A DNA stretch of 64,000 bases from the NCBI GenBank assembly GCA_022844475.1, contig JALHLR010000002.1, positions 62,001 through 126,000 on the forward strand, given 5' to 3'. Both the position numbers and the translations under genes were made by a program. This document shows, piece after piece, positions 1 through 64,000 of this stretch. How positions within the stretch are numbered: the stretch's first letter is position 1; each line of letters opens with the position of its first letter. The stretch is from Hyphomonadaceae bacterium. GTDB taxonomy: Bacteria > Pseudomonadota > Alphaproteobacteria > Caulobacterales > Hyphomonadaceae. The notes beneath the pieces were generated by a model. The model made no database searches. It was given only the letters and a program-made list of their open reading frames with translations, and was not told where the DNA came from.

Positions 1-1
1 C

Positions 2-316
2 AGCGCTCGTGCCATCGCCATCGTCGCCCTCGGCGGCCTGGCCCTCGGCGCCTGCGCCACCAATCAGTATGTCGATGAAAAGATCGCCATGGTGAACTCC
101 CGCATCGACCAGACCGACGCTCGCGTCACGGCCGCCGCCCAACGCGCCGAAGCCGCCAGCTCGGCAGCGCAGGCCGCCGCCAACGACGCCCGCGCCGCCA
201 ATACCGCAGCGCAATCCGCCGCCACCGACGCCCGCACCGCCAACCAGCGCGTCGACCAGCTCGGCGGCCGCGTCGACACGATGGAACGCGGTCCCACACG
301 CACGCCGCGGGGTTGA
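2..316 (+). CDS. Alanine-rich coiled-coil lipoprotein (5' truncated by window edge)
   Basis: The reading frame is open from the first bases of the window, so the start lies upstream. The visible part holds the end of a signal peptide with a lipobox (LGAC followed by A), then a roughly 85-residue mature part rich in Ala, Asn, Asp and Gln in a heptad-like pattern, as in alanine-zipper or Lpp-like outer-membrane lipoproteins. It is predicted to be lipidated at that Cys and to form a helical coiled coil in the periplasm. A structural envelope role is inferred from the architecture only. A strong hairpin terminator follows about 40 nt after the stop. Confidence 0.75.
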   Translation, partial: SARAIAIVALGGLALGACATNQYVDEKIAMVNSRIDQTDARVTAAAQRAEAASSAAQAAANDARAANTAAQSAATDARTANQRVDQLGGRVDTMERGPTRTPRG

Positions 317-354
317 CCCTTGTGTCACTGAGTGATCAGTGAACTCCACGGATC

Positions 355-388
355 GAGCCGGGTGCGCGAGACTGCACCCGGCTCTTTC
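355..388 (+). terminator. Rho-independent terminator after the lipoprotein gene
   Basis: A perfect 11-bp GC-rich stem (positions 355-365 pairing with 374-384) with an 8-nt loop is followed by a short T run. It lies between the lipoprotein stop and the L,D-transpeptidase start. A second small inverted repeat (TCACTGA at 325-331, TCAGTGA at 336-342) sits just upstream. Confidence 0.75.
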
Positions 389-419
389 GATACATGCCGA
401 CAGACAATGGAGCGCCGCC

Positions 420-1139
420 ATGCGTAACGCGTTCACAAATGTGTTCAGCGCCGTCGCGCTCTCCGCCGGCCTCACCCTCGCAGCGCCCATCGCCCTCACC
501 GCAACCGCGCAGGCGATCGACGAGATCGATCCCGCGCAGCCGATCGCCGATGAGGTCGTCAATCTCGCCGCATGGGTAATTGCTGCTGGCGACAATCGCG
601 GCCTGCCCTTCGCCGTCGTCGACAAGGAAGCCGCCCAAGTCCTCATCTTCGGCGCCAACGGAAAGCTTCGCGGCCTCGCCCCCGCCCTCATCGGCTCCGC
701 CGTCGGCGACGACAGCGCCCCCGGCGTCGGCGACCGCGAGCTCAAGGACATCCCGATGAAGGACCGCACCACGCCCGCCGGCCGCTTCCTCGCCGCCTAC
801 GGCCCCGCCGCCGGCAAGCAGCGCGTGCTCTGGGTCGACTACGAAACAGCAGTCTCCATCCATCCGCTCGCCGAAAACAGCGCGCCGAAGGAAAGGCGGA
901 GGGAGCGCCTCGCCTCGCTCGATGCTCAGGACAACCGCATCACCCACGGCTGCATCAACGTCTCGCAGACTTTCTACACGTCGGTCGTGAAGCCAACCTT
1001 CGAAAAGGGCGGCGTCTTCTATGTCCTCCCGGATACCAAGACGATCCAGGCGGCCTTCCCCGGCTACGACCAGCGGATCTTCGTGGCCTCCGCGACAGAA
1101 GCAAACAAGACGGCAAACGCCAGCCTTGTCGCGCGCTAG
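420..1139 (+). CDS. L,D-transpeptidase (YkuD-like) family protein, secreted
   Basis: This is a 239-residue protein. The start at 420 is chosen because it opens directly into a signal peptide (MRNAFTNVF... ending TAQA near residue 32). The C-terminal half carries the YkuD-type catalytic motif ITHGCINV, with the nucleophilic Cys after HG, and an upstream TPAGRF segment typical of the family. Such enzymes use a Cys to form 3-3 cross-links in peptidoglycan or to attach proteins to it. Some relatives with a relaxed SHGC motif are of unknown activity, so the fold is surer than the reaction. It is convergent with the PII gene, with a 4-nt overlap at the stops. Confidence 0.8.
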   Translation: MRNAFTNVFSAVALSAGLTLAAPIALTATAQAIDEIDPAQPIADEVVNLAAWVIAAGDNRGLPFAVVDKEAAQVLIFGANGKLRGLAPALIGSAVGDDSAPGVGDRELKDIPMKDRTTPAGRFLAAYGPAAGKQRVLWVDYETAVSIHPLAENSAPKERRRERLASLDAQDNRITHGCINVSQTFYTSVVKPTFEKGGVFYVLPDTKTIQAAFPGYDQRIFVASATEANKTANASLVAR

Positions 1140-1642
1140 TCCAGCGCCTTCTCGTCCCGCTCACCTGTGCGAATTCGTACCACCTCGGTAAGCCCGGAAA
1201 CAAAAATCTTCCCGTCCCCGATCTTGCCCGATCCCGCCGCCTTCTGGATCGCCTCGATGACCGCCTCCGCCATACCGGACTGCACCGCGACGTCGATCCG
1301 GATCTTCGGCACCTCGGCCACCGCATACTCGTTCCCGCGGTAGAATTCCGTCTGCCCCCGCTGCCGGCCAAAACCCTGGACCTGTGTCGCCGTCACGCCC
1401 GACACGCCCAGCTGCGTCAGCGCCTCGCGCACCGCCTCATAGCGATGGGGCCGGACGATCGCCGTGATCATGCGCATCGGGTGCTCCTGTTCATGCTGCA
1501 GCCCCAGATAGACCAGCCTGCGGATCGCCTCGGACCGGCTGGGCAGGTCCTGCTGTCCACGCCGCCAGTCATCGACATCCCGGCCAAAACTGGCCGAAGC
1601 GACGAGCTGGATGCGCTGGTCGAGCTTTTCCTCGTCACTCAA
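1136..1642 (-). CDS. PII-family nitrogen regulator with N-terminal ribbon-helix-helix-like segment
   Basis: The C-terminal 113 residues are a complete PII protein. Counted from an internal ATG at 1477, the T-loop holds GRQRG, Tyr46 (FYRG) and Tyr51 (NEYAV), the same numbering as the uridylylated Tyr51 of E. coli GlnB. The GKIGDGKIF and RIRTGE signatures are also intact. Upstream, with no stop, about 55 residues resemble a CopG/MetJ ribbon-helix-helix domain, with a short strand (IQLVASASF) and then SRSEAIRRLVYLGL. The proposed start is a TTG at 1642, preceded by AGGAG. The frame is open to a TTG at 1756. The internal ATG at 1477 has its own AGGAG six bases upstream, so a short PII and a long RHH-PII form may both be made. 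PII proteins sense 2-oxoglutarate and ATP/ADP. A DNA-binding role for the N-terminus is inference. Exact long-form start uncertain. Confidence 0.85.
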   Translation of the reverse strand: MSDEEKLDQRIQLVASASFGRDVDDWRRGQQDLPSRSEAIRRLVYLGLQHEQEHPMRMITAIVRPHRYEAVREALTQLGVSGVTATQVQGFGRQRGQTEFYRGNEYAVAEVPKIRIDVAVQSGMAEAVIEAIQKAAGSGKIGDGKIFVSGLTEVVRIRTGERDEKALD

Positions 1643-1819
1643 AAGGCCGGTCTCCTGTTCGGGGGTTATCCCTAGCAAGTTACACACCTGAAGCCAACGC
1701 CCTGATTCCTTATGCGCAGTTAACCGTTCTGCCAGCGGAAATCCGCGAAGCCTCAACGGTTAAATTACCTTGTCGGTTTACCTTGATCCCAACTCAGAAT
1801 GGGTGGTCACGGCAGCCTG

Positions 1820-2731
1820 ATGTCAGACGAGCGCACGATTTCCCCGGATCTGCTGAAGCGCATGAAGGTCCTTATCGTGGACCCCAACGCCTTCATGCGC
1901 GGCGTCGTCGCCGACAGCCTGCGTCGCCTCACCATTACCAACATCAACGCCACCGCCAACGCCGTCGAGGCCTTCTCCGTCGGCCGCACCTTCAAGCCCG
2001 ACCTGATCTTCGTGGACTGGGACGCAGGCCGCATGTCGGGCCTCGAATTCACCCGCGAGATCCGCCGCAACACCACAGGCATCGCGCGCGAGACGCCGAT
2101 CATCCTGCTCGCCGGCATCATCGACCATGACCAGCTGATGTCAGCCCGCCAGAACGGCATCAACGAATTCCTGCTCAAGCCCGTGAGCGCACACGGCGTG
2201 CTGTCGCGCATCGAGGAAATCGTCCTGCGACCGCGCAAGTTCATCGACAGCCGCAACTATGTCGGCCCGTGCCGCCGCCGCAAGGAAGACCCCAACTACG
2301 CCGGCCCCTGGCGCCGCCTCACCGACGAGCCCCCGCAAAAGGCCAAGTCCGAACAGTCGAAGGAAAACGCCTTCAAGCTGCGCGCCATCATCGACAACCT
2401 CTCCGCCTACGCCAACCGCGCCAACGAGGATCGCGGCGCCGGCATCCGCGGCATGTACCGCCTGCTTCAGCAGAACGCCGACGAAGTCAGCCATCTCGGC
2501 GACGACACGATCGTTCGCGTCTGGAATTCGGCCCTGCGCTACATCGAAGGCGTCGGCATGACCGACACTTACGACATCGAAGTCGTGAAGTATCACTTCC
2601 AGACGATCGCGATCATCCTCGACATGCCCGAGGAAGCCTTCATCCACCGCATCTCCGTCGCCAACGAGCTCGACCGGCTGGTCAGCAAGAAGATCCATTC
2701 GGCACACGAGAAGAAGAGCGACGTGGCGTAG
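1820..2731 (+). CDS. Response regulator with REC domain and helical C-terminal extension
   Basis: Residues 15-135 form a CheY-like receiver. The phospho-acceptor is Asp66 (LIFVDWD), the conserved Lys is Lys120 (LLKPVS), and an acidic residue, Asp21, follows strand 1. The Ser/Thr switch position is Ala (LLAG). After the receiver comes a basic linker with two GPxRRR-like repeats (YVGPCRRR near 150, YAGPWRRL near 162), a pattern I associate with alphaproteobacterial receiver proteins. About 110 mostly helical residues of unknown function follow, without a recognisable DNA-binding domain. The start at 1820 is preferred because the receiver follows closely; an in-frame ATG at 1799 is possible. No sensor kinase lies next to it. 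Confidence 0.8.
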   Translation: MSDERTISPDLLKRMKVLIVDPNAFMRGVVADSLRRLTITNINATANAVEAFSVGRTFKPDLIFVDWDAGRMSGLEFTREIRRNTTGIARETPIILLAGIIDHDQLMSARQNGINEFLLKPVSAHGVLSRIEEIVLRPRKFIDSRNYVGPCRRRKEDPNYAGPWRRLTDEPPQKAKSEQSKENAFKLRAIIDNLSAYANRANEDRGAGIRGMYRLLQQNADEVSHLGDDTIVRVWNSALRYIEGVGMTDTYDIEVVKYHFQTIAIILDMPEEAFIHRISVANELDRLVSKKIHSAHEKKSDVA

Positions 2732-2945
2732 CGCAGTCGCCTTGCGCTCCCCACAAGGCCGCATGGCCATGACAAGCGCCCAGGGCCACAGCAAACGACC
2801 GCAGGCGACTGGCGCGTCAGCGCTCGTTGCCGGCCACGGCCTCGCGCGGGATTGACCCCAAACTCCTTGCCGTCATGGAAGCGTCGATCGGCGGGGACGC
2901 CAGGTCGCAACCCCGCCGCCTCGGCTCGACCAGCGTACAACCTGG

Positions 2946-3371
2946 CTACCCCTTGCGACGAATGGGGCGCGAACCAATCCGCTGCGCGAGCCCCTCGATG
3001 AGTAGCAGAGCCTGGCGCGCATCTATCGGCTTGTAGATTACGAAGCTGGCCCCGGCTGCAAGCAGCCTTTCGCGGGCAGCCGGAGACTGGTCAGACGTGC
3101 AGGCGAGGATCGGCATGCCCGACAGCGACGGATCGGTCTTTTCACGCAGCCAGATCGCAAAGTCCGAGCCCGGTTCCTGTGCGTTTGCCAGGTGCTCATC
3201 AATGACAACGACGTCGACATGGTGCTTTCCAATCAGCGTTTGCGCTGAACGAAGGTCGCGCGCGCCGATGTATTCGAGGCCTGCCGCGGCCAGCAGCACG
3301 CTCCAGATGACCTGAATGCGATCGTGATCGTCGAGCACGAGAACAGTAAGGCCTTCGGTTGGTCCGTCCAC
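2946..3371 (-). CDS. Single-domain response regulator (REC)
   Basis: This 141-residue protein is only a receiver domain. It has an acidic pair Asp14-Asp15 (LVLDDHD), phospho-acceptor Asp58 (VVVIDEH), Thr92 at the switch position (ACTSD) and Lys114 (VIYKP). A short basic tail (RPIRRKG) ends the protein. The start is a GTG with GGAGGA about 10 nt upstream. Proteins of this kind relay or buffer phosphate in phosphorelays or bind targets directly. No kinase is adjacent; the nearest sensory gene is the BLUF protein about 470 nt upstream on the same strand. Confidence 0.85.
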   Translation of the reverse strand: MDGPTEGLTVLVLDDHDRIQVIWSVLLAAAGLEYIGARDLRSAQTLIGKHHVDVVVIDEHLANAQEPGSDFAIWLREKTDPSLSGMPILACTSDQSPAARERLLAAGASFVIYKPIDARQALLLIEGLAQRIGSRPIRRKG

Positions 3372-3844
3372 AGGCTACATCCTCCACTGGGGGGAGAACA
3401 TCGTCCCGCTTGCCGGTCTGCTTATTGTTCGGGGTCAATAACGACTGCGACAATTGAAGCTCCGCCATTGCCCCCAGGTGTCATGTGGCATCTGGAGCCT
3501 GACGCGCGCGTACGCACACTTCTGTCGATGCCGAACCCCTGTCTCGGTGATCGGAGGCAGCCGACCCAGGAAGGCGACCACTGCTGGGCGAGGAACCGCC
3601 GACTTCGCGATTGAAAATCACTGGCAGCTCCGGGTCGGAAGGCGCGTGAAGGGTGCGATGGATCTCAATTGCAGCCTTGCAGCTACCCGATCATCCGTAC
3701 CATTGCACCGCGAAGGCGCGTCCTGGCACCCAAGGGCTGGTTATCACCTTGCCAGCCCATGCTGAGAGGAAGCCGAATCTGCAATCTCCGAATCTGGTCA
3801 ACGAGGACAGCTGGCGTCAGACGGAGCAATCGTCGCTCGGCAGG
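3372..3844. other. Non-coding or decayed gap between BLUF and REC genes
   Basis: About 470 bases with no reading frame that I can match to a family. A 103-codon open frame on the plus strand (3454-3765) lacks a convincing start site and resembles nothing I know. The gap may hold the upstream region of the REC gene and old decayed sequence. Confidence 0.4.
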
Positions 3845-4339
3845 CTAGAGAAAGAGGACATCGCTGTCGCCCACGCTGTCCAACGCCGGGCGGATGTGGG
3901 GCACTCGAAAATCCTGCATGACCCGGAGCAGATCTTCGGCTCGCGGGGAAGCGTCCTGGCTCTGCTCGAAACCCGCCAGCCTCTCGAATTCCCAAATCAC
4001 GGATGCGCCTGGTGAATCGACGTGCTCCCCGCACATGCTCCATCCGGAAAACTGGCGACAGGCCGTCTGCCCCTCCCAGAGCACACGAACAGAGTGATGA
4101 CGGCTGTCATGGCGAATACGCCCGAATGTCTCCTGCACAGCGGGCCTGCTACCCTCCAGTGTCTGCAGGAACATGTCGGCGAAGCTGAGCAAGGCCCCTG
4201 TAACGCCGACCTGCTCGTTGCGCATTTGCGAGCAAGCCAGGATGTTGCGAAAGGACTGGACGGCGGGCAGGTAGCGGCGGGCCCGGCTCGCATAGACCAG
4301 GGTATAAAGACCTGTCTCTGTCGCTTGAATGGATCGCAC
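3845..4339 (-). CDS. BLUF-domain blue-light photoreceptor
   Basis: The N-terminal 105 residues fit a BLUF (blue light using FAD) domain. Tyr16 (LVYAS), Asn41 followed by GVTGALL, Gln59 (FLQTLEG), Trp100 and Met102 (GWSM) sit where the flavin-contacting residues of AppA lie (Tyr21, Asn45, Gln63, Trp104, Met106). Residues 106-164 are a short acidic and helical tail with no output domain, so this is a short-BLUF protein that would signal through protein contacts. The start is taken as GTG at 4339, with GGAG six bases upstream. It binds FAD in the cytoplasm. The neighbouring lone receiver gene on the same strand could be a partner, but that is inference. Confidence 0.88.
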   Translation of the reverse strand: MRSIQATETGLYTLVYASRARRYLPAVQSFRNILACSQMRNEQVGVTGALLSFADMFLQTLEGSRPAVQETFGRIRHDSRHHSVRVLWEGQTACRQFSGWSMCGEHVDSPGASVIWEFERLAGFEQSQDASPRAEDLLRVMQDFRVPHIRPALDSVGDSDVLFL

Positions 4340-4737
4340 AAGCCGCTCCGCGTTATCGGGGGGATGTACCTCTCAACAGGTTAAGAAATCGCATCGATTT
4401 GTTTACAGTTGTGGCGACCGGTCAGGGCCCAGTGTCCGCGGCGCCGCACCAGGGCTCCCTCAGCGTCTCTGCGTTTCTGGAAGTCCTGCATCCTCGCTTC
4501 GATTTGTGATCACGGCAGAGCGTCCGCCCGCCCGATGCGGACGATGACCTCACCGGCCCGCGGCTGCCCTTCGCCCGCCGCCTCCGCACCACACGCTGGG
4601 CCACGTGACTGCCGGGACTTCGACAACGTGTGCATACCCGCAAAGCCCGTCTTCGCGGCACTTGACCGCGCCTGGGCGCGGGCGCCCTGAATCCCATCCC
4701 CCCTAGACGTGACCGCAAATCTGGCGACCATGCCCGC
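4340..4737. other. Intergenic region between BLUF and sulfatase genes
   Basis: About 400 bases separating two divergent genes. I find no supported coding frame, RNA gene or clear hairpin. An AT-richer stretch around 4380-4410 next to the BLUF start may contain its promoter. Confidence 0.4.
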
Positions 4738-6072
4738 ATGAACCGTCGCCATTTCCTCGCCACGTCCGTCGCCACAGCCGCCCTCGCAGCGTGCGCCTCG
4801 CCGCAACAACCCGGCGCCTCGATGCGAAAACCCAACGTCATCCTCATCCTTGCCGACGATCTCGGCTATGGCGATCTCGGCGTCTTCGGCAACGGCGTCA
4901 TCCGTACACCGAACATCGACCGCATGGCTGCGGAGGGCGCGCGGCTTACCACCTTCTACGCCTCAGCCAATGTCTGCACGCCCAGCCGCGCGGGACTGCT
5001 CACCGGCCGCTATCCGATCCGCACCGGCCTCGCGCGCGACGTTATCCGCCAGAACGACACGCACGGCCTGCCTCTTTCCGAGATCACCATCGCCGAGGCG
5101 CTCAAGCCGGACTACGCAACCGCCCTCGTCGGCAAATGGCATCTCGGCCACGTCGCGCCCTTCTGGCCGCCGACGCAGCACGGCTTCGACCTGTTCTCGG
5201 GCCTGCCCTACAGTCACGACATGAAGCCGATCGCCTACTATGCGGCGAGCCCCGGCGTCGAACTCACTGAAGAACCTATGGCGATGGACCGTCTCACCGA
5301 GAAGTTCTTCGCCCGCGGGCTCGACTTCGTCGACGCCAACAAGGACAAGCCCTTCTTCCTGCTGCTAACCCTCACCGCCCCTCACATCCCCCTCGATCCC
5401 CACCCGGATCATGCCGGCAGGAGCGCCGCCGCCGAATACGGCGACGTCGTCGAGGAGATCGACGCAAATATCGGCCGCCTCATCGCGCGCCTGAAGCAGC
5501 ACGGCATCGACGACGACACGCTTGTCATCCTCACCTCCGACAACGGCCCCTGGTGGGAAGGCTCCGCCGGTGGCCTCCGCGATCGCAAGGGCAGCGCAGG
5601 ATGGGAGGGCGGCTATCGCGTCCCCTTCATCGCCCGCCAGCCGGGCCGCATTCCAGCGGGCATTGTGAACGATGCCATGGCGATGAACACCGACCTGCTC
5701 CCGACCCTCGCTGCCTGGTGCGGCGCGCCGACGCTCTCAGCGGAACTCGACGGCGCCGACATCAGCAGCCTGCTCACAACGCGCAGCGCCGCCTCGCCGC
5801 ATGACGAGCTGCTCCTCTTCCTCAATGAGGACATCGCCGCCATCCGGACCCAGCGCTACAAATATGTTGTCCGCTCGCACTACCGCTCACTCGACGCGCA
5901 GCTCGATCTGCCCGGCCGCACGGACTGGCCCGTCCTTGTCGACATGGCGAATGACCCGGGTGAATCCTATGATATCTCCTCCCGCCACCCGGACGTGCTG
6001 GCCGATCTGACAGCGCGTCTGGAGCGTGCGCGGGCGAAGTTCGATCCGATGCGAACACCGAAGCCCGGCTAA
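4738..6072 (+). CDS. Sulfatase (arylsulfatase-type), probable lipoprotein
   Basis: This 444-residue type I sulfatase belongs to the alkaline phosphatase superfamily. The N-terminus has paired Arg (NRRHFL) and a lipobox (LAAC) at about residue 19, so it is probably exported and lipidated. Metal-site residues appear as LADDLGYGD near residue 40. The sulfatase signature CTPSRAGLLTGR places Cys80 as the residue to be converted to formylglycine. GKWHLGH and SDNGPWWEG follow, the latter supplying the late Asp-Asn metal ligands. It would hydrolyse sulfate esters in the periplasm. The substrate cannot be told from sequence. No maturase gene or other sulfatase lies in the window. Confidence 0.93.
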   Translation: MNRRHFLATSVATAALAACASPQQPGASMRKPNVILILADDLGYGDLGVFGNGVIRTPNIDRMAAEGARLTTFYASANVCTPSRAGLLTGRYPIRTGLARDVIRQNDTHGLPLSEITIAEALKPDYATALVGKWHLGHVAPFWPPTQHGFDLFSGLPYSHDMKPIAYYAASPGVELTEEPMAMDRLTEKFFARGLDFVDANKDKPFFLLLTLTAPHIPLDPHPDHAGRSAAAEYGDVVEEIDANIGRLIARLKQHGIDDDTLVILTSDNGPWWEGSAGGLRDRKGSAGWEGGYRVPFIARQPGRIPAGIVNDAMAMNTDLLPTLAAWCGAPTLSAELDGADISSLLTTRSAASPHDELLLFLNEDIAAIRTQRYKYVVRSHYRSLDAQLDLPGRTDWPVLVDMANDPGESYDISSRHPDVLADLTARLERARAKFDPMRTPKPG

Positions 6073-6119
6073 ACCCACACACGCTTGCGCCTGGCGCACG
6101 GGCCGCCTAACCAGCGCCC

Positions 6120-7079
6120 ATGGCCGTCTACACCGACATCGATGACATTACGCTGTCCGCCCTGCTCGACGAGTACGATCTCGGGCCGCCCCTGGCGTTC
6201 AAGGGGATTGCGGAAGGCGTGGAGAATTCCAACTTCCTTCTGGAAACGCCCAGGGGGCGGTTCATCCTCACCGTCTTCGAGAAACGCGCGAGACGCGAGG
6301 ACCTGCCCTTCTTCATGGGAATGATGGGCCATCTTTCTGCCAAAGGCTTCCCGGCCCCATTGCCCGTGCCCGCGAAAGACGGAAACCCGCTCCGCACCGT
6401 GCACGGCAAGCCTGCCGTCATCTGCACGTTCCTGCAGGGCATGAGCCCGCGCCGCCCGGACGCCGACCAGTGCCGCGCCCTCGGCCAGGCCCTCGGCCGC
6501 TTCCACGTAGCGCTCGCAGACTTTCGGCTCCGCCGGCCGAATGACCTGTCGATCGGCGCATGGCCAATTCTGTGGGAAGGCCGCGGCGCCGAAGCCGACG
6601 CGCTCTCGCCGGGTCTGTCGTCCCAGATCGACGGCGACATGGCCTTCCTGAAGGCCAGCTGGCCAAAGACGCTGCCCGGCGGCGCCATCCACGCCGACCT
6701 GTTTCCCGACAACACCTTCTTCCTCGATGGCAAGCTGTCAGGCGTCATCGACTTCTACTTCGCCTGCTCCGACTTTCTTGCGTACGACATCGCCGTCTGC
6801 CTCAACGCCTGGTGCTTCGAACGGCGCGGCGAATTCAATCTCACCAAGGGCCGCGCGCTGATCTCCAGCTACGAAACCGTCCGGCGCCTCGAACCGCGCG
6901 AGCGCGCCGCCATCCCGGTCCTCGCGCGTGGCGCCGCCATGCGTTTCTTCCTCACCCGCCTCGTCGATCTCGCAGCCACGCCAAAGGACGCCCTCGTCAA
7001 ACCACACAACCCCCTCGACTACGCCGAACGCCTCGGCTTCCATCGCCAGGCCAAGTCGCCCGAGGATTATGGGGCGTGA
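6120..7079 (+). CDS. thrB: Homoserine kinase type II
   Basis: This 319-residue protein has the APH/choline-kinase-like fold of alphaproteobacterial ThrB, not the GHMP type. Visible motifs are EGVENSNFLL near the N-terminus, the nucleotide loop FILTVFEKRA, the catalytic loop AIHADLFPDNTFF and the metal-binding VIDFYFACSDFLAYD. It phosphorylates homoserine with ATP in the threonine pathway. Length and motif order match the family. The gene stands alone between the sulfatase and a convergent hypothetical gene. Confidence 0.93.
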   Translation: MAVYTDIDDITLSALLDEYDLGPPLAFKGIAEGVENSNFLLETPRGRFILTVFEKRARREDLPFFMGMMGHLSAKGFPAPLPVPAKDGNPLRTVHGKPAVICTFLQGMSPRRPDADQCRALGQALGRFHVALADFRLRRPNDLSIGAWPILWEGRGAEADALSPGLSSQIDGDMAFLKASWPKTLPGGAIHADLFPDNTFFLDGKLSGVIDFYFACSDFLAYDIAVCLNAWCFERRGEFNLTKGRALISSYETVRRLEPRERAAIPVLARGAAMRFFLTRLVDLAATPKDALVKPHNPLDYAERLGFHRQAKSPEDYGA

Positions 7080-7082
7080 GTC

Positions 7083-7694
7083 CTAAGGCTGGCTGGCAAT
7101 CGCGACAAACACGCCAACAGCGATGAAGGCGACGATGAACAATCCGATTTTCCAGAGCGGCACATAGCCTTTGTCGCCAGCTGCTTTGGTCGAGGCCGCG
7201 GCAGGCGCCGCCTGCCCGCGAAGTCTGACGGGTCCTTCCGGCTCATAGTCCGTCATCGATCGCCGCTCGCCCAGGCCAATCGTGTCGAACTCGTCCTCTG
7301 CCAGCGTGCGGGCGACGCCGATCCGGCGCAGCGCCTGGTTGATCGGGCCGGCGCTCCTTGCCGACTGCGGCGCGACAACCTCCCGCCCTTCGACAAAGGC
7401 CACGGCCGATTGCGCCCCTGTGCCGCCGAAATACTCCGTCTCGACATAGGCAAGCCCCTCGCCACGCACTGTCGCCGCCGCGACGGCCTCCGACAGGCCA
7501 AGCGGCGAAACGTGGAGACCGGACGGCCGAACAGCGCCGGGATGGCGCGCTTCGATGGCCGTATACAGGGCTTCGTCCACAGGAATTGCCTGCCACCCGC
7601 CGCGCAGCTCGACCACGCGCGCAACCGGCCATTCGCTCAGGAAGCTGGCGATGGCGACGCCCTGCCCGATGATCAACTGAACACTGTGGCCCAT
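7083..7694 (-). CDS. Uncharacterised protein with C-terminal membrane anchor
   Basis: This is a 203-residue protein that I cannot assign. Residues 1-145 look soluble, with a block AYVETEYFGGTGAQ near residue 85 that looks conserved, and a proline/alanine-rich linker follows. The last 30 residues form one hydrophobic helix (LWKIGLFIVAFIAVGVFVAI), so it is probably tail-anchored in the inner membrane with the soluble part in the cytoplasm. It is divergent from rnhA and ends 3 nt from the thrB stop. Confidence 0.7.
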   Translation of the reverse strand: MGHSVQLIIGQGVAIASFLSEWPVARVVELRGGWQAIPVDEALYTAIEARHPGAVRPSGLHVSPLGLSEAVAAATVRGEGLAYVETEYFGGTGAQSAVAFVEGREVVAPQSARSAGPINQALRRIGVARTLAEDEFDTIGLGERRSMTDYEPEGPVRLRGQAAPAAASTKAAGDKGYVPLWKIGLFIVAFIAVGVFVAIASQP

Positions 7695-7750
7695 ACGACT
7701 GATCTAGCACGAGTCTTGACGCGGCAAGCGAACGCCGCGACCTGATCGGC

Positions 7751-8197
7751 ATGACTGACACAATCGAAATCTGGACGGATGGCGCGTGCTCGGGGAATCC
7801 TGGACCCGGCGGCTGGGGCGCGCTGATGCGCGTCGACGGCGTCGAGACGGAACTGCACGGCGGCGAGCCGAGCACGACCAACAACCGAATGGAACTCATG
7901 GCCGCCATTTCGGCACTCGAGGCCTATCCGGCAGGCGCAAAAATAATCCTCCACACGGACTCTACCTATGTGAAGGACGGCCTCACGAAATGGATCCTCG
8001 GCTGGAAACGCAATGGCTGGAAGACTGCCGACAAGAAGCCGGTCAAGAACCAGGACCTCTGGATGCGCCTTGATGCAGCCGCCGCCTCTCACAAGGTCGA
8101 CTGGCGGTGGGTGAAGGGTCATTCGGGTCACAAGGAAAACGATCGCGCCGACGCCCTCGCCAGACTCGGCTGCGAGGAAAACCGTCCGCGCCGATAG
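7751..8197 (+). CDS. rnhA: Ribonuclease HI
   Basis: This is a 148-residue RNase HI. All catalytic acidic residues are present: Asp in [16 protein letters not shown], Glu in NNRMELMAA, Asp in [10 protein letters not shown] and Asp in ENDRADALA, with the His of KGHSGH. It degrades the RNA strand of RNA-DNA hybrids during replication. The length matches the family (about 150). It stands as a single gene. Confidence 0.97.
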
Positions 8198-8305
8198 GCG
8201 CGACCTTGCACGCCGCTCGTTGGCTCCCCGCCATTTTGCGCAGGCCCGTCCCTTTTGCAGGACTCATGACGCTGGTGTAGCCTGCCGTCAAAGCCGGGAC
8301 GGACA

Positions 8306-9148
8306 ATGAACGTCGAACTCGCCGAAGAACGCATTCTGCTCCTGCCCGACGTGCTCGGCGCCGCGCAGGCCGAGTCACACGCATGGTCGAAGCGCACGGA
8401 CGCCTTCGGCGCCTTCGCGAGACTCGGCGGCCTCCTGCAGAAGCCGAAGGACGAGGATTTCGAGATCGTCTATCGCGAGTTGCGCCTGCAGCCCTTCTGG
8501 CGCCTCAGCGCCGCGACGACCTACGTCTACGAACGCCAGCGCGAACACAGGCTGAAGGTGTCAGGCGAGGTCCAGTCGGTTGCAATCGGCGGGCAGGCGT
8601 TTGCGGCCACCGACAAGCAAGCGACGATCACTGTCACCGAATGCTGCAACGAGAGCAGCCGGAAAGACTGGCTCTACGATGGCATCACAAAGAAGGGCGA
8701 CCTCAGCCTCAAACCCTATCTCACCTTCTCCGCGGAACCGGTCACCACGGAGGACCTCAATGCGCGTGCCCGGGCCGGCGACATTGTCGTGCCGCCGCAG
8801 GCCAAGGCGTCAATGCTGGTGCGCGAGGTGATCTCGCGCTCGATCCGCAAGATCGAGGCCGACCGCATCATCGAGGAGACAATGCGCCTCGATGCGATCG
8901 ATCTCTTCTACCGCCCCGTCTACGCCCTGCGATACAGATGGCAGCAGAAGGAAGCCGTGGTCGAGGTCGACGCCGTGACGGGTGAAACGCAGACTGGCGG
9001 GACCACGTTCGAGACCTATCTCGGCAAGCTTGTCGATCGCGACTTCCTGCTCGATGCCGGCATAGAAGCAGCCGGCATGTTCATCCCCGGCGTGAACCTC
9101 GCGAAGATCATCGTGACCCGAGGCCTCAAGCTCGGCGCGAAGGCCTGA
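8306..9148 (+). CDS. Uncharacterised cytoplasmic protein
   Basis: This 280-residue protein belongs to no family I recognise. It has no signal peptide. Residues 40-180 are charged and strand-rich, with a CC pair in TVTECCNES. A segment near 200-235 (LFYRPVYALRYRW, then VEVDAVTGE) resembles the PepSY-like or beta-rich part of uncharacterised zinc-ribbon-associated proteins. The C-terminus has a mildly hydrophobic stretch (AGMFIPGVNLAKIIV). Codon use is like its neighbours, so it is likely a real gene. Confidence 0.65.
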   Translation: MNVELAEERILLLPDVLGAAQAESHAWSKRTDAFGAFARLGGLLQKPKDEDFEIVYRELRLQPFWRLSAATTYVYERQREHRLKVSGEVQSVAIGGQAFAATDKQATITVTECCNESSRKDWLYDGITKKGDLSLKPYLTFSAEPVTTEDLNARARAGDIVVPPQAKASMLVREVISRSIRKIEADRIIEETMRLDAIDLFYRPVYALRYRWQQKEAVVEVDAVTGETQTGGTTFETYLGKLVDRDFLLDAGIEAAGMFIPGVNLAKIIVTRGLKLGAKA

Positions 9149-9158
9149 AAGGCGCTTC

Positions 9159-10142
9159 CTACTGCCTGGCCTTCATGGCCTGCTTCAGCACCGTCGTCAC
9201 GTCCAGCGACGGATCGGCGAACACGGTCGAATCCCACCGGGTCGCAAGTCGGAGGGCGTCGGCTCTGATCACATCCGGATTGTTCGCGACAAAATCCGCG
9301 ATGCTTTGCCGGACCCGGCCCCATTGGCTCTCGCGCGCGGCAGCGAGTGCGGCATCCGTTTCGATTCTGAGATCCTTCAGCTTGAGGTCGATCAGTTCGA
9401 TCATCAGCGCAGCCTGCTGCCGTCCGTCTGGGAAGGGACGGATATCGACCCACTTGGCCAGGTCGTCACGCAGCGACCGATCCTGGGACCTGTAGCCCGC
9501 AAGGATCTGCTCCTGCTCCTCATTCAACTCGTCACTGCCGCCTGTCACGCGCATGAGTTCATCGAGGTCCACATATTTCACCACAGGCGCTCGTCCTGGA
9601 TGCGCGGGCGCAAAGGCGCCCGGACCCGACTTCACCATTTCGGACAAGGCAGTCGCGAGTTCGAACTGGGGATTGAGCACGATGATGTCGTCTTCCGCAG
9701 CGCCCGACCTGTGACTTACAACCTTGCCAAACCTGTTCTGCGCCACATAATCGCCGAGCGCGGTCCTTATCTTGCTGTCCTGCTGGCCTTCCAGGCTGCC
9801 ACGCAGAATCCGAGCCTCTGTCTCCAGCGCACGCGTCGCCGAAACCAGCTGCTCCTGCAGAACATCGATCGTCCTCTTGTCCCGCGCCATTTGATTAGCG
9901 TCCGAGACAAGCTGGTTGCGCGTGATCTCGTTCATCTTCGCATTCAGCTGGCTTTGCAGGGAGGTGGCGCTTGCCCGAAGGGTAGCAAGTCCGGCCTCGA
10001 ACTGCTGCACCTCGGCCGGAGTGGTGATCAACGCCCGCGCCTTGTCTATGTCGATGTAGACCTCCAGACCGGCGGCTTGCTGAGCCTCAGCCGCGCCAGA
10101 GGCGGCAAACACCGCCATCGACAGAATTGTCCACCGGATCAT
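9159..10142 (-). CDS. Secreted protein with two tandem OmpH/Skp-like modules
   Basis: The start at 10142 is chosen because GGGAG lies about 8 nt upstream and it opens directly into a signal peptide (MIRWTILSM... ending AAEA). The 327-residue protein looks like two divergent Skp-type units. Each begins with a short strand (EVYIDIDKAR near 25; VVKYVDLDEL near 190), continues into a long charged helical hairpin and closes with a strand and helix (IIVLNPQFELATALSEM near 160; FADPSLDVTTVLKQAM at the end). This last piece is close to the conserved C-terminal ADPSxDIT segment of Skp. Skp-type chaperones hold unfolded outer-membrane proteins in the periplasm. Duplication inside one chain is unusual and the assignment is by eye. 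Confidence 0.65.
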   Translation of the reverse strand: MIRWTILSMAVFAASGAAEAQQAAGLEVYIDIDKARALITTPAEVQQFEAGLATLRASATSLQSQLNAKMNEITRNQLVSDANQMARDKRTIDVLQEQLVSATRALETEARILRGSLEGQQDSKIRTALGDYVAQNRFGKVVSHRSGAAEDDIIVLNPQFELATALSEMVKSGPGAFAPAHPGRAPVVKYVDLDELMRVTGGSDELNEEQEQILAGYRSQDRSLRDDLAKWVDIRPFPDGRQQAALMIELIDLKLKDLRIETDAALAAARESQWGRVRQSIADFVANNPDVIRADALRLATRWDSTVFADPSLDVTTVLKQAMKARQ

Positions 10143-10221
10143 CGTCACCGCTCCCCCATTCTGCGAGCAACTTAGCCGGGTTGCGCGCGGGCGCAACAGC
10201 CAGCCCGCAGCCGGAGATGCA

Positions 10222-10695
10222 CTAAGCCAGCCGGATCTTCAGCATACCCTGCTCGGACCCGGTCACCACGATCGCATCGCCCTCGACAATCACCGCGTCG
10301 TCGGACTGCAGCGCCAGCCAGACCGTATCGCCGAGCTTCACCTTGCCACGGCTCATGTCGAAATTCGTGGCCGCCTCGCCGCGCTGCCCCACCATACTGG
10401 CAAAGCGGTCGTTGAGGTTTGGATGAGATGTGGACTTTGTTCGCAGGCCCTTGAACAGCGTCCGTCCCGACAGGACGAAGAGAATGGCGACCACGCCAAA
10501 GAAGGTGAGCTGCCCTTCCCAGCCATTGATGGGCGCCGGCACAATCAACATGAAGGCCGCAGTCAGGAACGCGCCCGCCGCGACCCAGAGCAGATCGAAC
10601 GTACCAACCGCGACTTCGATCGCGAGCAGCACAATGCCAAGCCCGATCCAGTGCCAGATGGTCAGCCCTTCGAGAAAGCCGATCACCATATCCAT
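10222..10695 (-). CDS. NfeD family membrane protein
   Basis: This 157-residue protein has two to three N-terminal transmembrane helices (IWHWIGLGIVLLAIEVAV, then segments to about residue 80). A small C-terminal OB-fold domain ends VEGDAIVVTGSEQGMLKIRL. This matches short NfeD/YbbK proteins, which act with SPFH proteins in membrane microdomains. It lies 3 nt downstream of the SPFH gene on the same strand, so the two are co-transcribed, as is usual for the pair. Confidence 0.88.
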   Translation of the reverse strand: MDMVIGFLEGLTIWHWIGLGIVLLAIEVAVGTFDLLWVAAGAFLTAAFMLIVPAPINGWEGQLTFFGVVAILFVLSGRTLFKGLRTKSTSHPNLNDRFASMVGQRGEAATNFDMSRGKVKLGDTVWLALQSDDAVIVEGDAIVVTGSEQGMLKIRLA

Positions 10696-10698
10696 GAC

Positions 10699-11697
10699 CT
10701 AGCTCCGCGTGACGAATGGACTGCCCGGCGGCCCGCCGCCACGTGGCGTCTGAGGCGGCGCGTCGGGCCCGCGCTTCACATTGTCTGTCAGCGCCTTCAC
10801 CCCCTCAATCGCGCCCACGAGCCCGGCGAAGTCAGCAGGCACGATCACGGTGCGCTGCTGCGGCGAGCTTGCAAGCTTGGCGAACGCCTCCACATATTTG
10901 AGGCCGAGGAAGTAGTTGATCGCGTTCACGTCGCCCTTGGCGATGGCTTCGGAAACAACCTCCGTCGCCTTCGCTTCCGCTTCCGCTGCCCGCTCGCGTG
11001 CTTCGGCGTCGCGGAACGCGGCCTCCCGCCGGCCCTCGGCCTCGAGAATCTGCGACTGCTTCTGGCCTTCGGCCTTGAGGATGGCGGAAGCCCGGTCGCC
11101 TTCAGCCTCGAGAATCTGCGCGCGTTTCAGGCGCTCGGCCTTCATCTGGCGTGCCATCGCTTCGGTGATGTCCGCCGGCGGCGTCAGGTCCTTGATCTCG
11201 ATTCGGGTGACCTTGACGCCCCATGGCTGCGTCGCCGCGTCGATCACGGAGAGCAGGCGCGCATTGATGTCGTCGCGATTGGACAGCACCTGGTCGAGGT
11301 CCATCGAACCGACCACCGTCCGGATGTTGGTCATGGACAGGTTACTGATCGCGCGGATCAGGTCGTTGACCTCATAGGCCGCCGGAACCGGATCGACGAT
11401 CTGCGTAAACACGACGGCGTCGCACGACACCATCGCATTGTCCTTGGTGATCACTTCCTGGGTGGGAATGTCGAGAACATTCTCCATCATGTTGAGCTTG
11501 TGACCGATGCGGTCCATGAACGGCATGATGAAGGCGAGGCCAGGCTGCAGCGTCCGCGTGTAACGCCCGAACTGCTCGACCGTATACTGATAGCCCTGCG
11601 GCACCACCTTCACGGCGCTGAAGATCAGGACCACGCCCAGCAAGACCAGCAGGACCGGCACAAAAACGGGCGCAAGACCAGCTACGTCAAAGTCCAT
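10699..11697 (-). CDS. SPFH/Band 7 (stomatin-like, QmcA-type) membrane protein
   Basis: This 332-residue protein has one N-terminal transmembrane helix (VFVPVLLVLLGVVLIFSAV), then the SPFH domain from VPQGYQYTVEQFGRY to about residue 180. A long Ala/Glu coiled coil (ILEAEGDRASAILKAEG repeats) and a Pro/Gly-rich tail follow. The start at 11697 has AGGAG 8 nt upstream, better placed than the GTG 9 nt earlier. It forms large rings in the inner membrane and probably works with the NfeD partner directly downstream in membrane protein quality control; that role is known for relatives, not shown here. Confidence 0.93.
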   Translation of the reverse strand: MDFDVAGLAPVFVPVLLVLLGVVLIFSAVKVVPQGYQYTVEQFGRYTRTLQPGLAFIMPFMDRIGHKLNMMENVLDIPTQEVITKDNAMVSCDAVVFTQIVDPVPAAYEVNDLIRAISNLSMTNIRTVVGSMDLDQVLSNRDDINARLLSVIDAATQPWGVKVTRIEIKDLTPPADITEAMARQMKAERLKRAQILEAEGDRASAILKAEGQKQSQILEAEGRREAAFRDAEARERAAEAEAKATEVVSEAIAKGDVNAINYFLGLKYVEAFAKLASSPQQRTVIVPADFAGLVGAIEGVKALTDNVKRGPDAPPQTPRGGGPPGSPFVTRS

Positions 11698-11805
11698 TCC
11701 ACCCACTCCTCAACGGCTGGTGGAGGCTAGTCATGGTGACCTGTGCGGGTCAATGGCGGGGCCTGCCCGGCCCCGCCTGACATGCGTCTGTCGCGAGCCG
11801 CAGGC

Positions 11806-12288
11806 CTAGAGCTTGCCCATCATGTAGTCGGCCGACGAGACGTCGAACTCGCCCGGCTTCTCGACATTGAGCTGCTTCACGACACCGTCCTCGACGATCA
11901 TGGAATAGCGCTGCGAGCGCGAGCCCATGCCGAATTTGGAACCGTCCATCTCGAGACCGATCGCCTTTGCGAAGGCCCCATTGCCGTCAGCCAGCATGAC
12001 AACGTCATCGCCGACCTTCTGGTCCTTGCCCCAGGCGTTCATGACGAACACATCGTTCACCGACACGCAGGCGATCGTGTCGATGCCCTTGGCGCGAAAC
12101 TCCGCGGCCTTCTCGGTGTAGCCCGGCAGGTGGCGCGCCGAGCAGGTCGGCGTAAAGGCGCCCGGCACCGCGATCAGCGCGACTTTCTTGCCGGCGGTCA
12201 GTTCGGCGACGGTCATGCCGCCCGGCTTGCCGTCTTTCATCACGCCAAAGGTCGCTTCCGGCAACTTGTCGCCTACCTTGATCGTCAT
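11806..12288 (-). CDS. Peroxiredoxin, Prx5 type
   Basis: This 160-residue thiol peroxidase has its peroxidatic Cys in the motif PGAFTPTCSARHLPGY and the family block MGSRSQRYSMIVEDGVV. These identify the Prx5/AhpE-like type with atypical disulfide chemistry. It reduces hydrogen peroxide and organic peroxides, usually with glutathione/glutaredoxin in proteobacteria; a glutathione reductase is also in this window (50551-51930). The start at 12288 has AGGA about 8 nt upstream. It is divergent from yqgE. Confidence 0.94.
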   Translation of the reverse strand: MTIKVGDKLPEATFGVMKDGKPGGMTVAELTAGKKVALIAVPGAFTPTCSARHLPGYTEKAAEFRAKGIDTIACVSVNDVFVMNAWGKDQKVGDDVVMLADGNGAFAKAIGLEMDGSKFGMGSRSQRYSMIVEDGVVKQLNVEKPGEFDVSSADYMMGKL

Positions 12289-12406
12289 GGCCCGTGTCCT
12301 TCGAGAGAATTGATGAGTGAGAGAGCATCTAGTCGATTTTTCGACAAAAGCGAATCCGTTTCGCCCGGCCGATAGCCGCTTGCAATGCCCGCCGCGAAGG
12401 ACCAGC

Positions 12407-13003
12407 ATGTCTCATCCGTTCGACCCTGAGAGGCCCCTTCGCTTGGAAGGTTCACTTGCCGGAAAGCTGCTGATCGCCGCCCCGGCGATCGAGGACCCCC
12501 GGTTCAGCCGGGCGGTCATCCTCGTGTGCACACACAATGCAGACCACGCGATGGGCATCGTGCTGAACAAGGCGAGCGAGGAAGACAGTCTGCCCGAGCT
12601 GCTCGACCAGCTCGGTGTCGACGGTCATGACGCGCCCGAAGATGCACACATCCTGATGGGTGGGCCCGTCGGCCGTGAGCGCGGCTTCGTGCTTCACTCG
12701 GAAGACTATGACAGCGAAGGCGCGACGCTGGCGGTCTGCGAGGGCGTCTGCCTCACGGCGACCCGCGACATCCTGCACGCGATGACGTCCGACCACCCGC
12801 CGGAGCGTTTTGTCCTGGCGCTCGGCTATTCCGGCTGGGGCGCCGGGCAGCTGGAAATGGAGCTGGCCGAGAATGTCTGGCTTGTCGGCGAGCCGGATGT
12901 GGCGCTGGTTTATGACCCCTCGCTTGACACCAAATGGAGCCGCGCCCTCGCCCGGATCGGCATTTCGCCCGACCGCCTGCAGATTTCGGGCGGAAGAGCC
13001 TGA
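12407..13003 (+). CDS. YqgE/AlgH family protein (DUF179)
   Basis: This 198-residue protein has the YqgE signature blocks: LAGKLLIAAPAI near the N-terminus, MGIVLNKAS, LMGGPVGRERGFVLHS and ALGYSGWGAGQLEMEL. The family is widespread and often sits near ruvX. Its biochemical role is unsettled despite the historic AlgH regulator name. The start at 12407 has GAAGGA just upstream and removes an implausible 30-residue extension. Confidence 0.93.
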   Translation: MSHPFDPERPLRLEGSLAGKLLIAAPAIEDPRFSRAVILVCTHNADHAMGIVLNKASEEDSLPELLDQLGVDGHDAPEDAHILMGGPVGRERGFVLHSEDYDSEGATLAVCEGVCLTATRDILHAMTSDHPPERFVLALGYSGWGAGQLEMELAENVWLVGEPDVALVYDPSLDTKWSRALARIGISPDRLQISGGRA

Positions 13004-13085
13004 AAGCTTGAGTTAGCGGGCGAGGCCGTCTAGGGCAGGCGCGTGGGAATTTTCCCCCACGACGTGCTTTCCCGAGGGACTCGCA

Positions 13086-13373
13086 GTGAGCGTCGACAAG
13101 AACACGGTTCGCAAGGTTGCCCGGCTGGCCCGCATCGCCGTTCCGGAGGAACGTCTCGAGCCGCTGGCCGGCGAACTCAACGGCATCCTCGCCTGGATCG
13201 AGCAGCTGAACGAAGTCAATGTGGACGGCGTCGAGCCGATGACCACGCCGGTTGCGATGACGCTGCCGATGCGTGAGGACGTCATCTCCGACGGCAATAT
13301 CCGCGACCAGGTTCTGGCCAACGCACCGAAATCCGAAGACGGCTTCTTCGTCGTGCCCAAGGTGGTCGAGTAG
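13086..13373 (+). CDS. gatC: Asp-tRNA(Asn)/Glu-tRNA(Gln) amidotransferase subunit C
   Basis: This is a 95-residue GatC. It starts with GTG and has the typical [18 protein letters not shown] helix, the [12 protein letters not shown] core and the R-x-D segment [11 protein letters not shown]. GatC wraps between GatA and GatB in the heterotrimer that amidates mischarged Glu-tRNA(Gln) or Asp-tRNA(Asn). The next gene starts immediately at the base after the stop, so they are co-transcribed. Confidence 0.95.
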
Positions 13374-13985
13374 ATGTCCGCTGAAAACGTTAGCGAGGAC
13401 CCGCGCTGGCAGACGTTCAACCAGGACGGCTTTCCCTGCTCATGCGGCGAGAGGCATGTCGGGCTGTTTCCTGTCAACATGCTGACGCCCGCCATGTGGG
13501 ACGGCCCGAAGGAGTACGCTCCCGACGAGGAGATCCGGCTCGACCGCACCTTCATCTCGGAAAGTTACTGCGTCTGGCAGGGCCAGAATTTCGCAATGCG
13601 CATGCGCCTGCCCTTGCAGATGCGCGGGGCTTCGCCTGCCGCCTTCATGTACACGGTCTGGGCGGCCGTTGAACGCGCTGACCTGGAAGCCTACATCGCA
13701 GCCAAGGCGCAGAACACTCTCAGCAACGAAGCCCGTTTCCCTGCTCGCCTGGTCAGCCGCATCGCCGGCCATCACGACACGGCCAACCTGATGGGCCTCG
13801 CCTTCCAGCAGGAAGACGGCTGGCCGCCGCTCCTCCTGCTGGCCGGGACGCAGCCTTACACGAACCGGCCTGACCATCCGCTGCTGGTTGAACAGCGACA
13901 GGGCATCGGCCTCGACCGCGCTCTCGAGCTTTTCGCCGCCTACGGCCACAACATGCGCCCCGCCGCCTCCGCCAACAACAACTGA
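13374..13985 (+). CDS. DUF2199 family protein
   Basis: This 203-residue protein has the DUF2199 pattern: CSCGERHVG near the N-terminus, FCV-like [14 protein letters not shown], a mid-protein YTVWAAVE and the C-terminal [20 protein letters not shown]. Its ATG abuts the gatC stop, and gatA starts 13 nt after its end, so it is wedged inside the gatC-gatA operon. DUF2199 proteins have no established function. Operon placement would give co-expression with the amidotransferase, but a direct link is not shown. Confidence 0.88.
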
Positions 13986-13998
13986 ACGCCGCACACAG

Positions 13999-15476
<1,478 letters not shown>

Positions 15477-15477
<1 letters not shown>

Positions 15478-15689
15478 TGGAGCGGCCCAAGCCCTCGCCC
15501 GCGATCATGTCGCTCATGGGCGCGATCCCTGCGATCTCCATCAGCGCGGGCCTGCTCTCCCTGTCGCCTGGCAGCGCGCTGCGGCAGGAATACTGGCCGT
15601 GGCTACCCCTGGTTACGCTGGTCGTCGGCATGGCGTTCAGCCTTTTCTTCTGGTTCGTCCTTGCACCCCGCCGCAAGCGCAAGGACTGA
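15477..15689 (+). CDS. Small membrane protein, two transmembrane helices
   Basis: This 70-residue protein has its ATG sharing one base with the gatA stop codon, so translation is probably coupled. It has two hydrophobic segments (about residues 11-28 and 37-60) and a basic C-terminal tail (APRRKRKD), predicting an inner-membrane hairpin with both ends in the cytoplasm. No family is recognised. Confidence 0.65.
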
Positions 15690-15764
15690 GCAGCGCGCCA
15701 GGTTCAGCCCAGCTAATCGAACCGTCGCGTTGACCTCGCCCCGCCTCCGGGCTTTGTGCGGCGA

Positions 15765-16565
15765 ATGATCAGTTTCGCAGATACCCTCCATCTGGACGCC
15801 GCCGGCGACAACCTCTGGCGCGGCGAGGTCGACCCCGCCTACAAGGGCTTTGGCAGCCAGTTCGGCGGCTGGACGGCGGCCGCCCTCCTGAAGGGCGTGA
15901 TGGTCGAACCCGAGACGAATGGCGATCCGCTCTCGCTCAGCGTGCTCTTCCTCGAAGCGATCGGCGACGGGCCGTACGAAATCTCGACGCGGCTGCTGCG
16001 CTCGGGCGCACGCCTGCAATTCTGGCGATCGGAACTCAGCCAGCGCGGCAAGGTCTGCGCCCACGCCCAGGCGACGTTCGGCGTGCGGCGCGAAACGACG
16101 CGCTTCACCGACGTATCGATGCCCGAGGCGCCATCGCCCGACACGCCATCGCTTGGCGAATGGGCGCCGCCCGCAGGCTTCGGCGCCCAGTTCCAGTCAC
16201 GATGGACCACGCCAACGCCCCGCTCGCCCGATCTCGACAGGACCAAGCCGGCAAGCTCGCTCGTCTGGCAACGCGACCGAGCAGGTCGTCCACTCGACAC
16301 GCTGATGCTTGCCGCGCTTGCCGACCTCGCCCCGCCCCGCGTGATCTGGAAACGCGAGATGATCTCGGGCTCGGCGACCGTATCCATGACAACGCACTTC
16401 CACGCTACGCCCGAGGAGATGACAGCCGTGGGCTCCCGCTTCGTCCTCAGCGAAGTGCACTGCCGGCGCTGCGAAGGCGGATACTTCGACCACGAGCTGA
16501 GACTCTGGTCGCCGGATGGCGCGCTGCTCGCAACGAGCGAGCAGGTGGCGGCGTTCAGGGACTAG
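15765..16565 (+). CDS. Acyl-CoA thioesterase-like (TesB-type double hotdog) protein
   Basis: The 266-residue length and the segment GFGSQFGGWTAAALLKG fit the first hotdog domain of TesB-like thioesterases. A second hotdog near residues 165-260 includes LDTLMLAALADLAPPRV and the closing strand LLATSEQVAAFRD. Such enzymes hydrolyse acyl-CoA to free acid and CoA. The ATG at 15765 is preferred; a GTG three codons earlier is possible. It ends 3 nt from the convergent phosphatase gene. Confidence 0.82.
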   Translation: MISFADTLHLDAAGDNLWRGEVDPAYKGFGSQFGGWTAAALLKGVMVEPETNGDPLSLSVLFLEAIGDGPYEISTRLLRSGARLQFWRSELSQRGKVCAHAQATFGVRRETTRFTDVSMPEAPSPDTPSLGEWAPPAGFGAQFQSRWTTPTPRSPDLDRTKPASSLVWQRDRAGRPLDTLMLAALADLAPPRVIWKREMISGSATVSMTTHFHATPEEMTAVGSRFVLSEVHCRRCEGGYFDHELRLWSPDGALLATSEQVAAFRD

Positions 16566-16568
16566 GCG

Positions 16569-17132
16569 CTACTCCGGCTTTCCGAGCAGTGCATTGAACG
16601 GGAGCTTGCCATCGGCGGGCTTGTAGCCATTGAAGTTGATGGCGCTCGCCTGCTTGATTGCCTCTTCCTCGCTGAGCCCCTTGTGCTTCACGAGGTAGGC
16701 CGCCCACATGTGGCTGGCCCGCCAGCCGACGGTGCAGTGAAGCAGCACATCGCCATCAGCCTTCGCGATGGCGTCAGCTACCTTTTCGACAGCTTCCGGG
16801 GTGTAGGGCGTGTCCGGCCCGCCGAGCGGGACGTGGACATAATTGATGCCCAGCTCCTTCGTCAGCGCCGCCTCGTCAAACGGCACCTGCCTGCGATTGT
16901 CCATCTCCGGCTGGGTGCGCAGGTTGATGATGGTCTTGACGCCCTTGGCCTTGAGATCGCGGATCGCCTGCTCGCTCGGCTGGCCAGCGACATAGACGGG
17001 GCCCACGTCGGAATACGCCATCTGATAGCCAGCCGCCCTGGCATCCAGCTTCTCGGGAAACTTGATGGCCTCCTGCGCAGAGGCGGGCGCAGCCAGCAAA
17101 CAGGCGGTCAGGGCGAGGAAGGCAAGGCGCAT
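16569..17132 (-). CDS. Secreted DUF442/tyrosine-phosphatase-like protein
   Basis: This 187-residue protein starts with a signal peptide (MRLAFLALTACLLAAPASAQ). The core contains YVAGQPSEQAIRDLKAKG and then IINLRTQPE, the start of a dual-specificity phosphatase-like fold. The active-site loop is LLHCTVGWRAS. The Cys-to-Arg spacing (C-X4-R) is one residue shorter than in classical phosphatases and matches the DUF442/BLH group. It may be a periplasmic phosphatase or a non-classical relative. The substrate is unknown. Confidence 0.8.
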   Translation of the reverse strand: MRLAFLALTACLLAAPASAQEAIKFPEKLDARAAGYQMAYSDVGPVYVAGQPSEQAIRDLKAKGVKTIINLRTQPEMDNRRQVPFDEAALTKELGINYVHVPLGGPDTPYTPEAVEKVADAIAKADGDVLLHCTVGWRASHMWAAYLVKHKGLSEEEAIKQASAINFNGYKPADGKLPFNALLGKPE

Positions 17133-17253
17133 GGGGTAGCTCCAGAAGATTTGGCCCGGATGTTTCGCGGAATAGGCCCCTGCGCCGCGCCTTTTGCAAG
17201 TGACGGCTACATCACGGATCGCGGCGCTGACGCGGGGGGGCTGATCGCCAGTC

Positions 17254-18429
17254 CTATCCCCGGCGCGGGCTGACCATTGGACCTCCCGGGGCAACTTCCG
17301 CCGAGAGCTCAGTCGCCGCTTCGAGCGAAAGACCGGACCGCGTCAACGCCTCGATCAGGGCTGCCTCGGGCGCGACATCGATATCGGGGACAACTCCAAC
17401 GGCTTCCCAGTCCTGACCAGTGACAGGATCAAACGTGCGTCCAACGGGGATGAACGCCGTGAACCCGCCGCCCAGGTCCTGGTCGCCGCCGAAATGGTTG
17501 GCGCCGAAGGTTGCCCGACCGACCAGGGTCCCGCGCCCGCTGTGCTTCATGGCGAGCGCGAAGTGTTCCGCCGCCGAGCCGGTGAAACCCGACGTCAGCA
17601 CGAAAACCCTGGCATCAATGAGACGCGAGTCGGGTCCAGCCGTCGCCCAATGCTCACGCGTGACGAAATTCGGATCCCCCTGCACCCTGCGCAGCGCGGG
17701 GCCATCGCCAACCGGAGAGCCCCCCGCTTCATCAACAGACGTCCGCGCCGCCATGGATACAAGCCGCGTCGGCGTTGCAAAAAGCCAGGGGAAAATCACG
17801 TCCATTTCGTCGAGGCCGCCACCCATATGGGTCCGCAGGTCGAAGATGATTGTGCTGGCGTCGGCGTGCGTCGCCATGAACGCGCGAGCAGCCTCAGTTG
17901 CCTCGGGCCCGCCAGGAAAGAGATTGAAGCGGACGAAAGCGATGCCAGGGGCCAGCCAGCGGGCTTGCTCGATCGCCGGCGGCGGCTCCATCCGGATCAT
18001 CCTCGGTTGACCTCCCGGAGGGGGAGGCCCGTCCGGCGTACCCGGTGGGCGTCGGATGACGATTTGCGGTCCGCCGCCGCCCTCTCCCTGAAACATCACC
18101 CGCAGGTGGCCATCGGGGGCAACGCGCTGAAGATCCTCGGTGAGCCTTCTGGCAAGATCAGTCCCGTGAATGGCATCATATCTGCCAGCATCCGCATTCG
18201 CGCGAAGCGTCGCGGCATATTGCCTGCCTTGGTCGGGATAGACGAAATCGGATTCAAGACGCGCTGCAAGATCATTGGCGATCGCTCGGGAATCAATCGT
18301 CGGTGCGGTTGCGGTGACCTGCGCAGACGCGGCAGATGACGATGGCGCGCGCCCCGTCGAACATGCCGAGAGCGCGAGGTGCGTCAGGCTGGCAACAAGC
18401 GTCGCCATAACGAATCCTGGCGGTTTCAT
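17254..18429 (-). CDS. S41 family peptidase-like lipoprotein
   Basis: This 391-residue protein starts at 18429 with GGGAG upstream and a lipoprotein signal (LALSAC). Residues 60-130 form the helical N-terminal domain (LAARLESDFVYPDQGRQYA). The peptidase core has IIFDLRTHMGGGLDEMD and FVLTSGFTGSAAEHFALAMK, where the Ser before AAE is the expected nucleophile of the S41 (tail-specific protease) family. No PDZ domain is visible. A Gly/Pro-rich loop (near 160-185) is inserted in the core. Many S41 members of this short type are secreted and of unknown substrate. Confidence 0.85.
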   Translation of the reverse strand: MKPPGFVMATLVASLTHLALSACSTGRAPSSSAASAQVTATAPTIDSRAIANDLAARLESDFVYPDQGRQYAATLRANADAGRYDAIHGTDLARRLTEDLQRVAPDGHLRVMFQGEGGGGPQIVIRRPPGTPDGPPPPGGQPRMIRMEPPPAIEQARWLAPGIAFVRFNLFPGGPEATEAARAFMATHADASTIIFDLRTHMGGGLDEMDVIFPWLFATPTRLVSMAARTSVDEAGGSPVGDGPALRRVQGDPNFVTREHWATAGPDSRLIDARVFVLTSGFTGSAAEHFALAMKHSGRGTLVGRATFGANHFGGDQDLGGGFTAFIPVGRTFDPVTGQDWEAVGVVPDIDVAPEAALIEALTRSGLSLEAATELSAEVAPGGPMVSPRRG

Positions 18430-18588
18430 CTTCGTCTCCCTCTCGCGACCGACCATGCGAAAGCAAGCACAGGCCTCCAGCACCGGAAAGGCAAGTCCTC
18501 CCGCGCCCGGACGCTGCCCAAACGCTGTCCGGACGCGATGGCGGCGCATCCGCATGACAAGCCCGGCATTTTTCGCTAGGCCACGACC

Positions 18589-19047
18589 ATGCCGATCGTT
18601 TCGTTACACGAGCTGCCGCAACGTGGGCCGCTGCTGGGGCTGGACCCCGGGGCGAAAACCATCGGCGTTGCAGCCAGCGACGCTGGCCGACTCATCGCGA
18701 GCCCGGTCGAGGTCATCCAGCGCGGCAAGAAGCTGGCGCCGTCGCTGGACAGGCTCTTTGCGCTCTACGATCTGCGCCAGTGCGTCGGCCTCGTGATGGG
18801 CCTTCCGAAGAACATGGATGGCAGCGAAGGGCCGCGCGCCCAGTCCGCGCGGTCACTTTCCCAGAACATCCTGCAGCGTCGCGATATTCCCCTGGCGCTT
18901 TGGGACGAGCGGCTTTCCTCGGCCGGCGTCGAGCGAGCGCTGCTGGAGGGCGATGCGAGCCGCGCCCGCCGCGACGAGGTGATCGACAAGCTCGCCGCCG
19001 CCTGGATCCTGCAGGGCGCCATCGATCGACTGCACAATCCGGCATGA
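18589..19047 (+). CDS. ruvX: Holliday-junction-resolvase-like / pre-16S rRNA nuclease YqgF
   Basis: This 152-residue RNase H-fold protein has the family motifs LLGLDPGAKTIGVAASD, LVMGLPKNMDGSEGPRAQ, LWDERLSS and a closing helix with DEVIDKLAAAWILQ. The acidic residues of these motifs form the active site. YqgF matures the 5' end of 16S rRNA and was originally proposed as a Holliday junction resolvase. The next gene overlaps its stop by ATGA. Confidence 0.94.
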   Translation: MPIVSLHELPQRGPLLGLDPGAKTIGVAASDAGRLIASPVEVIQRGKKLAPSLDRLFALYDLRQCVGLVMGLPKNMDGSEGPRAQSARSLSQNILQRRDIPLALWDERLSSAGVERALLEGDASRARRDEVIDKLAAAWILQGAIDRLHNPA

Positions 19048-19958
19048 GCGGGCTTTTCGTGGCGCTCGCGCCGGTCTTTCTCGCCATCCTCGCGGGATGG
19101 AGCGCCCGACTTACCAAGGTCGTGCCTGAGGCGGCGTGGGCCGGCGTCAATCGTCTCGCCTACATGATCCTGGCGCCGGTTTTCATGTTCACGGAAATTG
19201 TCCGGGCGGACCTTTCGTTCGCGGAGCTGTCGTTCGCGGCTGCCGGCGTGTTGTCGTTCATCGCAATGGGCGTGCTGGGATTCGCGCTGTTGCCGATCGC
19301 GCGCGGGCCGGTGTTTGCCAGCGCGCATCAGGGCACGATCCGGTGGAACACGTTCGTCATCCTGGCGGCCGCGGCGGCCGCCTTCGGACCCGAGGGATCG
19401 GCGCTTGTCGCGCTGCTGATGGGGCCGGGCATTCCGGTCGTGAATGTGATGACTGTGGCGGTTCATTCGCGATGGGGCGAGGGACAGAACCCCAGCCTGC
19501 GCGGGGTGACCCGGAGCCTGCTGACCAATCCGTTGCTGGTGGCATGCGTGCTGGGACTGGCGATCAACCTGTCTGGGTTGGAGCTGCCGCCATCGGTGAT
19601 GGATGTGCTGACGATCATCGGGCGCGGGGCGCTGGGCGTGACGCTGATGTGCGTGGGGGCGGGGCTGGACCTGAAAGCGATCTCGGCCAAGCCCGGCCTT
19701 ATGGCGGCAGGGGTGGCGATGAAGCTGCTGGTAGCGCCTCTGGTATTCATCGGAATCGGCCTGGCGCTGGGGCTGCAGGGCATGCACCTGGCGGTGCTGG
19801 CGATCTGCGGCGCCGCGCCCTCGCCGCCGGCGGCTTACATCCTGACACGGGAGATGGGGGGTGATCCGCGCTTCATGGCGGGCCACATCACGGCGACCAC
19901 GCTGTTGTCAGCGCTGGCGATTCCAACGGCGATCTGGCTGGCGGGGGTGGTTGGTTAG
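19044..19958 (+). CDS. AEC family transporter (auxin efflux carrier-like)
   Basis: This 304-residue protein has about ten hydrophobic helices. The N-terminal LAPVFLAILAGWSARL and the NRLAYMILAPVFMFTEI block are typical of bacterial AEC permeases, as is the C-terminal repeat ending AAPSPPAAYILTREMGGD. Such carriers export or exchange small organic anions; the substrate is unknown. The ATGA overlap with ruvX means a shared transcript. The gene uses noticeably more G-ending codons than the C-ending codons of most genes here. Confidence 0.9.
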   Translation: MSGLFVALAPVFLAILAGWSARLTKVVPEAAWAGVNRLAYMILAPVFMFTEIVRADLSFAELSFAAAGVLSFIAMGVLGFALLPIARGPVFASAHQGTIRWNTFVILAAAAAAFGPEGSALVALLMGPGIPVVNVMTVAVHSRWGEGQNPSLRGVTRSLLTNPLLVACVLGLAINLSGLELPPSVMDVLTIIGRGALGVTLMCVGAGLDLKAISAKPGLMAAGVAMKLLVAPLVFIGIGLALGLQGMHLAVLAICGAAPSPPAAYILTREMGGDPRFMAGHITATTLLSALAIPTAIWLAGVVG

Positions 19959-20040
19959 GGCTGCAAACAGGGCAATTCCGCGCCCGCCTTGCCGATACGC
20001 GACTCCCCCGTTATGACCGCCAAAATCGCGGGCAATCATC

Positions 20041-20997
20041 ATGGCGGACTACGCCTTCCCCCATCGGCACCTTCTGGGTATCGAGGGCCTGAACCGGCTC
20101 GACATCGAGACATTGCTGGAGCTGGGCGACAGGTATGTCGAGCTCAACCGCAGCCGCATAAAGCACGCCGATGTGCTGGCCGGGCGCACGCTGGTCAATC
20201 TGTTCTTCGAGAACTCCACCCGTACACAGGGATCGTTCGAGATCGCGGGCCGCCGTCTGGGCGCTGATGTCGTCACCATGCCCATTGCCACCTCGTCGGT
20301 GAAGAAGGGCGAAACCCTGATCGACACAGCGATGACGCTCAACGCCATGCGGCCCGACCTGCTTGTGATCCGTCACGGCTCATCCGGCGCGGTGAAACTG
20401 CTGTCGCGGAAAGTCGACTGCGCGGTGATCAATGCAGGCGACGGCACACACGAACATCCGACACAGGCGCTCCTTGATGCGCTTACCATCCGCCGCCGCG
20501 TCGGCGATATCGGCGGCATGCGGATCGCCATCTGCGGCGACATTCTCCATAGCCGTGTCGCCCGCTCGAACGTCGCATGCCTGAATGTGCTGGGCGCCGA
20601 GGTTCGGCTGATTGCACCGAGAACGCTCACGCCGCCCGGGGCTGCAGAGTGGGGTGCCGAAGTGTTCACCGACATGCGCAAGGGTCTCGCAGGCTGCGAT
20701 GTCGTGATGATGCTCCGGCTTCAGCAGGAGCGCATGGACGGCGCTTACCTCCCGTCGGCGCGCGAATACTTCCACTTCTGGGGACTGGACGAGGACAAGC
20801 TCAGCCACGCCAGGCCGGGCGCCTTCATCATGCACCCCGGCCCGATGAATCGCGGCGTCGAGATCGAGAGCGGCATCGCCGACCACAAGACGCGCTCCCT
20901 GATTACCGAGCAGGTCGAGATGGGCGTTGCGATCCGCATGGCCGTGCTCGAGACGCTCGCGCGCAACGCCCCCGACGTTGGAGCCAGGAACCAATGA
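20041..20997 (+). CDS. pyrB: Aspartate carbamoyltransferase catalytic subunit
   Basis: This is a 318-residue ATCase. The carbamoyl-phosphate loop appears as [13 protein letters not shown], followed by [12 protein letters not shown] and the later [12 protein letters not shown] and [12 protein letters not shown] motifs. It makes carbamoyl-aspartate in pyrimidine synthesis. There is no pyrI. The gene overlaps the next, an inactive dihydroorotase homologue, by ATGA, as expected for class A ATCases that need this partner for assembly. Confidence 0.97.
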
Positions 20998-22280
20998 GCG
21001 GTCGCACAGTCATCTACAACGCACGCGTCATCGACCCCGCCTCGGGGCGCGATGAAAAGGGCGGCGTGCTGATCGAGAACGGCGTCATCGCCGATGTCGG
21101 CGCTGGCGTCGCGAAGACCACGGCGGGAGATGTGAAGATCGACGCCAAGGGCAAGGCGATGGCGCCCGGGCTCATTGATCTGCGCGTGAAGACCGGCGAG
21201 CCCGGCGCCGAGAACAAGGAAACCCTCGAGACCGCGGGCGACGCAGCGGCAGCGGGCGGCGTCACGACATTCGTGGTCATGCCGGACACGAACCCGGTGA
21301 TCGACAGCGTCGCTCTGGTTGATTTCATAACGCGCCGCGCCGAGAGCGTGGCGAAAGTTAAGGTGTTGCCGACCGCCGGGCTGACGATCGGCCTCGACGG
21401 CCTGAAGATGGCCGAGATCGGTCTGATCCGCGAAGCCGGCGCCGCCTTCTTCACCAATGGCGACAAGCCGGTCGAAGATGCAGGCGTGCTGCGCCGTGCG
21501 ATGAGCTATGCGGCCAGTTTCGATGCTCTTGTTGCATCGCGCCCCGATACGCCGGCGCTCTCAAGGAACACCGTGATGAACGCCGGCGCCTTTGCCGCGC
21601 GGCTCGGCGTGCGCGGCACGCCGCTGGAGGCGGAGTGGATTGCGCTCGAACGCGACCTGATGCTGGCCGAGACGACAGGCGTGCGCCTGCTGGCAGACTG
21701 CATCTCGACGGCGCGGTCGCTGGCCGCGGTCGAACGGGCCCGCAAGGCTGGCGTGAAGGTGGCGTGCTCTGTCGCGAGCTACTCGCTGTTCTTCAACGAG
21801 CTCGATGTCGGCGACTACCTCACTTACTGCAAGGTGCAGCCGCCCTTCCGCGGCGAGGCCGATCGCCTGGCGCTGATCGATGGCCTCAAGCGCGGCGCCA
21901 TCGACGCCGTCGTCTCGGCGCACGATCCGCAACCGACCGAGGACAAACGCCTGCCGATAGCGGATGCAGCCTTTGGGGCCGTCGGGCTGGAGACGCTTTT
22001 GCCTGCGTTGCTCAGCATCGCGCTGCGGGAAGAAATCCCGCTGGCCGTCGCACTGAAGCCCGTGACCAGCGGCCCAGCGGACCTGCTCGGCCTGCCGCAA
22101 GGCCGGTTGGCCAAGGGCGCGCCCGCTGACCTCGTCCTGTTCGATCCTGCCGCGCCATGGGCATGCGACAGGGACGACCTGTCCTCGCGCTCCAAGAACT
22201 CGCCCTTCGACGGGCGCAAGCTCGAAGGCAAGGTCCTGCGCACCTGGGTGAACGGCGTGACCGTGTTTGAGCGCGGCTGA
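20994..22280 (+). CDS. pyrX: Dihydroorotase-like non-catalytic subunit (PyrX / PyrC')
   Basis: This 428-residue protein has the full length and fold markers of a type I dihydroorotase, but the metal and catalytic positions are lost. The N-terminal D-x-H-x-H is replaced by DLRVK (near residue 64). The usual AHCED segment reads VASRPD, the HVST segment reads ADCIST and the TDHAPH segment reads SAHDPQP. It therefore should not hydrolyse dihydroorotate. Homologous inactive subunits in pseudomonads are needed to assemble active ATCase dodecamers. Overlap with pyrB supports that structural role here. An active dihydroorotase must lie outside the window. Confidence 0.88.
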
Positions 22281-22289
22281 GGACATCGC

Positions 22290-22961
22290 ATGACCGATCC
22301 GGGCTGGATTTCCTACCTCGCTGCGGCCGTGTGCGGCTATCTGCTGGGTTCGATCCCGTTCGGGCTCGTGATCACGAAGATGGCAGGGCTCGGCGACATT
22401 CGCGCCATCGGCTCGGGCAATATCGGCGCAACCAATGTGCTTAGGACGGGGCGCAAGGATCTCGCCGCTGCGACGCTGCTGCTCGATGCAGGCAAGGCAG
22501 GACTCGCCTTCTGGCTCTGCGTCTGGGGCATCAGCGCATATGGCGCCAACACCGGCGCGACCTACTATCCAGGTTCGATTCAGTCAGTCGGCCTGATCGG
22601 TGGCGCATTCGCCTTCGTCGGTCACTGCTTTCCGGTCTGGCTCAAGTTCAAGGGCGGCAAGGGCGTTGCCACCTATGTCGGCCTGCTGCTGGCCGGTATG
22701 TGGCAGGTCGGGCTGGCCTTCTGCGCGGTCTGGCTGATGACCGCCGCGCTGTTCCGCATGTCGTCCTTCGCGGCGCTCGTGGCCACGGCTGCGGCGCCGG
22801 TGATCGCATATTTTCTTGACCCGCTGGGCGACGGCTGGATCGTCACAGGAGCGCTGGCCGCGCTGATCTACTGGCGGCACCGCGCCAACATTCAGCGCAT
22901 ACTCGCCGGGACAGAACCGAAGATCGGCAAGAAGAAAGATGCCCCGCCTGCCGAGACCTGA
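22290..22961 (+). CDS. plsY: Acyl-phosphate glycerol-3-phosphate acyltransferase
   Basis: This 223-residue integral membrane enzyme has the three PlsY loops: GYLLGSIPFG, GSGNIGATNVLRTG and KFKGGKGVAT, plus a late loop YWRHRANIQRILAGTE. It transfers acyl groups from acyl-phosphate to glycerol 3-phosphate to make lysophosphatidate in the inner membrane. It follows pyrX by 9 nt, as in related genomes. The gene normally next in line, dprA, is decayed here. Confidence 0.96.
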   Translation: MTDPGWISYLAAAVCGYLLGSIPFGLVITKMAGLGDIRAIGSGNIGATNVLRTGRKDLAAATLLLDAGKAGLAFWLCVWGISAYGANTGATYYPGSIQSVGLIGGAFAFVGHCFPVWLKFKGGKGVATYVGLLLAGMWQVGLAFCAVWLMTAALFRMSSFAALVATAAAPVIAYFLDPLGDGWIVTGALAALIYWRHRANIQRILAGTEPKIGKKKDAPPAET

Positions 22962-22964
22962 CGC

Positions 22965-23930
22965 TCAGCGCGCGTTGTTGCGGCAATAATTGAGCGCGCC
23001 GACGAGATACTGGAAATCGGTCCAGGGTTTCAGCCACGCCCCAGAGGCAAGGTGGAGCCGCGCGCCAGCCGACTTCGCCCAGGCAACAGCCGCCTTGCGC
23101 ATCAGCCAGACCGGCATGCCCTTGAAGCGCCTGCCTCCCGCAGGGATGGACGCGCCAAGAATGTTCGCACCATCGCGCTGCGACAGGTGCGCCCAGGATT
23201 CACCGAGCGCGCGGTAGTAGTCCGCGACATAGCCGAGCCCAAGACGCTTTTCGGGAATGAGGTGGTTCACGCGCGCGCCGGGGACCCAGTAGCCTTTGCG
23301 TCCCTCAAGCAGCGCAAGGACGACAGCCGTCTCCTCGCCCAGCCGCCTGTGCATCGGCCCAACGCCGAGTTCGGGATCATAAAGCGCGTCAAGCTGCTCC
23401 TGCCGCCGCACGGCGAAGTTGGCGCCGAAGGGAAGGCGCTGGCTCGCAGCAGTGAGCTCAATCTCCTCAGCGCCAAAATCCCGCGCCGCATAGATATTGC
23501 CGAGCCAGCTCCGGTTGCTGAACCACCACTGCGGCGGCTCCCGCTCGAACACCGGCTCGATGACACCGCCGAACACTGTGGCTTCCGGATGCCGGGCGAA
23601 CGCCCCGGCATAGGCGACAAGCCAGTTCGCGTCGATGACCACATCGTCGTCGGTCCAGCAGATATAGTCGCCGCGCGCAGCGGCGACGCCACAATTGCGG
23701 GCGTTCGACAAGCCAGGGGTCAACTCAACGACTCGGCGGATCGGCAGCCGGCCTTCGAAATCGGCGACGACATCCGAGGTGTGATCCGTGCTGCCATTGT
23801 CGACAAGCACGAACTCCCAGGCCAGCCCGTCGGGAATGCGCATGCGCGTCGCGCTCTCGAGCGTGCAGCGCAGCTGCTCGGCGCGGTTGCGCGTGCAAAG
23901 AACGACCGAGATCTGCATCGCCTGGCTCAC
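22965..23930 (-). CDS. Family 2 glycosyltransferase
   Basis: This 321-residue GT-A protein has the N-terminal SVVLCTRNRAEQL and FVLVDNGSTDHT, the nucleotide/metal motif CWTDDDVVID, and downstream an ED-type acceptor motif (RLGEETAVVLALL). No membrane segment is clear. It would add a sugar from a nucleotide donor, probably to a surface polysaccharide or lipid. It lies on the opposite strand between plsY and the dprA remnant, interrupting the common order, so it may have been inserted. Confidence 0.88.
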   Translation of the reverse strand: MSQAMQISVVLCTRNRAEQLRCTLESATRMRIPDGLAWEFVLVDNGSTDHTSDVVADFEGRLPIRRVVELTPGLSNARNCGVAAARGDYICWTDDDVVIDANWLVAYAGAFARHPEATVFGGVIEPVFEREPPQWWFSNRSWLGNIYAARDFGAEEIELTAASQRLPFGANFAVRRQEQLDALYDPELGVGPMHRRLGEETAVVLALLEGRKGYWVPGARVNHLIPEKRLGLGYVADYYRALGESWAHLSQRDGANILGASIPAGGRRFKGMPVWLMRKAAVAWAKSAGARLHLASGAWLKPWTDFQYLVGALNYCRNNAR

Positions 23931-24033
23931 GAGGCCTCGCGCCTCATCCTCGGGTTAACCCAGCAGCTTCCGTGCCATCACGATCGCCGTTAAGGATGAT
24001 CTGGGCAGGCCCCGCGCGATGGGTTGGGAGTTC

Positions 24034-24439
24034 GTGTGGGAAGGGGGACGGGGATGCAGCCCACAGACAGGCGCCGAACGCGCCGACTGGCGTAGCCTTT
24101 CGCGCACGCGCCGGATCGGGCCGATCACCCTCTTTTCCACCTGTTGAACCGCTATGGCGCAGCCGCCGACGTGCTGGCCGCTCTGCCCACGCTCACGAAG
24201 AAGGCGGGCGGCAAGGCAAAGCTGAAGGCGCCATCTGCCGACGAGACAAAACGGGAGATCGACGCGACAGAGAGGGGCTCGCCGTGCGAGCAGCGCTCTC
24301 GCCAACGCCCGTCCGCGTCGACGAAATCGTGCGCGCGGTGGATGCGCCGCACTCTCTCGTGCACGCCGCGCGCGCGGAACTGGAACTCACCGGCGAGGCC
24401 GTGACGCATGTCGGGGGAAGCGCATCGCGGGCCGTCTGA
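24034..24439 (+). pseudogene. dprA: dprA remnant: N- and C-terminal ends joined by an internal deletion, plus a frameshift
   Basis: Reading across frames gives both ends of a DNA-processing protein A. Around 24070-24132 the frame reads ERADWRSLSRTRRIGPIT. One base appears lost in the T run near 24133-24136. The next frame then continues FHLLNRYGAAADVLAALP and KREIDATER to about 24270, the DprA N-terminal SAM-like domain. Directly after, in a third frame from about 24280, comes AALSPTPVRVDEIVRA to ELELTGEAVTHVGG, the DprA C-terminal winged helix, ending at 24439. The whole Rossmann domain of roughly 230 residues is missing. The position between plsY and topA is the normal dprA site. The gene cannot make a working protein. 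Confidence 0.88.
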
Positions 24440-24468
24440 GAGGCAGATCTTCACACCCTGCAAATTAT

Positions 24469-24485
24469 CTCCCCCTACGGGGGAG
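24469..24485. repeat. Small perfect palindrome (CTCCCCC-tac-GGGGGAG)
   Basis: Seven-base arms with a 3-nt loop lie between the dprA remnant and topA. It resembles short extragenic palindromes scattered in alphaproteobacterial genomes, or a weak hairpin in the topA leader. There is no T run, so it is not a clear terminator. Confidence 0.5.
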
Positions 24486-24582
24486 GCCCGGACCGTCATG
24501 GTCCCGCGAATTGACATTCACCGCGTCGGCCCCCACTTTCCGCCGCATCCTCCCCAAGAATGCATTGAAAATACGAGGAAAA

Positions 24583-27279
24583 ATGCAGGTTGTCGTCGTA
24601 GAGTCGCCTGGAAAGGTCAAATCCATCAACAAGTACCTGGGCCCCGGGTACAAGGTGATGGCGTCGTACGGCCACATCCGGGACCTGCCCTCGAAAGACG
24701 GTTCCGTGAAGCCCGACGAGGACTTCGCGATGACGTGGGACATCGATGGAAAGTCGATCAAGCATGTCAAGGAAATCGCCGATGCGATGCGCGAAGCCGA
24801 CGGCCTGATCCTCGCAACCGACCCTGATCGCGAGGGCGAGGCGATCTCGTGGCATGTGCTCGAGGCGCTCAACAACCGCAAGGTGCTGAAGGGCAAGACG
24901 ATCCAGCGCGTGACGTTCAACGCCATAACCAAGCAGGCGGTAACGGAAGCGATCCAGAACCCGCGCCAGATCGACCAGCAGCTGGTGGACGCCTATCTCG
25001 CCCGCCGCGCGCTCGACTATCTCGTGGGCTTCTCGCTCTCGCCCGTCCTGTGGCGCAAGCTGCCAGGCTCGCGCTCGGCTGGACGCGTGCAGTCGGTGGC
25101 GCTGCGCATCGTGGTCGACCGCGAGATCGAGATCGAGAAGTTCATCACGCAGGAATACTGGGATGTTGCTGCGCGCCTGTCCGTCAACGGATCTGAATTC
25201 GAAGCGCGGCTGACGGAACTCGACGGCCAGAAGCTCACCAAGTTCTCGCTGCCGAATGCCGAGAGCGCCGCACGCGCCCTCGCCGCAGTTCAGGCCGGCT
25301 CTTACAAGGTTGCCTCGGTCGAGGCCAAGCCGCATCGCCGCAATCCGCCGCCGCCTTTCACCACCTCGACGCTGCAGCAGGAAGCCGCTCGCAAGCTTGG
25401 CTTCTCGGCATCGCGCACCATGCAGGTGGCTCAGCGCCTCTATGAAGGCGTCTCGATCGGCGGAGAGAACACCGGCCTCATTACCTACATGCGTACCGAC
25501 GGCGTGCAGATGGCGGAAGAAGCCTACGCCGCTGCTCGCAGCGCCATCGGCCGCAACTATGGCAAGAACTACCTGCCCGACGGTCCGCGCCGCTACACGT
25601 CGAAAGCGAAGAACGCGCAGGAAGCCCACGAAGCGGTGCGACCCACCGACTTCGACCGCAAGCCAGGCCAGGTCCCGATGGAACCCGACATGGCGCGGCT
25701 CTACGAGCTGATCTGGAAGCGCGCTGTCGCCTCGCAGATGGAAGCAGCTCAGATCGAAAGAACCACGGTCGAAATCCCCTCGACCGATGGCCGCGCGACG
25801 CTGCGCGCGACCGGCCAGGTCATCAAGTTCGACGGCTTCCTGACGCTTTACCAGGAAGGCAAGGACGAGAACGACGAGGAGGATGGCGGCCGTCTTCCGG
25901 CCATCAACCAGGGCGACACGCCGAAGCTGGTCGAAGCCGTCCACACCCAGCACTTTACCGAACCGCCGCCGCGCTATTCGGAAGCGTCGCTGGTGAAGCG
26001 CCTGGAAGAACTCGGCATCGGCCGTCCGTCCACTTACGCATCGACACTCTCGACGCTGATCGACCGCGACTATGTGCGGCTGGAACAGAAGCGTTTCATT
26101 CCGGAAGACAAGGGCCGGCTGGTCACCATCTTCCTCGAAAAATTCTTCCCCCGTTACGTGGAATACGATTTCACGGCCTCGCTCGAAGAGAAACTCGACC
26201 TCGTGTCCGACGGCAAGCTGGCGTGGAAGGACTTCCTCCGCGACTTCTGGACCGAGTTCTCGGCCGCCATCGGCGCGACGACCGAACTGCGCGTGTCCAA
26301 TGTGATCGATGCGATCAACGATGTGCTCGGCTCCTACCTCTTCCCGCCGCGCAACGATGCGGACGGCAACGCGGTCGAACCCCGTCAGTGCCCCACATGC
26401 GGCAGCGGCCAACTGTCCCTGAAGCTCGGCAAGTTCGGCGCTTTCGTGGGCTGCTCCAACTATCCCGAATGCCGCTTCACCCGCCCCTTCGGCGGCGACC
26501 CGAACCAGCAGAGCGACATTCCTTCGGACGGCAAGGTGCTCGGCAACAATGAGGACGGCATCCCCGTCCTTCTGAAGTCGGGACGTTTCGGCGTCTATGT
26601 ACAACTGGGGCCTGACCCGATCGAGAAGGGCGAGAAGCCGCGGCGTTCGTCCATACCGAATGGCTGGCCAGTCTCCGAACTGAACCTGGAACAGGCGCTC
26701 AAGCTGCTCTCGCTGCCGCGCGAGGTGGGCAAGCACCCCGAGGACGGCGAGCCGATCGTCGCCAATCTCGGCCGCTATGGTCCCTACGTGCAGCACATCA
26801 AGACCTACGCCAACGTGCCGGATGTCAGCGAACTCTTCGAGATCGGCCTCAACCGCGCCGTCTCCCTGATCGCGGAAAAACGCGCCGGAAAGGGCGCCGG
26901 ACGAGGCCGCGGCGCGGCCATCGCCCCGCTCAAGGCGCTCGGCAATCACCCCGACGGCGAACCCATCAACCTTTTCAACGGCCGTTACGGCCCCTATCTG
27001 AAGCACGGGACGATCAACGCGAACATCCCACGCGGCGCAGACCCGGTCTCGATCACGCTTGAACAGGCGATCGAGCTGGTCGACGCCCGCGCAGCCGCAG
27101 CCCCCTCGACCAAGATGAAGGGCAAGAAGCCCGCCAAGAAGGCAGCGGCCAAGGCGCCAGCCAAGAAGGCTGCCGCCAAATCCATTGGAGAAACGAAATC
27201 AACGACCACCAAAAAGGCCCCCGCCAGGAAGGCGCCGGCAAAAGCAAAGAGCGCGAAGGCGACAAAAGCGGAAGCATGA
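24583..27279 (+). CDS. topA: DNA topoisomerase I
   Basis: This is an 898-residue type IA topoisomerase. The Toprim domain opens with VVVESPGKVKSINKYLG and includes ATDPDREGEAISWH. The active Tyr is Tyr302 in GLITYMRTDG. One C-terminal zinc ribbon is complete (CPTCGSG...GCSNYPECRF), followed by several Toprim-associated repeats (GRFGVYVQLG, GRYGPYVQH, GRYGPYLKHG). A Lys/Ala-rich tail (about residues 845-898) probably aids DNA or RNA polymerase contact. The start at 24583 has GAGGA upstream. It relaxes negative supercoils. rnr overlaps the stop by ATGA. Confidence 0.98.
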   Translation: MQVVVVESPGKVKSINKYLGPGYKVMASYGHIRDLPSKDGSVKPDEDFAMTWDIDGKSIKHVKEIADAMREADGLILATDPDREGEAISWHVLEALNNRKVLKGKTIQRVTFNAITKQAVTEAIQNPRQIDQQLVDAYLARRALDYLVGFSLSPVLWRKLPGSRSAGRVQSVALRIVVDREIEIEKFITQEYWDVAARLSVNGSEFEARLTELDGQKLTKFSLPNAESAARALAAVQAGSYKVASVEAKPHRRNPPPPFTTSTLQQEAARKLGFSASRTMQVAQRLYEGVSIGGENTGLITYMRTDGVQMAEEAYAAARSAIGRNYGKNYLPDGPRRYTSKAKNAQEAHEAVRPTDFDRKPGQVPMEPDMARLYELIWKRAVASQMEAAQIERTTVEIPSTDGRATLRATGQVIKFDGFLTLYQEGKDENDEEDGGRLPAINQGDTPKLVEAVHTQHFTEPPPRYSEASLVKRLEELGIGRPSTYASTLSTLIDRDYVRLEQKRFIPEDKGRLVTIFLEKFFPRYVEYDFTASLEEKLDLVSDGKLAWKDFLRDFWTEFSAAIGATTELRVSNVIDAINDVLGSYLFPPRNDADGNAVEPRQCPTCGSGQLSLKLGKFGAFVGCSNYPECRFTRPFGGDPNQQSDIPSDGKVLGNNEDGIPVLLKSGRFGVYVQLGPDPIEKGEKPRRSSIPNGWPVSELNLEQALKLLSLPREVGKHPEDGEPIVANLGRYGPYVQHIKTYANVPDVSELFEIGLNRAVSLIAEKRAGKGAGRGRGAAIAPLKALGNHPDGEPINLFNGRYGPYLKHGTINANIPRGADPVSITLEQAIELVDARAAAAPSTKMKGKKPAKKAAAKAPAKKAAAKSIGETKSTTTKKAPARKAPAKAKSAKATKAEA

Positions 27280-29648
27280 GCCGGGCCCCCCGACCCCCCC
27301 AAAAACCACCACGGACTCCCCCGACAGAGGGTCCGCCCACCCGCGAGATCGTCCTCGACTATCTTGCCAGGAACCCGACCCACGGCGCCAAGCGCGATAT
27401 CGCGCGCGGCCTCGACGTGTCCACCGAGCACAAGCCCGAACTGCGCCGCATCCTGAACGAGCTGGAAGCCGAAGGCGCGCTGGTGCGCACAGCGAAACGG
27501 GCCTTCTCACCGGCCGAACAACCTCCGCCCACCGGCATCGTGCGCTTCGAACGCATCGACCGTGACGGCGAGCTGGTCGGGCGCGCCATGAGCAAGGACG
27601 GTCCGTTCGGACCCGACATCATCTTTGCGGGGCCCTCGGGCGCCAATCATCGCAAGGGTGGTATCCCGCTGGCGCTTGGCGTCGGCGAGCGCGCGCTCTG
27701 CAAGATCGAGAAGGGGCGCGATGGCGTCTGGAAAGCGCGGGCGATCAAGAAGATCGACGCAGCGCCGGAAACATCCCTGCTCGGCGTCTATCGCGCCAAT
27801 CGCTATGGCGGCACGGTCGAGCCGACGTCGCGCAAGGAAAAGTCCGAATTCATCATCGAGAAGGGCGACGCCCGCAACGCGCAGGATGGCGACATCGTGC
27901 GCATCCAGGCACGCCCGGCCCGTGGCTATGGCCCGCGCCGTGCGAGCATCGTGGAAGTGATCGGCCGGCTGGATGATCCACGCGCTGCGTCGATCATCGC
28001 GATGCATACGCATGGGGTACCGGATGAATTCCCGGAACAGGTTATCGAGGAGGCCAACAAGGCCAGACCGGCGCAATCGCCGCGCGAGGACCTCACCCGC
28101 ATTCCGCTGATCACCATCGATCCTGAAGACGCACGCGACCATGACGACGCCGTCTATGCCGAGGCCGACGGCCGTGGCGGGTGGCGCGTGATTGTGGCCA
28201 TCGCCGATGTCGCAGCCTATGTGCGCGTCGGCACGGCGCTGGATCGCGAAGCCTATCGGCGCGGGAACTCAACCTACTTCCCGGACCGCGTCTCGCCCAT
28301 GCTGCCGGAACACCTGTCGGCGGACCTCTGCTCGCTGAAGGAAGGCGAGCTGCGCGAGACGTTCGCGGTCGAGATCTTCTTCAATTCCGGTGGCCACAAG
28401 ACGAAGCATCGCTTCATCCGCGGCAAGATGCGGTCGGCGGCAAAGCTCTCCTACCGCCAGGCGCAGGACGCGATCGACGGCAACCCCGACGACAAGACCC
28501 AGCCGCTGCTGGAGCAGGTGCTCAAGCCGCTATGGGCCGCATACCGTACTGTCTCGAAAGCCCGCGACCAGCGCGCGCCGCTGGACCTCGACCTTCCCGA
28601 GCGTCGCGTGCGCATCGGCGAGGACGGCAAGATCGCCTCGATCAGCCTGCGCGAGCGTTTCGACGCGCACCGCCTGATCGAGGAGTTCATGATCCAGGCC
28701 AACGTCTGCGCCGCTGAAACGCTGGAGGACAAGCGCACGCCGCTCGTCTACCGCGTCCACGAGGAGCCGAGTGAGGAAAAGGTCAACACACTCGCCAACT
28801 TCCTGCCGACGATCGGCCTGAAATGGACGCGCGGCGAGACGATTACCGGCCAGCGATTCAACCGGCTTCTTGCTGAAGTCCGCGCCTCCGAAAACGAGCA
28901 CCTCGTCAACGAGATGGTTCTGCGCACGCAGGCACAGGCCCGCTACGCGCACGCGAACCTCGGCCACTTCGGCCTCAACCTCCTGAAGTACGCGCACTTC
29001 ACCTCACCGATCCGCCGCTACTCCGACCTCATCGTCCACCGCGCCCTCATCCGCGCGCTTGGCCTGGGACAGGACGGCATGTCGGACAATGATGCGGTGC
29101 GGCTCGAAGAAATGGCCGAGCACGTCACCATGACCGAGCGCCGGTCCATGGCGGCCGAGCGTGAAGCGACTGACCGCTATCTCGCGATCTACATGGCAGA
29201 CCGTATTGGCGCGATCTTCGATGCCCGCATCGCAGGCGTGACGCGTGCAGGCCTGTTCGTTCGTCTCGCCGAGAATGGGGCGGACGGATTCATCCCCGCC
29301 TCACGCCTGTCCGAGGAATACTGGGTCCACGATGATCGCAGCGCGGCCCTCGTCGCTCAGCGGTCTGGCCAGCGTTACGAGATGGGCATGAATGTGCAGG
29401 TCAAGCTGATGGAGGCGACGCCGGTCAATGGCGGCCTGCTGTTCTCCATGCAGTCGCCCCCGCGCCCCCGCCGGAAGGACCTGAAGATGCCAGAGCGTGA
29501 GGCACGCTTCGAGCGCTCGGGTCCGGCTCGCAAACGCCCGTCCGATGGCGGCGGTCGCCCGCCCGGCATCCGTCACGCGTCTCAGCCCGGGGGAGGCGGC
29601 AAGGGCAAGCCCAGCTACGGCAAGAACAAGAAGCGCAAAGGCAGATAG
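27276..29648 (+). CDS. rnr: Ribonuclease R
   Basis: This 790-residue RNB-family exoribonuclease has an N-terminal winged-helix region (residues 15-70) and cold-shock domains to about 250. The RNB core carries LITIDPEDARDHDDAVYAE (the metal-binding Asp cluster), SLKEGELRETFAVEI and HFTSPIRRYSDLIVHRAL. An S1 domain (GVTRAGLFVRLAENGADGFI) follows, then a basic Arg/Lys/Gly-rich tail. It degrades structured RNA 3' to 5' and takes part in rRNA quality control. It is translationally coupled to topA. Confidence 0.96.
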   Translation: MSRAPRPPQKPPRTPPTEGPPTREIVLDYLARNPTHGAKRDIARGLDVSTEHKPELRRILNELEAEGALVRTAKRAFSPAEQPPPTGIVRFERIDRDGELVGRAMSKDGPFGPDIIFAGPSGANHRKGGIPLALGVGERALCKIEKGRDGVWKARAIKKIDAAPETSLLGVYRANRYGGTVEPTSRKEKSEFIIEKGDARNAQDGDIVRIQARPARGYGPRRASIVEVIGRLDDPRAASIIAMHTHGVPDEFPEQVIEEANKARPAQSPREDLTRIPLITIDPEDARDHDDAVYAEADGRGGWRVIVAIADVAAYVRVGTALDREAYRRGNSTYFPDRVSPMLPEHLSADLCSLKEGELRETFAVEIFFNSGGHKTKHRFIRGKMRSAAKLSYRQAQDAIDGNPDDKTQPLLEQVLKPLWAAYRTVSKARDQRAPLDLDLPERRVRIGEDGKIASISLRERFDAHRLIEEFMIQANVCAAETLEDKRTPLVYRVHEEPSEEKVNTLANFLPTIGLKWTRGETITGQRFNRLLAEVRASENEHLVNEMVLRTQAQARYAHANLGHFGLNLLKYAHFTSPIRRYSDLIVHRALIRALGLGQDGMSDNDAVRLEEMAEHVTMTERRSMAAEREATDRYLAIYMADRIGAIFDARIAGVTRAGLFVRLAENGADGFIPASRLSEEYWVHDDRSAALVAQRSGQRYEMGMNVQVKLMEATPVNGGLLFSMQSPPRPRRKDLKMPEREARFERSGPARKRPSDGGGRPPGIRHASQPGGGGKGKPSYGKNKKRKGR

Positions 29649-29704
29649 GCCGGTGAGGCCGCAACTCCGTTGACTGAATCCCCGGACGGGTCCAACTCAA
29701 AAGC

Positions 29705-30484
29705 ATGACCAGGCCGTTCGATCCGGATGATGATCCCGCGCAGGTGGCTGCCGCAAAGGCAGCCGCCGCGAGGAGCTTGAGCGAAGACGACCTGCTTCGC
29801 GAAGACCCCGCCAATCTGGTTGCCGATCCCGCGACGCCGCGCGATGCAGCGACACTGATCCTGTACCGCCAGACCTCCGACGGGCCGCGCATCCTGATGG
29901 GGTGCCGGTCCGAAGGGCATGACTTCATGCCGAACAAATATGTCTTCCCGGGCGGCCGCGTCGACGACGAAGACGAACTGGTCCCTGCGCTCACCGAGCT
30001 GGCGGAAGGCGAGGACACCATCGTGAAGATCGGCGCTGCCCGCGCGACGCGCGCCTTCCCGCTGACAGCCGTGCGCGAAGTGTTCGAGGAGACAGGCCTC
30101 CTCGTTGGCCGGTCGGCGGCCGGCTTTGCAGACGTGCCGGCTGCATGGTCGGGCTATTTCGGACAGGGCGCAGCGCCCTGCCTCGCCAACTTCCGCTTCC
30201 TGGGCCGCGCGATCACCCCGCCCATGCGCCACAAGCGGTTCGACGCCCGTTTCTTCATGGCGGACGCCGACGACGCCCTGATCGACGACCGTCCACCCAT
30301 CGACGGCCGCGAACTCGCCGACCTGCGCTGGTTCACCCTGCCGGAGGTCGCCAAGCTGGATCTTCCCAACGTGACCCGCTTCGTGATTGCCGAGGTCGAA
30401 GCCCGGCTGGTGAAGCGGGAGGCCCTGAAGCCCTTCCACCTCTACTGGACCAAGGACGGGCATGTGCGCGAGCGTCTCGGCTGA
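29705..30484 (+). CDS. Nudix hydrolase with interrupted Nudix box (NUDT19-like)
   Basis: This is a 259-residue protein. The first half of the Nudix box is seen as NKYVFPGGRVDDEDE, but the REVFEETGLLVG half comes about 38 residues later. This insertion is like that in NUDT19-type CoA diphosphatases. The downstream FDARFFMAD and DLRWFTLPE strands also fit. The likely substrate is a CoA derivative or another nucleoside diphosphate compound; this is inference. It follows rnr by 56 nt. Confidence 0.88.
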   Translation: MTRPFDPDDDPAQVAAAKAAAARSLSEDDLLREDPANLVADPATPRDAATLILYRQTSDGPRILMGCRSEGHDFMPNKYVFPGGRVDDEDELVPALTELAEGEDTIVKIGAARATRAFPLTAVREVFEETGLLVGRSAAGFADVPAAWSGYFGQGAAPCLANFRFLGRAITPPMRHKRFDARFFMADADDALIDDRPPIDGRELADLRWFTLPEVAKLDLPNVTRFVIAEVEARLVKREALKPFHLYWTKDGHVRERLG

Positions 30485-30523
30485 GGCCAAAACGCCAATA
30501 AATCAACAATTTGCTGCCCCCGC

Positions 30524-30552
30524 TTGACTTCATCGCCGCGCGCCTGTCTAAG
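30524..30552 (+). promoter_or_regulatory. Sigma-70-type promoter for rpmG
   Basis: TTGACT at 30524-30529 and TCTAAG at 30547-30552 are separated by exactly 17 bases, about 37 nt ahead of the rpmG start. No other gene lies between. Confidence 0.65.
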
Positions 30553-30589
30553 CACGCTTCCGAATTTGCAGACCAGTCCGAGACCGACC

Positions 30590-30757
30590 ATGGCCAAGCC
30601 AGCAACCATCAAGATCCGCCTGAACTCGTCGGCCGACACGGGTTTCTTCTATGTCACCAAGAAGAACCCCCGCACGCAGACTGAAAAGCTCGTCCTGAAG
30701 AAGTACGACCCGGTCGTGCGCAAGCATGTCGAGTTCAAGGAAGGCAAGATCAAGTAA
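30590..30757 (+). CDS. rpmG: 50S ribosomal protein L33
   Basis: This 55-residue protein is L33 by its [24 protein letters not shown] pattern and C-terminal [14 protein letters not shown]. It lacks the Cys pairs, so it is the zinc-free form. It sits near the tRNA exit site of the large subunit. It has its own promoter and a strong terminator. Confidence 0.97.
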
Positions 30758-30788
30758 GCCTTCCTCCCAATCGGGAAGAACAGAATCG

Positions 30789-30820
30789 AAAAGGCCCGGA
30801 GCGATGCTCCGGGCCTTTTG
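30789..30820. terminator. Bidirectional Rho-independent terminator after rpmG
   Basis: A perfect 14-bp stem (30789-30802 with 30806-30819) with a 3-nt loop has A run and T run flanks on both sides. It lies between the rpmG stop and the stop of the convergent PQQ dehydrogenase gene, so it can serve both. Confidence 0.92.
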
Positions 30821-30830
30821 CTTTTGGCCT

Positions 30831-33626
30831 CTACTGCGCCCCGTCCGGCAGGGCGTAAGCGATGACATAGCCCCCCTGCGGATCAGGCGAACCGGCGTCA
30901 GCCGCCGACACGCGCGGGTAGCGCCAGCCGGGCGTCGGCACCGTTATCACGACGTACTGCTTCCCGTTCTTGCCCACATAGCTCATCGGCGTGGCGTGGG
31001 CGCTGGCCGGAAGAGCAGCCTCCCATTTGACCTCGCCATTGCGCAGGTCGAAGGCCCGGAAGGTGGCATCCATGGCGCCGCCGTGGAAGATCAGCCCACC
31101 ACGGGTCGTCATGTTGCCAGCCTGCACCGGCGTGCCCACCTGGGTCGGCAGGCCGAGCGCGATACCGAACGGACCGCTATCCTTCAGCGAGCCGATGCCG
31201 CGCTTCCACAACAGCCTGTTGGTGTTGAGGTCGATGACGCCGATCTGGCTGAAGGGCGGCTCGAAGCACGGCAGGTCGGTCGACACGTTGAAGAAGGGCA
31301 GCGGCAGACGCCACTCCGACATGAACGGCGCCGTATCGCCACGGTAGAGCACGCGGTCCTGGTCGAAGCGCGCGGCGTGCGCCTTGGCTTCCGGGCTTTG
31401 CTGGCGTCCGCCAGCCCCGCCGGGGCCTCCAGCAGGAGGCGTCGCCGGCCCTGCGTGATCGTCCTGAGCAGCAGCAGCCGCGCGCCGTTCCGCGTTTGCC
31501 TTCTGCATCGCTGCGCGATCTTCAACGCTGCGCAGCACGATGCGGTTGCCCATCAGCATGGGCGCACCGATCAGAAGGCCGTTGTCGGCGTCCACTGAAA
31601 CGGAACCCCAGTTGAAGCCGCCTGCGTTGCCCGGATACTGGAAGGTGCCACCCCAGGTATCCTCAGCCTGGCCGTAGCCGCCGCCGCCGCGCATGGGCGG
31701 GGTGAAGAGTCCCTCATAGCGCATCTTCTTGAACTCGATCCGGCAATGGAGCAGGTCGAGCGGGGTCAGCCCCCACATGTCTTTCTCGACCCGGTCGTCG
31801 CGGAAGTGCGGCAGCGGTGAGAAAGGCTGCGTCGCCGTGACGAATTCGCCTTTCTCCGGGTTCTGCGGCACAGCCATCTCCGGCGTGTCGTAGATCGGCA
31901 CGCCCGTGCGGCGGTCGAGCAGGAAGATCTCGCCACGCTTCGTCGGCTGCGCCACGGCGGGGATCAGTTCGCCCTCGCCATTCTTGCGGATGTCGACAAG
32001 CACGGGTTGCGATGGCGCATCGTAATCCCAGATGTCGCGATGGACCGTCTGGTAGACCCACCGGCGCTGTCCCGTTGCGGCGTCGATAGCGACGACTGCC
32101 GCGGAGTTCTCTTCCGCCTCCTTGGAGCGAAGATCGCCGTCGAAATAGTCCGGCGATGAGTTGCCTGTTGGGGCGTAGATCAGGTTCAGCACCGGATCAT
32201 AAGCGGTGTTGGACCACACGTTCGGCGTGCCGCGCGTGTATTCGCCGCCCTCGTCGGGCAGGCCCTGATAACCGGGATTGCCCATGTCCCACGCCCAGGC
32301 GAACTGGCCCGTGATGGCGTCATAGGCGCGAAGCACGCCCGAAGGATTGCCGATCTGCTGGTTGTCGGTCACCCAGCCGCCAACCACGATCTTGTCGCCC
32401 GCGACAAGCGGCGTGGATGTCACCATGAAGTTGCCAAGCGGCGAGTAGCCGAGACCCGAGACAAGGTTCACCTCGCCGTCGAATCCAAAGGACTCGCAGC
32501 GGCGGCCAGTGAGCGCGTCCACGGCGATCAGGCGAGCGTCCACCGTGCCCGTGACGACGCGCTTGGCGCATTCGCCAGCATAAGTCGCCGGAGCCTCGTG
32601 ATACCCGACGCCACGGCAAGTCCTTGCGAACGTTGAGCCATTGGCAAGGCCGCCGGGCACGTTGGTCTTGGTGTCGTGGCGCCAGCGTTCTTCACCGGTA
32701 TCGGAATCGATGGCGATCAGCGTGTTGCCGGCCGTGCAGATGTAGACGAGCCCATTGGCCATCTGCGGCGTCTGCTTGAAGTCGTAGGCGACGCCGGTGC
32801 GGAATTCCCAGGCCTTCTCGAGCTTGGCGACGTTGCCGACATTGATCTGGTCGATCTGGGCGAAGCGCTGTCCGCCCGACACGCCGCCATAGTGGCGCCA
32901 GTCGGTGACGGCAGGCCCGGCGGCAACGGCATTCTTGGTGCCCTCGACGACCGGGTAGGCCTGGAACGCTGCAACAGCGAGGAGCAACCCCGCTGCAAGG
33001 CTGGCGAAGCCGGGCCAGCGGCCGCCCGCGTAGAAGGGCTGCCTTTCGCCCGTCTTCATTGCGTTGCGATGCCATGGTGCAATGAACCACAGGCCGAGAA
33101 CGATCCATCCATCAAGGCGCGGCAGCAGCGCGAGAAAGTCGAGCCCAGCCTCCATGAACGCCCAGACGATCGTGCCGACTGTGATCACGGCAAACACTGT
33201 CGCCGAAAGCGGGTTACGCAGCATCAGCAGCGCAGCAACAACCGCCAGCGCGAGGCCGATCAACAGAAAGTAGAAATCCCCGCCCAGCGAGAGCAGGATC
33301 CCGCCATACCAGATGTTGTAGGCGGCGATCACCGCCAGCAGCGCCGCGAAGGCGGTGTTCAGGCCAAGCTGGAGCGCCAGAGGCTCCTGCCTGCGAACCA
33401 TCAGAACAGCGTGCGCCGCAGCGGCCCCAAACGCCAAAGCGGTGACAAAGTAGAACATCGCCGCGGTGAACATGCCGGAGTTCACCAGCGGCGGCAGCGG
33501 ATTCGGATCGAACTGCGACGGCGGCGGCGCCGGAGGGATCAGCGCCGCAACGCCTCCCCAGATCGCAATGATTGCAACAATGCCGTAAACGGCCGCAAAC
33601 GCCCATGGGGCGACCCGCGAAGCCAT
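30831..33626 (-). CDS. Membrane-bound PQQ-dependent dehydrogenase, glucose/quinate/shikimate family
   Basis: This is a 931-residue protein. The first 170 residues form about five membrane helices, as in E. coli Gcd. A beta-propeller follows (from TDWRHYGGVSGGQRFAQIDQIN) with repeated W-motif blades (e.g. NGLVYICTAGNTLIAIDSDTGEERW) that bind PQQ. The oxidation of a sugar or cyclic polyol takes place in the periplasm, with electrons passed to ubiquinone. A Gly/Pro/Ala-rich insert (near residues 715-745) separates two blades. No pqq synthesis genes are in the window. The start at 33626 has GGGAGG upstream. The substrate within the family is undecided. Confidence 0.92.
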   Translation of the reverse strand: MASRVAPWAFAAVYGIVAIIAIWGGVAALIPPAPPPSQFDPNPLPPLVNSGMFTAAMFYFVTALAFGAAAAHAVLMVRRQEPLALQLGLNTAFAALLAVIAAYNIWYGGILLSLGGDFYFLLIGLALAVVAALLMLRNPLSATVFAVITVGTIVWAFMEAGLDFLALLPRLDGWIVLGLWFIAPWHRNAMKTGERQPFYAGGRWPGFASLAAGLLLAVAAFQAYPVVEGTKNAVAAGPAVTDWRHYGGVSGGQRFAQIDQINVGNVAKLEKAWEFRTGVAYDFKQTPQMANGLVYICTAGNTLIAIDSDTGEERWRHDTKTNVPGGLANGSTFARTCRGVGYHEAPATYAGECAKRVVTGTVDARLIAVDALTGRRCESFGFDGEVNLVSGLGYSPLGNFMVTSTPLVAGDKIVVGGWVTDNQQIGNPSGVLRAYDAITGQFAWAWDMGNPGYQGLPDEGGEYTRGTPNVWSNTAYDPVLNLIYAPTGNSSPDYFDGDLRSKEAEENSAAVVAIDAATGQRRWVYQTVHRDIWDYDAPSQPVLVDIRKNGEGELIPAVAQPTKRGEIFLLDRRTGVPIYDTPEMAVPQNPEKGEFVTATQPFSPLPHFRDDRVEKDMWGLTPLDLLHCRIEFKKMRYEGLFTPPMRGGGGYGQAEDTWGGTFQYPGNAGGFNWGSVSVDADNGLLIGAPMLMGNRIVLRSVEDRAAMQKANAERRAAAAAQDDHAGPATPPAGGPGGAGGRQQSPEAKAHAARFDQDRVLYRGDTAPFMSEWRLPLPFFNVSTDLPCFEPPFSQIGVIDLNTNRLLWKRGIGSLKDSGPFGIALGLPTQVGTPVQAGNMTTRGGLIFHGGAMDATFRAFDLRNGEVKWEAALPASAHATPMSYVGKNGKQYVVITVPTPGWRYPRVSAADAGSPDPQGGYVIAYALPDGAQ

Positions 33627-33798
33627 GCTCTCCTCCCGTGTAGACCTTGTGCCCTCGCCCAACCCCGGCGGGACCGGCCCTTTGGGTCAGCCTAGCGCCT
33701 TGGAACCCAGCATGCAAAGCCGGTTAGTGGCGCGGCAAACGGCCCTTCTCACCCGGGTAGGGGTCACAAGCACGTGCACGGGTCACGCTTTGCGCGTG

Positions 33799-35397
33799 TC
33801 AGGCGAACGGCCTGATCGGCTCGCACTTGTGCTCGGCATAGACAGTCTCGTCGTCCGCTTCCACCAGCCGCACTTCATACCCCCACAGGTCGGCAAGATG
33901 CTGCAGAACGCGGTCCGTGTCCTTCTCCTCGAGCGTCACCCCGTCCATCACATTGTGGCGCAGTTCCAGCCGCCGGTCGCCGGCGAGATCGACATCCACC
34001 ACCTGAATGTCCGGATCGCTGCGCGCGACATCGTACTTGCGCGCCAGCGCCCGGCGCACCTCGCGATAACCCCGCTCGTCATGGATGGCGGCCACCTCCA
34101 TCTCGTCTTCGGCATGGTCATCAACGATATGGAACAGTCCCATTTTCCGGATCAGATGAGGCGACAGGTACTGCGAGATGATGCTCTCGTCCCGGAAGTT
34201 GGCCCACACGTTCTTCAGCGTCCCATAGGCATCGCCATTGCCCGCGATGTCTGGAAACCATGAACGATCCTCGTCCGTTGGCGTCAGCGAGATACGCTCG
34301 ATATCCTGCATCATTGCAAAACCAAGCGCGTAAGGGTTGATCCCTGAATACCGGCGATCGTCGAACTCCGGCTGCATCACCACGCTAGTATGGGAGTGCA
34401 GGAATTCCAGATAGGATCCGTCGCCGATCTGCCCCTTCTCGTGCAGACGCGTCATGATGCGGTGGTGCGTCCACGTCGCACAGCCCTCGTTCATCATCTT
34501 GGTCTGGCGCTGCGGGTAGAAATACTGCGCGATCAGCCGGATGATGCGGAGAATTTCCCGCTGCCACCCCTGAAGCCGAGGCGCCGTCTTCTCGAGGAAG
34601 TAGAGGATATTCTCCTCGGGCAGTTTCAGGATTGCCTTGCGGCGTTCCTCATCGAGCTTCTTCTTGGTCGCCGGCTTCTTGCCCTTGGCCTGCGGCACCG
34701 TGCGCCACAAGTCGTTGAACAGCGACTCGCCATGCGCCCGGCGTTCCTTCTCGCGCCGCTCCTCGGTTGCAAGGTCCATCGAGCGCTTGCCGGGATAGCG
34801 GTGAATCCCGTGACTCTGCAGCGCATGCGCCGCATCGATCAGCCGCTCCACGGCTTCGATGCCATATCGTTCCTCGCATTTGGCGATGTAGGCCTTGGCG
34901 AACGAGAGATAGTCCGCAATTCCGCTCGCATCAGTCCACTGCCGGAACACATAGTTGTTCTTGAAGAAGTGATTATGCCCCATCGCCGCGTGCGCCAGCA
35001 CCAGCGTCTGCATCGTCGCGGAGTTCTCCTCCATGATGTAGCAGATACACGGGTCGGAGTTGATGACGATCTCGTACGCCAGCCCCTGATAGCCTTTGTT
35101 GTACATCATCTGGTTGCGGGCGAAGTCCTTGCCGAAGCTCCAGTGCTTGTAGAAGAGCGGCATGCCGACGCTGGAATAAGCGTCGAGCATCTGCTCGGAC
35201 GTGATCACCTCGATCTGCGTGCGATAGGTATCGAGCCCGAGCTCGCCCTCGCCGATCTCACGCACCGCATCGAAGATCCGGCCGAGCGTTTCGAAATTCC
35301 AGTCCGGTCCGTTGAACAGCAGGCTCGATGGCGCCGGAACCGGCGCCGTCACCAGCCGGGATTTCTTCTTCCGCGCCAGGACTGCGTCGTCGCTCAT
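33799..35397 (-). CDS. SpoVR family protein (YcgB-like)
   Basis: This 532-residue protein has the SpoVR signature: DWNFETLGRIFDAVREIGEGELGLDTY, YWSFGKDF-like HWSFGKDFARN, LAYEIVINSDPCICYIMEEN and GHNHFFKNNYVF, with EGCATWTHHRIM further on. It is the third gene of prkA-yeaH-spoVR, starting one base past the yeaH stop. In E. coli the matching genes yeaG, yeaH and ycgB are stress-induced together. SpoVR biochemistry is unresolved; the His- and Asp-rich blocks suggest metal binding. The start at 35397 is fixed by the junction with yeaH. Confidence 0.94.
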   Translation of the reverse strand: MSDDAVLARKKKSRLVTAPVPAPSSLLFNGPDWNFETLGRIFDAVREIGEGELGLDTYRTQIEVITSEQMLDAYSSVGMPLFYKHWSFGKDFARNQMMYNKGYQGLAYEIVINSDPCICYIMEENSATMQTLVLAHAAMGHNHFFKNNYVFRQWTDASGIADYLSFAKAYIAKCEERYGIEAVERLIDAAHALQSHGIHRYPGKRSMDLATEERREKERRAHGESLFNDLWRTVPQAKGKKPATKKKLDEERRKAILKLPEENILYFLEKTAPRLQGWQREILRIIRLIAQYFYPQRQTKMMNEGCATWTHHRIMTRLHEKGQIGDGSYLEFLHSHTSVVMQPEFDDRRYSGINPYALGFAMMQDIERISLTPTDEDRSWFPDIAGNGDAYGTLKNVWANFRDESIISQYLSPHLIRKMGLFHIVDDHAEDEMEVAAIHDERGYREVRRALARKYDVARSDPDIQVVDVDLAGDRRLELRHNVMDGVTLEEKDTDRVLQHLADLWGYEVRLVEADDETVYAEHKCEPIRPFA

Positions 35398-35398
35398 C

Positions 35399-36697
35399 TC
35401 AAGCCTCCGCTTCCGCCCCGGTCCCACCAGCCCCCTCTTTCGCGAAGAGTTCGCGGAAGACGGGATAGATATCGCGGCGATGACTGACCTTGCGCATCGC
35501 CATGCGCTCGTCCGATGCCACCACCGGCGCGTAAGCGCGCCACAGAGAGGACCCCTCGCCGCCGCCATCGTCCCGCGAATGCCCGACCTCGAGATAGGCG
35601 TAGTACTGGCACAGCGGCAGGATCACGGACTTCAGCAGGTTGATCGTGTTGAGATTGTCCATCGGCAGGTTGTCGCCATCGCTTGCCTGCGCCGCATAGA
35701 TGTTCCACTGATTTGCGGGGAAGCGATCCTGGACAATGCGCGCCATCTCCTCCAGCGCCGTCGACACGACCGTGCCGCCGCTCTCGCGCGAGTGGAAGAA
35801 CGTCTCCTCATCGACTTCCTTCGCTTCGTGGGTATGGCGGATGAAGACGACATCGACGCGCTTGTAGCGCCGCTTCAGGAAAAGGTAGAGCAGCGAGTAG
35901 AAGCGCTTGGCCAGGTCCTTCATGTGCTCGTCCATGGAGCCGGACACGTCCATCAGACAGAACATCACCGCGCGCGCCACCGGTCGCGGAACCTGATCGT
36001 AACGCCGATACCGGACATCCAGCGGGTCGATGAACGGCACGACGCGCATGCGCGTCCGCTTGCGCTCCAGATCGGCACGCAGGGCTGTAGCCTTGTCCTC
36101 CTGCCCCTCAAGTCCGTCGAGCCGTGCGATCTCCGCTTCCATCGCGGCGATGTCCTGCGGCCGCGGGCGGCCAAGGGCGGTCCGCCGCGACAGGGAATTG
36201 CGCATCGTGCGCGACACCGACAGCGACGAGGGCGGTCCGGACGATCGAAATCCAGCACGCACGGGCCTGGTCTCCTCGACGCCCATCACCTGGCGCTTGG
36301 CGAGGTCGGGAAGCTCGAGGTCTTCGAGGAACAGGTCGAGGAATTCCTCGTTGGACAGCGCGAAGCGAAAATCGTCCTCCCCCTCTCCGTCCGCCGAAGC
36401 GCCAGATCCACCACCCTCTTCATCTGGCCGCTGGATGCCATCGCCGCGCACATACTTCTTGTTGCCCGGCAGCACATACTCGCGCTTGCCGCCCTGACTG
36501 CCGCGGCGAAGCACCGGCTCGCGCACCCCATCAGCCGGCACGACGATGTCTCCACCCTTGTCGATGTCCTTGATCGACCGCTTGCCCGAAGCCTCGCGGA
36601 CGGCACGCCTCACCAGCGCGCGCGCGCGCCTTATGAATCGCTGGCGGTTCGCCAGCGACTTGCCTCCCGGGTCCCGACGTCTGTCGATGATGTTCAT
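35399..36697 (-). CDS. YeaH/YhbH family protein (DUF444)
   Basis: This 432-residue protein begins MNIIDRRRDPGGKSLANRQRF, a hallmark of DUF444. It has a basic helical N-terminal third, a Gly/Asp/Glu-rich linker (about residues 90-110) and a von Willebrand A-like domain with MFCLMDVSGSMDEHMKD, the metal-binding MIDAS motif. It lies between prkA and spoVR with 9- and 1-nt gaps, so it is part of one transcript and probably one functional complex. Confidence 0.95.
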   Translation of the reverse strand: MNIIDRRRDPGGKSLANRQRFIRRARALVRRAVREASGKRSIKDIDKGGDIVVPADGVREPVLRRGSQGGKREYVLPGNKKYVRGDGIQRPDEEGGGSGASADGEGEDDFRFALSNEEFLDLFLEDLELPDLAKRQVMGVEETRPVRAGFRSSGPPSSLSVSRTMRNSLSRRTALGRPRPQDIAAMEAEIARLDGLEGQEDKATALRADLERKRTRMRVVPFIDPLDVRYRRYDQVPRPVARAVMFCLMDVSGSMDEHMKDLAKRFYSLLYLFLKRRYKRVDVVFIRHTHEAKEVDEETFFHSRESGGTVVSTALEEMARIVQDRFPANQWNIYAAQASDGDNLPMDNLNTINLLKSVILPLCQYYAYLEVGHSRDDGGGEGSSLWRAYAPVVASDERMAMRKVSHRRDIYPVFRELFAKEGAGGTGAEAEA

Positions 36698-36706
36698 GGG
36701 TAGGTC

Positions 36707-38647
36707 CTAGCTGGTCTGCTTGACCCTCATGTACCACTCGACCAGCCTGCGCACCTGCCGCTCGGTGTACCCGCGCTCCACCATCCGCTGCACGAATTCG
36801 TCGTGCTTCTTCTCGCTCTCCGAATCCTTCTTCGAACCGAACGATATCACCGGCAGCAGATCCTCGACCTGGCTGAACATCCGCCGCTCGATCACTTCGC
36901 GGATCTTCTCATACGACGTCCAGCTCGGATTGCGGCCCTTGTTGTTGGCGCGCTGGCGAAGCGTGAATTTCACCACTTCGTTGCGGAAGTCCTTGGGGTT
37001 GGCGATGCCGGCCGGCTTCTCGATCTTCGACAGTTCCTGGTTCAGCAGTTCGCGATCCAGCATCTGGCCGGTATCCGGGTCCTTGAAGTCCTGATCCTCG
37101 ATCCACGCGTCGGCATAGTCGACATAGCGATCAAAGAGGTTCTGGCCGTAGTCGTGATAGCTCTCCAGATAGGCCTTCTGGATTTCGTGGCCGATGAACT
37201 CCGCATAGCGCGGCGCAAGGTCGGCCTTGATGAACTCCAGGTAGGCGCCCTCGGTATCATCCGGGAACTGCTCGCGCTTGATCGCCTGCTCCAGCACGTA
37301 CATCAGGTGCACCGGGTCGGCTGCGACCTCCTCCGTGTCGTGGTTGAACGTCGCCGACAGCGCCTTGAACGCGAAGCGGGTCGAGATGCCCTCCATGCCT
37401 TCATCCACCCCGGCAGCGTCCTTGTACTCCTGCAGCGTGCGCGCCTTGGGATCGACCTCCTTGAGGCTTTCTCCGTCATAGACGCGCATCTTCGCGAACA
37501 GGTTCGAGTTCTCGTGCGGCTTGAGGCGCGAGAGAACGGCAAAGCGCGCCAGCATTTCCAGCGTGCCCGGCGCCAGCGGCGCTTCCGCCAGTTCCGAGCC
37601 ACGCACCAGCTTCTCGTAGATCTTCGTCTCCTCCGTCACGCGCAGCGCATAGGGCACCTTGATGACGTAGATGCGGTCGATGAAGGCCTCGTTGGTCTTG
37701 TTGTTCTTGAAGGCGCGCCACTCGCTCTCGTTCGAGTGCGCCATCACGATGCCGGTGAACGGGATCGCCCCGATATTCTCGGAACCGACATAGTTCCCCT
37801 CCTGCGTTGCCGTCAGCAGGGGGTGCAGCATCTTGATCGGCGCCTTGAACATCTCGACGAATTCGAGAACGCCCTGGTTCGCCCGGTTGAGACCACCCGA
37901 ATAGGAGTAGGCGTCCGGATCGTTCTGCGAGTGCATCTCCAGCTTGCGGATGTCGATCTTGCCGACCAGCGAGGAAACATCCTGATTGTTCTCGTCGCCG
38001 GGCTCCACCTTCGCCACGCCGATCTGGCGCAGCCGTGACGGCTTCACCTTGGCCACCCGGAATTTCGTGATGTCGCCGCCGAACTCGTCCAGCCGCTTCA
38101 GCGCCCACGGGCTCATCAGCCCGGTCAGCCGCCGGCGCGGAATGTTGTAGGCCTTGAACAGCGTCTCTGCCTGCGCATCCGGATCGAACAAAGCCAGCGG
38201 GCTCTCAAAGACGGGGGAGAGATCATTCCCCGCCTTCAGCACATAGATGTACTGGTCCTCGATCAGTGCCTTGATGCGCTCAGCGAGCGAAGACTTGCCG
38301 CCGCCGACCGGGCCGAGCAGGTAGAGCACCTGCTTGCGCTCTTCGAGGCCCTGCGCGCCCTGCCGGAAGAACGCGACGATCCGTTCGATCGTCTCTTCCA
38401 TCCCGTAGAACTCGGAGAAGCGCGGATAGACGCGGATGGTGCGGTTCGAGTGGATGCGCCCAAGCCGTGAGTCCCGCGACGTATCGATCATCTCGGGCTC
38501 GCCGATGGCGGCGAGCAGCCGCTCGTGCGGACCTGCATACATCAGCGGGTCCTTCTTGCAGCCTTCCAGATACTCCTCGATCGTCATCACCGTCTCGCGA
38601 CGGGTCTCGAAGGCCTTGGTGTAGCTATCGAACAGATCGCGCGACAT
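36707..38647 (-). CDS. prkA: PrkA family serine protein kinase / AAA+ ATPase
   Basis: This 646-residue protein (E. coli YeaG is about 644) has an AAA-type P-loop (LLGPVGGGKSSLAERI) near residue 110 after EFYGMEETIERIV, and a C-terminal PrkA kinase-like domain (e.g. VKFTLRQRANNKGRNPSW). The ATG at 38647 has GGGAG 5 nt upstream; ATGs at 38650 and 38659 are alternatives. It heads the operon with the DUF444 and SpoVR genes. The family is linked to starvation and stationary-phase responses; whether it acts as a kinase or a protease-like AAA+ machine varies among reports. Confidence 0.95.
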   Translation of the reverse strand: MSRDLFDSYTKAFETRRETVMTIEEYLEGCKKDPLMYAGPHERLLAAIGEPEMIDTSRDSRLGRIHSNRTIRVYPRFSEFYGMEETIERIVAFFRQGAQGLEERKQVLYLLGPVGGGKSSLAERIKALIEDQYIYVLKAGNDLSPVFESPLALFDPDAQAETLFKAYNIPRRRLTGLMSPWALKRLDEFGGDITKFRVAKVKPSRLRQIGVAKVEPGDENNQDVSSLVGKIDIRKLEMHSQNDPDAYSYSGGLNRANQGVLEFVEMFKAPIKMLHPLLTATQEGNYVGSENIGAIPFTGIVMAHSNESEWRAFKNNKTNEAFIDRIYVIKVPYALRVTEETKIYEKLVRGSELAEAPLAPGTLEMLARFAVLSRLKPHENSNLFAKMRVYDGESLKEVDPKARTLQEYKDAAGVDEGMEGISTRFAFKALSATFNHDTEEVAADPVHLMYVLEQAIKREQFPDDTEGAYLEFIKADLAPRYAEFIGHEIQKAYLESYHDYGQNLFDRYVDYADAWIEDQDFKDPDTGQMLDRELLNQELSKIEKPAGIANPKDFRNEVVKFTLRQRANNKGRNPSWTSYEKIREVIERRMFSQVEDLLPVISFGSKKDSESEKKHDEFVQRMVERGYTERQVRRLVEWYMRVKQTS

Positions 38648-38659
38648 CATCGCTCCCAT

Positions 38660-39243
38660 CTTTGCCCTTTCGGGCGCCAGAGGCACGTACTGGGCTCGCC
38701 GGCAACTCGCGGTGCGAGCCGTGCAGTCCCTCGTAAGCTGCACCCGGTCGGGAGTAGCGCGCCCTGCCTCGTAGCGGGTGCGGCGGGGCGCGACCCTGAG
38801 TGGTGCGATGAGGAACTGTTTCCTCAAATGTCGGCGCCGCGGATGACAAATTGAAGAGGGGCTCTGCAATCCGCCCCGGCGCGTGACTCAGGATAATAGA
38901 CGAATCTCGAACTTGAACCAGCGCCTGCAACATTTGAACGAACTGCTTTTCGCTTCCGTCGCCCGCGTGGTGCATTGGCAACAGCGGGTGCGGATTGATC
39001 GTGCAGACAGGCCAGCGACACGCCTTTGCCTTGTGCATCGCCGCCACAATTCGACGTGAGGGGGTTGATCGTGCCCTGGCGCACGGCATGGCGACGCTCG
39101 CCACCCGCTTATGCCGCAGGCCAACGGAGCCTGGCGCTCAACATGTGTGAGTGCTGACCACGACCCCTCAGGCGCTCGCCGCACTGGACAAGTCAGGAGT
39201 CGGCATTAGCCTTGCCGCATCGAGATACGGGGGAGTTGTGATC
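38660..39243. other. Long divergent intergenic region upstream of prkA
   Basis: Nearly 590 bases with no supported gene between the prkA operon and a divergent secreted-protein gene. It should hold the prkA promoter. I could not pick a convincing sigma-70, sigma-32 or sigma-54 site by eye. All open frames here have poor starts and composition. Confidence 0.4.
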
Positions 39244-39972
39244 GTGAGCCTTGCGCGTGCATTCGTCCTGTCGCTGACAGCACTCGTGATCGGGCCAATC
39301 CCGCCCGCACTCGCGCAGGGTCCGGACTGGCTGGCCCGTTGCCGGCTCCAGCTGGCTGATGAAAGCAAACCGGAATCGGGCAGGTACTTTTTCCAGACGC
39401 GCGGCAAGGTCGCCGGTGCGGAGGCCAGGGCACAGCTCGACTACGGCAGTGGCGTCTCAGCACGCGCAGCAGTCTACCCGACCGAAGCGAAAGACCTGCT
39501 CAATCCCTATTCTAACGTTTCGTTCAGCGTCAGTTACTTCATTCCCGGCGACGGCAAGGGCAAGCCAATGGTCGGCGCAGTCAGCTACCGCGCCATCGGG
39601 GCGGGCTTCGCCGCAATTCCCGGATCTCCCATCACCATGAAGCTTACGGTCGACGGGACGAGCTTTGGCCCGTTCGAACCCGCCCCGGTCACCTCCGGCA
39701 TGTATTCCGTCTGGCTCGATACGGCGGAAACCGACGGCGACGGCAAGCCGCCCAGATTGGGCGCCGCCGATTTCGGCAAGCTGGCGAAGGCGATCGATAC
39801 AATGAAAGCGGTTGAGATCGCATTGGTACGCGATGGCGTGGAGATTGTTCGCGGCGCCATCGAGACACCGCAATCCGCCCCGTGGCGTGACGGGCTGAGC
39901 GCGTGGGCCGCAAGAATGAACCCCGGCGTCGGCGCAGCTACCTTCTGCCCCGGTGGCGACATCCTGCACTGA
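39244..39972 (+). CDS. Uncharacterised secreted protein
   Basis: This 242-residue protein starts at a GTG (39244) because a GGGGGAG ribosome-binding site lies 8 nt upstream and a signal peptide begins at once (SLARAFVLSLTALVIG... ending ALAQG). The mature part looks beta-rich, with one Cys near each end (LARCRLQL; ATFCPGGD). No known family is recognised. Periplasmic location is predicted. Confidence 0.65.
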   Translation: MSLARAFVLSLTALVIGPIPPALAQGPDWLARCRLQLADESKPESGRYFFQTRGKVAGAEARAQLDYGSGVSARAAVYPTEAKDLLNPYSNVSFSVSYFIPGDGKGKPMVGAVSYRAIGAGFAAIPGSPITMKLTVDGTSFGPFEPAPVTSGMYSVWLDTAETDGDGKPPRLGAADFGKLAKAIDTMKAVEIALVRDGVEIVRGAIETPQSAPWRDGLSAWAARMNPGVGAATFCPGGDILH

Positions 39973-40059
39973 CACCCGAAGTGTCCTCTGCATCAGCCGA
40001 TGGCAATGCCGTCTCGCCGCGCGTGAGGCACTCAACTTCTTCCACTGTACCAGTTCGCC

Positions 40060-40257
40060 AGGCGGTTCTTTCTCAATCGTCGTGCGCGCCTTCAGCTCAC
40101 CCTGAGGCCGCCTGAGCAGCTTGAGCGGCTTGGGTAGCTTCCCGCGGGCATCAGCTGCGCGTTCGCTCGTGTCTGCAAAACCCTTCGAGAGTTTGCGCAA
40201 TGTCTCCTGGTCTTCGAGCAGGAGCGTGATCGCATCTACGGGCGTTTCGCCTGATGC
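40060..40257 (-). pseudogene. Remnant of a hemerythrin (HHE) domain protein
   Basis: On the minus strand the frame reads TPVDAITLLLEDQETLRKLSKGF, then about 30 residues later ELKARTTIEKE. This pattern matches the first two helices of HHE cation-binding proteins (usually DAI-x-LL-x-x-DH ... ELxxHTxIEEE). Both iron-ligand His positions are changed (DQ for DH, KAR for xxH), no start codon is present before an upstream stop, and similarity ends after TTIEKE. I read it as a decayed gene. Reading is by eye. Confidence 0.45.
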
Positions 40258-40266
40258 TCGAACTGA

Positions 40267-40512
40267 CTAGTGACGCCGCGCGCGCTGGAAGTTCCAGATA
40301 TAGTGGAGACGATCATCCGCATCGCCGGTCCACCTCAGGTCGGTATCCGCATGGCGCGTGTCATCAGCGCCCTCGACATCCTCGGTCTTTGGCCCCCAGC
40401 CGTCGAAATTGTGCGGAAGTCCGTCGATCCACGACGTCTGGCCAGCCAGTCGATGATCTGGGGCCGTCGGGCTATCATTGTCATGCAGATCGCTGCGATT
40501 GATATCGGCCAT
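40267..40512 (-). CDS. Small hypothetical protein
   Basis: This 81-residue acidic, His- and Trp-containing protein (begins MADINRSDLHDND) has AGGAG four bases before its ATG. It has no signal peptide or membrane segment and no recognised family. It lies just upstream of the hemerythrin-like remnant on the same strand, so it may be a surviving part of a decaying unit. Confidence 0.45.
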   Translation of the reverse strand: MADINRSDLHDNDSPTAPDHRLAGQTSWIDGLPHNFDGWGPKTEDVEGADDTRHADTDLRWTGDADDRLHYIWNFQRARRH

Positions 40513-40752
40513 GGCGCGCTCCTATGGGTTTCGCTGGGGCTTGCGCACTAACGCGCGAAACCGCTTTCGGTTACAGAATGCATCCGGTTGGACGGGGGTG
40601 GACTTCGGGCTTGGCCGGCGGCGGCGCGCGGTCGTGCGCGGGGCCGGTTTGGCATTTGTGTACACACCCGAATGCGCGTGCACCGCGCTGGCGCTTGGCA
40701 GCGGGCGCCGGCGGCGAGGGCCTCGCGCCGTCTGGTCGAGCAAACACCAGCC
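40513..40752. other. Gap without recognisable gene
   Basis: GC-rich stretch between two small putative genes. Overlapping open frames on both strands are Arg/Gly/Ala-rich and look like composition artefacts. No RNA gene or terminator seen. Confidence 0.35.
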
Positions 40753-40899
40753 ATGCCGAGACATCACTTTCACCTGACGCACGCTGTGGAGGAGCGCGAT
40801 GAAACTGGCGTCGAGCTTGAAAGTCTCCATTCGGCGAGATGCCGCGGTGTGAAAATGATCGCGCAGCCAGCGCCGGCGCTGTGGCAGGCGCCGCTCTGA
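40753..40899 (+). pseudogene. Truncated DUF6894-like small protein
   Basis: The 48-codon frame begins MPRHHFHLTHAVEERDETGVELESL, close to the usual MPRxxFHxxDG...DEEGVELPDL start of DUF6894 proteins, which are normally near 75-80 residues. Similarity fades after HSARCRG and the frame ends early. There is no good ribosome-binding site. It is most likely a decayed or shortened copy. Confidence 0.4.
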
Positions 40900-40930
40900 A
40901 ACGGCGCATGGACTGATGGACTTTTGAAGC

Positions 40931-41007
40931 TGGCGATCCCGGCAGGACTTGAACCTGCAACCACCCGCTTAGAAGGCGGGTGCTCTATCCAGTTGAGCTA
41001 CGGGATC
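40931..41007 (-). tRNA. tRNA-Arg (anticodon TCT)
   Basis: The reverse strand folds into a 77-nt cloverleaf, CCA included. The acceptor pairs GATCCCG with CGGGATC, the anticodon stem is CCCGC/GCGGG with loop CTTCTAA, and the T arm contains GGTTCAAGTCC. The anticodon TCT reads AGA codons, rare in this GC-rich genome. Confidence 0.95.
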
Positions 41008-41064
41008 AGACGCAGCCTGCGCGTCTTAGTCGGGTTCACGGCTGTATGGTAGGGCGTCCGCAGA

Positions 41065-41370
41065 TCAATGCGTCCAGGGCTTGCGGCGGCCGGTGGCGAA
41101 ATTGTCGGCATAGGCCTTGATCACGCGTCTGGCCTCCCGCGGCTCGGTCACCTGGAAGGGAATGCCTTCCCGGCGTGCAAACTCGATCGCCTCCTCGCGC
41201 GTCGCGAAAGTCATGCGCACCTGCGTGTTGGTGTCTGCATTGGAAATCCAGCCCATGAGCGGGTCGACCGTGCGCGGCGTCTCGCTGTCGAACTCCAGAA
41301 CCCAGTCCTGCGCCTTGGCCGTGCCGGACTGCATGGCGTTGCGCGCGGGGCGGTAGATTTTCGCAAGCAT
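41065..41370 (-). CDS. ETC complex I subunit, NDUFS4-like
   Basis: This 101-residue protein has the NDUFS4 (18-kDa subunit) pattern: ARIYxPARNAMQSG-like LAKIYRPARNAMQSG, WVLEFD, MGWISNADTNTQVRMTF and EAIEFARREG, with a basic end RRKPWTH. Alphaproteobacterial complex I carries this mitochondrial-type accessory subunit, supporting the class assignment. It would sit on the peripheral arm of NADH dehydrogenase. It stands alone, away from nuo genes. Confidence 0.92.
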   Translation of the reverse strand: MLAKIYRPARNAMQSGTAKAQDWVLEFDSETPRTVDPLMGWISNADTNTQVRMTFATREEAIEFARREGIPFQVTEPREARRVIKAYADNFATGRRKPWTH

Positions 41371-41446
41371 GGGCGATGACTCCGTAACCGCGCCCATCTG
41401 CCCGCAAAACAGTGAAGTTTCAACTGCGCAGAAGCGCGCCCTGGCC

Positions 41447-41848
41447 TCAGCCGGGGGTGTCCCGAAGACTCAGGATGTAGACGGCAAGATCAGCGGTCTC
41501 CGCCTCACCGAAGATGTAGTCGGGCATGACGGGGTGCGATTTCCGCATCGTGGCAGCAAGGCTTTCCGCCGTGGAATCAACCCGCCCGGCCAGGTCGCGG
41601 AATTTGGGCGCTCCGATCTCCATGGCCGCCGGCGCCCCCATCCCGACATCGTGACAGCGCGAGCAGACCTGCGCGGCGACAGCAGCCCCGCGATAGGCTG
41701 CGGGATCGCTGGCCGCGACCTGCGGCGCGCTCGGCGCTTCGGCTTCAGGCGTTTCCAGTTTGGGCGATTCTGCGGGGGCCGGCGGCGTGCACGCCGCGAG
41801 TCCAAGCCCCGCAGCGGCGGTGAGGATCAGAAAGCCGTTGCGCAACAT
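41447..41848 (-). CDS. Cytochrome c family lipoprotein
   Basis: This 133-residue protein has a lipobox (LAAC, Cys20), a Pro/Glu/Ala-rich linker, and one c-type heme site CSRCH (Cys62, Cys65, His66). The likely sixth ligand is the Met in SHPVMPDY. It is predicted to be anchored to a membrane on the periplasmic side and to carry electrons. The size fits small class I cytochromes. Confidence 0.88.
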   Translation of the reverse strand: MLRNGFLILTAAAGLGLAACTPPAPAESPKLETPEAEAPSAPQVAASDPAAYRGAAVAAQVCSRCHDVGMGAPAAMEIGAPKFRDLAGRVDSTAESLAATMRKSHPVMPDYIFGEAETADLAVYILSLRDTPG

Positions 41849-41920
41849 GCGGGAAGTCTCCTCCTGGCCCCCGTCCTGCCGGAAGCTTGAGCCATGGACA
41901 CGGAACCGGGTTGATCGGCA

Positions 41921-42610
41921 TCAAGCCGCAAGGCGCGCCCTGGCCTCGGCAACAACAAGTGCTGGCAGACCAGGAAGTTCCCCAGCTGTAAACGCCGCCA
42001 CGGGTGGCCGGGGCGCTGTCGAGACCAGCACATCGAAATCCGTCCCGCCGTGCATCCCGTCACCCAGGAACAACCCAACCGCAGACCATGGCGCTTCGGC
42101 AGCCGCGATCACCTCCTGCGCAAAAGGCGGCTCCTCGAGGAAGGCCACCTCGATCCGCCCATACCGCGCCTGCATATGCTGCGCGACAATCCGCGCGCAC
42201 GCCGCCGACCTGCCGGTCTGCTTCGACCCGTGAGCGAGCAACACCACGCGCGGGTCCGCTGCATGGCTGATCGTGCGAAGCGCAAGGTTGTCCGCAAGGA
42301 AAGGCGCAAAGCCCGGCCAAAGCGCCATCGGCTGGGCGAGGGTACGCCCCGGACCCGCAACGAAAGGCTTCAACCGCCGCTCGAAGAAGAACCCGTCAGA
42401 GAACAGCAGCGGCAGCACGATCAGCCTGCGCGTCCCGCAAGCCTCCACAGCCCGCTCGACCACGCCCTCGACATTCACGAGCACCGAACCGACATCCGCC
42501 TCCGGCAGCGCCTTTGCCACCTGGTCGACGATACCGGCGAGCCGCTCATTGTTCGCAGCCCCGCCGCGCTCGCCATGCGCCGCCAGCAGGATCACGGGCC
42601 GGTCATTCAT
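41921..42610 (-). CDS. CbiX/sirohydrochlorin chelatase-family protein
   Basis: This 229-residue protein shows two CbiX-like halves. The first begins VILLAAHGERGG and the second VVLLAHGSKQTGRSAACARIV, each supplying an AHG motif whose His binds metal. Such proteins insert Co or Fe into sirohydrochlorin. No cobalamin or siroheme genes are beside it, so the metal and pathway stay open. It lies just downstream of tRNA-Pro. Confidence 0.8.
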   Translation of the reverse strand: MNDRPVILLAAHGERGGAANNERLAGIVDQVAKALPEADVGSVLVNVEGVVERAVEACGTRRLIVLPLLFSDGFFFERRLKPFVAGPGRTLAQPMALWPGFAPFLADNLALRTISHAADPRVVLLAHGSKQTGRSAACARIVAQHMQARYGRIEVAFLEEPPFAQEVIAAAEAPWSAVGLFLGDGMHGGTDFDVLVSTAPRPPVAAFTAGELPGLPALVVAEARARLAA

Positions 42611-42662
42611 TGTCGTGGGTACTCAAGGGGCCCGCCATCGGACGCTCCGCGGGAGCGTAGGA

Positions 42663-42739
42663 TGGTCGGAGTGGCTGGATTCGAACCAACGACCCTCTGC
42701 TCCCAAAGCAGATGCGCTACCAGACTGCGCCACACTCCG
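42663..42739 (-). tRNA. tRNA-Pro (anticodon TGG)
   Basis: The reverse strand gives a 77-nt cloverleaf with acceptor CGGAGTG/CACTCCG, encoded ACCA end, anticodon stem TCTGC/GCAGA with loop TTTGGGA (anticodon TGG) and T arm GGTTCGAATCC. Confidence 0.96.
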
Positions 42740-43058
42740 ATCAGGCGGGGCTTATACCCGAAAGGTGGCGGAACGGAAGCGATCTCACGAAACCCCTCAA
42801 ATCAGCTGCTTTTCCGTCTTTCCGAAGCGGGAACGCGCCGCAGCTCGAACCTCCGGAAGCTCTGCGAGGGCTCGTTCGACCCCATGAACGTCTATCTCGA
42901 ACAGATCACGATGCCGGACTGCGACCGGCTGTTGATGAGCTGCAATCGCCCCGGCGGGACAGAAACCGTCTCACAGGCCGCCGCCCCTAATGTCGCCAGC
43001 GCGCCGGCTGTCGCAGCAAGAAAGCGCTGTAGCTTGAGATCACCTTCCGGGGCTCGCC
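42740..43058. other. Gap with a start-less lipoprotein-like frame
   Basis: About 320 bases. On the minus strand at about 42892-43040 a frame reads RFLAATAGALATLGAAACE and ends INSRSQSGIVICSR, like a tiny lipoprotein, but no ATG, GTG or TTG stands at the right place. A -10-like TATAAG around 42752-42757 on the minus strand may belong to tRNA-Pro. Confidence 0.35.
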
Positions 43059-43487
43059 CTACTTCACAGCCCGCAGCAGTCTGAACACCCCCGTACCGCG
43101 TGCGCGCACCTCCTCGCCCACGCGGACCAGGCATTCAGTCTGCGCGACCTCGTCATCATGGCCGACGAGGCGACCATGCGCCGTCAGCCAGTCGCCCTTC
43201 CGCACCGGATCGAAATACTCCATCCCCATGCGCAGCGTGACTGTCCTGCGGTTCAGCTTGAACACAGCCGCGCGAGCCATCGCACTGTCGCAGATCGTGG
43301 CGATCATCCCACCATGCATGAAGCCCATCGTGTTGGTGTGGACCAGTTCGACAGTCAGCCCCAGCGTGATCTCACCTGGCGCATTCTCGATTGCCTGGAA
43401 CAGCGGCCCGACATGGTTGACGAACGGCGCACGCAGCACATGAACAAAACCCGGCGGCGCAACAATATCCGGCTGATCAGCCGGCAT
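43059..43487 (-). CDS. PaaI-type hotdog thioesterase
   Basis: This 142-residue protein has a single hotdog domain with HTNTMGFMHGGMIATICDSAMARA, the usual site for the catalytic Asp or Glu and CoA contact. The closing strands follow. It probably cleaves acyl- or aryl-CoA thioesters. It overlaps the upstream DUF192 gene by 11 nt, so the two are translated from one message. Confidence 0.9.
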   Translation of the reverse strand: MPADQPDIVAPPGFVHVLRAPFVNHVGPLFQAIENAPGEITLGLTVELVHTNTMGFMHGGMIATICDSAMARAAVFKLNRRTVTLRMGMEYFDPVRKGDWLTAHGRLVGHDDEVAQTECLVRVGEEVRARGTGVFRLLRAVK

Positions 43488-43926
43488 TGCCGAACGCCCT
43501 GTGCCTCACCTTGTCGCCGGGCTTGATGCCCAGCGCCGAAACCTGCCCCGCCGGAATTTCCAGCACCGCAGACGATCCAAGCCCCACCCACAGCGGCCGC
43601 AAGCTGCCAGCACGCGCATGCTGGATCACGCCGACGATCGTGCCTTCAGGCGCGACGAACAGCAGGTCGAGATCAATCCCCACGCCCTTCATCGTCGGCG
43701 ACAGGTTCTCGCCCACCTTGCGGTAGTCGATCAGCAGCCCCTCGCCAGCCGCCAGGGCTGTGCGTCCCGCAAGCCCTGCCTCCGCGGCGGACTTGGTCTC
43801 GGCGACATCAACCTTCACGGTGTGAGACTTGTCCCCTGATACGATGGTCAGTGTCTCCGCCGGCTGGGCAATGGCTGCGGCCGGCAACACAAGAGCAAAT
43901 GCGATGGCAAAAAAGGTGCGTTTCAT
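43477..43926 (-). CDS. DUF192 family secreted protein
   Basis: This 149-residue protein has a signal peptide (MKRTFFAIAFALVLPAAAIA) and the DUF192 blocks AEAGLAGRTALAAGEGLLIDY, PTMKGVGIDLDLLFV and VLEIPAGQVSALGIKPGD. DUF192 proteins are small beta-barrels of unknown function, often exported. The canonical M-x-x-R and F-W motifs are partly replaced here. Confidence 0.9.
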   Translation of the reverse strand: MKRTFFAIAFALVLPAAAIAQPAETLTIVSGDKSHTVKVDVAETKSAAEAGLAGRTALAAGEGLLIDYRKVGENLSPTMKGVGIDLDLLFVAPEGTIVGVIQHARAGSLRPLWVGLGSSAVLEIPAGQVSALGIKPGDKVRHRAFGNAG

Positions 43927-43978
43927 TCAGTCCGGATAGAACGGTGGCTGAACAATGCCAAGACCCGGCCCCAGCCGC

Positions 43979-44497
43979 CTACGGCGGCAGCCTGCAGCTC
44001 ACGATATGCCGGCCCTTCTGTCCCTTGCCGACCGAGGCCAGCAAGGTCTGCCCCGGCTGCAGGTCCTCGATCCCGATTTTCCGTACAACCACCATGTGGA
44101 TGAAGATGTCTTCCGGATCGTCGCGCCGCTGCACGAAGCCATAGCCCTTGGTGCGGTTGAACCACTTCACCAGCACCACTTCCATCGGCCCTTCGGCCTC
44201 AGTCTCGCCCACGGCCTCGCCGGCCGTCAGTTCCAGCACTTCGTTGACCTGATAACCCCTGTCCCGGGTCGCCACATGGCAGACGATTCGCGCCCCTTCC
44301 GGGGCGCTGTCGACGCCGTATTTCCGCATCACGGATATGTGGAGCAGAACGTCTCGCTTCAGCCCGCCGCCGGCCGCGCCCCCCTCGGGGACCACGAATC
44401 CATAGCCCTTGGCTGCGTCGAACCACTTCACGCGGCCCTCGACCCTGATCACCTCTTCAGGCGCCGCGTCATTTGTCGTATTTTCAAGCGGCTGCAT
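43979..44497 (-). CDS. Double cold-shock-domain protein
   Basis: This 172-residue protein carries two cold-shock domains. The first has [18 protein letters not shown] and a weaker RNP2 (DVLLHIS). The second has [16 protein letters not shown] and the clearer RNP2 DIFIHMVV. An acidic linker separates them. Two-domain Csp proteins are typical of alphaproteobacteria such as Caulobacter and bind single-stranded RNA or DNA. The start follows an acidic leader. Confidence 0.93.
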
Positions 44498-44669
44498 CCA
44501 GCACGGGCTCCCCAGCCCGATGACTGTAGCATGACAAGTTCGCGCGGGAAGATGCTTCCCGACGCGATTATGGAGCTGTGATCAGCTGGGCGCCACGAAC
44601 ACCCGCAACACGTTGTAATGGAGCATCAACCACGCCCAGCCCGCAGTCTTCCGAGCCGATGCAGTCCGC

Positions 44670-44744
44670 TGGCAGTCCCTAGGGGAGTCGAACCCCTCTT
44701 CCCTGGTTGAAAACCAGATGTCCTAACCGATAGACGAAGGGACC
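44670..44744 (-). tRNA. tRNA-Glu (anticodon TTC)
   Basis: The 75-nt reverse-strand cloverleaf has acceptor GGTCCCT/AGGGACT (first pair G-U), anticodon stem CTGGT/ACCAG with loop TTTTCAA (anticodon TTC), T arm GGTTCGACTCC and an encoded GCCA end. Confidence 0.95.
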
Positions 44745-44761
44745 ACGCGGCGGAGGTCGGC

Positions 44762-44790
44762 GATATAGCTGCATCGTCCAAACCGCGCAA
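44762..44790 (-). promoter_or_regulatory. Sigma-70-type promoter for tRNA-Glu
   Basis: On the minus strand TTGCGC (44785-44790) and TATATC (44762-44767) are 17 bases apart. The -10 element ends 17 bases before the tRNA 5' end, suitable for a short leader. Confidence 0.55.
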
Positions 44791-44794
44791 GCGG

Positions 44795-45065
44795 TCAGGA
44801 TCGGCTCCCGGGGCCGTCTCCCGCCGTCTGCCCGGCCAGCGCCCGCGCTTCGGCCAGCTCCCCCACAAACTGATCATATTCCTGAGCTTTTGCATCCTCG
44901 TCCGGCAGGCGGAGCAGGAAGGAAGGGTGCACTGTCGCAAACAGAGCCGCTCCCTCCCCGGGTGGGGATCACGCGCCCCAGCGCCGCCGTCAGCCGCGGC
45001 TGGGCCAGCGCCGGTTCACGCCTGATCCACGACCTGCACGCCTGCGCCGGCAATTCCGGTGACGC
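44795..45065 (-). pseudogene. Remnant of a UdgX/family-4-type uracil-DNA glycosylase
   Basis: One minus-strand frame reads ELPAQACRSWIRREPALAQPRLTAALGA, matching the (E)IxACRPWLxxELALVRPxVVVALGA helix-strand of UdgX-type glycosylases. A TGA stop at 44969-44971 follows at once. Then, in the same frame, LFATVHPSFLLRLPDEDAKAQEY to GELAEARA matches the C-terminal TVHPSxLLRxPD motif, ending at 44795. About 25-30 residues normally between these blocks are missing and the whole N-terminal half, including the catalytic motifs, is absent. I read it as a deletion-derived pseudogene. Confidence 0.75.
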
Positions 45066-45250
45066 CCTCCGATCAACTTGAGATGGATACAGCCACCAAG
45101 CAGCTGATCTTCGCTCAGGCTGCGCGCCACGCGCACCATCTTGTCGTCATGCGAGCGGATGATGCCCGGAGAGACAAACAGCCCCACGATGTCGTTCCAC
45201 TTCCAGAAGGCGATCGTCAGCTGGACGACGTCCTCCACCGTGAACGTCGC
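45066..45250 (-). pseudogene. Unidentified coding remnant upstream of the glycosylase fragment
   Basis: The minus-strand frame reads FTVEDVVQLTIAFWKWNDIVG, then HDDKMVRVARSLSEDQLL. The amino-acid composition looks like real protein and unlike the noise frames nearby, but an upstream in-frame TGA and a frame change at the glycosylase junction leave only about 55 residues. The family is not recognised; a weak resemblance to carboxymuconolactone decarboxylase helices is not enough to call. Confidence 0.35.
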
Positions 45251-45320
45251 TCACGCCAGATTCGAGGACCGCCGGTTGATGCAGCAGCAACAAGGGTCGG
45301 GTCCGTCGGCGATCACGTGA

Positions 45321-47102
45321 TCAGGCCAAAGCGATATCCGCGACCTCGATCTGCACCTTGCCCGGCCCGCGCCATGTATCCGGCCGGAGCCGCCCCGCCA
45401 CATGGATCGCCACTCCAGACCGGATCGCCTCGCCCTCTGGTCCATCCGCCACGCGGAACGCGATTGCCCGCAACCGCGCGCCATCCTCGCCCACCATGTC
45501 GAAGGCTACATGGTTCTCGCCCACGCGCCGGGCGCCCGCCGGGCGCACATTCGGAACGACGAAGAGAGGCTCTGGCGCGTTAGATCCGAACGGCCCCAGC
45601 CGCTCGATGATATCGAGCAGCGCGCCATCCGCCGCCCCCGGCGCCAGCGGACCGTCGATCTCGAGCACGCGCGCCTCTTCCAGTTCGAACGTCGCGCCCT
45701 GCGCCGCCGCTTCCATGTGATCGCGCAGCTCGGTCAGCCGCGCCGGATCCATGCTCAGCCCCGCCGCCATCGCATGGCCGCCCCCCGACAGCAGGAGGCC
45801 CGACTTCGCAGCGCCCGAAACAAGCTCTCCAAGATTGACGCCCTGCACGGATCGCCCCGACCCTCGCGCGACAGGCCCCAGCCCCTCTCCCCAGCCGACG
45901 ACAATCGCCGGCCGGTGAAACTTCTCCTTCAGCCGCCCCGCAACAATCCCGATGACACCAGGATGCCAGCCCTCGCCGCCAACAACGAGGATCGCTGCAT
46001 CCGGCTTCTCGATCAGGCGCTGCTCCACCTGTACAATCGCCGCCGTCTGGATGCCGGCCTCCACGTCCTTCCGCTCCTGGTTCTGGAAGTGCAGCTTCTC
46101 GGCCAGCTGGATCGCCTCCGCGCGATCGTCCGTCGCCAGCAGCTTCGCGGCCGTCCACGGATCACCGATCCGCCCGCCCGCATTCAACCGCGGCCCCAGC
46201 ACGAAGGTCGCGTGATAGACTGATTTCGGCGCCTCGATGCCCGCGACTTCGGCCAGCGCCTTCAGTCCCTGGTTCTCCAGCCGCTCGAGAACCTTCAGCC
46301 CTCGCGTGACAAGCGCGCGATTGACGCCCTTCAACGGCGCCATGTCGCACAGCGTGCCAAGCGCCGCGAGATCGAGCCACTTCATCGGATCCGGCAGTCC
46401 ACCCTCGGGCGCAACACCACGCTGCCGCGCCAGCCGGTTCAGCGCGGCCGCCAGCACGAACACGACGCCGGCCGCCGCCAGAAACCCATGCCCCGAGGTG
46501 TCATCCGGCCGGTTGGGATTCACCAGCGCCAGGATGGACGGCATGTGATCGTCATGCATCAGGTGATGGTCCATCACCACGACATCGAGCCCGATCTCGT
46601 TCGCCGTCTGCAGCGCCGCAATCGCGGCAGCTCCGCAATCGACCGTAACGACCAGCTCTGCGCCCATCGCCTTCAGCGCACGAAACGCCCCCGGTGTCGG
46701 CCCGAAGCCTTCCGTCAGTCTGTCCGGCACGTAGAGGATCAGCTCCCGCCCCCACGCGCGGAAATAGCGCGAGAGAATGGCCGACGACGTTCCGCCATCG
46801 ACATCGTAATCCGCAAAGACAGCCACCTTCTTGTCCGCGATGATCGCATCGAGGATCACAGCCGCCGCCTTGTCCATGTCGGCAAACGATGATGGATCGG
46901 GAAACAGATCCTTCAGCGTGGGATTGAGGAACAGCTCCGCCTCGTCCGGCTTGACGCCGCGCGAGGCCAGCAACCGCCCCACAAGATCCGGCTGCTTCAG
47001 GCGCCGCGAGTGTTCCAGCGCCAGCTGGTCATCACCTGGCCGCTGTCGCCAGGCCTTGCCCGACAACGAATTTGAAACACCGAGGAAATGGGAAGCGGTC
47101 AT
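45321..47102 (-). CDS. recJ: Single-stranded-DNA-specific exonuclease RecJ
   Basis: This 593-residue DHH-family nuclease has motif I FADYDVDGGTSSAI, motif II VTVDCGAAA, motif III VVMDHHLMHDD (the DHH triad), the DHHA1 block LLSGGGHAMAAGLSM and a C-terminal OB-fold region. It degrades ssDNA 5' to 3' in RecF recombination and mismatch repair. The ATG at 47102 is used; a GTG three codons earlier is possible. No clear ribosome-binding site is seen. Confidence 0.97.
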   Translation of the reverse strand: MTASHFLGVSNSLSGKAWRQRPGDDQLALEHSRRLKQPDLVGRLLASRGVKPDEAELFLNPTLKDLFPDPSSFADMDKAAAVILDAIIADKKVAVFADYDVDGGTSSAILSRYFRAWGRELILYVPDRLTEGFGPTPGAFRALKAMGAELVVTVDCGAAAIAALQTANEIGLDVVVMDHHLMHDDHMPSILALVNPNRPDDTSGHGFLAAAGVVFVLAAALNRLARQRGVAPEGGLPDPMKWLDLAALGTLCDMAPLKGVNRALVTRGLKVLERLENQGLKALAEVAGIEAPKSVYHATFVLGPRLNAGGRIGDPWTAAKLLATDDRAEAIQLAEKLHFQNQERKDVEAGIQTAAIVQVEQRLIEKPDAAILVVGGEGWHPGVIGIVAGRLKEKFHRPAIVVGWGEGLGPVARGSGRSVQGVNLGELVSGAAKSGLLLSGGGHAMAAGLSMDPARLTELRDHMEAAAQGATFELEEARVLEIDGPLAPGAADGALLDIIERLGPFGSNAPEPLFVVPNVRPAGARRVGENHVAFDMVGEDGARLRAIAFRVADGPEGEAIRSGVAIHVAGRLRPDTWRGPGKVQIEVADIALA

Positions 47103-47159
47103 GGGAATCACTGGCGAACGTGTGCCCGAATGACTCCCGGATCAACCCCGTTCTGCGCG

Positions 47160-48029
47160 TCAGTTCACCGCCAGCGGCTTCACCAGCTCGGCCTCTTTCG
47201 CGCACCACGCCGCATCCGGGGCGGCCCCTGATGCGCGCGCCGCATCAAGCTCCGTCCGCGCCTTGGCGAGCGCATCGCGATACTCGGGCGACGCCTGCAG
47301 GGCTGCAAAAACGCCTGCCGCGTTTGTCCGCGCCGCCTCGATCGCGCTCATGTTGTGAAGACCGCATACCACGCGGCTCTCCCCGAACGCCCGCCCACGC
47401 GCCAGCGCGTCACTAGCGCGCTCAGGCGCGAGCTGCGCCACGACCAGCCCCGCGATCCAGCCAAGCGATCCATGTCCCGACGGGTAATCGAAACTCGCCT
47501 CCAGCCCCGGCGTCCGCGCGATGCAGATGTTGCCGGGATTGTGCATGAAGGGCCGCGTGCGCCGGTAAAGCTGCTTTGCCGCCTCTGCCGCCATCCCGGC
47601 GTCGATCGTGGTCCTGGCAAGAATGCCCGCAAGCGCCGGCGAGTTCTCCGGCGTGAGCTGCACGCCCACCGCGCAGGAAAAATTCTTGAGCAGGTCGGCT
47701 GGCCGATAACTGTCATCCGCCTGCGCCAGCTTCCAGCGCTCGCTCCCCTCCAGCGCGCGCGTCTTGACGAAGATTTCCCAGTCGAGCGTATTGCGCGTCT
47801 CGCCTTCCTTGGGCGCCGGCGGGATCGTCGCAATTGCGTTGGGCATCGTCGTCGGGTCGAGGAACCCCGGAGGCCGGGTAGCGGCGCCCTGCGTCAGCTG
47901 GGCGCCGGCCATTGGGGTTTCGGGGACCTTCGGAGCCGAAACACTCGACACGCCGCCGACGCAGGCGACCAGCACAGCCAGCCCCACCGCGAGCAAAGCA
48001 TAGGTCCCGGCCTCGGCCTTCGGTCTCAT
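47160..48029 (-). CDS. Class A non-specific acid phosphatase (PAP2 superfamily)
   Basis: This 289-residue exported protein has all three PAP2 motifs: KQLYRRTRP, YPSGHGS and SRVVCGLHNMS. Their spacing and the PSGH-type motif 2 fit the PhoN/class A phosphatases. The N-terminus has a hydrophobic helix with a possible lipobox (LVAC). It would remove phosphate from organic esters in the periplasm. Confidence 0.92.
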   Translation of the reverse strand: MRPKAEAGTYALLAVGLAVLVACVGGVSSVSAPKVPETPMAGAQLTQGAATRPPGFLDPTTMPNAIATIPPAPKEGETRNTLDWEIFVKTRALEGSERWKLAQADDSYRPADLLKNFSCAVGVQLTPENSPALAGILARTTIDAGMAAEAAKQLYRRTRPFMHNPGNICIARTPGLEASFDYPSGHGSLGWIAGLVVAQLAPERASDALARGRAFGESRVVCGLHNMSAIEAARTNAAGVFAALQASPEYRDALAKARTELDAARASGAAPDAAWCAKEAELVKPLAVN

Positions 48030-48138
48030 CGCCCCTCCCCTTCTACCGCATTCCTAGGACCCTATCAGGGGAGCGGCAAGCCGGATTGCACCCGACGCGG
48101 CTGGCGTGTCAGATTCACTGAAAATCAGGGTAGTCATC

Positions 48139-48870
48139 ATGATCGAACGCCAGCTCGACATTGCGACGAAGGACGGCGCCAGCACCACCTTCATCGTGCA
48201 CCCCGACCGCGGCGGCCCGTTCCCGGTGATCGTCTTCCTGATGGACGCCCCGGCGATCCGTGAGGAGCTGCGCGACATGGCACGCCGCTTCGCCACGTCC
48301 GGTTACTATGTGATGCTGCCCAACCTCTACTATCGCGCGGGCGAGATGGAACTCGGCCCGATCGAGTTCGACCCCGACGGTCCATGGCGCAAGAAGATGT
48401 TTGCGCTGATGGACAGCCTCGAGATCGACATGGTGCTCGCGGATGTCGATGCGATGATCGCCTTCGCCGCGAAGGACCCGCTGGCGAACGCAGGCTCGGT
48501 CGGCACGATCGGCTACTGCATGAGCGGCCGCTTCGCCGTCTGCGCAGGCGGCAGCCGCCCGGACTGCGTGAAAGCCACCGCCTCGATCTACGGCGTCCGC
48601 CTCGTCACCGGCCAGGAGACCAGCCCGCACCTTGTCGCCAAGCGCTCACCGGCCGAATTCTACTTCGCCTGCGCCGAACGCGATCACTGGGCGCCGCAGG
48701 AAATGGTCGACCAGATGAAGCGCGACCTGAAAGGCGCCCACGGCGAAGTCGAACAATACCCAGACACCGACCACGGCTTCGCCTTCCCGCAACGCCCGGC
48801 CTATCGCAAGCTCGCGGCAGAGCAGCATTGGGAGCGGGTGCTGAGCCTGTTCGCGCGAGACCTGCGCTAA
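48139..48870 (+). CDS. Dienelactone hydrolase family protein
   Basis: This 243-residue alpha/beta hydrolase has the nucleophile elbow GTIGYCMSGR with Cys, as in dienelactone hydrolases, and a later catalytic His in DTDHGFAFPQR. The Asp lies near ACAERDHWAP. The start at 48139 removes an unlikely 11-residue extension. The substrate is unknown; many members act on general esters. It overlaps the convergent hypothetical gene by 4 nt. Confidence 0.9.
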   Translation: MIERQLDIATKDGASTTFIVHPDRGGPFPVIVFLMDAPAIREELRDMARRFATSGYYVMLPNLYYRAGEMELGPIEFDPDGPWRKKMFALMDSLEIDMVLADVDAMIAFAAKDPLANAGSVGTIGYCMSGRFAVCAGGSRPDCVKATASIYGVRLVTGQETSPHLVAKRSPAEFYFACAERDHWAPQEMVDQMKRDLKGAHGEVEQYPDTDHGFAFPQRPAYRKLAAEQHWERVLSLFARDLR

Positions 48871-49232
48871 TACTCGAACAGCTTCGCATCCCGCTCGGCG
48901 CGCTTCTTCGCCGCTTCAAGAATGTGCGCCGCCAGAATCTTCTTCGTTCCCTTGCCCTTCAGCGTCACCGCAGGATCGAGATGGTGGCGGTCAACCAGCG
49001 CCCTCAATTCCTTCACATCGAATTTCGCCAGCCTTGCCTCGAAGCCAGCCGCGTCCTTCCTGTATTCCACCAGCGGATGAAAGTTCTCGATGCTGCGCTC
49101 CGCCATCCGCTTCTCGGTCAACTCCTGGCCAAACTTCGCCAGCGTGTCCTCAAGCTTCTTTCCGAATGCAGGATTGGAAGCCGCCTCTTCCGCAACGACC
49201 TTGAAGAGACTCGACAGCGCACGGTCTATCAT
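48867..49232 (-). CDS. Uncharacterised helical protein downstream of parA-like gene
   Basis: This 121-residue protein is highly charged and helical (EAASNPAFGKKLEDTLAKFG; VEYRKDAAGFEARLAKFDVKELRALV; a Lys-rich end). The middle DVKELRALVDRHHLDP resembles a SAP- or Rho-N-like helix pair, which could bind nucleic acid; this is speculative. It lies 13 nt downstream of the ParA-like gene on the same strand and is likely co-transcribed. Confidence 0.7.
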   Translation of the reverse strand: MIDRALSSLFKVVAEEAASNPAFGKKLEDTLAKFGQELTEKRMAERSIENFHPLVEYRKDAAGFEARLAKFDVKELRALVDRHHLDPAVTLKGKGTKKILAAHILEAAKKRAERDAKLFEY

Positions 49233-49245
49233 CGCCAGAGCCCTC

Positions 49246-50100
49246 TCAGATCAACCCGGCCCGCTCGCGGAACTCGGCCGCGAACGTCCCGATCACCTGC
49301 GCCGCCGCGCCGTACTTCTGCTCCAGCGTGCGCTTCTGCTCGGACCATTCCGCCGCCCGCGCGATCTGCTCGGCTTGCGGGATGCGCGTATCGAACACGT
49401 GGAACTGTTCTTTCAGCATCGCCGCTTCGCTTGCATGCAGCGTGTTGTGATCCTCGAACTTGGTGATCAGCGTCCAGATACGCTCGTCCGTGAAACGCCT
49501 CTGCTCCATCGACCGCAGCGCACGCTTGCGAAACGCGAAAATGCCGAGGCGCGAGACATAATCCGGAATGGTGGGGATCACGATGAACTCGGACAACTCG
49601 ATTGCGGCCTCGGCAAACATCGAGATGCCCGGCGGGCAATCGAACAGCACAAGGTCGTAACTGTCGCCGACATTCTCGATCGCCGAACTGGTAAGCCTTG
49701 AGAAGCGCGTGTTCAGCTGGCGAATGTCGAACCCCTGCGACACCCACTTCTCCAGTGCGTGCCGCTCGATATAGCGGAACTCCGGCGTCGAGATCAGCAG
49801 ATCAAGTTGGGGATCGCCGACAATGTCGCTCACCCGGTTGGCAATGAACTCACGAAAAAAGCGCGGCTCGCCGCCGTAGACATACTGGTTGAAGTATTCA
49901 TCGATCGTCCGCCCGCCCTTGCGCAGGTCGATCCAGCGATCCTGCCCGGCCAGCATCATCGACACGTTGGACTGCGGATCGAGGTCGATCACGAGCACGC
50001 GCATGCCATCGCTCGCCAGCACCTCGGCCAGGCTCGCGACTGTCGTCGACTTGCCGACGCCGCCCTTCATGTTGACGACCGAAACCACGCGCGGCGACAC
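49246..50100 (-). CDS. ParA/MinD-family ATPase (orphan)
   Basis: This 284-residue protein has the deviant Walker A loop VVNMKGGVGKSTT, switch I VLVIDLDPQSNVS and Walker B LVLFDCPPGIS. This places it with ParA-type ATPases that partition DNA or other cargo. It lacks an N-terminal HTH and no parB follows. The C-terminal part is Arg/Glu-rich (RIPQAEQIARAAEW). Its neighbours are a membrane-anchored coiled-coil protein upstream and a small helical protein downstream, both on the same strand. It may therefore position a non-chromosomal cargo. The start is GTG. Confidence 0.9.
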   Translation of the reverse strand: MSPRVVSVVNMKGGVGKSTTVASLAEVLASDGMRVLVIDLDPQSNVSMMLAGQDRWIDLRKGGRTIDEYFNQYVYGGEPRFFREFIANRVSDIVGDPQLDLLISTPEFRYIERHALEKWVSQGFDIRQLNTRFSRLTSSAIENVGDSYDLVLFDCPPGISMFAEAAIELSEFIVIPTIPDYVSRLGIFAFRKRALRSMEQRRFTDERIWTLITKFEDHNTLHASEAAMLKEQFHVFDTRIPQAEQIARAAEWSEQKRTLEQKYGAAAQVIGTFAAEFRERAGLI

Positions 50101-50204
50101 GGGCGCAACTCCACTTGTGCCAGAGGGAATAACCGGAAGCGCAAGCCGTCGTGCGCTTTTGCGCCGAGGTCAAGCAACCAACGCCGATTTAGGCGCCGAA
50201 GACC

Positions 50205-50549
50205 CTACTGCCCCCCAGCCGGCGGCGTGGCCGGGCGCGGCGATTCGGGCGGCAGGAACGGGTTCGTGCCGGGCTCGATATAAACCAGTCCGACCTCCTC
50301 GTTGTAACGGGCGACGCGCTCTTCCTCGGCCTTGTTGATGGCGTCGATCCGCCTGCGCTCCTTCGTCAGGGCCTGCTGCTCCCTGACCCGCTCGAGGCCC
50401 GCCTGAACCTCGGGATCGGCCCACTGGTTGGGCAGGACCCAGACGCAGAACCCGACGATCAGGCCAGCGCCGATGATCGCGTAGTTCCAGTACTTCCAGC
50501 CAAAGTTTATCGGCTTCCAGTGCCTTGAAGGATTTCTCTCGTCTGTCAT
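50205..50549 (-). CDS. Single-span membrane protein with coiled coil
   Basis: This 114-residue protein has one transmembrane helix (YAIIGAGLIVGFCVWVL, about residues 23-41), a charged coiled-coil region (LERVREQQALTKERRR) and a Pro-rich tail. It is not a known family. It lies 1 nt downstream of gor and about 100 nt upstream of the ParA-like gene, all on the same strand. Confidence 0.65.
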   Translation of the reverse strand: MTDERNPSRHWKPINFGWKYWNYAIIGAGLIVGFCVWVLPNQWADPEVQAGLERVREQQALTKERRRIDAINKAEEERVARYNEEVGLVYIEPGTNPFLPPESPRPATPPAGGQ

Positions 50550-50550
50550 T

Positions 50551-51930
50551 TCAAACCGGCTTCAATTCTGGCGGCACAAACTTTTCGCGCAACGTAACGA
50601 GCTCCTCGGCGACCGAGGGATGCAACGCGCAGGTGCGGTCGAAATCGGCCTTTGTCGCGCCCATCTTTACGGCGATCGCCACCGCCTGGATGATTTCCGG
50701 CGCGTCCGGTCCGACAATATGAACGCCCACCACGCGCTCATCCTCGGCCCGCACCACGATCTTCATTAGCACACGTTCCTCATCCCCCGTGAGCATATCT
50801 TTCATCGGGCGAAACCGTGTCTTGTAGATGTCCACCTGCCCGAACAGGCGGCGCGCCTCCGCCTCGGTCATCCCCACCACGCCAACGGGCGGCTGGGCGA
50901 AAACGGCGATCGGCACGTCGGCATGATCGAACTGTGTCGGAAGATTCATGTATTCCGTCTGGGCAAACGCCTGCGCTTCCCGGATCGCGACGGGGGTCAG
51001 GTTCAGCCTGTCCGTCACGTCTCCCACGGCGAAGATGTGCGCCGCGCTTGAGCGCGAATAGCCATCTACCTCGACCGCACCCTTGTCGTTCACCTTCACG
51101 CCGGCCTTCTCGAGACCAAGGCCGCGCGTATGCGGCTCGCGACCGACGGCGAACAACACCTTGTCCGCCGTCACGCTCTCGCCATTGGACAGCGTCACCT
51201 TGAGCTTACCGTCATCCTTCGCGATGACCTTGGGCGAGGCATGTGTGATCACCCTCACGCCCTTCCGCTTCAACTCATCATGCACATGCGTGCGCACATC
51301 ATCGTCAAATCCGCGAAGCACTGTCTCGCCGCGATAGACGAGGCACACGCGCGCGCCGAGCCCGCGCATGATCCCTGCGAACTCGACGGCGATATAGCCG
51401 CCACCGATGATCACGATGTGCCCGGGTATCTCATCCAAGTGAAACATCTCGTTGGACGAGATCGCCAGATCTACCCCCTCGACATCCTTCGGCATGATCG
51501 GCGATCCGCCTGTCGCGATCAGGATTTTCTTCGCCGTCACCGTGCGCCCGGACTTTGTGAGTTTCAGCGTGTGCGGATCGACGAACTCCACCCGCTCCTC
51601 GATGATCTCCGCGCCCGAATTGCGCAGGTTGCGGGCATAAATGCCGGACAGCCGGTCGATCTCCCGGTGCATCCGGTCCATGAACAGGTTGTGATCGTAG
51701 GTCGCGTTGTCGACGTTCCAGCCATAGCCCTTCGCATGCGTGATCGCGCTGCCGAACTCGCTGGCATAGACCATGTACTTCTTGGGAATGCAGCCACGCA
51801 CCACGCAGGTACCGCCAGTGCGATACTCCTCAGCCACTGCCACCTTGGCGCCCGACATCGCCGCCAGCCGCGAGGCGCGAACGCCGCCTGAGCCGGCGCC
51901 GATCACGAACAGGTCATAGTCATAGGCCAT
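50551..51930 (-). CDS. gor: Glutathione-disulfide reductase
   Basis: This is a 459-residue class I disulfide reductase. The FAD site is FVIGAGSGGVRASRLAA, the redox pair is Cys42 and Cys47 (GTCVVRGCIPKK), the NAD(P) site is IVIIGGGYIAVEFA, and the C-terminal catalytic His is in TCALHPSVAEE. The CVVRGC spacing and overall order fit GR rather than dihydrolipoamide dehydrogenase or mercuric reductase. It keeps glutathione reduced with NADPH. Confidence 0.95.
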   Translation of the reverse strand: MAYDYDLFVIGAGSGGVRASRLAAMSGAKVAVAEEYRTGGTCVVRGCIPKKYMVYASEFGSAITHAKGYGWNVDNATYDHNLFMDRMHREIDRLSGIYARNLRNSGAEIIEERVEFVDPHTLKLTKSGRTVTAKKILIATGGSPIMPKDVEGVDLAISSNEMFHLDEIPGHIVIIGGGYIAVEFAGIMRGLGARVCLVYRGETVLRGFDDDVRTHVHDELKRKGVRVITHASPKVIAKDDGKLKVTLSNGESVTADKVLFAVGREPHTRGLGLEKAGVKVNDKGAVEVDGYSRSSAAHIFAVGDVTDRLNLTPVAIREAQAFAQTEYMNLPTQFDHADVPIAVFAQPPVGVVGMTEAEARRLFGQVDIYKTRFRPMKDMLTGDEERVLMKIVVRAEDERVVGVHIVGPDAPEIIQAVAIAVKMGATKADFDRTCALHPSVAEELVTLREKFVPPELKPV

Positions 51931-51995
51931 CAGGCGCCCCGAGGTGCTGCTAGGGCCTTATCTAGGGATTTGCGAACGATGGCGAAAGCCTGACC

Positions 51996-52370
51996 TTACT
52001 TCACCGCCAGCGGCCAGGCCGGGCCGACGCCGCTTGCCGGCTTGCCCGGCGCATCCGCGCGATATGTGTAAAGTGGCTTGCCCTTGTAGGCCCACTGCTT
52101 TGAACCATCATCGCGCGTGACCACGGTCCAGTCGCCATCATCCGCCGCGCCGGCCGCAGCAGCGAGCGGAGGCCACGCCGTCGCGCAGGCATTGTTGCAG
52201 GCCGACTTGCCCGCCGTGCGATCGTTGGCAAACGTGTAGAGCGGCTTCCCATCCGGCGCGATGAACGCGCCGTCGTTCTCGGTAACGCCAGGAGGGCTCG
52301 CCCACGCAGCGCCGCTCAGGGCGATCATCGTGACAACAGCCAGACCAGCAAGAGAGCGCATCGGAATCAT
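51996..52370 (-). CDS. Secreted lipoprotein_15-type repeat protein
   Basis: This 124-residue protein has a signal peptide (ending AWAS) and two copies of the secreted repeat seen in PF03640 proteins: APDGKPLYTFANDRTAGKSAC with CATAWPP, and AYKGKPLYTYRADAPGK. The single Cys pair in the first copy (SACNNAC) likely forms a disulfide. It is periplasmic; function unknown. The start is ATG at 52370 or three codons later. Confidence 0.9.
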   Translation of the reverse strand: MIPMRSLAGLAVVTMIALSGAAWASPPGVTENDGAFIAPDGKPLYTFANDRTAGKSACNNACATAWPPLAAAAGAADDGDWTVVTRDDGSKQWAYKGKPLYTYRADAPGKPASGVGPAWPLAVK

Positions 52371-52433
52371 CCCTGCAACCGGCGCGGTTCAGCGCCGGAC
52401 ATCAGGGTACCACTCGCACGCTGGCGGGCAATC

Positions 52434-52964
52434 TCAGTTCGGCAGCACCATGCCAGGCGGCAGCTGGGGCATGCCCTCCGGCTGCGGCGGCGGGGCGGGT
52501 GCCGCCCCCGTCGGCCAGCCGGAATTCACGCGCGCAACGGCACGCGTCGCAGCTTCCTTGGCGAGTCCATCCAGAAGGGCCATCGGATCCTGCATCGCGA
52601 TCTCCTGCCGTTCCACAACCGCCTTGCCCTCTTTCGAGACCAGCAGCTTGTGCAGGAAATCGAGCTCCTTGATGTTGAACTCCCGGCTAAGGCTGGCGAC
52701 CAGCGACTTCTTCACGTCCGGCAGCTTGCTTTCCATCTCGCGATTGATGGCGATCAGCGTCTGGTTCACCTGATCCTGGCTGATCGAGCCCTGATACATC
52801 AGGCCCTGTACCTGCTGGCGGGCAAACTGGACGACCATGCCCTCGTTGATCACCACGTCGGCAATCTTTGCGGCGAGTCGTTCCTCGCCGACCGGGACAC
52901 CAACCGGCTGGCAGGCAGCCAGGCCAAGCACGGCGCCGGCGAGAGCGGTTTTCCACAAGGTCAT
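52434..52964 (-). CDS. DUF2059-like lipoprotein
   Basis: This 176-residue protein starts at 52964 with a lipoprotein signal (GLAACQ). The middle (FARQQVQGLMYQGSIS; ESKLPDVKKSLVASLSREFN; KELDFLHKLLVSKEGKAVV) follows the DUF2059 helical pattern of exported proteins. The end is Pro/Gly-rich. Function is unknown; the family often lies near rpiA in alphaproteobacteria, which fits here. Confidence 0.82.
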   Translation of the reverse strand: MTLWKTALAGAVLGLAACQPVGVPVGEERLAAKIADVVINEGMVVQFARQQVQGLMYQGSISQDQVNQTLIAINREMESKLPDVKKSLVASLSREFNIKELDFLHKLLVSKEGKAVVERQEIAMQDPMALLDGLAKEAATRAVARVNSGWPTGAAPAPPPQPEGMPQLPPGMVLPN

Positions 52965-53055
52965 CGGGTCTTTCCTGTCCGTATCGGCATCCGGTTGCGG
53001 CTGGCCTGTACCATCCGTCGCGACCAATCCCTAGAGCTTTTGGCGTCGCGGGATT

Positions 53056-53754
53056 CTAGCGTGGATCGACGAAGCGCGCGCCGGCATCTTCCCCAACGAT
53101 CACGCGGTCCGCCATCCCGATGAACAGCCCGTGCTCCACCACGCCCGGCAGGTTATCCAGCAGCACGGAAAGTTCGATCGGGTCGGCAATCACCCCGCAG
53201 GCGAGGTCGAGAATCAGGTGCCCGCCATCCGTATGCAGCAGGCTTTCCGCCGTCGCCATCCGCCAGGACGACGTCGCAACCGTCATCCCGGCCTCCGCCA
53301 TACGCCAGTGGATACGCCGCCGCGTCAGCTCGGCCCCGAAACTATTGATCTCCACCGGCAGGGCAAACCCTCCCAGGTGCTCGACCTGCTTTGACGGGTC
53401 CGTGATCACGACCATTCGGTCGGACGCCTCTGCAATGATCTTCTCGCGCAGCAGCGCCGCCCCGCCGCCCTTGATCAGATTGAGGTCCGGATCAAACTCG
53501 TCCGCCCCATCGATCGTCAGGTCGATCCGCTGCAGCTCGTCCGGCGACACGATCCGCACGCCCAGCGATCGGGCCAGCCTGTCCGTGGCCTCCGACGTCG
53601 GCGTGCCCACAACCCTCAGTCCCTGCGCCACCCGCTCGGCCAGAAGCCGCACAAAGATTGCCGCCGTCGAACCGGTACCAAGGCCCAGCACCATGTCGGG
53701 CTGCACCAGATCGAGCGCAGCCTGCGCTGCATTCCGCTTCGCAGTGTCTGACAC
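53056..53754 (-). CDS. rpiA: Ribose-5-phosphate isomerase A
   Basis: This 232-residue RpiA has VLGLGTGSTAAIFVRLL, the catalytic DLTIDGADEFDPDLNLIKGGGAAL with the general-base Asp region, and ITDPSKQVEHLG. It interconverts ribose 5-phosphate and ribulose 5-phosphate in the pentose phosphate pathway. The DUF6489 gene precedes it by 3 nt in the same transcript. Confidence 0.97.
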   Translation of the reverse strand: MSDTAKRNAAQAALDLVQPDMVLGLGTGSTAAIFVRLLAERVAQGLRVVGTPTSEATDRLARSLGVRIVSPDELQRIDLTIDGADEFDPDLNLIKGGGAALLREKIIAEASDRMVVITDPSKQVEHLGGFALPVEINSFGAELTRRRIHWRMAEAGMTVATSSWRMATAESLLHTDGGHLILDLACGVIADPIELSVLLDNLPGVVEHGLFIGMADRVIVGEDAGARFVDPR

Positions 53755-53757
53755 GAC

Positions 53758-54012
53758 TCAGGTCTTCTTGCTGGTGTCGCCCGCCGCGGCGCGCGCGCCT
53801 GCGCCCATCAGCTGCATGAAGCTGTCAGTCGCCTGGCCGCCCATCGAGTACCACTGCTTCAGGTAGAATTCCGGGCTCACGAGCTCCACATTCTGCTCGA
53901 TCCGCTGCTTCACCGACGCCACCAGCGTCTCGTTGATCGGGCTGACATCCGGCAGGCCCAGAAACGCACGCGCTTCCTCCGGCGTGCATTCGACCGTGAT
54001 GTTCATCTTCAT
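53758..54012 (-). CDS. DUF6489 family small protein
   Basis: This 84-residue protein begins MKMNITVECTPEEARAFLGLPDV and continues with LVSPEFYLKQWYSMG, a pattern I know from small alphaproteobacterial proteins of unknown function, often next to poly-hydroxyalkanoate or rpiA genes. It is cytoplasmic and ends with a short basic tail. It probably shares a promoter region with the divergent DUF2239 gene. Confidence 0.8.
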   Translation of the reverse strand: MKMNITVECTPEEARAFLGLPDVSPINETLVASVKQRIEQNVELVSPEFYLKQWYSMGGQATDSFMQLMGAGARAAAGDTSKKT

Positions 54013-54105
54013 CGCGCGACTCCATGGCCCGCAGGCACCAGATCTCATTGCCATAGCTTTGAAAACCTTGCGCCGCCCTAACGGAGAGTTGCGGGCGGCA
54101 GGTTT

Positions 54106-54145
54106 TTACCCGGACGTAATTGACGGATGTATTATATCCGGGTAA
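54106..54145. promoter_or_regulatory. Long inverted-repeat operator upstream of the DUF2239 gene
   Basis: TTACCCGGACGTAAT at 54106-54120 and ATTATATCCGGGTAA at 54131-54145 are inverted copies matching at 13 of 15 positions, with a 10-bp spacer. They lie between divergent genes (DUF6489 and DUF2239). The AT/CCGGG palindromic form and central spacing suggest a dimeric or paired regulator binding site that overlaps the plus-strand promoter. No regulator gene is adjacent. Confidence 0.75.
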
Positions 54146-54171
54146 TATCATTCGGATTCATGGAGCCGCCA

Positions 54172-54765
54172 ATGACCCCTCCTCCCACCGCCATAGCCTT
54201 CGAAGGCGGACACAGGATCGCCGAGGGCCCGCTCGCCGATGTAGCCGTGGCGATGCGCAAGCGCGCCGGCAAGGCGACCCATGAAGCCATTCTCGTCTTC
54301 GACTACGAGACCGGAAAAAGCCTCCAGATCGATCTCAGCGGCTCGGACGAGGATGTGCGTGCAAGGCTTGCCGCCAACCTCCCCACCGAAGCGTCCGCCG
54401 ACCCGTTCAGTGCCACGCCGCGTGGCCCCGGACGGCCCCGACTCGGCGTCATCGCGCGCGAAGTCACGCTGCTGCCGCGCCACTGGGACTGGCTCAACGC
54501 ACAGCCCGGCGGCGCATCCGTCGCCCTGCGCAAGCTCGTCGAGGAGGCCCGCAAGGCGCGTAGCGATACCGACACCGTGCGGTCGCGGCAGGAAGCTGCC
54601 TATCGCTTCATGTCCGCCATCGCGGGCGACTGGCCGAACTACGAGGAAACAAACCGCGCCCTGTTCGCAAGCGACGCCGATCGCTTCCACCAACTCACCG
54701 CCAGCTGGCCAGCCGATGTCCGCGACCACGCGCGTCGCCTCGCATTCGGCCCGCCACACGCTTGA
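54172..54765 (+). CDS. DUF2239 family protein
   Basis: This 197-residue protein fits DUF2239: early TAIAFEGGHRIAEGPLADVA, a central GRPRLGVIAREVTLLPRHWDWLNAQPGGASVALRKLV block that is conserved in the family, and a C-terminal FMSAIAGDWPNYEETNRALFA. Function is unknown. The ATG at 54172 has GGAG six bases upstream. The palindrome at 54106-54145 immediately precedes it, implying tight control. Confidence 0.92.
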   Translation: MTPPPTAIAFEGGHRIAEGPLADVAVAMRKRAGKATHEAILVFDYETGKSLQIDLSGSDEDVRARLAANLPTEASADPFSATPRGPGRPRLGVIAREVTLLPRHWDWLNAQPGGASVALRKLVEEARKARSDTDTVRSRQEAAYRFMSAIAGDWPNYEETNRALFASDADRFHQLTASWPADVRDHARRLAFGPPHA

Positions 54766-54814
54766 CCACACCTGACCCGCAGGCGCATTCCTCGCGCAGC
54801 AGCGGAGATCAGAC

Positions 54815-55612
54815 ATGGCCGGCAAACGCGGTCGCGGACAGACAGCCCTGATCACCGGCGCCTCCGCCGGCATCGGTGTCGATCTCGCCGCGTGCTTCGC
54901 GAAGGACGGCTATGATCTCATCATCACGGCGCGCACAGAGGCCGCCTTGCGCGACGTCGCTGACCGCATCTCGAAAGCACACGGTGTAAAAGTCACGCCC
55001 ATCACCTGCGACCTCGGCGCGCCCGGCGGCGGCGCGAGGCTCGCAGCCGACATCGCCCAGCGCAGCCTCACCGTCGATGTGCTCGTCAACAATGCCGGCT
55101 TTGGATTCACCGGACCATTCGCCGAGGCGCCGATCGACCAGCATCTTGGCATGATCGACCTCAACGTCCGCGCGCTCACCGAACTCACGCACATCTACTG
55201 GAAGTCGATGCTCACGAAAAAGCGCGGCGGCATCCTCAACGTCGCCTCCACCGCCGCCTTCCAGCCAGGCCCGCTGATGTCGGTTTACTACGCCTCGAAA
55301 GCCTTCGTGCTCTCCTTCACCGAAGCGCTCTGGGAAGAAGCGCGCGGCACAGGCGTCCACGTCACCGCCCTCTGCCCCGGCCCCACCGTCTCCAGCTTCC
55401 ACGGCCGCGCCGGCACCGACAAGACCCGCCTCTTCGGCGCCGCAAAACCGATGGCCTCAATGCCCGTCGCGCAGATGGGCTATGATGGCTTCCGCAGAAA
55501 CAAGCGCGTCGTCGTCGCCGGCGCCCTCAACAAGACCCTGGTCGGCGCGACGCGCGTCGCACCACGCGGCCTGCTGCTGCGCACGGTACGTCACCTGCAG
55601 GGACCGGCATAG
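54815..55612 (+). CDS. Short-chain dehydrogenase/reductase
   Basis: This 265-residue classical SDR has the nucleotide motif TGASAGIG, NNAG in VLVNNAGFGFTG, the catalytic Ser (NVASTAAF) and Y-x-x-x-K (YYASKAF). The PGP motif follows. It oxidises or reduces a small alcohol/ketone with NAD(P)(H); the YdfG/DltE-like substrate range is unknown. It follows the DUF2239 gene by 49 nt. Confidence 0.92.
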   Translation: MAGKRGRGQTALITGASAGIGVDLAACFAKDGYDLIITARTEAALRDVADRISKAHGVKVTPITCDLGAPGGGARLAADIAQRSLTVDVLVNNAGFGFTGPFAEAPIDQHLGMIDLNVRALTELTHIYWKSMLTKKRGGILNVASTAAFQPGPLMSVYYASKAFVLSFTEALWEEARGTGVHVTALCPGPTVSSFHGRAGTDKTRLFGAAKPMASMPVAQMGYDGFRRNKRVVVAGALNKTLVGATRVAPRGLLLRTVRHLQGPA

Positions 55613-55690
55613 GCGCATGACGACACCGTCAACCCGCCCGCTCGCAATGGCCGCAAGCCATGCATCTTCCACGCCCTGGAGAATTATCGC

Positions 55691-56191
55691 TTGAGCGCCT
55701 CGACAGACTCCGGCCCCGTCATCCCCCGCGAGTCCCGCCCGCGCGCCTACGCTGGCGTCGAGCTATTGCTGGAACTCATGCATATCCTGCGGGAAGCCAC
55801 TCAGCTCGACCACGACTCGATCATCATCGCCTGCGTCGTGAACCACGCAACGATGCGTCCGCTGCTGACCGGGCCAGACGCGCCGCTTGATCTGATCGAC
55901 GCCGCCAATCCGCCAGATCACCAGCGCGGATCGATATCGCGCTCATCGGTGGCGGACATCACCGGCATTCCTCGCGAGACCGTGCGCCGGAAGATCAACC
56001 ACCTGATCGAGATCGGCATACTTGTGGAAGCCGCGCCCGGACACGTTCGTCCTGTCGCCGCTCTTGCCAATCCTGTCTGGCAGAAGGTGGCTGATAATGG
56101 CTTCGCAGCGGTCAAGCGATTCAACAGACAGCTTGCACAACTTGGCTGCGAAAGCGCCTGCGATCACGAAGGAACGGCGAAGACCAGATAG
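55691..56191 (+). CDS. Winged-helix DNA-binding protein
   Basis: This 166-residue protein begins with TTG. Residues 85-120 include RSSVADITGIPRETVRRKINHLIEIGILVE, a clear winged helix-turn-helix recognition segment of the MarR/GntR kind. The N-terminal part (YAGVELLLELMHILREATQLD) is helical and may dimerise. It may be a transcriptional regulator; the target is not evident. Confidence 0.7.
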   Translation: MSASTDSGPVIPRESRPRAYAGVELLLELMHILREATQLDHDSIIIACVVNHATMRPLLTGPDAPLDLIDAANPPDHQRGSISRSSVADITGIPRETVRRKINHLIEIGILVEAAPGHVRPVAALANPVWQKVADNGFAAVKRFNRQLAQLGCESACDHEGTAKTR

Positions 56192-56298
56192 TTGGACGCG
56201 AGCCCGCCTTGACCTCTCACGGTCTGGCCTCGCCCCGCATCCGTGCTAGGGATGCCCGCAGAAACGACCCCTAAGACAACCAATTGGGAGACCCCACC

Positions 56299-57426
56299 AT
56301 GGCGCTCGAGAACATCCAGCTTCGCTCGCAGGTCAGCAAATCCGGCGAACTCAAACTCTCGCTGGTGAAGCTCCCCGTCGCTGACCCGGCCCCGGACGAA
56401 ATCGTGGTCCGCATCGAAGGCACGCCGATCAACCCGTCCGACCTTGGCTTGCTCATCGGCCCTGCCGACGTCGCCACGCTCAAGGTCTCCGGCTCGAAGG
56501 AGCTGCCCGTCGTCACTGCCGCCGTGCCGGATCAGGCGCTGCGCATGGTCGCCGCCCGCCTCGACCAGGACCTGCCCGTCGGCAATGAAGGCGCCGGCAC
56601 GGTCGTCGCCGCAGGCTCCTCGCCCGAAGCCCAGGCCCTGATGGGCAAGCTCGTCGCCATTCTCGGCGGTGAAATGTACGCCACCTACCGCACCGTGAAA
56701 GCCAAGGCCGCCCTGCCGCTGCCCGCAGGCGCCACCGCAGCCGACGGCGCCTCCTGCTTCGTCAATCCTCTGACCGCGCTTGCCATGGTCAAGACGATGC
56801 AGATGGAAGGCCACACCGCCCTCGTCCACACGGCCGCCGCCTCCAATCTCGGCCAGATGCTGAACCGCATCTGCCTCAAGGACGGCGTCGGTCTGGTCAA
56901 CATCGTCCGCTCCGACGAGCAGGCGAAGATCCTGAAAGACATCGGCGCGAAGTACATCGTCGACTCCACAAAGCCGACCTTCATGGAAGACCTGATCGCC
57001 GCCCTCAGCGCCACCGGCGCCACGCTCGCCTTCGACGCCATCGGCGGCGGCAAGCTCGCCGGCCAGATCCTGGGGGCGATGGAGATCATGCTGAACTCCA
57101 GGCCCGGCGCCTACAGCCGCTACGGCTCTTCGACGCACAAGCAGGTCTACATCTACGGCCGCCTCAGCCTCGAGCCCACCATCCTCGGCGCAGCCTATGG
57201 CATGGCGTGGGGCGTGGGTGGCTTCCTGCTGACGCCCTTCCTGCAGAAGGTCGGCAACGAGGAAGCAGGCAAGCTGCGCGCGCGCGTCGCGGCCGAGCTG
57301 AAAACCACCTTCGCCAGCCACTACACCCGCACGATCTCGCTGCGCGATGCCCTCGATCCGGAAACCATCCGCGCCTACAACCGCAAGGCGACCGGCGAGA
57401 AATTCCTGATCAACCCCAGCCTCTGA
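56299..57426 (+). CDS. MDR-superfamily zinc-type/quinone oxidoreductase-like protein
   Basis: This 375-residue protein has the MDR N-terminal catalytic fold (GTPINPSDLGLL, VGNEGAGTVVAAG) and a Rossmann region (ALVHTAAASNLGQMLNRI) resembling NADPH:quinone reductases and crotonyl-CoA reductase-like enzymes. The usual zinc-binding Cys and His residues are absent. The start at 56299 has GGGAG 8 nt upstream. Substrate unknown. Confidence 0.85.
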   Translation: MALENIQLRSQVSKSGELKLSLVKLPVADPAPDEIVVRIEGTPINPSDLGLLIGPADVATLKVSGSKELPVVTAAVPDQALRMVAARLDQDLPVGNEGAGTVVAAGSSPEAQALMGKLVAILGGEMYATYRTVKAKAALPLPAGATAADGASCFVNPLTALAMVKTMQMEGHTALVHTAAASNLGQMLNRICLKDGVGLVNIVRSDEQAKILKDIGAKYIVDSTKPTFMEDLIAALSATGATLAFDAIGGGKLAGQILGAMEIMLNSRPGAYSRYGSSTHKQVYIYGRLSLEPTILGAAYGMAWGVGGFLLTPFLQKVGNEEAGKLRARVAAELKTTFASHYTRTISLRDALDPETIRAYNRKATGEKFLINPSL

Positions 57427-57536
57427 GGCGCTGCGCCGCCTTCCCCTGATCCCGCAGCGTGCTAGAGAAGCGCCGCTGCGTGAAACCCCGCAAGCCGTCA
57501 CAGAACGGCTGCGGGCTACCGGGGAAGGAAGCCAAC

Positions 57537-59222
57537 GTGTTGACCAGAGATCAGGCGCTTGCGCAGCTGACCGCGCCCGGCCAGCCCTTCGAGATCGTTG
57601 TGACCAAGGCGCTCGGCCGCGATGTCCGCACGTTCAGGAATGCGCCACGCAACATGCGCCAGCTGTTTGCGGAAACGCGCAGCGACAAGCCCTTCCTCCT
57701 CTACGAAGGCGAGACACTGACATTCAACGAGACCTGGCAACGGGCCTGTACGCTCGCGCATTCGCTGGTGAAGGATTTCGGCGTCGCCCGCGGCGACCGC
57801 GTTGCCGTCTCGATGCGCAACTATCCCGAGTGGATCATCAGCTACATGGCCGTCGCGTCCATCGGCGGCATGTTCGTCGCGATGAACGCCCTGTGGACCG
57901 CCGACGAAATGGCCTACGGCCTCAACCTGTCCGCGCCGCGCGTCTTCATCGCGGACCAGGAACGCCTCGACCGTCTCGCCGCGCTTCCCGCACCGCCCGC
58001 CAGCTTCGACATCATCGGCGTCCGCACCACGAAGCCGCTTCCCATCGGCGCAAAAGCATGGGCCGACCTCTTCCACGCGCCCTACACATCAGACATGCCG
58101 GACATCGACGTCGCCCCCGACGATGATCTCCACATGCTCTTCACCTCGGGCTCCACCGGCAACCCGAAAGGCGCCGTGTCCACCCACCGCAATGTGATCC
58201 ATGCGTTGCTGTCATGGGAGCTCGACCTGCTCGCTGCATTCGAGATCGGGCTTCTTGCGCGCCCCCCGAGTGACCCGCCGCCGCCGCAATCCACCATGCT
58301 GCTGGCCATCCCGCTCTTCCACGTCACCGGCCTGCTGGCCTGCACAATGTCCTGCCTCCGCTACCAGCGCCGCATCGTGATGATGTACAAGTGGGACGTC
58401 GAGAAAGGCGCCGACATCATCGAGCGTGAAGGCATCACCCACATGACCGCCACGCCTGCCATCACGGGTGACCTCGTCGCCTATTCGCGACGCACCGGCC
58501 GCAAGTTCCCGAGCCTCATCACCATCGGCGGCGGCGGCGCCTCACGCGCGCCCGAACAGGTCCGCGCGATCGACAGCGTCTTCGAGAAAGCCTTCCCCGG
58601 CACCGGCTGGGGCATGACCGAGACCAACGCCATCGGCGTCGGCATTGCGGCGGGCGACTACCTCCGCAAGCCCGAAAGCTCCGGCCGCGTCTCCGCTGTG
58701 CTCGACATCCGCGTGGTGGATGAAAACAACAGATCTGTCCCGCCTGGCGAGCGCGGCGAACTCCAGATCCGCGGCGCATCGATCATGCGCGGCTACTACC
58801 AGAACCCGAAAGCCAACGCCGAGAACTTCGTCGACGGCGACTGGTTCAAGACGGGCGACGTCGCCATCATCGACGACGAAGGCTTCGTCTTCATCGTCGA
58901 CCGCATCAAGGACCTCGTCATCCGCGGCGGCGAGAATATCGGCTGCGGCGCGGTCGAATACGCCCTGCAGGAACATCCTGCCGTGGAAGAAGCCTGCGTC
59001 TACGGCGTGCCCGACGAACGCCTGGGCGAAGAAGTCTGCGCCACGCTGTACATCAGCAGGCCCGTCTCCGATCCTGAGCTGCGCACCTTCCTGGAACCCC
59101 GCCTCGCGAAATTCCAGATCCCGCGCTACTTCCGCTTCACAACAGAACCGCTCCCCCGCGGCGCCACGGGCAAGATCCTGAAGAAGGACCTCCGCGCGCA
59201 GGCCGCGAAGGAAATCGGCTGA
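57537..59222 (+). CDS. Acyl-CoA synthetase (AMP-binding enzyme)
   Basis: This 561-residue ANL-family enzyme carries the P-loop LFTSGSTGNPKGAVSTH, the A5 motif GWGMTETNA and the A7-A8 blocks KTGDVAIIDDEGFVFIVDRIKDLVIRGGENI. The C-terminal Lys lies in PRGATGKILKKDL. It activates a carboxylic acid to acyl-AMP and then acyl-CoA; a medium or long-chain fatty acid is likely. The start is GTG with GGAAGG upstream. It follows the MDR gene on the same strand by 110 nt. Confidence 0.93.
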   Translation: MLTRDQALAQLTAPGQPFEIVVTKALGRDVRTFRNAPRNMRQLFAETRSDKPFLLYEGETLTFNETWQRACTLAHSLVKDFGVARGDRVAVSMRNYPEWIISYMAVASIGGMFVAMNALWTADEMAYGLNLSAPRVFIADQERLDRLAALPAPPASFDIIGVRTTKPLPIGAKAWADLFHAPYTSDMPDIDVAPDDDLHMLFTSGSTGNPKGAVSTHRNVIHALLSWELDLLAAFEIGLLARPPSDPPPPQSTMLLAIPLFHVTGLLACTMSCLRYQRRIVMMYKWDVEKGADIIEREGITHMTATPAITGDLVAYSRRTGRKFPSLITIGGGGASRAPEQVRAIDSVFEKAFPGTGWGMTETNAIGVGIAAGDYLRKPESSGRVSAVLDIRVVDENNRSVPPGERGELQIRGASIMRGYYQNPKANAENFVDGDWFKTGDVAIIDDEGFVFIVDRIKDLVIRGGENIGCGAVEYALQEHPAVEEACVYGVPDERLGEEVCATLYISRPVSDPELRTFLEPRLAKFQIPRYFRFTTEPLPRGATGKILKKDLRAQAAKEIG

Positions 59223-59244
59223 TCCGTCGGCCGCCGCAGGGAAG

Positions 59245-60615
59245 TCAGACAGCGCCCTCAGGCTTCTTGCCTGCTTTCCTGGCGGCCGATTGCGCGTCGC
59301 GGAACGCCTTCGCCCAGCCGTCCTTGTTCGCCTGCCGCCCGCGCGCGATCGCGAGTGCGTCAGCGGGGACATTCTCCGTAACTGTGGAACCCGACCCGAC
59401 ATAGCCGCCCGCCCCAATCGTCACTGGCGCCACCAGCGATGAGTTCGAGCCCACAAACGCTCCTTCGCCCACCACCGTCCGGTATTTGAAGAAGCCGTCG
59501 TAATTGCAGAAGATCGTCCCCGCGCCGATGTTCGCGCCTGCGCCTACGTCCCCATCGCCCAGATACGACAGATGGTTTGCCTTGGCGCCCGCACCCACGG
59601 TGACATTCTTCACCTCGACGAAGTTTCCGATGTGTGCGTCCTTTCCGATGACGGCGCCCGGGCGCAACCGCGCATACGGACCCACCAGCGCGCCCGCGCC
59701 CACTTTCGAGCCTTCAAGATGCGAGAACGCGCGGATCACTGCGCCGCTCTCAACACTCACACCGGTCGCGAACACCACGTTCGGCTCGATCGTCACACCC
59801 GCCGCGATCTTCGTGTCGTGCGAGAAGAACACCGTCTCCGGCGCCGGAATGGTGACGCCCGCCACCATCATGCTTTCCCGCGCGCCGTCCTGGAACACCC
59901 GCTCGACCTGCGCCAGCTCCACCTGGCTGTTGACGCCCTGCACGTCGCGCTCCTCGCACAGCGCCACGCCCGCCTTGAGCCCGCGCCCGCGCGCCAGCGC
60001 GACCAGATCGGTGAGATAGAATTCTCCCTTGGCGTTGTCGTTCTTCACCTCGGCCAGAAGCTCGAACATCAGCTTCACCGGCGCCGCCATCACGCCCGAA
60101 TTGGCCAGCGCGATCTTCAGCTGTTCCTCGCTCGCATCATTCGCCTCGACGATGGCCTCCAGCGCGCCATCGCCCGTCGTCACCAGCCGCCCATACCTGT
60201 TCGGCAGCCTGGCCTCAAAGCCAAGCACGCATACGCTCGCGCCCCTGCCCAGTTCCGCAAACGCCCGCTCGCCCGCCTCCACCGGTATCAGCGGCGTGTC
60301 CGCATACAGCACGATCGCCTCGCCATCGGCCCCGCTCAGCGCCTGTCGCGCCGCATCGACGGCGTTCGCCGTCCCCAGCTGTTCGCGCTGCACGACGACA
60401 TTCTCCGCTCCCACCAGCTTCGCCGCCGCCTCGCTCAGCTGCGGCATGTCCGGCCCGACCACCACGACCGACCGCCTGCACCCCAGCTCCTTCGCCAGCG
60501 CGACGCTCCACGCCAGCATCGAACGCCCACCGATCTCGTGCAGCACCTTGGGGCGTGGCGATTTCATCCGCGTGCCCTTGCCCGCTGCCAGGATGATTGC
60601 GAAACGGTCGGCCAT
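59245..60615 (-). CDS. glmU: Bifunctional UDP-N-acetylglucosamine pyrophosphorylase / glucosamine-1-phosphate N-acetyltransferase
   Basis: This 456-residue GlmU has the pyrophosphorylase loop ILAAGKGTRMKSPRPKVLHEIGG at the N-terminus and a C-terminal left-handed beta-helix with many hexapeptide repeats (e.g. VGPYARLRPGAVIGKDAHIGNFVEVK). It makes UDP-GlcNAc for cell-wall and lipid A synthesis. The start at 60615 has AAGGA upstream. It is divergent from gph, with only 41 nt between starts. Confidence 0.97.
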   Translation of the reverse strand: MADRFAIILAAGKGTRMKSPRPKVLHEIGGRSMLAWSVALAKELGCRRSVVVVGPDMPQLSEAAAKLVGAENVVVQREQLGTANAVDAARQALSGADGEAIVLYADTPLIPVEAGERAFAELGRGASVCVLGFEARLPNRYGRLVTTGDGALEAIVEANDASEEQLKIALANSGVMAAPVKLMFELLAEVKNDNAKGEFYLTDLVALARGRGLKAGVALCEERDVQGVNSQVELAQVERVFQDGARESMMVAGVTIPAPETVFFSHDTKIAAGVTIEPNVVFATGVSVESGAVIRAFSHLEGSKVGAGALVGPYARLRPGAVIGKDAHIGNFVEVKNVTVGAGAKANHLSYLGDGDVGAGANIGAGTIFCNYDGFFKYRTVVGEGAFVGSNSSLVAPVTIGAGGYVGSGSTVTENVPADALAIARGRQANKDGWAKAFRDAQSAARKAGKKPEGAV

Positions 60616-60656
60616 GGCCTGTCCTTCAGGGTCGAATCCAGTCCGCCCTGAGTACC

Positions 60657-61337
60657 ATGACAAACCTGTCCGGCTACACCATCGCCTTTGACCTCGATGG
60701 CACGCTGGTCGAGACGGCAGGCGACATCCACGCCGCACTGAACAAGGTTCTGGCCGCCCAAGGGCTACCCACCGCCACGCTGGAGGACATCCGGAATTTC
60801 GTCGGCCAGGGCGCCCGCGCCCTCATCATCCGCTGCTGCGCCGTCCACGGCATCCACCACGACGCCGCCAGGCTGGATCAGCTGACGGAAGCCTATATCG
60901 AGGCCTACGCCGCAGACATCGCGGTGCACTCACACGCCTATCCCGGTCTGGTCGAAGCGCTGGACAAGCTGCAGGACGCCGGCGCGAGGCTCTGCGTCTG
61001 CACCAACAAGCGGACGGACCTGTCCGTCCAGCTCCTGATCGCGCTGGGTCTCGACCACCATTTCGCTGCCATCGTCGGTTCAGACCGCGTCACAAACCGC
61101 AAGCCTCACCCCGACCACTACATGCAGGCCATCGTGGCGGCCGGCGGCGATCAATCGCGCTCCGCCATGGTCGGCGATTCGATCAATGACGTGCTGTCGG
61201 CAAAGGCCGCTGGCGCCCCCGTCGCCGTGTATGCATACGGCTATACGGACACGGCGCCGGGCCTGTTAGGGGCCGACGCCGTGTTTACGCAATTCACTGA
61301 CCTTCCGGACCTTCTGGTCCGTCTGCTGAAACCTTAG
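60657..61337 (+). CDS. gph: Phosphoglycolate phosphatase
   Basis: This 226-residue HAD hydrolase has motif I AFDLDGTLVET, motif II CVCTNKR, a Lys in NRKPHPDHY and motif IV MVGDSINDVLSAKAAG. The cap insertion and the GQGARALI segment fit Gph. It dephosphorylates 2-phosphoglycolate from DNA repair and photorespiration-like reactions. It converges on the next small gene with a 4-nt overlap. Confidence 0.93.
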   Translation: MTNLSGYTIAFDLDGTLVETAGDIHAALNKVLAAQGLPTATLEDIRNFVGQGARALIIRCCAVHGIHHDAARLDQLTEAYIEAYAADIAVHSHAYPGLVEALDKLQDAGARLCVCTNKRTDLSVQLLIALGLDHHFAAIVGSDRVTNRKPHPDHYMQAIVAAGGDQSRSAMVGDSINDVLSAKAAGAPVAVYAYGYTDTAPGLLGADAVFTQFTDLPDLLVRLLKP

Positions 61338-61573
61338 CCCATCCCGCGGGCGAAACCTGCGGGCTTGCCCGGCTCAGGGCGCGCGCTTTTCTTGCGCGGC
61401 GGCATCCCGTTGACCATGTTGCTCCGCACGTCGGTGCGAGCGGAACGCATGGCGGGGACGAAGCCGGCATCGATCAGATTTATCGAAACATCGAAACCGC
61501 GATTGGTCCAATATTCCTCAATCTTGGCCTTCAGCTTGCGCGCGCCGTCATTGTCACAAAAGTCGCTGTTCAT
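61334..61573 (-). CDS. Small conserved alphaproteobacterial-type protein
   Basis: This 79-residue protein begins MNSDFCDNDGARKLKAKIEEYW and has NRGFDVSINLIDAGF and the basic tail VNGMPPRKK. I recall similar short proteins in Caulobacterales and Rhodobacterales, function unknown. It has no signal peptide. The ATG at 61573 is preferred to one six codons earlier. Confidence 0.7.
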   Translation of the reverse strand: MNSDFCDNDGARKLKAKIEEYWTNRGFDVSINLIDAGFVPAMRSARTDVRSNMVNGMPPRKKSARPEPGKPAGFARGMG

Positions 61574-61591
61574 TTGGTTCGCTCCAGACAC

Positions 61592-61938
61592 CTTGTGGGG
61601 CGCTTCTGACGTAACAACGCCAATCGGCCCCGGTAGGTCCCTCAGTTCTCGCCCCCCGCTTTGCAGTGTGGGCGTGAAGTCAACCTAGGAATGCAGTTGA
61701 GGCGGCGCATGAAGCAGCTGAGGTATTTTGAAGATCAATTGTGGCAGCGGGTTAAAACGCGCCACGGTTACCCCAACATCCGTTCATAAAGCCCGGAAAG
61801 ACCCGCAAAACAGCGACCCGAGCCAGGCAGGCCCAATCCGCGACAGCCCGCCGCACCCGACTCAGATCGACGAGCTCACCTACTGCTTTTCCCTGGCGCG
61901 CCGGAAAAGGCCGGCTTGCCGCGCCGTAGCGCGGAGGC
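61592..61938. other. Intergenic region before tRNA-Val
   Basis: About 350 bases with no supported gene. Possible upstream region for the small gene to its left and, for the minus strand, the 3' flank of tRNA-Val. No hairpin terminator with a T run is apparent. Confidence 0.35.
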
Positions 61939-62013
61939 TGGTGGGCGATGCAGGGATTGAACCTGCGACCCCTCCCGTGTGAAGGGAGTGCTCTCCCGCT
62001 GAGCTAATCGCCC
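61939..62013 (-). tRNA. tRNA-Val (anticodon CAC)
   Basis: The 75-nt reverse-strand cloverleaf has acceptor GGGCGAT/ATCGCCC, an encoded ACCA end, anticodon stem CTCCC/GGGAG with loop TTCACAC (anticodon CAC, reading GTG) and T arm GGTTCAATCC. Confidence 0.95.
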
Positions 62014-62235
62014 GGACCCGCATCGGGACCCAGTTTTGGGGAGCGGGTTCATAGGCCCCGTCGCCGCGAGGCGTCAAGGTTTGGCCGGTCTGGAGACCCT
62101 GCTGTCCGTGTTTTGTTGCACGGCTCCGCCCCCATCCGGGGGTTTCCCGTGGACATGAGCCTTTCCTTTTGGGAAGGCTGCGACCCAAGCGGGTTACAAA
62201 CCAGAAAAATCCGCAAAACCGGGAGGGAAGTCGGC

Positions 62236-63774
62236 ATGGCGTTTCTGTCGCCTAGCAAGATCACGACCATGGAGCATGCCAGAAAGCACCGCACCTGGGC
62301 GCTCTGGATCATGGTGATCGTCTACATTTTCAATTTCATCGACCGCCAGATCGTCAACATCCTGCAGGAAGACATCAAGGCCGACCTCGGCCTGCTCGAC
62401 TGGCAGCTCGGCACGATGACCGGGCTCACCTTCGCGATCGTCTACTGCACGTTCGGCATTCCGGTCGCCCGCATCGCGGACTCGACGAGCCGCAAGGGCG
62501 TCATGGCCGTCTCGCTGGCGGTCTGGAGCGGCTTCACGGCGCTTTGCGGCCTCGCCACCAACTTCTGGACCCTGCTGCTGGCCCGCATGGGCGTCGGCCT
62601 CGGCGAGGCAGGCGGCAGCCCGCCCGCCCACGCCATGATTTCGGATCTCTACGAGAAAGAGAAGCGCGGCCGCGCCCTCGCGCTCTACTCGGCTGGTCTC
62701 TACGCCGGCACGCTGCTCGGCTATTATCTTGGCGGCTGGCTGTCAGAAGCGATGAGCTGGCGCGAAGCCTTCTTCGTCGTCGGCATACCGGGTGTTATCT
62801 TCGCGATCATCGTCTGGACCACCGTTCGCGAGCCCGTCCGTGGCCTCTCCGGCACCAAGCCGTCGACCCAGAAGGTCACCTTCGTTGAGTCGTTCAAGAA
62901 ACTCTGGTCGCTTAAGGCGTTCCGCTATTACTCGATCGCCACCGGCGCCGGCACCTTCGTCACCTACGGTCTCGGCAACTGGATGCCGTCCTTCCTGCCG
63001 CGCACCTATGGCGTGCTCGATCCGGAAACGATGAAGTATGTAGGCGCCTGGAGCATGCCCGAGATGCAGGCCTTCTTCGGCATGTGCCAGACCTCCATGG
63101 TCGACGGCGTCCGTACACTGGCTGCCGACTGCACGCGCATGAGCACCACCGAGATCGGCCTCATGTATGGCACGATCACCGGCGTGGGCGGCGCAATTGG
63201 CACCATCGCGGGTGGCTACATCGCCGACCGTCTCGGCAACAAGGATCGCCGCTGGTTCCTCTGGGTTCCGATGTGGGGCAAGGTTGTCGGCGCCCCGCTG
63301 TTCATCTGCGCCCTGCTGGCCCCGACGCCGGAGCTCGCGCTCCTGCTGTACTTCCCGGGCATCACGCTGGCCGCGATGTATCTCGGGCCATCACTTGCGA
63401 TCACCCACCACCTTGTGCCCGCCTCGATGCGCGCGATGTCGTCCGCCGTGCTGTTCTTCATCCTGAACATCATCGGCCTCGGCACCGGCCCGTTCGTGGT
63501 CGGCATCCTGTCGGACGCGGTCGGCGGCTCCGCTGCATCGATCGCCGAAGCTGCTCCGTGGATCGGCACGACGGTCGAAGAGGTGAAGCAGTGGTCGCTC
63601 AAATGGGCGATGATCGCCGCGGTCATCATCACCCTGCCGCTGACCTATCTCTGGCACATGGGCGCCAAAGTGCTCCCGGTCGGCGCGCTGGACGAAGACG
63701 GCAACGCCACAAAGGAAGCCCTCACCGAAGGCGACCCCAAGGGCCAAGCCCAAGCCACCGGCCCCTCGGCCTGA
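62236..63774 (+). CDS. MFS transporter (Spinster-like)
   Basis: This 512-residue permease has about 12 hydrophobic helices. The loop after helix 2 (GIPVARIADSTSRKGVM) is the MFS motif A site, and LLARMGVGLGEAGGSPPAHAMISD is typical of Spinster-like carriers. A loop near residues 270-300 holds several Cys (GMCQTSM; AADCTRM). The substrate may be a lipid or organic compound; unknown. The start at 62236 has GGGAGGGAAG upstream. A strong terminator follows. Confidence 0.92.
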   Translation: MAFLSPSKITTMEHARKHRTWALWIMVIVYIFNFIDRQIVNILQEDIKADLGLLDWQLGTMTGLTFAIVYCTFGIPVARIADSTSRKGVMAVSLAVWSGFTALCGLATNFWTLLLARMGVGLGEAGGSPPAHAMISDLYEKEKRGRALALYSAGLYAGTLLGYYLGGWLSEAMSWREAFFVVGIPGVIFAIIVWTTVREPVRGLSGTKPSTQKVTFVESFKKLWSLKAFRYYSIATGAGTFVTYGLGNWMPSFLPRTYGVLDPETMKYVGAWSMPEMQAFFGMCQTSMVDGVRTLAADCTRMSTTEIGLMYGTITGVGGAIGTIAGGYIADRLGNKDRRWFLWVPMWGKVVGAPLFICALLAPTPELALLLYFPGITLAAMYLGPSLAITHHLVPASMRAMSSAVLFFILNIIGLGTGPFVVGILSDAVGGSAASIAEAAPWIGTTVEEVKQWSLKWAMIAAVIITLPLTYLWHMGAKVLPVGALDEDGNATKEALTEGDPKGQAQATGPSA

Positions 63775-63794
63775 TCCATCGCGATAAACTCGAC

Positions 63795-63825
63795 AAAAGG
63801 CCCGGCCAGAAGCCGGGCCTTTTCA
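63795..63825 (+). terminator. Rho-independent terminator after the MFS gene
   Basis: A perfect 12-bp stem (63795-63806 with 63812-63823) with a 5-nt loop runs from an A run into a T run, 20 nt after the MFS stop. Confidence 0.92.
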
Positions 63826-64000
63826 TGTCCCGCCACGCCTGGTTCGTGGAAAAGCCGCTGTTCGGATTCTGGGGGAAACCCAGAAATCCTACCACTCAGA
63901 TTCAGCCACTTCCCCGAAAAACTCGAGGGAAACACTGGCGCCGGGTCGGCGGGGTCAGTTGCGGCGGCACAATCGCGCCGATGTCACGAGCACGAAACCG
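63826..64000. other. Window-end region without a supported gene
   Basis: About 175 bases with no recognised coding or RNA feature. An ATG at 63980 opens a frame to the window edge, too short to judge. Confidence 0.3.

Follow-up and report, generated by a model that had tools for sequence, protein, structure and literature searches.

Few signal proteins are as widespread as PII proteins, which, in the literature that we found, work through protein partners. Ribbon-helix-helix (RHH) domains form dimers in known RHH proteins, and in NikR an N-terminal RHH domain is joined to a ferredoxin-like ligand-sensing domain. In cyanobacteria, the 2-oxoglutarate-responsive regulator NtcA is reported to act at the core promoters of gifA and gifB and to repress both genes (PMC6316151; PMC11288750), and DUF4278 is described as the N-terminal part of the glutamine synthetase inactivating factor IF17 and as dispensable for IF17 function (PMC6316151).

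Here we describe a gene in a 64,000-nucleotide stretch of DNA from a Hyphomonadaceae bacterium (the whole stretch is referred to as the window) in which an RHH-like segment runs in frame into a PII protein. The fusion shares with NikR the outline of an N-terminal RHH followed by a ligand-sensing domain, but its sensor is PII rather than the NikR C-terminal domain, and the ligands and the expected trimeric symmetry differ. Whereas canonical PII proteins act through protein partners in the publications that we found, the fusion has a DNA-binding-like domain. An initial sequence-only reading of the window had known of no described RHH-PII protein, which agrees with the open-access literature, where we found no description of an RHH-PII protein or of such a PII fusion (subscription papers and preprints were outside this scope); the RHH passage in PMC7354497 concerns a different enzyme. 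The parts are of known kinds, and their combination with a candidate operator and a target set appears to be new. We consider it highly probable that the protein acts as a PII-based one-component repressor, which would read ATP and 2-oxoglutarate and control its own gene, glnK and DUF4278 genes.

Results

A complete PII domain preceded by an RHH-like segment

The fusion gene occupies positions 1136-1642 of the window on the minus strand and, as judged from its translation, relatives and alignment, encodes 168 amino acids plus a stop: 168 stop-free codons run from a TTG start codon at 1642-1640 to a TAG at 1138-1136. The coordinates and the uninterrupted frame from the RHH-like part into PII thus proved to be correct in the sequence-only reading. 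The Pfam P-II model (PF00543) matches residues 56-161 (E 1e-26, 93.7 bits against a cut-off of 25, profile positions 1-102 of 102). The PII domain as a whole, residues 56-168, lies at 1139-1477 on the minus strand, an interval that is also the entire short form if the ATG at 1475-1477 is used. The key tyrosine, which the same reading had placed at residue 51 counted from the ATG at 1477, is protein residue 106 (codon at 1325-1327, minus strand) and is indeed invariant across 18 aligned fusions, as are K113, G139-K145, R156 and R158, with Q94 nearly so. We take these residues to be PII Tyr51, Lys58, Gly84-Lys90, Arg101 and Arg103, with their ligand and T-loop roles; Tyr51 is the residue uridylylated in canonical PII. 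The PII domain of the fusion appears to keep the ATP and 2-oxoglutarate residues, and ligand binding is predicted. The complete domain and the ligand and Tyr51 residues are common to the fusion and to canonical GlnB/GlnK (PF00543). Unlike those proteins, the fusion has an RHH-like domain that ends two residues before strand 1, and at T-loop position 55 (PII numbering) the fusions have an invariant Glu where the 10 canonical PII listed have Phe or Met. The window's assembly (78% complete) contains one additional PII, which is canonical and on a different contig.

Among 15 regions from the window's family (f1) and the start of the window, no conserved neighbours of the fusion were seen by eye; response-regulator-like genes adjoin it in several of them. 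In the window, a gene at 3845-4339 (minus strand) encodes a protein with a BLUF blue-light sensor domain (Pfam E 5.7e-25), with response-regulator genes near it at 1799-2731 (plus strand) and 2946-3371 (minus strand), and further along are a sulfatase gene at 4738-6072 and a phosphotransferase-family (APH) gene at 6120-7079 (both plus strand), for which the annotation is ordinary. In the streamlined genomes of family f54 (loci L155, L156, L157 and L159), a gene read as thioredoxin-like begins a few bases after the fusion and is followed by a further gene, in an operon-like order.

Distribution and conservation of the fusion

The fusion recurs at 32 loci from 32 genomes (27 of f1, one of f14 and four of f54), which rules out a misassembly. 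Among 61 genomes, the window's own and 60 relatives, the carriers numbered 13 in the genus, counting the window's own genome, and 8 elsewhere in the family. For the two genus members that gave no fusion match, assembly completeness is 73% and 77%. With a profile of the N-terminal 56 residues, matches came from 27 of 105 family genomes, covering 6 of 10 genera. Wider searches with this profile, which scored about 16-17 first-look candidates per genome at the level of order, class and phylum, gave 37 of 398 genomes at E<=1e-6 in the order, with all 25 strong matches within the family and the PII motif absent from L137-L141 (five of the 12 weak ones), and 11 of 385 genomes at E<=1e-10 in the class. 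Six of these 11 are fusions, from the window's own genome, G721 (f14) and four f54 genomes of merely 1.3-1.4 Mb each; the fusion is therefore also present in two distant families of the class. The remaining class matches, a standalone 63-residue frame in G558 and L148-L151, are without the PII motif. In a phylum sample of 398 genomes, three matched, namely the window's own, G558 and G964 (a 69-residue frame, same class), with none beyond the class. RHH motifs were found in 0 of 80 named PII loci. On plasmids, the RHH segment alone matched six records, and there was no full-length fusion among the best 20 of 101 records listed, where the matches start no earlier than query residue 23. More distant P-II-like matches, such as G001:C1:38641 and G721:C88:24813, were also noted at E values of about 1e-8 to 1e-14, some of them in frames of 337-428 residues.

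Identity over the whole fusion is 66-100% across 19 relatives. The 20th, L103 in the single-contig genome G023, has a frameshift in its PII part at about residue 140, which could be a loss or a sequencing error. The N-terminal 56 residues are 70-95% identical in 18 relatives, mean column identity across the 18 aligned fusions is 84%, and the segment DQRIQLVAS is invariant in these as well as in all 23 aligned N-termini, f14 and f54 included. For 44 N-terminal codons, dN/dS was 0.039-0.155 in 9 of 11 pairs where it was defined, similar to the PII part (0.035-0.199 in 10 of 11 pairs), though with many dS values >1 both sets of ratios are rough. Relatives whose sole start is the internal ATG, with an unconserved stretch upstream, would have spoken against the sequence-only reading; we found instead an extension that is conserved at the protein level and under purifying selection. 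A chance reading frame is ruled out by the relatives, the conserved long start, the alignment and the low dN/dS.

In a tree of 57 PII domains, which took in 23 of the 32 fusions, these 23 form one clade (99/95; 100% of 200 bootstrap trees) separate from canonical GlnB/GlnK. Several canonical PII from the same genomes group with named alphaproteobacterial PII, which makes Alphaproteobacteria the probable class, although PII trees are weak evidence for this. With these 23 fusions on one side of one branch, the simplest reading is a single fusion event, long kept.

The extension resembles an RHH domain

The RHH-like domain, residues 8-53 (1484-1621, minus strand), is laid out as the strand DQRIQLVAS followed by helices at residues 17-28 and 36-53. 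On the window protein, the Pfam model RHH_1 (PF01402) scored E 0.22 and 12 bits, below its curated cut-off of 20.5 bits; it matched 12 of 23 aligned N-termini at E<=1 (best 0.0073) and was absent at that threshold from two of three additional fusions scanned. All five standalone relatives match RHH_1, at 13.4-18.3 bits and so under the same cut-off, and a profile of the extension matched six standalone RHH-like sequences with a probability of 99.6. Each of two NikR models is touched by 1 of 18 fusions (E 0.021 and 0.053); for the window protein there was no NikR model at E<=1, and its C-terminal domain is P-II.

An AlphaFold2 model built from 50 aligned sequences (mean pLDDT 80.9) has the same two helices, with block pLDDT of 80-93, and PII strand 1 from residue 56, elements that were already there in an earlier model from 18 sequences (mean pLDDT 66.9). 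In the monomer model the N-terminal strand appears as coil, as would be expected if it paired only in a dimer. The best Foldseek match was GlnK 2ns1_B (E 7.5e-14); the matches listed (50 of 997) are PII proteins or complexes, with no RHH structure among them. A sequence search for a solved RHH chain gave only spurious matches (WD40, lipase and one Cas chain at E 0.4). Taken together, the weak Pfam matches, the profile match to standalone relatives, the weak NikR matches and the helix pattern lead us to the strong inference that the N-terminal extension is an RHH domain.

Standalone RHH-like proteins of the class (L143, L137, L139, L141 and L148) are without a PII motif, unlike the fusion, and that of L143 is 61% identical to the extension over 56 residues. 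In G558 (L143/L158), the standalone 57-residue protein is found among genes that read as phage-like. A protein of the L143 type is a possible source, or offshoot, of the RHH extension.

A TGTGTAA element upstream of most fusion genes

The heptamer TGTGTAA occurs within 180 nt upstream of 26 of the 30 fusions taken into the test (L099 and L122 were left out), compared to an expectation of 1.35% per region from mononucleotide shuffling. The carriers are all 25 f1 fusions in the test and the one of f14, with none of the four from f54, and the distance from element to start is 43 to 161 nt. At the window's fusion gene, the candidate operator GTGTGTAACTT (1677-1687, minus strand) is the sole exact match to the 11-mer RTGTGTAASTT in the assembly. 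It sits, by eye, inside the 16-bp spacer between a putative -35 box TTGGCT (1692-1697, minus strand) and a weak putative -10 box CTAGGG (1670-1675, minus strand), both assigned by resemblance. A site between the -35 and -10 boxes is the typical position of a repressor operator, and it is for this reason that we favor repression.

Across 13 genomes, RTGTGTAASTT gave 17 matches versus 20 for a reversed control, with no genome-wide enrichment. Only the placement of the 11-mer is unusual: its only match fronts the fusion in nine of the 13 genomes, the window's own included, and in 11 of 13 one match does. A wider regulon was not found with the exact 11-mer; of six off-target sites, two led to DUF4278 genes and the four others to no convincing target by reading.

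The element is repeated with a period of about 9 bp. For 60 distinct sites among 64 collected by script, resemblance of the flanks to the core was highest at offset -9 (4.70 of 8 bases), followed by +9 (3.57), +8 (3.35) and +18 (3.18), compared to a highest score at any offset of 2.93 in 1000 flank permutations. At offset -9, the sites of GlnK-type genes score 6.0-7.0, those of DUF4278 genes 5.05 and the fusion promoters 3.0, and in the last the repeat is weak (3.35 at both +9 and +8, with a median of 2.2). For the DUF4278 sites, +8 beats +9, partly because the selecting pattern fixes that flank. An array of direct repeats would accommodate several adjacent RHH dimers, and it fits better than perfect palindromes, which are not shared among the regions upstream of the fusions. 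A sigma54 element was considered as another reading of the site and has, by eye, unfit spacing. We regard the TGTGTAA element as a candidate operator that would be read by the fusion.

Most GlnK-type PII genes of fusion-bearing genomes carry the core

We examined 80 PII upstream regions of about 330 nt each (the canonical PII gene of G002 and the GlnB-type genes of G004, G009 and G787 were left out), with GlnB and GlnK labels assigned by score rank. The core was present in 21 of 27 GlnK-type genes of fusion-bearing genomes (0.36 expected), in one of 27 GlnB-type genes (that of G669, f54; 0.48 expected), in none of 24 PII genes from 13 fusion-free family members and in one of two from incomplete genus members without a detected fusion. 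The six GlnK-type genes that lack the core are from g4 (four), g6 and f14, lineages with a DUF4278 gene beside the fusion. In the tree, four GlnK-type genes of fusion-free genomes (L104, L106, L107 and L112) share one well-supported group with the site-bearing genes of G007, G016 and the window's own genome; the GlnK-type gene of G721 lies elsewhere. The GlnK-type promoters of the window's genus contain three tandem repeats, and in g3 the site is immediately before the GlnK-type gene start in the opposite direction. Three of the GlnB-type genes have beside them a gene of some 470 residues that is presumably glnA.

We think it unlikely that the fusion is instead an activator, or acts mainly in mixed trimers with GlnK or GlnB, and that, in the window's genus, its role at DNA is chiefly autoregulation. 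This would fit the finding that the sole exact 11-mer of the assembly fronts the fusion itself, and mixed trimers are conceivable given that PII domains of the same cell are about half identical (54% between the fusion and the canonical PII in the window's own genome). However, ahead of that canonical, GlnK-type gene we noted by eye the arrangement TTGAAC-ATGTGTAAGTAGTGCAA-TATATA, in which a looser version of the core lies inside the 17-bp spacer between -35-like and -10-like boxes, the place typical of a repressor.

DUF4278 genes share the element with the fusion

An extended site, TTGACNAANTTACACA, was found in 12 of 27 fusion-bearing versus one of 78 fusion-free family genomes (Fisher 1e-7, a value that overstates independence given that the genomes are related). 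Of the 18 such sites in fusion-bearing genomes, 15 are followed by an ORF that contains YRG at least twice, and two more (L199 and L200) by a diverged YRG ORF; L205 begins similarly. The lone fusion-free site (L193) had no YRG gene in the following 420 nt. When five of the YRG proteins were scanned, all matched Pfam DUF4278 (PF14105), with 46.5, 30.7, 25.0, 23 and 17 bits and therefore two of five over the 25.3-bit cut-off (the proteins of L142, E 4.8e-12, and L101, E 4e-7). In the family, DUF4278 matched at E<0.01 in 7 of 105 genomes, all of them fusion-bearing, a count that leaves out the fusion-bearing G002 (E 0.08) and YRG genes found elsewhere by pattern and missed by Pfam. Across the 13 genomes of the window's genus, neither Pfam nor a YRG-protein profile gave a credible DUF4278 gene.

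The position of these genes varies. In g3 a long distance separates them from the fusion, and the element they have in common is all the more informative for it. In g4, g6 and f14, the element on the opposite strand is, by eye, inside a promoter of the form TTGACA - 17 bp - TATATT-like that opens onto a small divergent gene encoding three YRG repeats, and with the site between divergent genes, the gene that it serves is ambiguous. In f54, YRG genes lie just upstream of the fusion with the exact RTGTGTAASTT in G745 and G669; the site is present and a YRG gene was not seen in G450, and neither was seen in G574. At the class level, DUF4278 at E<=0.001 was limited to 5 of 353 genomes, the fusion-bearing G721 and G669 and three of f125. 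The element was absent at the DUF4278 genes of the three f125 genomes (L223, L224 and L225), which are fusion-free, as they do not figure among the class-level matches of the N-terminal profile. The TGTGTAA core is also missing at L186, a DUF4278-like gene in a fusion-bearing genome.

These distributions bear on the possibility, which we judge quite improbable, that the PII is real while the RHH-like segment serves as a protein-protein or oligomerisation module and TGTGTAA belongs to another, co-inherited regulator. The RHH_1 scores below cut-off, the failure of sequence searches to find a solved RHH chain and the lack of genome-wide enrichment of the 11-mer would all be compatible with such a module. 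However, the element tracks the fusion within the family, both at the extended site (12/27 versus 1/78) and at GlnK-type genes (21/27 versus 0/24), and it recurs in f14 and f54 while the DUF4278 genes of the three fusion-free genomes are without it. In addition, the invariance of DQRIQLVAS in 23 of 23 N-termini is hard to square with a mere linker. We therefore continue to favor DNA binding by the fusion itself, and the proposal in the sequence-only reading that PII is here tied straight to transcription gains support from an old and real fusion, an RHH-like extension and a candidate operator that tracks the fusion.

Two conserved translation starts

The same reading had suggested dual starts, each with an AGGAG, and both are where it placed them, at 1652-1656 (minus strand) ahead of the TTG for the long form and at 1484-1488 (minus strand) ahead of the ATG for the short PII form. 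Both start codons are conserved. A start codon lies 5-8 codons ahead of the invariant QRIQ in 21 of 21 fusions inspected (32 found); it is TTG in 11 of 13 members of the window's genus and GTG, ATG or TTG elsewhere. All 18 aligned fusions share the internal PII ATG. Ahead of it, a Shine-Dalgarno-like match of at least 4 bases is present in 30 of 32 genes versus 21.0 expected from synonymous resampling (0 of 5000 resamples as high) and in 17 of 19 representatives versus 11.7 expected (8 of 5000 as high), p values that are weakened by kinship among the sequences. The mean match length is slightly raised, at 4.38 versus 4.08 expected (4.5% of resamples as high) for all genes and 4.37 versus 4.01 (5.8%) for the representatives. 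Given that the purine run before the internal ATG persists while the encoded amino acids vary, and given the excess over resampling, we consider it moderately supported that the internal ATG is a true start, and both isoforms may be made, perhaps in the regulated ratio that the sequence-only reading had suggested. That only the short form matters, with the upstream frame a chance read-through, is hardly credible: the invariant internal ATG with its preserved Shine-Dalgarno-like stretch and the TTG start of most long forms in the genus would allow it, but the extension is under purifying selection and as conserved as PII, and the position of the long start is kept in every fusion inspected.

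Discussion

From the conservation, the single fusion clade, both start sites and the element distribution that we computed, we infer DNA binding, repression, ligand gating and isoform mixing along the following lines. The RHH-like dimer would bind tandem repeats of the TGTGTAA core in core promoters and repress them, and the PII domain would set this binding by sensing nitrogen and energy status through ATP/ADP and 2-oxoglutarate, perhaps also through uridylylation. In the window's genus, the targets would be the gene of the fusion itself and the GlnK-type PII gene; in g3, DUF4278 (YRG-repeat) genes would join these two; and in g4, g6, f14 and two of the four f54 genomes, the targets would be the DUF4278 genes beside the fusion. 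The short form or GlnK might mix into the PII trimers and in this way adjust the number of RHH arms per assembly. We make no claim on the direction in which 2-oxoglutarate acts, since the nitrogen state that would call for GlnK is the opposite of the one that would call for a glutamine synthetase inhibitor.

The circuit of NtcA with gifA and gifB, as presented in PMC6316151, likewise has a 2-oxoglutarate-responsive regulator at the core promoter of a DUF4278-carrying gene. NtcA is a CRP-family protein, whereas here the site would be read by RHH-PII, and as we see it the likeness is one of circuit and not of descent. The YRG proteins could possibly be glutamine synthetase inactivators, to which we do not commit. 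More speculatively, and with some doubt on our part, the fusion might found a new one-component class in which two PII trimers are joined by three RHH dimers, matching the three repeats of the GlnK-type promoters, with the short form as a tuner and the whole in an NtcA-like role. As part of this picture, the repeated YRG of DUF4278 proteins resembles the YRG that PII carries at its T-loop tip and could vie for the partners of PII.

The combination of a dimeric RHH and a trimeric PII in one chain raises a structural puzzle. If the proposed repressor is real, the path from 2-oxoglutarate and ATP sensing to gene control would be shortened to a single protein, which would also be a ready-made 2-oxoglutarate biosensor, and DUF4278 proteins outside cyanobacteria would become testable nitrogen regulators.
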